From Nitrospira japonica (lineage in GTDB: Bacteria; Nitrospirota; Thermodesulfovibrionia; Thermodesulfovibrionales; DYHX01): a DNA stretch of 38,272 bases. The position numbers and the translations under genes are program-made. Shown piece after piece: positions 1-38,272 of the stretch; positions within the stretch are counted from its first letter, which is position 1, and each line of letters begins with the position of its first letter. Below the pieces are notes generated by a model. That model worked only from the letters and a program-made list of their open reading frames with translations, did no database searches and was not told where the DNA came from. The DNA lies in contig DYHX01000010.1 in assembly GCA_020723925.1 (NCBI GenBank), forward strand, positions 1 through 38,272, in the 5' to 3' direction.

Positions 1-120
1 ACACCCTCTTTTTTTATACTTCAAGATTTTACACAGAAAAGTTTACGCTACCGATGGTAAAATCATAGTAGTAAAGTAGTTAGGAACTGCTAACTAATAT
101 TCTTTGGAACGGAGTTTGCG

Positions 121-861
121 TTGCTACCTATAGGGCTGATATCGGCTGTTCCTTCTGAAGGTAAAATTATACTTGAAAATCTTAAGGGTATTAAAACCAG
201 GGGAATTGGCGGAATAACCTTTTACAGGGGGCGGATATGTGGAAAAGATGTTGTCTATCTTGCTGCTGGAATAGGCAAGACAAATGCCTCCCATGCAACA
301 ACTGTTCTGATAGAAAAGCACTCTCCTGCAATGATCATTGTCTTTGGCGGTGGGGGTGCGTATACTCAATCAGGGCTGAAGATAGGGGATATAGCAGTGG
401 CAGAGAAAGAAGTCTATGGGGATGAAGGGGTTTTGCTTAAAGATGGGTTTCAAACGTCAGAGCTTATAGGGATACCTCTTTTAGTAAAAGGCAGAAGAAA
501 GTATTTCAATGAATTTCCTCTGGATAAGAGATTTGTTAAAATGGCTGTTAATATTACACGCATTACGCACTACACATCACGCATTATGATAAAATCAGGC
601 ACTTTTGTTACTGTCTCCACCTGTAGTGGCACAATAAAAAGGGCAAAAGAACTCGAAAAGAGGTTCAATGCTATATGCGAGAACATGGAAGGTGCTGCAA
701 TTGCCCATGTATGCGATATATATGGAATCCCGATGGTTGAAATCAGGGGCATAAGCAATATCGTTGAGGAGAGGGATATGAACAAGTGGAATTTGAAATT
801 AGCCGCAGAGAATTGCCAGAGGGCGGTGATGGAGGTTATTATCCGAGGTTCGAGAGGCTAA
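121..861 (+). CDS. mqnB: Futalosine hydrolase (menaquinone biosynthesis)
   Basis: A 246-residue member of the nucleoside phosphorylase/nucleosidase fold. In the futalosine route the enzyme hydrolyses futalosine to dehypoxanthine futalosine and hypoxanthine in the cytoplasm. The family signature MEGAA is visible at residues 189-193, with a Gly-rich FGGGGAY segment near residue 75. The start is TTG 121, supported by GGAG at 111-114. Residues about 146-155 are encoded by a 7-bp-period repeat and look like an inserted loop, because the flanking sequence (SGTFVTVST) is typical family core. No other mqn genes are in the window. The relatives MTA/SAH nucleosidases are possible alternatives, but the overall pattern fits MqnB better. 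The next gene starts 3 nt after the stop. Confidence 0.82.
   Translation: MLPIGLISAVPSEGKIILENLKGIKTRGIGGITFYRGRICGKDVVYLAAGIGKTNASHATTVLIEKHSPAMIIVFGGGGAYTQSGLKIGDIAVAEKEVYGDEGVLLKDGFQTSELIGIPLLVKGRRKYFNEFPLDKRFVKMAVNITRITHYTSRIMIKSGTFVTVSTCSGTIKRAKELEKRFNAICENMEGAAIAHVCDIYGIPMVEIRGISNIVEERDMNKWNLKLAAENCQRAVMEVIIRGSRG
553..586. repeat. Heptamer array inside mqnB
   Basis: Four contiguous 7-bp units starting at 558 (ACGCATT, ACGCACT, ACACATC, ACGCATT). On the minus strand they read GTAATGC/GTAGTGC/GTGATGT. The array is in frame and adds about ten residues to MqnB. Confidence 0.75.
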
Positions 862-864
862 GAT

Positions 865-1296
865 ATGATAAAAGTCCAGAGGAATGCACCATCGACCAAT
901 GACATAGAACGGGCGTTAAGATTACGAGAGGTAATCGAGGCCATCTATGAGGTGAATAAAAGAATCCCTGTGATTGTTGAAGGCAAAAGGGATGCCCTTG
1001 CCTTGAAGGGACTCGGCCTTGTCGGTGAAATAATCACCCTTCACAGCGGAAAGAGCCTTTATGACTTCTGCGAGAATGTATCAGAGAGGTTCCACAAGGT
1101 CATAATCCTCCTTGATTGGGATGAAAAAGGTGAGAGCCTTAATAAAATCCTGTCCAGGCATCTAAGGGGATTGTGGGAGGAATTCTCTGCCTTCAGAGAG
1201 ATTATAAAAATCCTCTGCCAGAAAGATATTAACGACATAGAGGGCATCCCAAAGCTCCTCTGCAGGCTTGGAGGAAATGAAACCACTTGGCATTGA
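865..1296 (+). CDS. Small stand-alone Toprim-domain protein
   Basis: A 143-residue protein that is almost entirely a Toprim fold. The conserved Glu is in VEGKRD (E39) and the metal-binding DxD is in DWDEKG (D84, D86). Such small Toprim proteins resemble the catalytic part of RNase M5 and the archaeal UPF0292 family. They are expected to bind Mg2+ and act on nucleic acid, but no specific reaction can be assigned here. ATG 865 is preceded by GAGG at 854-857. The 3' end overlaps yraN, so the genes are probably co-transcribed with mqnB. Confidence 0.7.
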   Translation: MIKVQRNAPSTNDIERALRLREVIEAIYEVNKRIPVIVEGKRDALALKGLGLVGEIITLHSGKSLYDFCENVSERFHKVIILLDWDEKGESLNKILSRHLRGLWEEFSAFREIIKILCQKDINDIEGIPKLLCRLGGNETTWH

Positions 1297-1624
1297 AGGC
1301 GAAGACCTCGCAGTGAAATTTCTAAGTGGCAAAGGCTACAAAATCATTGCGCGTAACTACAAGACCCCGATAGGGGAGATAGACATTATTGCAAAGGATG
1401 GAGATACATTAGTTTTTGTTGAGGTCAAGACACGGGCGGATAGCAGTTTTGGTTATCCATATGAAGCAGTGAATTACTGGAAGAAGGAAAAGCTGAAGAA
1501 ATCGGCACTACTTTATCTGAAGAAACTCAGGAAAGAGCTCCCATCAAGGTTCGATGTCATCAGTATTTACATGAATAATGGCAGAAAAGAGATAGAGCAT
1601 ATAAAGGATGCATTTGAAGTTTAG
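1268..1624 (+). CDS. yraN: UPF0102 family protein YraN (nuclease-like fold)
   Basis: A 118-residue UPF0102 protein. The family's restriction-endonuclease-like core is visible: GEIDIIA (D39) followed by VEVKTR (E52, K54), a PD-(D/E)xK-type arrangement. It is presumed to act on DNA or RNA, but the cellular role is not established. The start could be TTG 1268 or ATG 1277. The GGAGG at 1270-1274 is too close to 1277 to settle the choice, and the homology begins a few residues after either. It overlaps the Toprim gene by 20-29 nt, suggesting translational coupling. After the stop, 1625-1737 contains no gene but holds a repeat arm that creates a false upstream ATG for gnnA. Confidence 0.82.
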   Translation: MEEMKPLGIEGEDLAVKFLSGKGYKIIARNYKTPIGEIDIIAKDGDTLVFVEVKTRADSSFGYPYEAVNYWKKEKLKKSALLYLKKLRKELPSRFDVISIYMNNGRKEIEHIKDAFEV

Positions 1625-1692
1625 GCCTGCTTGCCCAAACACCCCTTTTTAGTGCAAAATATCACCCAGATCCAGCGATACCCGCAGGAGGT

Positions 1693-1723
1693 ATGGCAGG
1701 ATTCATAATCTTTAGAATCGACA
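1693..1723. repeat. Solo arm of the 8.1-kb inverted-repeat element
   Basis: These 31 bp match 8099-8129 at 29 of 31 positions. Both copies happen to encode MAGFIIFRID. The same motif forms one arm of the inverted-repeat element at 8072-8300. Here it lies just upstream of gnnA and offers a misleading ATG. Confidence 0.7.
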
Positions 1724-1737
1724 AGTGGGAGATTTTT

Positions 1738-2676
1738 GTGCCTATAAGGGTAGGGGTTGTTGGGGTTGGCTATTTAGGCCAGCACCATGCAAGGATTTAT
1801 TCGGAGCTTGAGGATGCAGAGCTTGTTGCCATTGTTGACATCGATGAGAAGAGGGCAGGGGAGCTTGCAGATAAATACGGCTGCAAGGCATTTTCTGACT
1901 ACAGGGATGTCTTTGAGAGGGTAGATGCGTTAAGCATTGTTACTCCAACAACATCTCATCATGAGGTGGCAACAAATTGCCTCAGGGCAGGCAAGGACCT
2001 GCTGATAGAAAAGCCTATAACAACAACTGTCTCTGAGGCTGATGAGCTTATAAACGAGGCCTACAAGAGGAGATGTATCCTGCAGGTCGGCCATCTTGAA
2101 AGATATAATTCTGGTGTGATTGCTGTATCAGAGCTGATAAAGGAACCGAGATTTTTCGAATCAGAGAGGCTTTCTCCTTTTCTCGGAAGGGGCACAGATG
2201 TGGACGTCACACTCGACTTAATGATACATGATATAGATATAATACTCAGCCTCGTATCATCTCCTGTGAAGGATTTGAGGGCTGTTGGGTCGGCTGTGCT
2301 AACAGACAGGATCGATGTTGCAAAGGCATGGCTTGAATTTGAAAATGGTGCTGCTGCATTGATTACCGCAAGTCGCATTGCGCAGGAAAAACAGAGGAGG
2401 CTTAAGATATTTCAGAAGGATTCATATATAACACTTGATTATCAGAGTCATGAGGTGAAGAGATTTTTCATGACCGATTCTGGAATATCCTCCGAAACTT
2501 TAAGGCCAGAGAAGAAGGAGCCACTTAAGGAAGAGTTAAAAGACTTCATAGACTGCGTAAAGACAAGGAGAATGCCCAGAGTCTCCGGAATAGAGGGAAG
2601 GGATGCCCTTAAAATAGCATTGGATATAACGGAGATATTACAAGGATGGGAGATAAATAATGGTACCGATGGTTGA
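1738..2676 (+). CDS. gnnA: Gfo/Idh/MocA oxidoreductase, probable UDP-GlcNAc 3-dehydrogenase GnnA
   Basis: NAD-dependent sugar dehydrogenase of about 312 residues. The Rossmann motif GVGYLG is at residues 9-14, and the family EKP motif (E91-K92-P93) carries the catalytic Lys. In GnnA enzymes the 3-OH of UDP-GlcNAc is oxidised to a ketone, which GnnB then aminates, giving UDP-GlcNAc3N for an N-linked acyl chain on lipid A. The specific assignment rests on context: an aminotransferase overlaps the 3' end and lpxB follows, as in Acidithiobacillus. The start is GTG 1738, with GGGAG at 1727-1731 (6-nt spacing). The in-frame ATG 1693 lies in a repeat arm and adds 15 residues unlike the family N-terminus. 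Another sugar 3-oxidase is possible. Confidence 0.72.
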
Positions 2677-3748
2677 TTTAAAGAAGCAGTTCAGCGAGAT
2701 TAAGGAAGAGGTGTTCAATATTCTGACAGAGATTCTGGAGAGTGCGCATTATATCCTCGGCCCAAAGGTCTCAGAGCTTGAGACCTTGATTGCCCGATAC
2801 CATGGGGTGTCAGAGGCCGTAGGCGTTGCCTCAGGCACTGATGCACTTCACCTTAGCATCGATGCGCTTGGCATTGGTGAGGGAGACGAAGTTATTACGA
2901 CACCATTCACGTTTTTCGCAACTGTTGAGGCAATCCTGTATACAGGCGCAATGCCTGTATTTGTTGATATAGAGCCAGACACATTGAATATAGATGTGAG
3001 CAAGATAGAGGCAAAGATTACAGATAAGACAAGGGCAATACTCCCTGTGCATATATTCGGGCACCCAGCCGACATGGAAGAGATAATGAAGATAGCGAAT
3101 AAACACGGCCTTAAGGTCATAGAGGACTGCGCCCAGGCATTTGGAGCTGGGATTAAAGGGAGAAAAGTAGGCAGCTTCGGAGATGTAGGCTGCTTCAGTT
3201 TCTATCCGAGTAAGAACCTCGGCGCGTACGGTGATGGAGGTATGATAACGCTGAATGACTCAAGCGTGGCTGATGAGACGAGAAAGCTGAGGAACCACGG
3301 CTCCAAAGGCGCATACAGGCATGAAGCAGTCGGGTTTAACAGCAGGCTTGATGAGATTCAGGCTGGGATACTCCTTGTTAAATTCAGGAGGATTGATGAA
3401 TACAACAGGAAGAGGAGAGAGAAGGCAGCCCTTTATAATAAACTTCTATCTAACAGAGTAAAGTGCCCTGTCGAGAAGGAGGACGCCTATCATGTATATC
3501 ACCAGTATACAATCATGAGCCCAATGAGGGATAAGATACAGAAGGCGTTGAAGGATAGAGGAATATCATCTGTTATCTATTATTCAATCCCCCTTCACCT
3601 GCAGGAGGCGATGAAATTTATGGGACACAGGGAAGGCGATTTCCCTGTTGCTGAGAAGGCATCAAGAGAGGTCCTCTCCTTGCCCATTTATCCTGAGCTT
3701 GAGGAGTCAGTGATAAGAGAGATATCCGAGATTATCATCGATGTCTGA
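2660..3748 (+). CDS. gnnB: DegT/DnrJ/EryC1 PLP aminotransferase, probable GnnB
   Basis: A 362-residue sugar aminotransferase of the DegT family (fold type I PLP). The internal aldimine Lys is K185 in FYPSKNLGA, the pyridine-ring Asp is in EDCAQA (D156), and SGTDALH near residue 60 binds phosphate. It would transfer an amino group from glutamate to the 3-keto sugar made by the preceding gene. The start ATG 2660 overlaps gnnA and has GGGAG at 2648-2652. Its stop overlaps the lpxB start by 8 nt, so gnnA-gnnB-lpxB form one tightly coupled unit. The fold is certain. The lipid A role is inferred from neighbours; a WbpE-like O-antigen role is the alternative. Confidence 0.75.
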
Positions 3749-4895
3749 CGTTGTTATGATAGTTGCTGGTGAGAGCTCTGGAGAGCTCTATGGAGCGCTG
3801 CTTGCAAAGGCTATAAAGAATCTATGGCCAGATGTCTGTATAGTTGGTGTTGGTGGTGAGAGGATGAAGGATGCTGGGGTAGAGCTTTTTGCAGGCATCT
3901 CAAGCGCATTCGGGCTTGCAGAGGCACTTTCTTCTTACAGGACTGTAAGAGATACATTTAACAAGACAGGTGAGGCTCTTAAAAAGTTTTCCCCTGCAGT
4001 GGTTGTTCTAATAGATTATCCGGACTTCAACATTAAAGTGGCAAAAGTTGCTAAAACTCTCGGGATAAAAGTTCTCTACTATGTCAGCCCTCAGGTATGG
4101 GCATGGCGCAAGGGAAGGGTAAAAACAATAGCAGAGGTTGCTGACAGGATTGCTGTAATACTTCCATTTGAAGAAGGGATTTACAGTAGGACAGGTATTC
4201 AGTGCGAGTTTGTTGGCCATCCGATTCTTGAGGAAATTGGGTCTTTGCCAGAGGACAGGACAATCATAAAGAAGACGCTTGGACTCAGGCCAGAACTCCC
4301 TGTGCTGTCTCTCCTTCCCGGCAGCAGGGCACATGAACTGAATAGCCTCTTTCCAGTGATGATAGATGTTGTCAGGGATTTTAAGAAGGAATTTCCCCAT
4401 TACCAGTTCTTTGTTCCTATTGCACCGAATGTAGATGTAGAGAAATACAGCACCTCTATCGACAGTCTTGAGAAAGAAGGTGTTATAGTTAAAAAGGGCG
4501 ATGCTATAAAGGCACTTGCTGTTTCTGATATGGCGGTCATTGCTTCTGGAACAGCAACACTTCAGGCAGCATTCCTGGAGACCCCGATGGTTGTAGTCTA
4601 TAAGCTTTTTCCTCTTACATATCTTATAGGAAGATTAATGGTGGATGTGAAATATATCTCCCTGATAAATATCCTTTCAGGCAGGGAGGTCGTTCCTGAA
4701 CTCCTTCAGGGGATGGCCGTGTCTAAGAATATTGTAAGGGAACTCAAGAAGATTATGCTCGATGGATATTACAGGGCGAATATGATCAGTTGTTTCAGGG
4801 CTGTTAAAGAGGCATTTGCAGGCAGGAGGCCCTCATGGAGGGTGGCAGAGATAATAAGCGAGATAGCTGGATGGAAGACCTCAAGAGAATCCTGA
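3741..4895 (+). CDS. lpxB: Lipid-A-disaccharide synthase
   Basis: A 384-residue GT19 glycosyltransferase. It joins UDP-diacyl-(diamino)glucosamine to lipid X, giving the disaccharide-1-phosphate on the cytoplasmic face of the inner membrane. The N-terminal AGESSGE motif (around residue 10), the central [11 protein letters not shown], and LLPGSRAHE are typical. Length matches the family. It overlaps gnnB upstream and msbA downstream, so it sits in the middle of a lipid A operon. Confidence 0.93.
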
Positions 4896-6673
4896 ACCTT
4901 GTAAGGCCATACTGGAGAAGGATAGCCCTTGCAGGTCTGTGCAGCCTTATAGTCTCGGGCCTGAATGGTTCTCTGGCATGGCTTGTGAAGCCAGTCCTGG
5001 ATGATATATTTGTAAAAAGAGATACCCGCTTACTTGCTCTCCTGCCATTAGCGATACTTGGTCTCTATCTCTTAAGGGGAGTATTCTCTTTCTTCCAGTC
5101 ATACCTTATGAGGTCTACAGGGGCAAAGGTTGTCAGGGACTTAAGAAATAGTCTTTATCATCACATGCTCTATCTGCCCATGGGCTATTTTGGTAAAGAC
5201 TCCACAGGTGCAATGATATCAAGGGTCATAAACGACGCGGGTGCGGTGCAGGGGCTCCTTGCCTATACAGTTAAGGATATCTTTGTTGAGAGCGCTACAA
5301 TAATTGTGCTTGTATGCGTTGCCATGATAAGACGGTGGGACCTCACACTAATAGCCCTTACTGTTCTGCCACTGGCCTTTTACGCTGCGGGCCGGCTCGG
5401 CAAGAGACTCAAGAAGGTGAGCAAGATGGCACAGAAGAAGATATCCCTTATAACAGAGTCCCTTGCAGAGAGTTTTTCGGGGATGAAGGTAATAAAGTCG
5501 TTTTCCCGCGAGGATGATGAGACATCACGCTTCAGGAATAAAAATCAGGACTTTTACAGGGAACTTATGAGGTCTACGAGAATAATCGAAGCCACATCCC
5601 TTATGATGGAGTTTGTTGGAGGCCTTGGCATTGCATTTGTGCTCTGGTATGGAGGCGGACTTGTTATCAAGGGGACAATAACAGCAGGAGATTTTTTCTC
5701 ATTTCTTGCAGCCATATTCATGATATATACACCTGCCAAGAGGCTCACATCGGCCAATAACTCCCTTCAGCAGGCAAGGGCACCCCTTGAGCGAATCTAT
5801 AAGCTACTCGAAGAAGAAAAAGAATCTGACGGCAGTAAGGAACTCAAGGAGATAAAGGATGATATAGTATTCAGCAATGTCTCCTTTAAATATTCTGGCA
5901 CAAAGGAAGATGCCCTGAATGGCATCAATATTAAAGTAAAGAAAGGCGAGATAATAGCCCTTGTTGGAAGGAGCGGCGCAGGCAAGACCACATTTATCGA
6001 CCTCATACCGAGGTTTCATATGCCTCAGGTGGGTGGAATCTATATGGATGGCATGGACATATCTGATGCAACCCTTAGGTCTTTGAGATCGCATATCGGA
6101 ATCGTAAGCCAGGACGTGATACTTTTCAACGACACTGTCAGGGCTAACATAGCATACGGCAAGTCGGATGCAACAGAGGAAGATATAATGAGTGCAGCAA
6201 AGGCAGCCTATGCCCATGATTTCATACTTGAAATGCCACAGGGCTACGATACGGTTATCGGCGAAAGAGGTGTGAGGCTTTCTGGCGGTCAGAGGCAGAG
6301 GCTCTCCATAGCAAGGGCAATACTGAAGAATCCTCCAATACTCATCCTCGATGAGGCAACATCATCACTCGATACCGCCTCTGAGATGATGGTCCAGAAG
6401 GCGCTTGAAAATCTGATGGAAAGCAGGACGACATTTGTTATAGCCCACAGGCTTTCCACTGTAAGGAGGGCAGACAGGATAATAGTACTCGATAAAGGCA
6501 GGATTGTTGAGGCAGGAACCCACGACGAACTTTTAGCGGCAAACGGCCTTTACAGGAGACTCTATGACCTCCAGTTCGATGATTCCAAAGCTGACTTAGA
6601 GGGAAGTCAATCAGTCAATCAGTCAATCAGTAACCAATCGACTAATCGACTAATCGACAAATCGACTTTTTGA
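4835..6673 (+). CDS. msbA: Lipid A export ABC transporter MsbA
   Basis: ABC half-transporter with an N-terminal six-helix membrane domain and a C-terminal ATPase. Walker A GRSGAGKT is at about residues 378-385, the signature LSGGQ at 482-486, Walker B LILDEA around 503-508, and the H-loop AHRLST follows. It flips core-lipid A across the inner membrane. ATG 4835 has AGGAGG at 4824-4829, but the family-like N-terminus begins at ATG 4871 (MEDLKRIL), so the start is uncertain by 12 codons. Either choice overlaps lpxB. The last 20 or so residues (after about residue 590) are encoded by 8-bp tandem repeats and are not part of the conserved fold. Confidence 0.9.
   Translation: MEGGRDNKRDSWMEDLKRILNLVRPYWRRIALAGLCSLIVSGLNGSLAWLVKPVLDDIFVKRDTRLLALLPLAILGLYLLRGVFSFFQSYLMRSTGAKVVRDLRNSLYHHMLYLPMGYFGKDSTGAMISRVINDAGAVQGLLAYTVKDIFVESATIIVLVCVAMIRRWDLTLIALTVLPLAFYAAGRLGKRLKKVSKMAQKKISLITESLAESFSGMKVIKSFSREDDETSRFRNKNQDFYRELMRSTRIIEATSLMMEFVGGLGIAFVLWYGGGLVIKGTITAGDFFSFLAAIFMIYTPAKRLTSANNSLQQARAPLERIYKLLEEEKESDGSKELKEIKDDIVFSNVSFKYSGTKEDALNGINIKVKKGEIIALVGRSGAGKTTFIDLIPRFHMPQVGGIYMDGMDISDATLRSLRSHIGIVSQDVILFNDTVRANIAYGKSDATEEDIMSAAKAAYAHDFILEMPQGYDTVIGERGVRLSGGQRQRLSIARAILKNPPILILDEATSSLDTASEMMVQKALENLMESRTTFVIAHRLSTVRRADRIIVLDKGRIVEAGTHDELLAANGLYRRLYDLQFDDSKADLEGSQSVNQSISNQSTNRLIDKSTF
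6606..6667. repeat. Octamer arrays forming the msbA 3' end
   Basis: Three units of GTCAATCA (6606-6629), a 6-bp junction, then four units of AATCGACT, the third with one change (6636-6667). The period is 8 bp, unlike the 7 bp seen elsewhere. They encode a Ser/Asn/Gln-rich tail of MsbA and run to within 10 bp of the waaA start, leaving no room for a normal ribosome binding site. Confidence 0.85.
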
Positions 6674-6675
6674 CA

Positions 6676-8052
6676 ATGTGGATGTTTCTGCTTTATAGCA
6701 TTTTATATTTTATCGCATCAATCCTTCTGTTGCCCTTCCAGTATAGAAAAAGGCCAAAGGAATTCAGACACAGATGGCTCAAGGAAAAATTTGGATTTAT
6801 TAACTCAGAACTTCAAGTTCCAAAATCCCCCCTTCCCCCCTTTGCTAAAGGGGGGCGTGGGGGGATTATCTGGATTCATGCAGTCTCAGTTGGTGAAGTC
6901 CTGGCAGCAATACCACTTCTTTATAGACTCAGGGAAAAATTTCCTTCGGCTAATCTCATGGTCTCCACAATCACAGACACAGGACAGGGGATTGCAATCG
7001 AGAGGGTCCCTGATGGGACAAAGGTGATATATCTCCCATTCGACCTCATTTTTGTATTAAAAAGGGCTCTTAAGAATGCGCGGCCAGACATCTTCATCAC
7101 AATAGAGACAGAACTGTGGCCGAATATATTCAGGTTATTTAAAAGAGAAGGGATTCCTATAATCGTAATGAATGGGAGGATATCAGACAATGCATTCAAA
7201 GGCTATGAGAAGATAAAGTTCTTCATGACCAGGGTTATTGAGTGTGTTGATATGTTCGGCATGCAGGAGTCTGTGTATGCAGAGAGGATAATTGGACTTG
7301 GTGCTAATAGAGAAAGGGTTAAGGTAATTGGCAATTTCAAATTTGATACAAGACCACCTGATGGTATTCCTGAATGGTCAAGATTATTGTCTTCACCTGT
7401 TATTGTAGCTGGCAGCACACATAGAGGTGAGGAGGATTTGATTGTCTCTGTTTTTTCAAAATTAAAAAATGATTTTTTAGGCCTAAATTTAATCATTGCG
7501 CCAAGGCACCCTGAGAGATTCAAGGAAGTTGAGGATTTACTGAAATCAAGTGGGATTCCCTTTGTTAAACGCTCTGAGCTCCCCCCTCCTAACCCGCCCC
7601 CTCAAAATCCCCCCTTATTCCCCCCTTTACAAAAGGAGGGTGTGGGAGGATGGGTGGAGGTGAACTCTGAACTCCGAACTATAAAGGGTCAAATAATTAT
7701 ACTCGACAGCGTGGGCGAGCTCTCATCTGTTTATGGTATATCCGATATCGCGATTGTTGGTGGTAGTTTTATCGAGCACGGCGGCCAAAACCCCCTTGAG
7801 CCAGCATACTGGGGAAAGCCCGTTTTATGCGGGCCACACATGGAGAACTTTCCTTTTGTAGAGGACTTTTACAGAGAGGGTGCAGTAATAAAAGTAGATG
7901 CGGCTAATTTATATGATGCTATAAAGGCACTTCTCATATCGCCGGAAAGGAGGCATACTATTGGCAGTAAGGCGCGGGAATTATACAGGAAGAAGACAGG
8001 CGCAGTTGATGAAGCAGTGAGGATTATAGGAAGATATATAAATGCAAGATGA
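6676..8052 (+). CDS. waaA: Kdo transferase WaaA with two repeat-derived inserts
   Basis: GT30 transferase that adds Kdo from CMP-Kdo to lipid IVA at the inner membrane. An N-terminal membrane anchor is followed by HAVSVGE with the catalytic Glu (E74 from ATG 6676). IETELWPN, APRHPERF and VGGSFIEHGGQNPLEP are family hallmarks. The protein is about 458 residues, 30-40 longer than usual. The excess lies in two inserts, residues about 44-63 and 299-338, each encoded by a G/C-run palindrome plus heptamers. Both keep the frame. The start is TTG 6670 or ATG 6676; it is probably coupled to the msbA stop (6671-6673) because no Shine-Dalgarno is visible. Confidence 0.9.
   Translation: MWMFLLYSILYFIASILLLPFQYRKRPKEFRHRWLKEKFGFINSELQVPKSPLPPFAKGGRGGIIWIHAVSVGEVLAAIPLLYRLREKFPSANLMVSTITDTGQGIAIERVPDGTKVIYLPFDLIFVLKRALKNARPDIFITIETELWPNIFRLFKREGIPIIVMNGRISDNAFKGYEKIKFFMTRVIECVDMFGMQESVYAERIIGLGANRERVKVIGNFKFDTRPPDGIPEWSRLLSSPVIVAGSTHRGEEDLIVSVFSKLKNDFLGLNLIIAPRHPERFKEVEDLLKSSGIPFVKRSELPPPNPPPQNPPLFPPLQKEGVGGWVEVNSELRTIKGQIIILDSVGELSSVYGISDIAIVGGSFIEHGGQNPLEPAYWGKPVLCGPHMENFPFVEDFYREGAVIKVDAANLYDAIKALLISPERRHTIGSKARELYRKKTGAVDEAVRIIGRYINAR
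6802..6867. repeat. In-frame palindrome plus heptamers, waaA insert 1
   Basis: Three AACTCAG-like heptamers (6802-6822) abut a 44-bp palindrome (6824-6867). The palindrome reads AAT, C6, TT, C6, TTT, then GCT, AAA, G6, CGT, G6, ATT. It encodes the peptide SPLPPFAKGGRGG, which is absent from typical WaaA. Confidence 0.85.
7606..7683. repeat. In-frame palindrome plus heptamers, waaA insert 2
   Basis: A diverged copy of the 6824 palindrome (7606-7651, with C6 runs paired to GGAGGG and GGGAGG), followed by AACTCTG, AACTCCG, AACTATA at 7663-7683. Extra C-rich half-copies lie at 7580-7601. The heptamers encode NSEL, the same peptide as at insert 1. Confidence 0.82.
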
Positions 8053-8328
8053 GTCAATAGTCTAAAATCAGGCCGAAAAATAGACATAGAAGGCAGGCAT
8101 GGCAGGGTTCATAATTTTTAGAATCGACAGATTATCAGAAATGGACATATCTATCTCATTGTTTTATCAATGGTTTTTGAGGTGCATACGGTTTATTTTT
8201 ACAGGTAGGATTTCAAGGTGTCGAACTAAAAATTTTTCACCTGCCATGCCTGCCTCAGATATCGGTATCAGCCAGTTTATAACTCTATGTCTATTTTGGG
8301 GAGTCAGGAGTCACTAATGACTTATGAC
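8051..8328. mobile_element. MITE-like inverted-repeat element set in a heptamer array
   Basis: The element runs 8072-8300. Its ends are GCCGAAAAATAG and CTATTTTGGG, extended on each side by ATAGACATAGA and its complement. Inside lies a perfect 16-bp inverted repeat (AGGCAGGCATGGCAGG at 8091-8106, complement at 8240-8255) whose arms continue, less perfectly, through ATTTTTAG and TCGACA. Heptamers flank it in register: three units at 8051-8071 and four at 8301-8328 (GAGTCAG, GAGTCAC, TAATGAC, TTATGAC). There is no transposase gene. It fills the 296-nt gap between waaA and lpxK. Confidence 0.75.
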
Positions 8329-8348
8329 TGCGGTATTTTACTTTGAAA

Positions 8349-9491
8349 ATGGGTCCTTTAGAGTTTTTATACTATATCGGATATTCGATAAAAAAGTGGA
8401 GCAGCTTGAAGAATCAGAAAAGTCTGCCGCATAAGGTTATAAGCATCGGCAACATAACTGTTGGGGGCACTGGCAAGACCCCTGCTGTCATAGCCATAGC
8501 CGAAGAGGCAATAAGGCGCGGATTTAAACCATGCATTCTCACGAGGGGCTACAGGGGTAAGGCAAAGGGGCCATGTTTTGTGAATGCGAAATGTGGAATG
8601 TGGAATGCGGAATTATCTAACTCCGAACTCCGAACCCAGTCCCCGAAGTCTTTAATTGGGGATCTGAACTCTGAACTTTACGGTGATGAGCCTGTATTGA
8701 TGGCAGAGAGATTAAAAGATGTGCCCGTAGTAAAATGTGCAGATAGATATGAAGGCGGTCTTTTTGCTTTAAACTCATTACCCATTACCCATTACCCATT
8801 ACCTGTCTTTATTCTTGATGATGGCTTTCAGCACTGGAAACTATTTAGAGACAAAAATATCCTTCTTGTAGATGGGACCGACCCCTTTGGAGACAGAAAA
8901 CTCCTTCCAGTTGGGAGACTCAGGGAACCGTTAAAGGAGATGAGAAGGGCAGATATAATTGTCATAACCAAAAATACAGTCGGCAGTCGGCAGTCGGCAG
9001 TCAACAGTCGGGCGTTAGAACTAAGAACCAAGAACTTAAAACTCGGAACTCAGAAACATAAAGCCGAGAGTTTAATTAATGAGATAAAGGAATACAATTC
9101 AGGTGCACCCATATTCTTTGCGGGCCATAAGCCATCTTTTGTGCGAACAATATCAGGCCAGGAATTTCCTCCAGACTGGCTCTCAGGCAAGGATGTCTAT
9201 GGTTTCTGCGGCATCGGGAACCCGTATTCTTTTAGAGATACTCTCAGTTCAACAGGTGCACGGCTTATGGGATTCAGGGCATACAGGGACCATCACAGGT
9301 ATAGCAGGTGGGATGTGGAGCGCATTATAAAGGAGTCGCAGAGGAGTAATGCTGAGTGGATTGCTACAACAGAAAAGGATATAATGAGACTCAAAGGCCT
9401 TGATCTGCCAGAGAATCTTGTTTTGTTAGGTATCGAGTTTAGTGTTGATAAGAGGTTTTATGAGGAAGTTTTTAGTGAAATCAAGTTCTAA
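8349..9491 (+). CDS. lpxK: Tetraacyldisaccharide 4'-kinase LpxK with three repeat inserts
   Basis: P-loop kinase that phosphorylates the 4' position of the lipid A disaccharide at the inner membrane. Walker A GGTGKT is at residues 39-44 from ATG 8349. DGFQHW, LLPVGRLREPL and TTEKDIMRL are family motifs. TTG 8343 is an alternative start; neither has a clear ribosome binding site. About 380 residues is long for LpxK. Three stretches are encoded by 7-bp repeats and interrupt the conserved core: about residues 80-111, 143-153 and 210-238. The frame is kept through all three. The gene is separated from waaA by the 8072-8300 element but should belong to the same pathway operon. Confidence 0.88.
   Translation: MGPLEFLYYIGYSIKKWSSLKNQKSLPHKVISIGNITVGGTGKTPAVIAIAEEAIRRGFKPCILTRGYRGKAKGPCFVNAKCGMWNAELSNSELRTQSPKSLIGDLNSELYGDEPVLMAERLKDVPVVKCADRYEGGLFALNSLPITHYPLPVFILDDGFQHWKLFRDKNILLVDGTDPFGDRKLLPVGRLREPLKEMRRADIIVITKNTVGSRQSAVNSRALELRTKNLKLGTQKHKAESLINEIKEYNSGAPIFFAGHKPSFVRTISGQEFPPDWLSGKDVYGFCGIGNPYSFRDTLSSTGARLMGFRAYRDHHRYSRWDVERIIKESQRSNAEWIATTEKDIMRLKGLDLPENLVLLGIEFSVDKRFYEEVFSEIKF
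8586..8680. repeat. Heptamer arrays around a hairpin, lpxK insert 1
   Basis: GCGAAAT, GTGGAAT twice and GCGGAAT occupy 8586-8613. AACTCCG twice and AACCCAG follow at 8619-8639. An imperfect hairpin with TCCCC/GGGGA ends lies at 8640-8662, then AACTCTG and AACTTTA at 8667-8680. The GT-type units are on the plus strand at the left and on the minus strand at the right. Confidence 0.8.
8777..8804. repeat. Heptamer array, lpxK insert 2
   Basis: Four exact 7-bp steps of ATTACCC (the last is ATTACCT), which read GTAATGG on the minus strand. It encodes LPITHYPLP just before the conserved DDGFQHW motif. Confidence 0.88.
8977..9060. repeat. Twelve-unit heptamer array, lpxK insert 3
   Basis: 84 bp that divide exactly into twelve heptamers. 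Five are CAGTCGG-like (8977-9011), one is a junction unit (9012-9018), and six are AACTNNG-like (9019-9060). 84 bp equals 28 codons, so the frame is preserved. The GT-containing strand switches at the junction. Confidence 0.88.
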
Positions 9492-9698
9492 AATCAAAAA
9501 TTCAAAGTGAAGCTCTCCGAGCTTTGCTCGGAGAGCTTCCATGTAAGGAAAATTTTTATTTAGATAGCTGACTTTCATCCCCGACTAAAAGTCGGGGCAT
9601 TCAGTCAGCATCCATGTAAAAATCGTAATCCATGATGCATAAATGGAAATTCAAAAATCAAAAGTCAAAAATCAAAATTGTGGAATTCCTTAATTTTG
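9491..9698. repeat. Composite repeat island: AAATCAA heptamers bracketing hairpins
   Basis: Heptamers AAATCAA/AAATTCA (9491-9508) are followed by a perfect 14-bp hairpin, GAAGCTCTCCGAGC with a TTT loop (9509-9539). It directly follows the lpxK stop and could act as a weak terminator, though no T-run follows. A second two-tier hairpin runs 9567-9609 (GCTGACT outer, CCCCGAC inner). Five more heptamers of the same AAATCAA type lie at 9641-9675, overlapping a palindrome centred on GGAATTCC (9673-9698). There is no gene in 9492-9873. Confidence 0.75.
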
Positions 9699-9712
9699 CA
9701 TTTTTAATTTAT

Positions 9713-9853
9713 CCCCAAGTTGAGCGATTTATTATACAAACCCATGACAGCCGAGACGGCTGTCCTACCCTATGGGTGATGTCGTCAAACAGTAGGACAG
9801 GCGTCTCGCCTGTCAAAGAGTGATTTATAATCAAAGAATCGCTCAATTTGGGT
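9713..9853. mobile_element. Small MITE with terminal inverted repeats and twin hairpins
   Basis: Outer inverted repeats CCCAAGTTGAGCGATT (9714-9729) and its near complement (9837-9852) enclose two 23-bp hairpin units at 9746-9768 and 9792-9814, in opposite orientation. Each unit is a hairpin (GACAGCC/GGCTGTC or GACAGGC/GCCTGTC) plus CCTAC. The two differ by compensatory changes that keep the stems paired. It has no coding capacity and ends 21 bp before yjbQ. Confidence 0.75.
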
Positions 9854-9873
9854 TATCATTAGCGGAGGATTAA

Positions 9874-10278
9874 GTGGTCAGGTATATAAATGTCAGGAGC
9901 AGGACACGGACTGAGTTTATTGACATAACCGAGAAGGTGCAGGAGGTTATAAATGAGGAGGAGATAAAGAGTGGGATATGTTTTCTCTATGTCCCTCATA
10001 CAACAGCAGGCATCACAATTAATGAAGGTGCAGACCCCTCTGTCCAGCGTGATATACAGGTCACACTGAATAAGCTTATACCATTTGAAGGGGATTATCT
10101 TCACAGGGAAGGCAACTCCGCTGCTCATATCAAATCAAGCATAGTCGGGGCATCTCGGTCTGTCATTATTGATGACGGCCGGCTTGTCCTCGGCACATGG
10201 CAAACTATCTATTTCTGCGAGTTTGATGGCCCGAGGCACAGAAGGGTTGTGCTGAAGTTTATAAGCGATAGGCTTTAG
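9874..10278 (+). CDS. yjbQ: UPF0047 family protein YjbQ
   Basis: A 134-residue UPF0047 protein covering the whole family. HTTAGITINE and the histidine-rich YLHREGNSAAHIKSS region are the conserved, probably metal-binding parts. Weak thiamine-phosphate-synthase-like activity has been reported for some members, but the cellular role is unsettled. The start is GTG 9874, with GGAGG at 9864-9868 (5-nt spacing). It stands alone between the MITE and a convergent gene, so its promoter must lie within or next to the MITE. Confidence 0.88.
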   Translation: MVRYINVRSRTRTEFIDITEKVQEVINEEEIKSGICFLYVPHTTAGITINEGADPSVQRDIQVTLNKLIPFEGDYLHREGNSAAHIKSSIVGASRSVIIDDGRLVLGTWQTIYFCEFDGPRHRRVVLKFISDRL

Positions 10279-10281
10279 CAC

Positions 10282-10315
10282 GTAAACCACCACACCTGTA
10301 AAGGTGGGGGTTTAC
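10282..10315. terminator. Bidirectional hairpin between convergent yjbQ and acyl-CoA synthetase
   Basis: GTAAACC at 10282-10288 pairs with GGTTTAC at 10309-10315, with an inner ACACC/GGTG pairing and a TGTAAA loop. It overlaps the stop codon of the minus-strand gene, as expected for a shared terminator. Confidence 0.65.
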
Positions 10316-11922
10316 TTTCCGAATTCTTTCGTTTTCAATTCTTTCCTCTTTATCTTCCCACTTACAGTTTTGGGCAGGTCATCAACGAATTCAATCTTTC
10401 GGGGATACTTATAAGGTGCTGTGTGTCTCTTGACAAATCCCTGAAGCTCCTTCACTAAGGCATCTGATGGCCTGTAGCCTTTTGTTAAGACGATAAATGC
10501 CTTCACAACCTCGCCCCTGACCTCATCAGGGCTTGCAACAACCGCAGACTCTTTTACAGCAGGATGTTCAATTAAAACGCTCTCTATCTCAAACGGCCCA
10601 ATCCTGTATCCCGATGTGAGGATGATGTCATCAGCCCTTCCAACAAACCAGAAGTATCCATCCTCGTCCTTGCATGCCCTGTCCCCTGTTATATACCATT
10701 CGCCCTTTATTGTCTTTTCTGTTGCCTCAGGGCTTCCGTGATATTCCTTGAATAGACCAACAGGCCTCTCTGGTATTATCTTTATTGCTATGTCACCTTC
10801 AATGCCTGAAGAGACTGGATTCCCATTGTCATCAACAATATCCACAGTAAACCCGGGGGCTGGCACTCCCATTGAGCCTGGCTTTGCCGGAAGACATCTG
10901 TAATTCGCCAGAACATTCACTGTCTCTGTCTGGCCATACCCATCATAGATGTATCTTCCTGTTTTTTCCTTCCAGATTTCGATTATCTCTTTATTCAATG
11001 GCTCTCCTGCTGCAACAAAATGACGGACAAAAGGAAAGAGGGGCTGGTTATACTTTCCTGAGGTAAGTGTCTCCTTGACCATCATCCTGTAGGCTGTTGG
11101 TGGACCGCAGAATGTGGTGATGGGATACCCCTGAAATATCTCCATTGTTAATGACGGCTCAAACTTTCCCTTTTTATAAAAAGAAAATATTGTTGCACCC
11201 ATATGCCATGGACCAAAGAGGCTTGACCATGCTGCCTTTGCCCATCCAGTGTCTGAGAGGTTCCAGTGCAGGTCACCTGGCCTCAGGTCAAGCCAGTATT
11301 TGCCCGTTATCAGATGCGCAAGTGGATATGACGCCTGTGTGTGCAAAACCATCTTTGGTGGGCCTGTTGTACCTGACGTGAAATAGATTAAGGCAGGCTC
11401 ATCTGAAAAAACCCTTTCGCCTTCAAAGGTATCTGCCCTCTCCCGTTCTTCTATGTAATCACTCCATCCCTGCCTTTCACCAACGATTATAATAATGGGA
11501 TTAGTTAAAGAACCCTTTACTGCATCTTCCACCTTCTCAGCGTCCTCATCTGTTGCAATGATTGCCTTTATATCTGTTGCCGATAGCCTGTATTCAATAT
11601 CCTTTGATGTAAGGAGGGTTGTTGCCGGGATTGGAATTGCATTGAGCCTCATAAGCGCGAGCATGACTTCCCACCACTCCGGGATATTGGGAAGCATGAC
11701 AAGAACCTTATCTCCCCTGTTGATGCCCATTTTTTTAAAGGCGCCTGCACCCTTTGAGGAGAGAATTTTCAGTTCATTGAATGAGAACCTTTTCTCTATT
11801 ACACCATCAGTCCAGAAAAGGGCCTGCCTCTCTTCCCACGTATCAAAGACGTCAAGGGGAAATGAGAACCTTTCAGGGACTGAAAGGGAAAATTTTCCGT
11901 ATTCTTTCCTGTAGTCTTTCAT
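10312..11922 (-). CDS. AMP-forming acyl-CoA synthetase, ACSM/medium-chain type
   Basis: ANL-superfamily acid-CoA ligase. It activates a carboxylic acid with ATP and transfers the acyl group to CoA. The P-loop YFTSGTTGPPK, the YGQTET motif, TGDRA, and the C-terminal catalytic Lys in PKTVSGKIKRKE are all present. The length of about 536 residues is normal. The overall pattern (DLHWNLSDTGWAKAAWSS) is closest to medium-chain/ACSM ligases, and the substrate cannot be read from sequence. The start ATG 11922 fits the family N-terminus. In-frame ATGs at 11940 and 11955 are possible but would nearly reach the divergent rtcA start. The promoters of the two genes must overlap. Confidence 0.85.
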   Translation of the reverse strand: MKDYRKEYGKFSLSVPERFSFPLDVFDTWEERQALFWTDGVIEKRFSFNELKILSSKGAGAFKKMGINRGDKVLVMLPNIPEWWEVMLALMRLNAIPIPATTLLTSKDIEYRLSATDIKAIIATDEDAEKVEDAVKGSLTNPIIIIVGERQGWSDYIEERERADTFEGERVFSDEPALIYFTSGTTGPPKMVLHTQASYPLAHLITGKYWLDLRPGDLHWNLSDTGWAKAAWSSLFGPWHMGATIFSFYKKGKFEPSLTMEIFQGYPITTFCGPPTAYRMMVKETLTSGKYNQPLFPFVRHFVAAGEPLNKEIIEIWKEKTGRYIYDGYGQTETVNVLANYRCLPAKPGSMGVPAPGFTVDIVDDNGNPVSSGIEGDIAIKIIPERPVGLFKEYHGSPEATEKTIKGEWYITGDRACKDEDGYFWFVGRADDIILTSGYRIGPFEIESVLIEHPAVKESAVVASPDEVRGEVVKAFIVLTKGYRPSDALVKELQGFVKRHTAPYKYPRKIEFVDDLPKTVSGKIKRKELKTKEFGK

Positions 11923-11961
11923 GTTAGGTGCTTGTTGCATCCTACATGCTATCATATATCT

Positions 11962-12981
11962 ATGCTCGAAATCGATGGAAGCTATGGCGAGGCAGGAGGC
12001 CAGATACTGAGGACCGCCCTGAGTCTTTCATCCCTCTTAAGAAAACCTTTCAGGATTTTTAACATACGGAAGGGCCGCAAAAAGCATGGCCTCATGCCAC
12101 AGCATCTCACATGCGTCCGTGCTATGACCCTTATATCAAATGCAACTGTGAAGGGCGATACTGAAAGTTCCATGGAGCTTGTTTTTGAGCCTGAAGAGGT
12201 GAAACATGGGGATTATTTCTTTGATATAGGCACTGCTGGCTCAACATCCCTTGTGCTCCAGACACTGCTTCTGCCATTGACATTCTCAGCAGGGAAATCT
12301 TCTATAACGATTAAGGGTGGGACCCATGTGCCCTTTAGCCCGCCATTTCATTATATAAGCGCGGTCTTTTTGCCCATGCTCAATAAGCTCGGCATAAAGA
12401 TTTCTGCTGAGATAGAGAGCTATGGTTTTTATCCAAAGGGCGGAGGGAAGATAAATGTAAATATCCACCCCTGCAAAAGCGTAAAGGGTATCGGCCTCCT
12501 TGAACGCGGAGATGTCCTTTATCTGAACGGCTACTCTGGTGTTGGAAATCTTCCTTTGAGCATTGCTGAGAGACAGAGGGATTCTACATTAAAAACACTT
12601 GCGGGTTTCAAGGTTGATATAGAGCTGATAGAAGTTCCAACACCTGGTGAGGGGACATTTGTTTTTTTATGTGCCCATACAGAAAACTCCATCGCTGGGT
12701 TTTCGTGCCTCGGTGAGAGGGGAAAGAAGGCTGAGAAGGTTGGTGAGGAGGCTGCAAGGGAGTTCCTTGATTATCATTCAACTGGTGCATGTCTTGACCC
12801 GCACATGGCTGACCAGATTGTGCTTTATCTTGCTATGGCAAACACTGAATCTTCTTTCACAACATCCTGTATCTCAAACCATCTTTTTACGAACCTCTGG
12901 GTTCTCGCGAAGTTCCTGGGCATCGAATACAAAATCGAAGGGGAAAGGGGCTATCCAGGCAAAGTGACACTATTCCCTTGA
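11962..12981 (+). CDS. rtcA: RNA 3'-terminal phosphate cyclase
   Basis: A 339-residue RtcA. It converts RNA 3'-phosphate to a 2',3'-cyclic phosphate with ATP, through an adenylated His. The N-terminal signature IDGSYGEAGGQILRTA and the C-terminal DPHMADQIVLYLA, containing the His nucleophile, are clear. The start is ATG 11962, since the family begins with MLEIDG; the upstream in-frame TTG 11932 adds ten unrelated residues. There is no rtcB or rtcR beside it. It diverges from the acyl-CoA synthetase with about 40 bp between starts. Confidence 0.92.
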   Translation: MLEIDGSYGEAGGQILRTALSLSSLLRKPFRIFNIRKGRKKHGLMPQHLTCVRAMTLISNATVKGDTESSMELVFEPEEVKHGDYFFDIGTAGSTSLVLQTLLLPLTFSAGKSSITIKGGTHVPFSPPFHYISAVFLPMLNKLGIKISAEIESYGFYPKGGGKINVNIHPCKSVKGIGLLERGDVLYLNGYSGVGNLPLSIAERQRDSTLKTLAGFKVDIELIEVPTPGEGTFVFLCAHTENSIAGFSCLGERGKKAEKVGEEAAREFLDYHSTGACLDPHMADQIVLYLAMANTESSFTTSCISNHLFTNLWVLAKFLGIEYKIEGERGYPGKVTLFP

Positions 12982-13008
12982 CTCTGATCAGACTGGTGAA
13001 TAAAATCA

Positions 13009-13084
13009 TGGTGGGCAGTCGCAGAATCGAACTGCGGACACGAGGCTTTTCAGGCCTCTGCTCTACCGACTGAGCTAACTGCCC
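13009..13084 (-). tRNA. tRNA-Phe (anticodon GAA)
   Basis: A 76-nt cloverleaf read on the minus strand. The acceptor GGGCAGT pairs with ACTGCCC, discriminator A and CCA are encoded, the D-stem is GCTC/GAGC, the anticodon stem is GAGGC/GCCTC with loop CTGAAAA, and the T-arm is CGCAG-TTCGATT-CTGCG. It lies between rtcA and lnt in the opposite direction. Confidence 0.96.
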
Positions 13085-13095
13085 ACGGTATAGTC

Positions 13096-13178
13096 GTTAA
13101 AAGTTAGAAGTTACCCATTTAATAAAAAACGCCATAACTTTTTACTTTTAACTTCTAACTTTACACTTTTAACTTTTT
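13096..13178. repeat. Inverted pair of heptamer arrays upstream of lnt
   Basis: GTTAAAA, GTTAGAA, GTTACCC at 13096-13116. Five ACTTTTA-like units at 13144-13178 read GTTAAAA-like on the minus strand. The two arrays face each other across 27 bp and could form a long imperfect hairpin. The gap between tRNA-Phe and lnt holds little else. Confidence 0.75.
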
Positions 13179-13190
13179 TGATGTCAAGCC

Positions 13191-14741
13191 ATGATACGAC
13201 TCTTGGTCAATAAACTGAGCCTCTATGCCCCTGCTGTCCTTTCAGGGATTGCACTCATTTTCTGCTTTCCAACCTTTGACCTCTACCTCCTGTCGTGGAT
13301 TGCCCTCGTACCTTTTTTGATCTCCCTCTGGAACAAAAAACCAGAACAGGCGTTTAAGGCAGGGTTTTTTATGGGATTGCCCTATTTCTTTGGAACCCTC
13401 TACTGGATATACCATTCAATAAACCATTATGGCGGTGTCTCATTTATATCAAGCCTATGCATCGTCTTCCTCCTCTGCCTCTATCTGAGCCTTTATACTG
13501 GGCTCTTTGCGCTGTTTTTTTCTATGAAGATAAGATCAACACGCTTCCCTGCCATCTTCATTGCCCCTGTCTTATGGGTCACCCTTGAGTTCATTCGCTC
13601 CTATGCCCTCACAGGTTTCCCGTGGTCAAGCATCGGATATACACAGTACAGGTTCTTACATGCAATACAGTTTGCGGACATAACAGGCATCTACGGCGTC
13701 TCCTTTTTTGTTGTTGCAATAAATGGTGCCATTGCTGATTTCTTCATAATGAAAAGGCGCCTCCAGGACATGCCCCTATTCTCGCTTTCCCAGACAGCAG
13801 TGGGATTTGTTCTCCTTTCTGTCTCGATAATCGCGATATTTACATATGGATACTGGCGCCTTAATGAGAATCGGCCAGGCAAGCCCATACGTGTTAGTAT
13901 TATCCAGGGCAACATAGAGCAGGATAAAAAATGGGAGACTGCTTATCAAAAAGAGGTGATGGATACTTCTAAGGAACTGTCAAAGACAGCCGTAACCCGC
14001 GCACCCTCTTTAATCGTATGGCCGGAGACCTCTGTCCCCTTTTACTTTAATTACGATAAGGCCTATACCCGGGAATTTACCGATTTCCAGCGAGAATTAA
14101 ATGCCTATCTATTATTCGGGAGTATTCTTATAAAAGAGACCCCGCCTGAGGGCAGCAAATACCTCCTTGCAAATAGTGCTATATTGCTTGACCCTGATGG
14201 AAAAACGTCTTATATTTATGATAAAATACATTTAGTTCCCTTCGGAGAGTATATCCCGCTTAGAAAAATCCTTTTTTTCCTGGATAAACTCGTTGTCGGG
14301 ATAGGGGATTACGTCCCGGGGAAACATTATTCAAGGGCCGAAACACCCTATGGAAGTTTTGGAACCCATATATGCTACGAGATAATATTTCCCGGTCTTG
14401 TAAGGAAGTTTTATTCAAGAGGTGGGGATTTCATGGTGACTATAACAAACGATGCATGGTTTGGAAGGACGACAGGACCATATCAGCATTTCAGTATGGC
14501 TGTTTTTCGCGCCATCGAAAATAGAAAGCCATTAATAAGGGCTGCAAATACAGGTGTTTCAGGCTTTATTGACAGCAACGGTAGGATTTTAGGGACTACG
14601 CCGATCTTCCAAAAAGAGGTGATGACTATGGATGTGATGACAGACTCTTATAGGAGTTTCTATTCAAAGTATGGCGACCTCTTTTCATATTTATGTATAG
14701 TTATCACAGTTTTGTTATTAATAAATGTTAGTAGGAGGTAA
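13191..14741 (+). CDS. lnt: Apolipoprotein N-acyltransferase
   Basis: A 516-residue inner-membrane enzyme that N-acylates the lipobox Cys of lipoproteins. Several N-terminal membrane helices (residues about 10-210) precede a periplasmic nitrilase-like domain. The catalytic triad is visible as E279 (VWPETS), K345 (YDKIHLVPFGEY) and C395 (HICYEIIFP). A final helix lies at the C-terminus. ATG 13191 lacks a clear ribosome binding site; the repeat arrays occupy the leader. The stop is 1 nt before the prfB ATG. Confidence 0.93.
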   Translation: MIRLLVNKLSLYAPAVLSGIALIFCFPTFDLYLLSWIALVPFLISLWNKKPEQAFKAGFFMGLPYFFGTLYWIYHSINHYGGVSFISSLCIVFLLCLYLSLYTGLFALFFSMKIRSTRFPAIFIAPVLWVTLEFIRSYALTGFPWSSIGYTQYRFLHAIQFADITGIYGVSFFVVAINGAIADFFIMKRRLQDMPLFSLSQTAVGFVLLSVSIIAIFTYGYWRLNENRPGKPIRVSIIQGNIEQDKKWETAYQKEVMDTSKELSKTAVTRAPSLIVWPETSVPFYFNYDKAYTREFTDFQRELNAYLLFGSILIKETPPEGSKYLLANSAILLDPDGKTSYIYDKIHLVPFGEYIPLRKILFFLDKLVVGIGDYVPGKHYSRAETPYGSFGTHICYEIIFPGLVRKFYSRGGDFMVTITNDAWFGRTTGPYQHFSMAVFRAIENRKPLIRAANTGVSGFIDSNGRILGTTPIFQKEVMTMDVMTDSYRSFYSKYGDLFSYLCIVITVLLLINVSRR

Positions 14742-14742
14742 T

Positions 14743-15853
14743 ATGCTGCTTCAGGACGAACTAAAAGAAGAACTTTCTATTCTCAGGACAAAGATAGATG
14801 CCCTGAGAGGTTATCTTTGATGTCTCGAAACTTAAAGAAGATATAGAAAACATCAATAGAGAACTCTCCTCGGAGGCTGTATGGTCATCCTCTCAAAAGA
14901 TGCACGAGCTGCAGAAGAAAAAGGCACTGCTTGAGGATACTCTCGTCCCATTCGAGGCTATTAATGAAAAGCTCTTATACCTCGAAGACTCCATAGAAAT
15001 ACTCAAGGAAGAGGGTGGGGATGTTTTCCTGAAAGAGATTCAGCAGGCTATAAAAAACCTAAAGGAAGAGATCGATACCTTTGAACTCAGACACCTCCTT
15101 TCCGGAGAGATGGACAGAAATAACGCTATTGTTACCATCCATCCTGGTGCAGGCGGAACAGAAAGCCAGGACTGGGCACAGATGCTTATGAGGATGTATC
15201 TCAGGTGGGCAGAACGCCATGGGTTCAATACACAGATAGTTGACCTTCAGCCCGGGGAAGAGGCAGGGATAAAGAGTGCAACCATAACAATAACAGGTCC
15301 CTATGCCTACGGCTACATAAAGGCAGAGGCCGGCGTCCACAGACTTGTCAGGATATCTCCTTTTGATGCAAATCGGAGAAGGCATACATCGTTTTCTGCT
15401 GTACTTGTTTATCCAGAGGTTGAAGAGGATATAACCATAGAGATAAAAGAGGATGAAATTAGGGTTGATACCTTCAGGGCCTCGGGTGCAGGTGGTCAGC
15501 ACGTAAATAAGACCTCGTCTGCTGTAAGAATAACCCATATCCCTACAGGTATAGTTGTGACATGCCAGAATGAACGATCACAGCATAAAAACAGAGCAAT
15601 AGCAATGAAGATACTTAAGGCAAGGCTTTATGATATTAGCCTTAAAGAGCAGGAAAGAAAGGTAGAAGGCATTATGGGTGATAAAAAGGATATAGCATGG
15701 GGAAGTCAGATAAGGTCTTATGTGCTTCAACCATACAGGCTTGTGAAGGATCATAGGACTGGTGTTGAGATAGGTAATGTGGATGCTGTACTTGATGGGG
15801 ATATAGATACATTTATAAAGACATTTCTAAGAGAGATGAGGGGAGATAATTGA
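14743..15853 (+). CDS. prfB: Peptide chain release factor 2, with programmed +1 frameshift
   Basis: RF2 terminates at UGA and UAA. Translation starts at ATG 14743 (AGGAGG at 14733-14738), reads 25 codons and meets an in-frame TGA at 14818-14820 in the context TATCTTTGA, with an AGAGG element just upstream. Skipping T14818 continues at GAT 14819 to the stop at 15853, giving 369 residues. With this frame the SPF anticodon motif is at 205-207 and GGQ at 250-252, exactly as in E. coli RF2. This is the classic autoregulatory frameshift. The gene follows lnt by 1 nt. Confidence 0.95.
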
Positions 15854-16296
15854 TTTTAGATACCCTCCCGTAAGCTTTAGGGCTGTTCGTTTCTACTATT
15901 AGTACTTAAATATCCTTTTAGTAGTTGTAGTAGTTGATGTTAGTAGGTGAAAAAGTCTATTTTAAGGCTCTAGCTAAGGGTTTTAATTGTCAATAAACGT
16001 AGCGAATTTTATTGTACTTTTTAACAAAAATGAGGGCGCTTAAAATATTACAGGATACTAACAAAAAACTACCTATTTTCTTGCTCTGGATGTGGATATA
16101 AGTTATAATATTTTACCTTCCCCAAAGAGAGTTATTAACATTTGTTAGTAAGCTGTTAATAAATGGATAACGAGCGTATTCCCCGCAGCAAGCTGCGGGG
16201 TTTAGCGAGCGAATATAAAAATAAATAATAATTACTTACATTAAGATTCCTTCTTGTAGCTTTGTTACAGGGAATCTTCAATAAAGTGGCGCATAA
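15854..16296. other. Probable replication origin (oriC) upstream of dnaA
   Basis: A 443-bp AT-rich gap between prfB and dnaA. DnaA-box-like 9-mers are TGTGGATAT at 16091-16099 (8 of 9 to the consensus), TTATTAACA at 16132-16140, TGTTAATAA at 16154-16162 and AATGGATAA at 16162-16170 (7 of 9 each). AT-rich DNA suited to unwinding flanks them, notably 16210-16245. The dnaA-dnaN-gyrB order supports this. Individual boxes are weak matches. Confidence 0.6.
16181..16200. repeat. GC hairpin inside the putative origin
   Basis: CCCCGCAGC at 16181-16189 pairs with GCTGCGGGG at 16192-16200. CGAGCG occurs as a direct repeat on both sides (16171-16176 and 16206-16211). It is the only GC-rich patch in an AT-rich gap. 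Confidence 0.7.
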
Positions 16297-17628
16297 ATGA
16301 CCTTAGAAGAAATATGGAATAAAAGTCTCTCCCATATAGAGGGAAAGGTTGGAAACAATGTATTTGAGCTATGGTTTAAACCTATAAAACTCGCCCAGAT
16401 GGTAGAACAGCAGGTAATGTTAGAGATCCCAAATAGGTTCTTCAGGGAGTGGATAGAGGATTACTACCCAAATCTCATAAGTGAGGCCATGGAAGGGGTG
16501 CTGGGGCATTCGATATCATTGAAGTACAAGGTGGCAGAAAGACAAGATGCTGCCATAAAGAGGATGGATGCCAGACTCGAAAACAGGAAGAACAGGCTTG
16601 CAAGTAGAGGCATATACCTCAATCCAAAATATACATTTGACAATTTTGTGATTGGACCGAGCAATCAGTTTGCACAGGCAGCAGCAAAAGCGGTTGCAGA
16701 GGCTCCAGGCAAGGCTTATAATCCGTTTTTTGTCTATGGAGGGGTAGGGCTTGGAAAGACGCACTTGCTAAGCGCAATAGGCAACACCACCGCAGACAAG
16801 AGACCTGACTTCAGCATTCTTTACGTCTCTTCTGAGCAGTTTACAAATGAAGTGGTGTCAGCGGTAAGGCATGGAAAGACAGACGAACTTAAAAGGAAAT
16901 ACAGGAGTGTAGACCTGCTCTTGATTGATGATATTCAGTTTGTAGAAAACAAGACGGCTACACAGGAGGAGTTATTCCATACAATAAATACACTTTATGA
17001 GAAACAGAAGCAGATTGTTCTTTCAAGTGACAGACCTCCAAAGGAGATAAAGACCATAACAGACAGGCTCAGGTCCCGCTTTAGCATGGGGCTTATTGCT
17101 GATATACAGCCGCCAGAGATAGAGACAAAGGCAGCAATAATACATAAAAAGGCCGAGATGGAGAGGATAAAGCTGCCAGATGATGTTATATACTTTCTTG
17201 CCTCAAAGGTGAAATCGAATATAAGAGAGCTCGAGGGTTGCCTGATAAGGCTGGGTGCGCATTCCTCCATCACAGGAAACCCCATAGATTTAGATATGGC
17301 AAAAAACGTGCTCAGGGATTTTATTCAGGATGATGAAAAACCTATAACAGTGGAGCATATTCAGAAGATAGTCTGCGAATATTTTGGCCTGAAGATCCAG
17401 GACATAAAGGCAAAGAAGAGGACAAGGGAGATAGCGCTTCCGCGGCAGGTTGCCATGTATCTGAGCAAGCAGCTTATGGGCGCTTCCCTCAGCAACATAG
17501 GTAAGAACTTTGGAGGAAAGGACCATGCAACAGTCATTTATGCCTGCAAACAGATGGAGGATAAAAGGTCAAAGGACGAAAGCTTCAACAGGATGATAGA
17601 AAGCCTTTTACATAAAATAAAACCTTAA
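16297..17628 (+). CDS. dnaA: Chromosomal replication initiator DnaA
   Basis: A 443-residue initiator. Domain I (EIWNKSLSHIEG ... LWFKPIK) is followed by the AAA+ domain with Walker A GGVGLGKT at 148-155 and LLIDDIQF around 208-215, then the domain IV DnaA-box-binding signature DHATVIYACK near residue 415. It binds oriC DnaA boxes and loads the helicase. ATG 16297 has only a weak upstream ribosome site. It is followed 15 nt later by dnaN. Confidence 0.97.
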   Translation: MTLEEIWNKSLSHIEGKVGNNVFELWFKPIKLAQMVEQQVMLEIPNRFFREWIEDYYPNLISEAMEGVLGHSISLKYKVAERQDAAIKRMDARLENRKNRLASRGIYLNPKYTFDNFVIGPSNQFAQAAAKAVAEAPGKAYNPFFVYGGVGLGKTHLLSAIGNTTADKRPDFSILYVSSEQFTNEVVSAVRHGKTDELKRKYRSVDLLLIDDIQFVENKTATQEELFHTINTLYEKQKQIVLSSDRPPKEIKTITDRLRSRFSMGLIADIQPPEIETKAAIIHKKAEMERIKLPDDVIYFLASKVKSNIRELEGCLIRLGAHSSITGNPIDLDMAKNVLRDFIQDDEKPITVEHIQKIVCEYFGLKIQDIKAKKRTREIALPRQVAMYLSKQLMGASLSNIGKNFGGKDHATVIYACKQMEDKRSKDESFNRMIESLLHKIKP

Positions 17629-17643
17629 ATTAAGGAGGGGTTT

Positions 17644-21169
<3,526 letters not shown>

Positions 21170-21187
21170 AGAGGATTTGAATCCTCT
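21170..21187. terminator. Short hairpin directly after gyrB
   Basis: AGAGGATT and AATCCTCT pair around a TG loop immediately after the gyrB stop codon. No T-tract follows on the plus strand, so terminator function is uncertain. Confidence 0.4.
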
Positions 21188-21208
21188 GTGATTAATAAGA
21201 CTGGCTCG

Positions 21209-21334
21209 TCAGGATTTATACATACCTTTTTCAATAAAGCTGATGGTTCCATCGATGCTTACCTCACAAGATGTTTCTGAAATATTCGGTGATTTAATTA
21301 GGTTGCTAACACTTTTTGCCATTATTTTCTTCAT
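21209..21334 (-). pseudogene. Truncated ORF coupled to the methyltransferase (possible endonuclease remnant)
   Basis: The methyltransferase stop TGA (21333-21331) overlaps an ATG (21334-21332) that opens a 41-codon frame starting MKKIMAKSVSNLI and ending at TGA 21211-21209. After that stop the frame stays open another 14 codons (DEPVLLITEDSNPL) into the gyrB 3' end. The ATGA junction is what one expects of a cognate restriction gene coupled to its methylase. The fragment is too short to assign to a nuclease family; the idea rests on position only. Confidence 0.4.
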
Positions 21335-22384
21335 CCCACAACATTGAGTTTGAGCTGATTCATCTGTCCTTCTGTTAAGAGTCGTCTCTTTGCTAATTCG
21401 CAGTATTTCTTATCAATATCAACCCCTACACCTACGCGTCCAGTCTGCAAACAAGCGAGCAGTGTTGAGCCGCTGCCAAGAAATGGGTCGAGTATTGTAT
21501 CCCCAACAAAACTAAGAAGTTTTATACATCTTTTAGGTAACTCAACAGGGAAAGGCGCTGGATGACCTACTCTCTTTTTGCTTTCTCCACTGAAGTTCCA
21601 TACGCCATTTGTCCACTCCATAAACTCTTTCTTGGTTATATCTGATTTTCGACTTCCACTCGTTTTTTTCCATTCTTCTTTATAAAAAATAACAACAACT
21701 TCTACAGGAGCTATTACATAAGGAGCTGACGCAGAAAGCCATGATCCCCATGCAGTTCTTCTAGAAATGTTTTGTTCATTCCAGATAATTGTGGAATGAT
21801 AATTAAATCCAACCTGCTTTGCAATCGTCGTTCAGCACAAACACTTTGCTGACCGCCTTTATTTTTATCAAGCGGAATATTAAGACAAAAACGACCGTCA
21901 TCCTTTAGAAATCCATAACCCTTTCAAGCCATTTCTTTGTAAAAGAAAGGTAATCATCATAGGACATCGTGTCATCATGCGAATTATATTTAATATATAT
22001 GTTGTAGGGTGGAGAGGTAACGATCAGGTCAATAGATTTATTTTCGATTGAGTTGAGAGTCAAAATGTCATCATTATATATCCAGATCGAATCTTTATGA
22101 TAATACGGGTTACTGAATTTTACTTTATAATTGGCAAGGGTCTCTCTTATTTGGTGTTCATTTTTTTTATACTTACTTGGATTTTGAGGAGCTTCAATCG
22201 TATAACTATTCTTTAAGTACTTTTCTAACACATCTTTACTGAAACGTCTTTGCCCACCAGGAGTTTTAGACGAAACAATCAGCCCTCTTTTCTCCATCCT
22301 GTAAATAGTAGCAATGCTGACACCTACATGTATAGCCGCTTCTTTTGTAGTAAGTAGAAACTTAGATTTTATCATCTGCAACAC
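21331..22384 (-). pseudogene. Beta-class DNA methyltransferase with N-terminal HTH, two frameshifts
   Basis: Read from 22384 downward, an N-terminal excisionase/MerR-like helix-turn-helix (LLTTKEAAIHVGVSIATIYR) precedes motif IV TSPPYNI. The frame then breaks near 21905. A -1 shift restores FLKDDGRFCLNIPLDKN. A second shift near 21830 restores IAKQVGFNYHSTIIWNEQN onward to motif I DPFLGSGST. Motif order IV then I marks the beta class, and SPPY favours N4-cytosine methylation. Without the two single-base losses it would be a full-length enzyme of about 350 residues. It is either decayed or the sequence has two indel errors. The minus-strand location beside gyrB suggests an acquired restriction-modification module. 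Confidence 0.8.
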
Positions 22385-22463
22385 TTTACAACATATGTTT
22401 TTTGAAATGTTCGATTATAAGACCCTTACTGCTGGGTTTCTTCATTTATGTGTCCACACTTTT

Positions 22464-24874
<2,411 letters not shown>

Positions 24875-24879
24875 GATTA

Positions 24880-24940
24880 ATTATATACGATTGTGCATCC
24901 CCTTTCCACCTTGACTTTAGCTTCGAAAAATCATTATATT
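24880..24940. promoter_or_regulatory. Divergent promoters for kdsB-pyrG and pycA, both apparently leaderless
   Basis: Plus strand: TTGACT (24911-24916), 18-bp spacer, TATATT (24935-24940), with pycA ATG at 24949. Minus strand: TATAAT (24885-24880), with kdsB ATG at 24874 and a weaker -35 (TGGAAA) 17 bp upstream. Expected start points fall within a few bases of each ATG, and neither gene has a Shine-Dalgarno sequence. Confidence 0.6.
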
Positions 24941-24948
24941 TTTAGCCT

Positions 24949-26364
24949 ATGTTTAAAAAGGTTTTAATCGCAAACAGGGGGGAGATTGCGCTCAGAATCA
25001 TAAGGGCATGCAAGGAATTGGGCATAAGGACTGTTGCCATACATTCCGAGCATGATGCCACCACCCTCTATGTTAAAAAAGCTGATGAGGCATGCCTTGT
25101 TGGCCCGGGTCCCCTCGCCGGATACCTTAACATATACAGGATCATAGACCTTGCAAAACAGAAAGGGGCCGATGCAATCCACCCAGGCTATGGATTTCTT
25201 GCTGAAAATGCTGATTTTGCAAAGGCGTGTGAAGACGCAGGCATATCATTCATAGGCCCGAATTCAGAGGCCATAAGGGCTATGGGCGACAAGGTGCAGG
25301 CAAGGACGAGGATGAAGAAAATTGGCGTCCCTCTTGTCCCTGGAACCGACATAATTCCATCCCTTGAGGGGGCACTGAAGGCAGCGAAGGAAATCAGTTA
25401 CCCCGTGATGCTCAAGGCATCTGCCGGAGGAGGCGGAAGGGGATTGAGGATTTGCAGGAATGATGATGACCTGAAGAGGATGTTTCCCCTTGCGCAGTCA
25501 GAGGCAAAAAAGGCGTTTGGCGATGACAGCACATTCATAGAGAAATATATCGAAGAACCGCATCACATCGAGATACAGGTTGTTGCAGACAAATATGGCA
25601 ATACTATCCATCTTGGTGAGAGGGACTGCTCAATACAGAGGAGGCATCAGAAACTCATAGAGATTGCACCTTCTCTTCTGCTCGACGAAAAGACAAAACA
25701 GCAGATGGGCGAGGCAGCGGTCAAGGCTGCAAAGGCTGTTGACTATGACAATGTTGGCACTGTTGAGTTCCTTGTTGACAAATATAAGAACTTCTACTTC
25801 CTTGAGATGAATACAAGGATTCAGGTCGAGCATACCGTGACAGAGGAAGTGACCGGCATAGACCTTGTCCAGACCATGATAAAGAGTGCATCAGGCGAAG
25901 AGCTCGATATAAAACAGGAAGATGTGAAGACCAGCGGCTATGCCATTGAATGCAGGATAAATGCAGAAGACCCCATGAATAACTTTCTGCCTGTAACAGG
26001 AAGGGTTACTGGATATTATTCACCTGGCGGCCCTGGAGTCAGGATTGACGGTAATGTCTACAGAGGTTATACTATCCCGCCTTATTATGATTCCCTTCTT
26101 GCTAAGCTCACTGTAAAAGGGCGCACATGGGAAGAGGCAGTCCAGAGGATGCACCGCTGTCTGAGCGAGTATGTGATAAGGGGAGTGAAGACCACTATAC
26201 CTTTCTATAAAAAGGTGATGGAGGATGAGAAGTTCATAAAGGGCGACTTCACAACAAGTTATATTGATAAGCGGCTTGAGCAGTTGAGTTATGAGTATGA
26301 GAAAGACCCGACCGACCTTGTCCTTGCTATATCTGCCGCAATAGCAGCACATTCGAGACTATAA
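24949..26364 (+). CDS. pycA: Biotin carboxylase subunit of two-subunit pyruvate carboxylase
   Basis: A 471-residue ATP-grasp biotin carboxylase. It carboxylates the biotin of the partner subunit with bicarbonate and ATP. MFKKVLIANRGEIALRI, the Gly-rich KASAGGGGRGLRI loop, HLGERDCSIQRRHQKLIE and EMNTRIQVEHTVTE are complete. AccC of acetyl-CoA carboxylase is nearly identical in motif content. The pyruvate assignment comes from pycB 90 bp downstream. The intervening 26370-26430 holds a heptamer/hairpin repeat. Confidence 0.88.
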   Translation: MFKKVLIANRGEIALRIIRACKELGIRTVAIHSEHDATTLYVKKADEACLVGPGPLAGYLNIYRIIDLAKQKGADAIHPGYGFLAENADFAKACEDAGISFIGPNSEAIRAMGDKVQARTRMKKIGVPLVPGTDIIPSLEGALKAAKEISYPVMLKASAGGGGRGLRICRNDDDLKRMFPLAQSEAKKAFGDDSTFIEKYIEEPHHIEIQVVADKYGNTIHLGERDCSIQRRHQKLIEIAPSLLLDEKTKQQMGEAAVKAAKAVDYDNVGTVEFLVDKYKNFYFLEMNTRIQVEHTVTEEVTGIDLVQTMIKSASGEELDIKQEDVKTSGYAIECRINAEDPMNNFLPVTGRVTGYYSPGGPGVRIDGNVYRGYTIPPYYDSLLAKLTVKGRTWEEAVQRMHRCLSEYVIRGVKTTIPFYKKVMEDEKFIKGDFTTSYIDKRLEQLSYEYEKDPTDLVLAISAAIAAHSRL

Positions 26365-26369
26365 AGGCA

Positions 26370-26430
26370 GTGACAAGTAGCGGGCCGAAAAATAGCTTGC
26401 TATTTTGGGGTAACGAGTGACGAGTTAAAA
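26370..26430. repeat. 26-bp palindromic element inserted in a heptamer array
   Basis: GTGACAA and GTAGCGG (26370-26383) precede the palindrome 26384-26409, and GTAACGA, GTGACGA, GTTAAAA (26410-26430) follow. The palindrome begins GCCGAAAAATAG and ends CTATTTTGGG, the same termini as the 229-bp element at 8072-8300. The AAAATAGC/GCTATTTT stem has a TT loop. Confidence 0.82.
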
Positions 26431-26454
26431 ACTATGATTATTTTATAGGAAAAT

Positions 26455-28299
26455 ATGCCCAAAAAACAGACTGACAAAAAGATAAAGGTGATGGACACGA
26501 CATTCAGGGATGCGCATCAGTCCCTCCTTGCAACAAGGATGAGGCTTGATGACCTCCTGCTGATTGCAGAGAAGGTGGATTCTATTGGTTTCTGGTCTGT
26601 TGAGGTCTGGGGTGGAGCGACATTCGATACGTGCCTGAGGTTTTTGAGAGAAGACCCGTGGGAGAGATTGAGGAAACTCAGAGAGGTGATGCCAAAGACC
26701 CCTTTCCAGATGCTCCTCAGAGGCCAGAATGTTGTTGGCTACAGGCACTATGCTGATGATGTGGTCGAGGCCTTTGTTGAAAAGGCAATTGCCAATGGCA
26801 TCAATGTGATGCGTATATTCGATGCCCTGAATGACTTCAGGAATATAAAGACAGCAGTCAAGGCAACACTGAGGCATGGTGGAAAGGTAGAGGCAGCGTT
26901 CTGCTATACCCTTGGTCCGATTTACACCAATAACCTTTTCGTTGACATGGCAAAGCGCCTTGAAGACATGGGTGCTGATACAATATGTATAAAGGATATG
27001 GCAGGACTTCTCTCGCCGATGGATGCCTATGACCTCGTGAGTAAACTGAAGAGATCTATCGCCGTTCCTATACATTTACATACACACGATACAAGCGGAA
27101 TGGCAGTTGCAACAACGTTGAAAGCAATTGAGGCAGGTGTGGACATCATTGATACAGCTATATCGTCAATGGCATCGGGCACAAGCCAGCCTCCCCTCGA
27201 GACAATTGTAAACATACTCAGAGGCTCAGAGTATGACCCGGGTTTCGATTTCAAACTCCTCGGCGAGATCGCAGAATATTTCCGTGGCGTGAGGAAGAAA
27301 TACCAGGCATTTGAGAGTGAGTATACAGGAATGGATCCGAATGCACTGGTATACCAGGTCCCCGGCGGTATGATTTCTAACCTCGCCACACAACTTAAAG
27401 AGCAGGGTGCACTTAATAGGATGGATGAGGTGATGAACGAGGTTCCAAGGGTGAGGGAGGATTTTGGGTATCCACCCCTTGTCACACCATCAAGCCAGAT
27501 AGTTGGGACACAGGCAACATTAAATATCCTCACCGGCGAGAGATACAAGGTTGTTACAAGCGAGGTTAAGAGCTACCTGAAGGGTCTTTATGGAAAGCCG
27601 CCCGCTCCTGTAAATGAGGAGATAAGAAAGAGGGTCCTCGGGGATGAGGAGCCTGTCGAGGTAAGGCCTGCAGACATTATAGGGATAGAGATGGAGAAGG
27701 CAAGGAAAGAGGTGGGGGACAAGGCAAAGAGCAAAGAGGATGTTATCTCCTATGCCTTATTCCCGAAGATATTTCTTGAGTTTGCTGATCTCAGAGAAAA
27801 GGGCTTCCCTCCGGAGGAAATAAAGAAGCCGGAGGCTCCAAAACCTGAAGAGGGAGGGCCCCATCTTGCACCATCGGAGTTCATGGTCCATGTGCATGGA
27901 GAGTCATATCATATAAAGGTCGGCGGCAAGGGGCATAAATCAGAGGGCAAGAGACCATATTTTATGTATGTGGATAACCAGCTTGTCGAGGTGCTTGTTG
28001 AGCCACTTGTTGAGGTTCTTCCAAGCGAGGAAGGAAAGATCGATATTAAGGCACTTGGGCAGTCCATCAGGCCAAAGGCACAGGAAGAGGGAGATGTTAC
28101 AACACCAATGCCTGGCTCTGTTGTCAGGATAAGGGCGAAGAAGGGCGATAAGGTGAAGGCAGGGGACACTGTCCTTGTTGTTGAGGCGATGAAGATGGAG
28201 AATGAAATCCACACTCCAATAGATGGAGAGGTGCAGGAAATCTTTGTCTCAGAGGGGGATATGGTCAACCCTGATGAGGTCCTCATAAAGGTCAGATAG
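26455..28299 (+). CDS. pycB: Pyruvate carboxylase subunit B (carboxyltransferase plus biotin carrier)
   Basis: A 614-residue protein. The N-terminal carboxyltransferase TIM barrel has VMDTTFRDAHQSLLATR, LRGQNVVGYRHYADD and the metal-binding HLHTHDTSG. The C-terminal biotinyl domain has EAMKMEN with the biotinylated Lys at K580. It transfers CO2 from biotin to pyruvate, giving oxaloacetate. The related oxaloacetate decarboxylase alpha subunit shares this layout, but no membrane beta/gamma subunits are nearby and pycA precedes it. AGGA at 26447-26450 supports ATG 26455. bioA, needed for its cofactor, lies 1.7 kb downstream. Confidence 0.9.
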   Translation: MPKKQTDKKIKVMDTTFRDAHQSLLATRMRLDDLLLIAEKVDSIGFWSVEVWGGATFDTCLRFLREDPWERLRKLREVMPKTPFQMLLRGQNVVGYRHYADDVVEAFVEKAIANGINVMRIFDALNDFRNIKTAVKATLRHGGKVEAAFCYTLGPIYTNNLFVDMAKRLEDMGADTICIKDMAGLLSPMDAYDLVSKLKRSIAVPIHLHTHDTSGMAVATTLKAIEAGVDIIDTAISSMASGTSQPPLETIVNILRGSEYDPGFDFKLLGEIAEYFRGVRKKYQAFESEYTGMDPNALVYQVPGGMISNLATQLKEQGALNRMDEVMNEVPRVREDFGYPPLVTPSSQIVGTQATLNILTGERYKVVTSEVKSYLKGLYGKPPAPVNEEIRKRVLGDEEPVEVRPADIIGIEMEKARKEVGDKAKSKEDVISYALFPKIFLEFADLREKGFPPEEIKKPEAPKPEEGGPHLAPSEFMVHVHGESYHIKVGGKGHKSEGKRPYFMYVDNQLVEVLVEPLVEVLPSEEGKIDIKALGQSIRPKAQEEGDVTTPMPGSVVRIRAKKGDKVKAGDTVLVVEAMKMENEIHTPIDGEVQEIFVSEGDMVNPDEVLIKVR

Positions 28300-28941
28300 T
28301 TGGATTTTGCAAAAATAGTTCAAGAGATTGTCCTGCTTGCTTTACCAATACTAATAGCAGTCACGTTCCACGAACTTGCCCATGGGTTTGTGGCAGACAG
28401 GCTCGGCGACCCAACAGCAAGGCTTGCTGGAAGGCTAACTATAAATCCAATAAAACATCTTGATCCGGTCGGTACGCTGGTCTTTGTTTTTACGAGGATG
28501 ATTGGATGGGCAAAGCCGGTTCCTGTAAACCCGTATAATTTAAAGAATCCAAAGCGTGATATGATTTGGGTCTCCGTTGCAGGGCCAGCAGCAAACCTGA
28601 TAATTGCTGTTGTATCCACTATTGTTTACAGGACATTAATAAACCTTCCGATCGCAGCCGATGGATTCTTAGGAGAAAAGGTTATGATACCTATTCTCCT
28701 GATGACACAATTAAGTGTTATTTTAAATATCGGGCTTGCAGTATTCAATCTTCTACCAGTGCCGCCCCTGGATGGAAGCAAGATATTGATGGGGCTTCTG
28801 CCTCACAAACAGGCGGTGGCATACAGCAAATTAGAGCCCTATGGATTTTTCATACTCCTTGGCCTTGTTTTTTTACGCATTACTGATTACATAATAGTTC
28901 CTATAATCATCCTCCTCAAAAATCTTTTATTAGGAGGTTAA
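28300..28941 (+). CDS. M50 family (site-2-protease-like) membrane metalloprotease
   Basis: A 213-residue, multi-helix protein without a PDZ domain. The zinc site is HELAH (H24, E25, H28), and the second ligand region is NLLPVPPLDG near residue 155. Family members cleave within or near membranes; the substrate is unknown here. Start TTG 28300 directly follows the pycB stop, with AAGG about 10 nt upstream. Compact M50B proteins of this kind often sit beside trpS, as here. Confidence 0.85.
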   Translation: MDFAKIVQEIVLLALPILIAVTFHELAHGFVADRLGDPTARLAGRLTINPIKHLDPVGTLVFVFTRMIGWAKPVPVNPYNLKNPKRDMIWVSVAGPAANLIIAVVSTIVYRTLINLPIAADGFLGEKVMIPILLMTQLSVILNIGLAVFNLLPVPPLDGSKILMGLLPHKQAVAYSKLEPYGFFILLGLVFLRITDYIIVPIIILLKNLLLGG

Positions 28942-28942
28942 T

Positions 28943-29929
28943 CTGGACAGGGTCCTTAGTGGCATGCAAGCAAGCGGGAGGCTCCATCTCGGAAACCTGA
29001 TGGGAGCGCTTCAGAACTGGGTGAAACTTCAGGACAAATATGATTGCTATTATTTTGTGGCTGACTGGCATGCACTCACAACAGGTTATGCAAACCCCTC
29101 AGCTATAAAGGAGTCCACAAAAGACCTTTTGATAAATTTCCTTGCCGCAGGTCTCGACCCTGACAAATGCACGATATTCATTCAATCGAGGGTGCTGGAG
29201 CATGCGGAGCTACATCTTTTGCTTTCGATGATAACTCCACTTAGCTGGTTAGAAAGGGTTCCTACATACAAAGAAAAACAGCAGGAGCTTAAAGACAGAG
29301 ATTTATCTACCTATGGATTTTTAGGATACCCACTCCTTCAGACAGCGGATATTATCATCTACAGGGCAAAGTACGTGCCTGTTGGAGTTGACCAGATACC
29401 TCACCTTGAGGTCACAAGGGAGATAGCAAGGAGGTTTAACTATCTCTATAAAGAGGTATTCCCTGAGCCAGAGGCACTTTTAACAGAGTTTCCAAGGGTG
29501 CCTGGCATTGATGGCAGGAAGATGAGTAAGAGCTATGACAATGCAATATATCTCTCTGAGAGCCCGAAGGAAGTTGAACAGAAACTCAGGACGATGATGA
29601 CTGACCCAGCAAGGGTAAAACGTACAGACCCTGGGGAGCCAGAGCTATCACCAGTGTTTCAACTGCACAAGATATTCTCATCAAAGGAGGAGCAGGAAGA
29701 AGTAGCACATGGATGCAGAACAGCAGGCATCGGCTGCATAGACTGCAAGAAGATTCTTATCAAAAATGTCTTTAAGGTCATGGAACCCATATGGGCAAAA
29801 CGCAATGAACTCATTAATAACGCGGATGTCCTCGATGACATAGTCGATAAAGGCACAGGAAAGGCAAAGAAGGAAGCCGAGGAAACCATGCGCCTTGTTA
29901 GAGAGGCAATGGGGCTGTATTTACAGTGA
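28943..29929 (+). CDS. trpS: Tryptophanyl-tRNA synthetase, apparent CTG start
   Basis: Class I synthetase charging tRNA-Trp. The N-terminal RVLSGMQASGRLHLGN carries the HIGH-type motif, and KMSKS is at residues 193-197. TrpS proteins begin with the strand RVLSGMQPTG. Here that strand lies upstream of the first ATG (28964), and the only near-start codon before the in-frame stop at 28931 is CTG 28943. A perfect AGGAGG at 28932-28937 sits 5 nt before it. This gives 328 residues, the normal length. It starts 1 nt after the M50 stop. Confidence 0.93.
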   Translation: MDRVLSGMQASGRLHLGNLMGALQNWVKLQDKYDCYYFVADWHALTTGYANPSAIKESTKDLLINFLAAGLDPDKCTIFIQSRVLEHAELHLLLSMITPLSWLERVPTYKEKQQELKDRDLSTYGFLGYPLLQTADIIIYRAKYVPVGVDQIPHLEVTREIARRFNYLYKEVFPEPEALLTEFPRVPGIDGRKMSKSYDNAIYLSESPKEVEQKLRTMMTDPARVKRTDPGEPELSPVFQLHKIFSSKEEQEEVAHGCRTAGIGCIDCKKILIKNVFKVMEPIWAKRNELINNADVLDDIVDKGTGKAKKEAEETMRLVREAMGLYLQ

Positions 29930-29953
29930 CAAGTGACGAGTAACGAGCAAGGC
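29926..29953. repeat. GTGACGA heptamer array between trpS and bioA
   Basis: GTGACAA, GTGACGA and GTAACGA, then a diverged GCAAGGC. The first unit contains the trpS stop codon. The units match those at 26370-26423 and, as complement, those inside bioA at 30292. Confidence 0.78.
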
Positions 29954-29968
29954 AGAAGGATGAAAGTT

Positions 29969-31348
29969 ATGAGTATCTTAGGCGATAATAAATACCTCGA
30001 GGAAGCAGATAAAAAGTACATCTGGCATCCTTTCACGCAGATGAAGGACTGGCTTGAAGAAGAGGCCATAATTATCTCTGAGGGAAGGGACTGCTTTATC
30101 AAGGACATTTATGGCAGGTGGTATCTTGATGGAGTATCGTCGCTATGGGTGAATATTCACGGTCACAGGAAAAAAGAGATAGACGATGCAATAAGGCAGC
30201 AGCTCGAATATATTGCTCATTCAACAATGCTCGGATTAAGCAATGTCCCTGCTATAAAATTGGCAGAAAGACTCATACAGCTTGTAAACTTGTCACTCGT
30301 CACTCGTCACTCGTCACTAAATAAGGTCTTTTACTCTGACAATGGCTCGACCGCTGTTGAGGTTGCCCTGAAGATGGCGTTCCAATACTGGATACATAAG
30401 GGGATTGATGGAAAATACAGTTTCCTCTCTCTCAAGAATGCCTATCATGGTGATACCCTGGGTGCTGTGAGTGTTGGAGGCATCGACATGTTTCATAAAG
30501 CATTCAGCCCGCTTCTTTTTAAAACCTATGATGCGCCGTCGCCTTATTGTTACAGGTGCGAACTCGATGAGACTTATCCAGACTGTAATCTTGCCTGTCT
30601 CGAAAGGATAGAGGATACTCTCAAGGAGAATTCTTCTGAGATAGCAGCAGTTATAATAGAGCCCCTTGTGCAGGCAGCCGGAGGCATGATTGTCTCGCCA
30701 CATGGTTATCTTAGAGGCGTCAGAGAACTATGCACCAAATACAATGTATTGATGATTGCTGATGAAGTTGCAACAGGTTTCGGCCGCACAGGGAAGATGT
30801 TTGCATGTGAGCATGAGGATGTGGTGCCTGATATTATGTGTATCTCAAAGGGCATAACGGGCGGCTATATGCCACTGGCAGTCACTCTCGCAACAGATGA
30901 AATCTATAATGCATTCCTCGGGGAGTTCAAGGACTCAAAGACTTTCTTTCACGGCCATTCATACACAGGAAATCCCCTTGCATGTGCCGCAGCCCTTGCA
31001 TGCCTTGATGTATTCGAAAAAGAAGAGACGATTAAGAACCTCCAGCCTAAGATAAAGATGCTCGATACGTGGCTTAAAGAGATATCAAATTTGCCTCATG
31101 TTGGAGATGTAAGGAACAAGGGCTTCATGGCAGGCGTAGAACTTGTGAAGAACAAAGAGATAAAGAAACCATATGCATGGGAAGAGAAGATAGGATGGCG
31201 CGTTGCATACCATGCAAGGGAGAATGGAGTATTCATAAGGCCTCTTGGAAATGTCATAGTTCTTGTGCCGCCTCTGAGCATAAGCCCACAGAACCTCAAG
31301 CAATTGCTCGATGTAATAAGGTCTGCAATAATTGCTGTAACAGCTTAA
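29969..31348 (+). CDS. bioA: Adenosylmethionine-8-amino-7-oxononanoate aminotransferase
   Basis: A 459-residue class III PLP aminotransferase for biotin synthesis; it converts KAPA to DAPA with S-adenosylmethionine as amino donor. YIWHPFTQMKDW at the N-terminus, YHGDTLGAVSVGG, ADEVATGFGRTG and the PLP Lys K294 in SKGITGGYMPL are BioA-specific. ATG 29969 has AAGGA at 29956-29960; upstream in-frame GTG 29933 lies in the heptamer array and is unlikely. A 7-bp repeat adds about ten residues (LSLVTRHSSL) near residue 110. The gene may supply biotin for the Pyc complex. Confidence 0.9.
   Translation: MSILGDNKYLEEADKKYIWHPFTQMKDWLEEEAIIISEGRDCFIKDIYGRWYLDGVSSLWVNIHGHRKKEIDDAIRQQLEYIAHSTMLGLSNVPAIKLAERLIQLVNLSLVTRHSSLNKVFYSDNGSTAVEVALKMAFQYWIHKGIDGKYSFLSLKNAYHGDTLGAVSVGGIDMFHKAFSPLLFKTYDAPSPYCYRCELDETYPDCNLACLERIEDTLKENSSEIAAVIIEPLVQAAGGMIVSPHGYLRGVRELCTKYNVLMIADEVATGFGRTGKMFACEHEDVVPDIMCISKGITGGYMPLAVTLATDEIYNAFLGEFKDSKTFFHGHSYTGNPLACAAALACLDVFEKEETIKNLQPKIKMLDTWLKEISNLPHVGDVRNKGFMAGVELVKNKEIKKPYAWEEKIGWRVAYHARENGVFIRPLGNVIVLVPPLSISPQNLKQLLDVIRSAIIAVTA
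30292..30319. repeat. Heptamer array inside bioA
   Basis: Four tandem GTCACTC units (the last GTCACTA), cyclically GTGACGA on the minus strand. They encode SLVTRHSSL between two conserved BioA segments. Confidence 0.88.
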
Positions 31349-31428
31349 AGACCGTTCGGCAAGATGATGTAGGATAGGAAAAGTGGACACCAAAAGGTAG
31401 GTTAAAATAACAAACTGGAGGTGTTGGA

Positions 31429-31743
31429 ATGGAAAGAATACCGTATGGGAAGTACAGCAAGGAGTTCAGGCAGGAAGCAGTAAAACTTGTGATTGAAGAA
31501 GAGTTATCGGCGCCTGCGGCGGCAAAGAGGCTGTCGCTGGCATCAACAACCCTAAGCAACTGGGTCAAGGCATATAAGGCGGGGAAACTTTCAGAAGTAG
31601 GAAAAAACCACAGACCGCTGAGCGAAGTAGAGATGGAAAACTACAGATTGAAAAGAGAACTGGCAGAAGTGAAAATGGAGCGTGACATATTAAAAAAAGC
31701 GGCAGCGTACTTTGCGAAGGAGTCGCAGCGAGGTGCGCGATGA
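31429..31743 (+). CDS. IS3-family transposase OrfA
   Basis: A 104-residue DNA-binding half of the transposase. A helix-turn-helix (FRQEAVKLVIEEELSAPAAAKRL ... LSNWVKAYK, read with gaps) is followed by a leucine-zipper-like segment and MERDILKKAAAYFAKES. An A7 run at 31692-31698 (TTA AAA AAA GCG) is a plausible -1 slippery site. The -1 frame is open from there through orfB, so an OrfAB fusion can form. It overlaps orfB by ATGA at 31740-31743. ATG 31429 follows GGAGG. Confidence 0.9.
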   Translation: MERIPYGKYSKEFRQEAVKLVIEEELSAPAAAKRLSLASTTLSNWVKAYKAGKLSEVGKNHRPLSEVEMENYRLKRELAEVKMERDILKKAAAYFAKESQRGAR

Positions 31744-32603
31744 TAAAGGCAATGCGGCTCAAGCATTCAGTATCAGCATTATGCAGGCATTTAAAAATAT
31801 CCGAGAGCGTCTATTATGCATGGCTGAACCGGAAGCCCTCAAAGAGAGCGCAGGAGGATGCCCGGCTTGCAGCAGAGATAAAGGCGGCGCACAAACGAAC
31901 CAGAGGGGTATGCGGAGCGGAGAAGATACAGAAGGAACTGGCAGAGCAAGGCGCAAACATAGGAATCTGCCGCATAAAGCGGATAAAGAGGCAGATAGGG
32001 CTTTACTGCAAACAAACGAAGAAATACAAAGCGACTACCGACTCCAAGCATAATCTGCCGGTAGCAGAAAACTTATTACAGCAGCAATTCAAGGCAGAAG
32101 CCCCGAACAAGGTATGGGTATCTGACATTGCCTATATATTTACGGAAGAAGGCTGGCTGTATCTTGCAGGACATAAGGACATGTTCAACGGCGAAATAGT
32201 GGGATATGCGATGTCGGAAAGGATAACAAAGGAACTTGTCAGCCGATCGTTATTCAGAGCAGTATCAGCAAAGAGGCCGGATAGAGGGCTGATACACCAC
32301 TCAGACAGGGGCAGCCAGTATTGTTCCGGCAAATACAGGAAACTGCTTGAGCAATTCGGCATGAAGGCGTCAATGAGCAGAAAAGGCAACTGCTATGACA
32401 ATGCCCCTATGGAAAGCTTCTGGGGGACGCTTAAACAGGAGCTTGTGCATCATAAAAAATACATGAGCAGACAGGAAGCAATGCAGGAGATCAGCGAATA
32501 TATAGAAATCTTTTATAATCGGCAAAGGAGACAGGCGCGGCTGGAGTATCTATCTCCGGTTGCTTATGAGAAAAAATTCTATGAAAATAGGTTAGCGGCA
32601 TGA
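31740..32603 (+). CDS. IS3-family transposase OrfB (DDE integrase domain)
   Basis: A 287-residue catalytic half. The DDE triad is visible as D129 (WVSDIAYI), D189 (HHSDRGSQY) and E225 (APMESFWGTLK), with 35 residues between the last two as in the DD35E class. An N-terminal HTH_21-like region precedes it. No stop or frameshift is present, so the element appears capable of moving. Confidence 0.92.
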   Translation: MIKAMRLKHSVSALCRHLKISESVYYAWLNRKPSKRAQEDARLAAEIKAAHKRTRGVCGAEKIQKELAEQGANIGICRIKRIKRQIGLYCKQTKKYKATTDSKHNLPVAENLLQQQFKAEAPNKVWVSDIAYIFTEEGWLYLAGHKDMFNGEIVGYAMSERITKELVSRSLFRAVSAKRPDRGLIHHSDRGSQYCSGKYRKLLEQFGMKASMSRKGNCYDNAPMESFWGTLKQELVHHKKYMSRQEAMQEISEYIEIFYNRQRRQARLEYLSPVAYEKKFYENRLAA

Positions 32604-32710
32604 GCCAATTGGTGTCCACTATTGACATCCGAGGTCAGGGGTATGTTACATTTGTATGGAACTTATAAAATGGAAGTGACACCACCGAGCTTAATCGGTG
32701 CTATAATTAG

Positions 32711-32845
32711 TTCAGCAGTGCTTGCGCTGATGCCTTTGCCGTTGACTACAGCGCTATGATAACAGAGAAACTTGCAAAGCCGGGGGTAAAATACTTTCAG
32801 ATAACAGGCAGGGCTAAAAGGGTTGTCGAAGAACTTATAGCCTGA
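32711..32845 (+). pseudogene. C-terminal gene remnant next to the IS element
   Basis: An open stretch of 44 codons with no start, ending at TGA 32843-32845 and containing DYSAMITEKLAKPGVKYFQI and GRAKRVVEELIA. It looks like the 3' end of a real gene and lies 90 bp beyond the right end of the IS. I do not recognise the family. The rest of 32621-32898 shows nothing else. Confidence 0.4.
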
Positions 32846-32898
32846 AGTCAACTAAAGAAGTAATATTTAGGCCTGTCTGAATATAGGGAGAGTAGACA

Positions 32899-34245
32899 AT
32901 GGAAAAGGAGAAAAATACAATCAGGAGATTGCGGTATACAATCCTTCTTATATTCTTTATACTCCTTGCCTTCTACGGTATTCGCCATCAAGTAGTCGGA
33001 GGGGGCCCGGCAGGCACCCCGAGCATTCACGCCTACTGCCCATTTGGAGGGCTTGCGACAGCATATACATATTTTGCATCCGGCGAGTTTGTGCAAAAGC
33101 TCTATTACTCAAACCTTATCCTGCTTGGCGCCGTTGTCCTGCTTGCTGTGATTACAGCCGCCGGCTTTTGCGGATGGATATGCCCATTCGGTGCTTTTCA
33201 GGAATGGCTCAGTCGTCTGGGTAAAAGGGTTCTCGGAAAGACATTCGAACTGCCCCATGGTCTTGATAAAAGATTAAAGTATGCGAAATACCTTGTCCTT
33301 GCAGTTATACTATTCTTTACTTATAAAACAGGCGAACTCGTTTTTGAGGAATATGACCCCTTCTTTGCCTTGTTTCACTTCAAATTTGAAGGGCTTACAT
33401 TCGGAGTAGGGGTTCTATTATTGCTCATTCCGCTATCACTCTTTCTCCGCAGGGCATGGTGCAGGTATTTCTGCCCGCTCGGTGCATTCCTCTCGTTCTT
33501 CAACTGGATGAGCAGGTTTAAGATTACAAGAAATGTGGATGCATGCACCGAATGCGGTGCGTGCAGGAGGGCATGTCAGATGGGCATCCAGGTGGAAAAA
33601 GTAGAGAAAGTGCCGGAGACGCACTGCATAAAATGTCTTGAATGCGTTGAAGCCTGTAAGAATGGGGCATTAACCCTTCAAACACCTAAGTTTCTGCCGT
33701 CACCCCGGTATGCCTTGCCTGTTGTAATATTGATTCTATTCCTCGGAACCATTGGCGTATCAATGGCATCAGGTTTGTGGCAAAGCAAGGCGCCGGCAGA
33801 AGCTGCATTTAAAATCACATCCCCCGATGATATAAAGGGATGGATGACTTTGAAGGATGTGGCAAGGATATTCACCATCCCTGAAAAGACGCTTGCCATG
33901 AAGCTTTCAGTTCCTGAAGATGCGCTAAACACTCAGATAAGAAAGCTTAATAAATACGGCATTAAAGAAGATGATGTAAGGCAGAAAGTGAAAGAGCTCC
34001 CGATACAAATTGTAGAGGTTCAGAAGAAAGCGCCTAATCCTGATGACATCGCAGGATGGATGACCCTTGAGGAGGTGTCAAGGATGTTTGATATCCCGGT
34101 TGATGTCTTAGAGAAAAGGCTCGGTTTCAGACCGGAGGATTCCCCGAAAGCGCAGCTTAAATCCTTTAATGACAGGTTCCCGCATTTCCCCAAAAAAGTG
34201 AGGGAAGAAGTAAAGAAGATATTGGATGAGAGGAAGAAAAAATAA
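32899..34245 (+). CDS. NapH/CcoG-like membrane polyferredoxin with duplicated C-terminal module
   Basis: A 448-residue membrane protein. Transmembrane helices lie at about 12-27, 72-90, 132-145, 168-184 and 272-290. Two CxxxCP motifs follow helices (C91/C95 and C188/C192). Two 4Fe-4S sites are complete: C216-C219-C222-C226 and C243-C246-C249-C253. This layout is that of NapH/NosR-type proteins that pass electrons between quinol and periplasmic or cytoplasmic partners. After the last helix, two homologous modules (residues about 308-337 and 380-409; PDDIxGWMTLxxVxRxF) repeat. The redox partner is unknown. It is followed 30 nt later by a small exported protein. Confidence 0.78.
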   Translation: MEKEKNTIRRLRYTILLIFFILLAFYGIRHQVVGGGPAGTPSIHAYCPFGGLATAYTYFASGEFVQKLYYSNLILLGAVVLLAVITAAGFCGWICPFGAFQEWLSRLGKRVLGKTFELPHGLDKRLKYAKYLVLAVILFFTYKTGELVFEEYDPFFALFHFKFEGLTFGVGVLLLLIPLSLFLRRAWCRYFCPLGAFLSFFNWMSRFKITRNVDACTECGACRRACQMGIQVEKVEKVPETHCIKCLECVEACKNGALTLQTPKFLPSPRYALPVVILILFLGTIGVSMASGLWQSKAPAEAAFKITSPDDIKGWMTLKDVARIFTIPEKTLAMKLSVPEDALNTQIRKLNKYGIKEDDVRQKVKELPIQIVEVQKKAPNPDDIAGWMTLEEVSRMFDIPVDVLEKRLGFRPEDSPKAQLKSFNDRFPHFPKKVREEVKKILDERKKK

Positions 34246-34275
34246 CCGAAACAAAACCGGCTCAAGGAGGTAGCC

Positions 34276-34740
34276 ATGAGAATGAAGAAGGTCATAGGTT
34301 TGATGACAGCCTTATCCATAGTCTTATCTGTAACAGTTGCCCTTGCACAACCCATGAGGAATCCTGTAGTATGGCGGGGCAGCGGAGGATGGGGAATGGG
34401 AGCGCAGTATCAGAGGATGTACAACCCCGCGAAGACAGAAACCATATCGGGAACCGTTGAAGCTGTGGATAAAATTACGCCAATGAAGGGAATGCACTCC
34501 GGCATCCATGTCACGCTTAAGACCGACAAGGAAACCATATCGGTACATCTCGGCCCTGAATGGTATATCGAAAGACTCGATACAAAAATAGAAAATGGCG
34601 ACAAGATTGAAGTCAAGGGCTCGCGGACAACCGTTGCTGGGAGACCGGCTATCATTGCGTCAGAGGTTAAAAAAGGAGATAATGTGCTCATACTGAGAGA
34701 CGCATCGGGCATTCCCGCATGGTCTGGATGGAGAAGGTAG
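34276..34740 (+). CDS. Exported small OB-fold-like protein
   Basis: A 154-residue protein with a signal peptide (basic start, hydrophobic 8-23, cleavage near ALA-Q). The mature part has a Gly/Trp/Met-rich stretch, then a beta-rich core (ISGTVEAVDKI ... GDKIEVKGSR ... IIASEVKKGD) resembling OB-fold exported proteins. ATG 34276 follows AAGGAGG at 34264-34270. Co-transcription with the polyferredoxin gene suggests a periplasmic partner. Some relatives are labelled DNA-binding, which does not fit export. The function is not known. Confidence 0.65.
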   Translation: MRMKKVIGLMTALSIVLSVTVALAQPMRNPVVWRGSGGWGMGAQYQRMYNPAKTETISGTVEAVDKITPMKGMHSGIHVTLKTDKETISVHLGPEWYIERLDTKIENGDKIEVKGSRTTVAGRPAIIASEVKKGDNVLILRDASGIPAWSGWRR

Positions 34741-34759
34741 GATTCAAAATTCAACCCTA

Positions 34760-34792
34760 AACGGCCCTGCTTTGAGCCGGAGCAGGGCCGTT
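34760..34792 (+). terminator. Hairpin terminator after the exported protein gene
   Basis: A perfect 12-bp stem, AACGGCCCTGCT (34760-34771) with AGCAGGGCCGTT (34781-34792), and a 9-nt loop. Only a weak AT stretch follows. Confidence 0.7.
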
Positions 34793-34824
34793 AATTCAGG
34801 CTGTTAAGGTATTCGGAAAATAAA

Positions 34825-35567
34825 AATAGGGGCAGCGACCATTTTCTTGACACCTAACCTAACAAAACCGTATTATTGTCACTGTGCCAAGAATATCAAG
34901 AGCAGTGGCCATTGGGTATCCTCATCATATAATCCAAAGAGGTAATTACCGACAGTCAGTATTTGAAACCGAAGAAGACTACATGCAATATTTGCAATGG
35001 CTAAAGAAATACTGCCATAAATATTTCCTGAATATCTGGGCGTATTGCCTTATGAGCAACCATGTGCATTTCATAGCAGTGCCGATGAAAGATGACTCAC
35101 TTGCAAGGACATTTAATACCCTACACATAAGGTATTCGCAGTATTTTAATCAAAAAGGCAACAACAAAGGACATTTGTGGCAGGGGAGATTCTTTTCTTG
35201 CGTTCTTGATGAGAGGCATTTATTTGCAGCGATTCGTTATATAGAAAACAATCCTGTAAGGGCTGGAATTGTGCGGATGCCTCATGAATGCAGATGGTCA
35301 AGTGCAAAGGCGCATGTTTATAAAGAACCCGATTCCATATTGTCTGATGATTGTTATTTAACAAAAGGAATTGATGACTGGTTGGCATACCTTATGGAGA
35401 AAGATGATTCAAAGCTTATAAACAACATAATTCAAAGCACAAAAACAGGGCGTGCATGTGGAGACGAGACTTTTTTAAACACAATTGAGGGAATTCTTGG
35501 AAGAAGACTGGTAGCCTTACCGAGGGGTAGACCCAGAAAAAAGGAATAAATGGTCGCTGTCCCTATT
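34825..35567 (+). mobile_element. RAYT transposase unit bounded by 20-bp inverted repeats
   Basis: AATAGGGGCAGCGACCATTT at 34825-34844 is mirrored by AAATGGTCGCTGTCCCTATT at 35548-35567, with one mismatch. The repeats lie just outside the coding sequence, and the right one overlaps the stop codon. This is the expected arrangement for a Y1 transposase with its own REP-like ends. Confidence 0.8.
34884..35549 (+). CDS. REP-associated tyrosine transposase (Y1/HUH, IS200-like)
   Basis: A 221-residue single-domain HUH transposase. The HUH pair is H60/H62 in MSNHVHF, and the catalytic Tyr is Y119 in IRYIENNPVRAG. The N-terminal PRISRAVAIGYPHHIIQRGN is the family opening. GTG 34884 is the start, with no strong ribosome site. 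It nicks and joins single-stranded DNA at palindromic REP sequences. The many palindromes in this window are candidate relatives, but none matches the flanking repeats here closely. Confidence 0.92.
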   Translation: MPRISRAVAIGYPHHIIQRGNYRQSVFETEEDYMQYLQWLKKYCHKYFLNIWAYCLMSNHVHFIAVPMKDDSLARTFNTLHIRYSQYFNQKGNNKGHLWQGRFFSCVLDERHLFAAIRYIENNPVRAGIVRMPHECRWSSAKAHVYKEPDSILSDDCYLTKGIDDWLAYLMEKDDSKLINNIIQSTKTGRACGDETFLNTIEGILGRRLVALPRGRPRKKE

Positions 35568-35725
35568 ATTTCTATTATTTCCTATTATTTTCACCGTCGT
35601 TGTTCAAGGGACATGGTCGAGACTCGCCTTTAATCTAATAATTTGCATGGTGAGAGATAAGAGTCCTGTACTGAATTGCCTCTGAGACGTGGTGGGATTG
35701 GATTTCGTCAGAGGATTCAAGGTCA

Positions 35726-35845
35726 GCAATAGTCCGCGACAATCTTAAAATCCTTGCGTATGCCCTTGCTGAAGGCGTGTTAGAAAGTAAACTCTTTGGA
35801 CACGAAAAAGGTGCATTTAGAGGAAAGATGATATTCCCCTTCTAA
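35726..35845 (+). pseudogene. Orphan fragment of a sigma-54 activator AAA+ domain
   Basis: An open stretch ending at TAA 35843-35845 reads [18 protein letters not shown], which matches the conserved [17 protein letters not shown] segment of NtrC-type activators, with the GAFTGA loop altered. Nothing of the domain before or after is present. It lies on the strand opposite the intact regulator next to it. The rest of 35568-35872 shows no gene. Confidence 0.55.
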
Positions 35846-35872
35846 TTAACCATTTTATTAAGAACAATTATC

Positions 35873-37246
35873 TTACTCAATTTCCAATCCATACTTTTTC
35901 AGCTTTCTCCACAGGGATACCCTGTCTATTCCAAGTATCTGTGCTGCAAGGGTCTTGTTGCCGCCAACCTCATTTAATACCCATTTTATATAAGCCATCT
36001 CTTGTTCTTCGAGGGACTGGATTTTACCTTCCTTTTTTCTGAATGTCCGTATGCTCAACTCCCGTAAATCTTCGGGAAGATGGGCTGTCTCGATAGTATT
36101 TCCAGTGGCAAAGGCAACACCTCTCTCTATTATATTCTCAAGTTCCCTTACATTACCCGGAAAGTCATAATTCATTAAGATAGCAATCACATCCGGAGAT
36201 ATTTCTATAACATTCTTTTTCATAAGAGCTGCATATTTCTTTAAAAAGTAGTAGCTTAAAAGGGGAATGTCATCTTTTCTTTCTGAAAGCGGCGGAATAT
36301 AAAGCGAAACCACATTCAACCGGAAATAAAGGTCACGTCTGAAGTGGCCGCTTTTTATTGCGTCCTGAACGTCTCTGTTTGTCGCAGCTATGAATCTCAC
36401 GTCCACTTTTACTGGTTCTGTTGCGCCGAGCCTCAAGACCTCCCTTTCCTGGATAACCCTTAAAAGCTTGACCTGCATGGATGAAGACATCTCTGTTATC
36501 TCGTCTAAAAACAGTGTCCCTCCGCCTGAAGCGGATGATGCCATTTCTATCAATCCCTTTTTCATGGTGGATGCACCGGTGAACGCCCCCTTTTCATGAC
36601 CAAACAATTCATTGCTGAGAAGCTCTTCTGTAAATGCGCCGCAATTAACTGCAAAGAAAGGCTTTTCTGAACGCTTGCTGCTCAGGTGTATATACCTTGC
36701 AAATAGCTCCTTTCCAGTACCACTTTCACCGCTTATTAGGACATTGCAATCAGTGGGTGCAATCTGCCTTGCTGTGTCAAGAAGTCTCTGTAAATTTGCA
36801 TCCTGTGTGATTATCCTTACCTTCCCCTGATATTTCTCTATCTGCTCCCTCAACTGGGCATTTTCCTTTTTGAGTCTCACCTTTTCAATCGCCTCTTTTA
36901 CGACCTTTCTCGCCTCATCAAGTTTGAATGGTTTCGCTATGTAGTAGAATGCGCCCTGCTTCATTGCATTCACTGCTGATTCGAGGGTTGCATAACCTGT
37001 TATCATTATTACCTCTGCATCAGGATAAAGCTCATGGCATTTCTTTAGTATCTGCATCCCGTCAACCTTCTCCATCCTTAAGTCAGTGAGCACAACATCG
37101 AATCTCTGCTCATTAAGCAATTTTAGCGCATTCTGCCCGCTCTGGGTCCCGACAATCTCGTACCCCTCCTTTTTCATTACATGTTCAAGGTTCTTAAGGG
37201 CTATTTTTTCATCATCAACGATTAATATCCTTGCATTGTTCGTCAT
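35873..37246 (-). CDS. NtrC-family sigma-54 response regulator
   Basis: 457 residues from ATG 37246. The receiver domain has D55 (LTDLRM) as phosphoacceptor, with D11/D12 and K105. The AAA+ domain has GESGTGKE and GAFTGA for sigma-54 contact, then GGTLFLDEI and the R-finger region. The C-terminal Fis-type helix-turn-helix ends LAAQILGIDRVSLWRKLKKY. The start is set by GAGGTG seven bases before ATG 37246; the in-frame ATG 37261 overlaps that site. It activates sigma-54 promoters when phosphorylated, presumably by the kinase 60 bp upstream. Targets are unknown. Confidence 0.92.
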   Translation of the reverse strand: MTNNARILIVDDEKIALKNLEHVMKKEGYEIVGTQSGQNALKLLNEQRFDVVLTDLRMEKVDGMQILKKCHELYPDAEVIMITGYATLESAVNAMKQGAFYYIAKPFKLDEARKVVKEAIEKVRLKKENAQLREQIEKYQGKVRIITQDANLQRLLDTARQIAPTDCNVLISGESGTGKELFARYIHLSSKRSEKPFFAVNCGAFTEELLSNELFGHEKGAFTGASTMKKGLIEMASSASGGGTLFLDEITEMSSSMQVKLLRVIQEREVLRLGATEPVKVDVRFIAATNRDVQDAIKSGHFRRDLYFRLNVVSLYIPPLSERKDDIPLLSYYFLKKYAALMKKNVIEISPDVIAILMNYDFPGNVRELENIIERGVAFATGNTIETAHLPEDLRELSIRTFRKKEGKIQSLEEQEMAYIKWVLNEVGGNKTLAAQILGIDRVSLWRKLKKYGLEIE

Positions 37247-37307
37247 GTTATGACACCTCAATTTTAGTAATTGTCATTTATGTGGTATATACATCACTCC
37301 AATATTC

Positions 37308-38272
37308 TCATTCCTTTATAGGCAATCTTATTAAAAATGTCGTTCCCTTTTCAACTTCGCTGTCCACAGCGATGCAGCCGTCATGCTCCTCTATGATTTC
37401 ATGGACAATGAACAATCCCAGTCCCGAGCCTTTACCCACATCTTTTGTGGTAAAAAACGGGTCAAACACCTTTGACAATAGCTCTTGTGATATCCCTGTT
37501 CCTGTGTCTTTTATCTCGATATCCACGGTATCTTCTTCGAGAGTGCACTTGCCGCGGTATTTGAGATAATTATATATCTCTGTTTCGGCCTCTATCTTGT
37601 CAATTGCCCTGCGTTTCTGAGCCCTGATAGATACGCTTCCTTCATCGGCAATAGATTCGATTGCGTTTTTTATCAGGTTCAAAAATGCCTGCTGAATTCG
37701 CTGTTTATCCGCAATGATGAATATGTCATCTGGCATGTCAATGTTAATTTCGACCCTTGTCGGCACCTGACCCTTTACAAACCTGATCGTTTCTTCAAGC
37801 AGGTTTTTGAGTGGCAGTTTCTCTTTTTTAAATTCCCTATCCCTTGAAAACTCTAATAGAGAACGGACGATATTCCTTGCCCTCTCTGTTTGTTCCTCTA
37901 TCTGCAAGAGGAGCTCTCTCTTGTATTCCATATCAGCTTCTTCAAGCTCTTCCTTCAGTATCTCACTGGAAGTTGAGACGTTTGATAATGGATTATTCAG
38001 TTCATGGGCAACGCCGGAAAGGAGCGTTCCAAGGGAAGCAAGCTTTTCTGATTGGATAAGGTGTCTCTGTCTTAATTCCAGTTCCCGGAGCATTTTATTA
38101 AAGGCATTCGTGAGTGAGACAATCTCCCTGTCCTTTGAATTTATCTGTATTTTCTCAAACCTGCCGTCAGCAATTACTTCCATGCTATCCTCTAATAATT
38201 TAAGCGGCTTAACAACCATTCTGGAGTGAACCCCATCGTTTAGACACAAAGAGCCTTTGAGGTTAGTAGGGT
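37308..38272 (-). CDS. Sensor histidine kinase, 5' end outside the window
   Basis: The reading frame is open to the window edge, so the gene is partial. From the N-terminal side a HAMP-like linker (VVKPLKLLEDSMEVIADGRF) leads to the HisKA domain with the phospho-His in SGVAHELNNPLSN, then HATPase_c motifs NLIKNAIESI, DTGTGIS, FFTTKDVGKGSGLGL. It should phosphorylate the adjacent regulator. The residues before HAMP visible here are not hydrophobic, unlike the transmembrane helix usually found there, which may mean a poor contig end. Confidence 0.88.
   Translation of the reverse strand, partial: PTNLKGSLCLNDGVHSRMVVKPLKLLEDSMEVIADGRFEKIQINSKDREIVSLTNAFNKMLRELELRQRHLIQSEKLASLGTLLSGVAHELNNPLSNVSTSSEILKEELEEADMEYKRELLLQIEEQTERARNIVRSLLEFSRDREFKKEKLPLKNLLEETIRFVKGQVPTRVEINIDMPDDIFIIADKQRIQQAFLNLIKNAIESIADEGSVSIRAQKRRAIDKIEAETEIYNYLKYRGKCTLEEDTVDIEIKDTGTGISQELLSKVFDPFFTTKDVGKGSGLGLFIVHEIIEEHDGCIAVDSEVEKGTTFLIRLPIKE

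Follow-up and report, generated by a model that had tools for sequence, protein, structure and literature searches.

The window analysed here, a 38,272-nucleotide stretch from a Nitrospira japonica draft genome, carries a 230-bp palindromic element (8072-8301) between kdtA (waaA) and lpxK, flanked on both sides by 7-bp repeats that are not part of the element. A second element of 27 bp (26383-26409), which has its ends in common with the long one, lies inside another 7-bp array between two biotin-carboxylase-type genes. A preliminary description had already recognised two elements with shared termini, and both are present, with boundaries refined to those given below. The features of the two sites, together with those of a truncated relative elsewhere in the window, are as follows.

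1671-1728, plus strand: left half of a subfamily-B copy, truncated (CCAGCGATA...AGAATCGACAAG), immediately upstream of a Gfo/Idh/MocA gene
8051-8071, no strand: left part of the pre-existing 7-bp array (GAGTCAA TAGTCTA AAATCAG)
8066-8071, no strand: left target-site duplicate AATCAG (the family rule is a 6-bp duplication)
8072-8301, plus strand: subfamily A element, 230 bp
8073-8090, plus strand: left terminal inverted repeat CCGAAAAATAGACATAGA
8091-8106, plus strand: 5' arm of stem P1, AGGCAGGCATGGCAGG
8107-8112, plus strand: conserved internal loop, 5' side, TTCA (minus strand: TGAA)
8113-8121, plus strand: 5' arm of stem P2, AATTTTTAG
8122-8129, plus strand: conserved motif AATCGACA
8130-8218, plus strand: apical region between the two core motifs, varying among subfamilies
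8219-8225, plus strand: conserved motif TGTCGAA
8226-8234, plus strand: 3' arm of stem P2, CTAAAAATT
8235-8239, plus strand: conserved internal loop, 3' side, TTTCA
8240-8255, plus strand: 3' arm of stem P1, CCTGCCATGCCTGCCT
8256-8283, plus strand: extra 3' segment, TTGGTATTAACC-like, here CGGTATCAGCC, the source of the element's asymmetry
8284-8301, minus strand: right terminal inverted repeat, the minus strand reading CCCCAAAATAGACATAGA
8302-8307, no strand: right target-site duplicate AGTCAG
8308-8328, no strand: right part of the 7-bp array (GAGTCAC TAATGAC TTATGAC)
26368-26382, no strand: left part of the second array (CAGTGAC AAGTAGC G)
26377-26382, no strand: left duplicate GTAGCG
26383-26409, no strand: 27-bp mini-element GGCCGAAAAATAGCTTGCTATTTTGGG
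26410-26415, no strand: right duplicate GTAACG
26416-26428, no strand: right part of the second array (AGTGAC GAGTTAA)

With inverted ends of the CCCAAAAATAG type and no ORF, the long element resembles a MITE, and its two flanking duplicates match at 5/6 positions. The inner inverted repeat previously claimed for it is real, as two arm pairs (8077-8090 with 8284-8297, and 8091-8106 with 8240-8255) are both 100% complementary and the folded strand gives a z of -6.6. Protein coding in the core was considered and rejected, as the ORF from an inner ATG is not kept and several copies (e.g. L192, L194) have a stop directly after it.

Both elements belong to a repeat family. Within 3 mismatches, the 18-bp termini occur 116 times in the 1.87-Mb genome, against 5 times for the reversed pattern used as control, and a search of the same genome with the long element returned 95 matching segments, the full copies being 92-97% identical. 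The assembly is a 106-contig draft in which many contigs end inside copies, and copies were read from targeted stretches. Among those with both ends, an exact 6-bp target duplication was found in 13 of 23 and a match of at least 5/6 in 19 of 23, compared with 0 of 506 and 4%, respectively, for mismatched flank pairs. As in MITEs, the family combines terminal inverted repeats (18-bp ends) and a target-site duplication of fixed length (6 bp) with a short, multi-copy body that lacks transposase coding capacity and is present or absent between relatives. Several subfamilies have ends or core in common, including A (the window copy), B (ends AATCCAGCRATA), and D and E, whose arms and loops differ. 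Chimeric copies occur (L078), and in some copies extra hairpins are seated in the internal loop of either arm. As well, some dozen A and B copies from G000 (among them L006, L009 and L031) share a 26-bp GC hairpin (CCCCGCACTACATCCGTAGTGCGGGG) at the same position in the left arm, with TTCA at each border and the loop in either orientation. The half B element at 1671-1728 gives the first ATG of a 327-aa Gfo/Idh/MocA-type ORF (MAGFIIFRIDKWEIF...), an apparent N-terminal extension.

Period-7 arrays exceed chance in the window, with 8 detected at the stricter setting against 0.04 expected in shuffles, and no comparable signal is present in the window at other periods apart from the multiple 14. 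They total nine or ten, most of them far from any element copy and several inside the lpxK coding sequence (8349-9491). Once 8072-8301 and 8302-8307 are taken out, the joined flanks read GAGTCAA TAGTCTA AAATCAG GAGTCAC TAATGAC TTATGAC, and once 26383-26409 and 26410-26415 are taken out, CAGTGAC AAGTAGC GAGTGAC GAGTTAA. A phase scan that took away 0-13 further bases gave the best period-7 agreement between the two flanks at 6 bases for both sites (12/21 and 14/21), followed by 10/21 at 13 (= 6+7). This peak at 6 bp at both sites therefore indicates that the arrays are older and that insertion duplicated 6 bp. The register had been said to be kept up to the element boundary, and deleting the element with exactly 6 bp indeed restores it. 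The further suggestion that the arrays are a by-product of movement was rejected, because they are continuous without the element and one 6-bp duplicate, most lie far from copies and several are in lpxK. The two arrays provide a built-in ruler for the 6-bp duplication, independent of the sequences of the duplicates.

A pattern search revealed four copies of the ~26-bp form at different sites, all with the centre AGCTTGCT (CTTG). Exact 6-bp duplicates, read from the flanks, border three of them (TTCTCC, ATTTAG, GGGATT), and those of the window copy match at 5/6. Because the centre is shared, common descent with independent insertion is favoured over four separate deletions, and the origin of the window mini-element as a unique post-insertion deletion was rejected, given four copies with one CTTG centre at separate sites with their own flanking duplicates. 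The shared ends and the four related copies with duplications also bear out the earlier description of the short element as a sibling of the long one. Longer short forms (~45, 53, 83 and 85 bp, within a range of ~45-85 bp) look like internal deletions. How small a transposable unit can be is given a testable lower bound by the ~26-bp copies.

The family is spread through one class of Nitrospirota. A covariance model of the core, built from an alignment that two copies in relatives made possible, matched 37 of 177 genomes of the home order (30 of 85 genera), and when 396 genomes drawn from the phylum were searched, 11 genomes of the same class outside the order matched as well, the matches including no genome beyond class Thermodesulfovibrionia. 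The exact subfamily-A core had no match in 84,980 genomes, because that sequence is private to its own genome; the exact D/E-type core was recovered in 29 stretches of the 84,980 genomes, all from Nitrospirota/Thermodesulfovibrionales MAGs, and viral contigs gave no core match. The CCCAAAAATAG-type end core is also present in genomes G061 (237 vs 15 for the reversed control) and G317 (42 vs 13), whose flanks show the same duplication rule with CCC...GGG ends. This 6(-7)-bp rule recurs in other families and in another order (e.g. L269, L271, L244, L245). Copies are solitary in some genomes, and the ~237 termini in the 1.9-Mb genome G061 correspond to more than 100 copies.

Orthologous sites differ between species. 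One is filled in L183 (G131) and lacks the element in L160 (G128), while another is filled in L163 (G129) and L222 and lacks it in L229 (G131); these empty sites belong to other species (72-94% identity), and their junctions are not base-perfect. In three species of one genus, a single intergenic site carries the element in one orientation (L156, L186) or inverted (L184), and L158 and L170 have one common site beside genes that read, from their translated ends, as RNase Y and YmdB. The earlier view of a mobile palindromic element is thus upheld by the family itself, by the 6-bp duplications (13/23 vs 0/506) and by the filled and absent orthologous sites.

The ~150-base core retains a single fold in two orders of class Thermodesulfovibrionia, its two stems covarying and its loops conserved. 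Among 80 distinct P1 arm sequences, 1099 of 1217 pairs are Watson-Crick, as are 508 of 528 pairs among 49 distinct P2 arm sequences. The internal loop and the apical motif are conserved though unpaired, the core boxes TCGACA/TGTCGA are kept, and copies stand singly between ordinary genes; for comparison, integron attC sites, which are folded recombination sites, have GTTRRRY/RYYYAAC core boxes and lie beside cassettes and an integrase. The internal loop TTCA/TTCAC corresponds to UGAA/UGAR on the other strand and might represent a form of the tandem G.A motif. Since arm-to-arm correction could maintain complementary stems without selection but would erase the loops too, we infer selection on the fold, which may act during mobility or on the transcript of the core. 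The compensatory changes across two orders suggest that the fold itself may be needed for movement or persistence.

In the most probable reading, to which we assign a probability of about 0.87 as a whole, 8072-8301 is a copy of a non-autonomous MITE-like transposon that entered a pre-existing array through a 6-bp staggered cut, and the mini-element represents this type of end in its smallest form, inserted under an identical 6-bp rule. A transposition enzyme acting in trans would recognise the CCCAAAAATAG-type inverted ends and insert the element via the staggered cut, the target being the existing heptamer array between kdtA and lpxK, where the 6-bp duplication keeps the register on both sides; the 27-bp form would likewise have been inserted into the array between the biotin-carboxylase-type genes. 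Of this reading, the family, its ends, the 6-bp duplication, the order of events, the differences in presence between species and the spread across the class are demonstrated, while the transposase acting in trans and selection for the folded core are inferred. Several points weigh against this reading, namely that the duplicates at both window copies match only at 5/6, that the empty sites come from species at the above distance, and that 27 bp is implausibly short for an ordinary two-ended transpososome. Moreover, no autonomous partner was found: '+/-' terminus pairs 0.6-4 kb apart were absent among the matches listed for the own genome (100 of 116), and no IS-sized end pair occurred among the termini listed for ten related genomes, in draft assemblies that break inside copies.

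The preliminary description had also offered landing sites as one reading of the arrays, and a transposition machinery that prefers heptamer repeats would explain why both window elements sit inside arrays and why a few other copies (L010, L006) lie near heptamer-like sequence. However, when 23 empty sites were reconstructed, only 2 scored at least the period-7 threshold of 14/21, against 4.7% of intergenic positions (~1 expected), and the window copy alone of the four mini-elements is visibly inside an array. Copies with these ends and without heptamers, named beforehand as evidence against the proposal, do exist (L003, L004, L005, L009 and others). Because 2 of 23 insertion sites are periodic, heptamers are not required landing sites; targeting of arrays is very improbable, a weak preference being compatible with the data at n = 23 sites. 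The heptamers are a separate, genome-wide feature independent of the element, whose insertion into these older 7-base arrays was a matter of chance. It could also be supposed that the element acts above all as a structured RNA gene or cis-regulatory leader, whose folded core binds a protein or ligand and controls the neighbouring genes, with mobility being secondary. The compensatory stems and the conserved loops and apical motif described above would fit such a role, as would the position of most copies 7-100 nt from start codons, with 4 of 57 between convergent genes. Of 61 cases between tandem genes, 45 have the window-plus orientation running with the genes (45 vs 16, p = 0.0003), these counts being approximate as genes were called by a simple ORF rule. 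In P1, G.U-type pairs are favoured on the window minus strand, since in window-plus orientation A.C exceeds G.T by 64 to 21 (counts inflated by shared ancestry), pointing to the opposite strand as the one that folds. The orientation and wobble biases, however, favour opposite strands; the former is missing in the other order (8 of 15, 8 vs 7), and the P2 wobbles are few and run in the opposite direction (7 vs 2). Sense and antisense fold equally well (19/43), and folding energy, rejected as a marker of the RNA strand, does not pick one. A fixed gene partner is absent as well, and the Rfam 15 covariance models gave no family at E<=1 and none plausible at E<=5. We consider the RNA role possible but doubtful.

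As for the enzyme, a single-strand (Y1/REP-type) transposase might mobilise the element, as in REP elements, rather than a DDE-type enzyme. The genome has four Y1_Tnp (REP-type) genes, one of them in the window (34884-35549), and no DDE_Tnp_1 match; in addition, at 27 bp a mobile palindrome has the size of a REP, and the hairpin structure is conserved. However, Y1 transposition would not be expected to leave regular 6-bp duplications, the ends lack a GTAG/GGAG base tetranucleotide, and in the three remaining Y1 loci, as fetched, neither the ends nor the core motif of the element occurs. No full-length copy lies near the window Y1 gene, though one mini-element (L237, C69:54654) is ~400 bp from the Y1 gene C69:53934-54269. 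Mobilisation by a Y1 enzyme therefore seems improbable. Also unlikely, if a little less so, is an ancient mobile element of the whole class in which selection acts on a folded ~150-nt RNA or single-stranded DNA. Such an element would move as a structured molecule with conserved motifs in its internal loop, and its ~26-bp mini-form would transpose alone, something hardly possible for an ordinary two-ended transposase. If true, this would be a new mode of small-element mobility.

Returning to the MITE-like transposon, the evidence supports well a new and apparently undescribed family, ordinary in how it lies in the heptamers but set apart by a folded core that is conserved and by its 26-bp form; neither Rfam nor the literature searched, largely outside subscription journals, yielded a description of it. 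MITEs usually appear conserved at their ends only, within one species or genus, and RUP, Correia/NEMIS, ERIC and QMITE are mostly restricted to one species or genus, whereas the present element keeps one core, with covarying stems and conserved loops, across two orders of a class. Similar to these reviewed prokaryotic MITEs (PMC2229807, PMC10969869), it is shorter than ~290 bp, lacks a transposase gene, has inverted ends and a target duplication, and forms a long stem-loop in multiple intergenic copies. Its ends are CCC...GGG with a 6-bp duplication, in contrast to the TA motif common in the reviewed families (PMC2229807, PMC10969869). Like pneumococcal BOX elements (PMC3049150), the family is modular, with inner hairpins present or absent, subfamilies and chimeras; the likeness noted is one of architecture, and the modules here, unlike those of BOX, are extra hairpins in the internal loop of either arm. 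REP/REPIN elements with RAYT transposases are likewise short mobile palindromes, and this genome has Y1 genes and REP-like GTAGGACAG hairpins, but the element differs from them in its 6-bp duplications, the lack of GTAG at its base and a 200-bp structured core.

The Y1 gene at 34884-35549, REP-associated and transposase-like, has inverted-repeat flanks (AAATAGGGGCAGCGACCATTT / AAATGGTCGCTGTCCCTATTATTT), and at least some of the three other Y1 genes have comparable ones. Another palindromic element, with ends TTGAGCGATT/AATCGCTCAA, surrounds an inverted pair of REP-like GTAGGACAGGCGTCTCGCCTGTC hairpins at 9720-9850, and similar ends are also present in other contigs (L138).

Among bacterial simple repeats, heptanucleotide arrays form a recognised class, and polymerase slippage has been proposed as their origin (PMC4679880). 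The flanking arrays resemble those of cyanobacteria and Beggiatoaceae (PMC4679880) in having a period of 7, a mainly intergenic location and several unit sequences, but differ in occurring also inside coding sequence. Within lpxK, four to five different arrays (e.g. CATTACC x4, CAGTCGG x5) are translated at 8580-9055, and period-7 expansion is thus tolerated in an essential-type gene; the unit length is not a multiple of 3.
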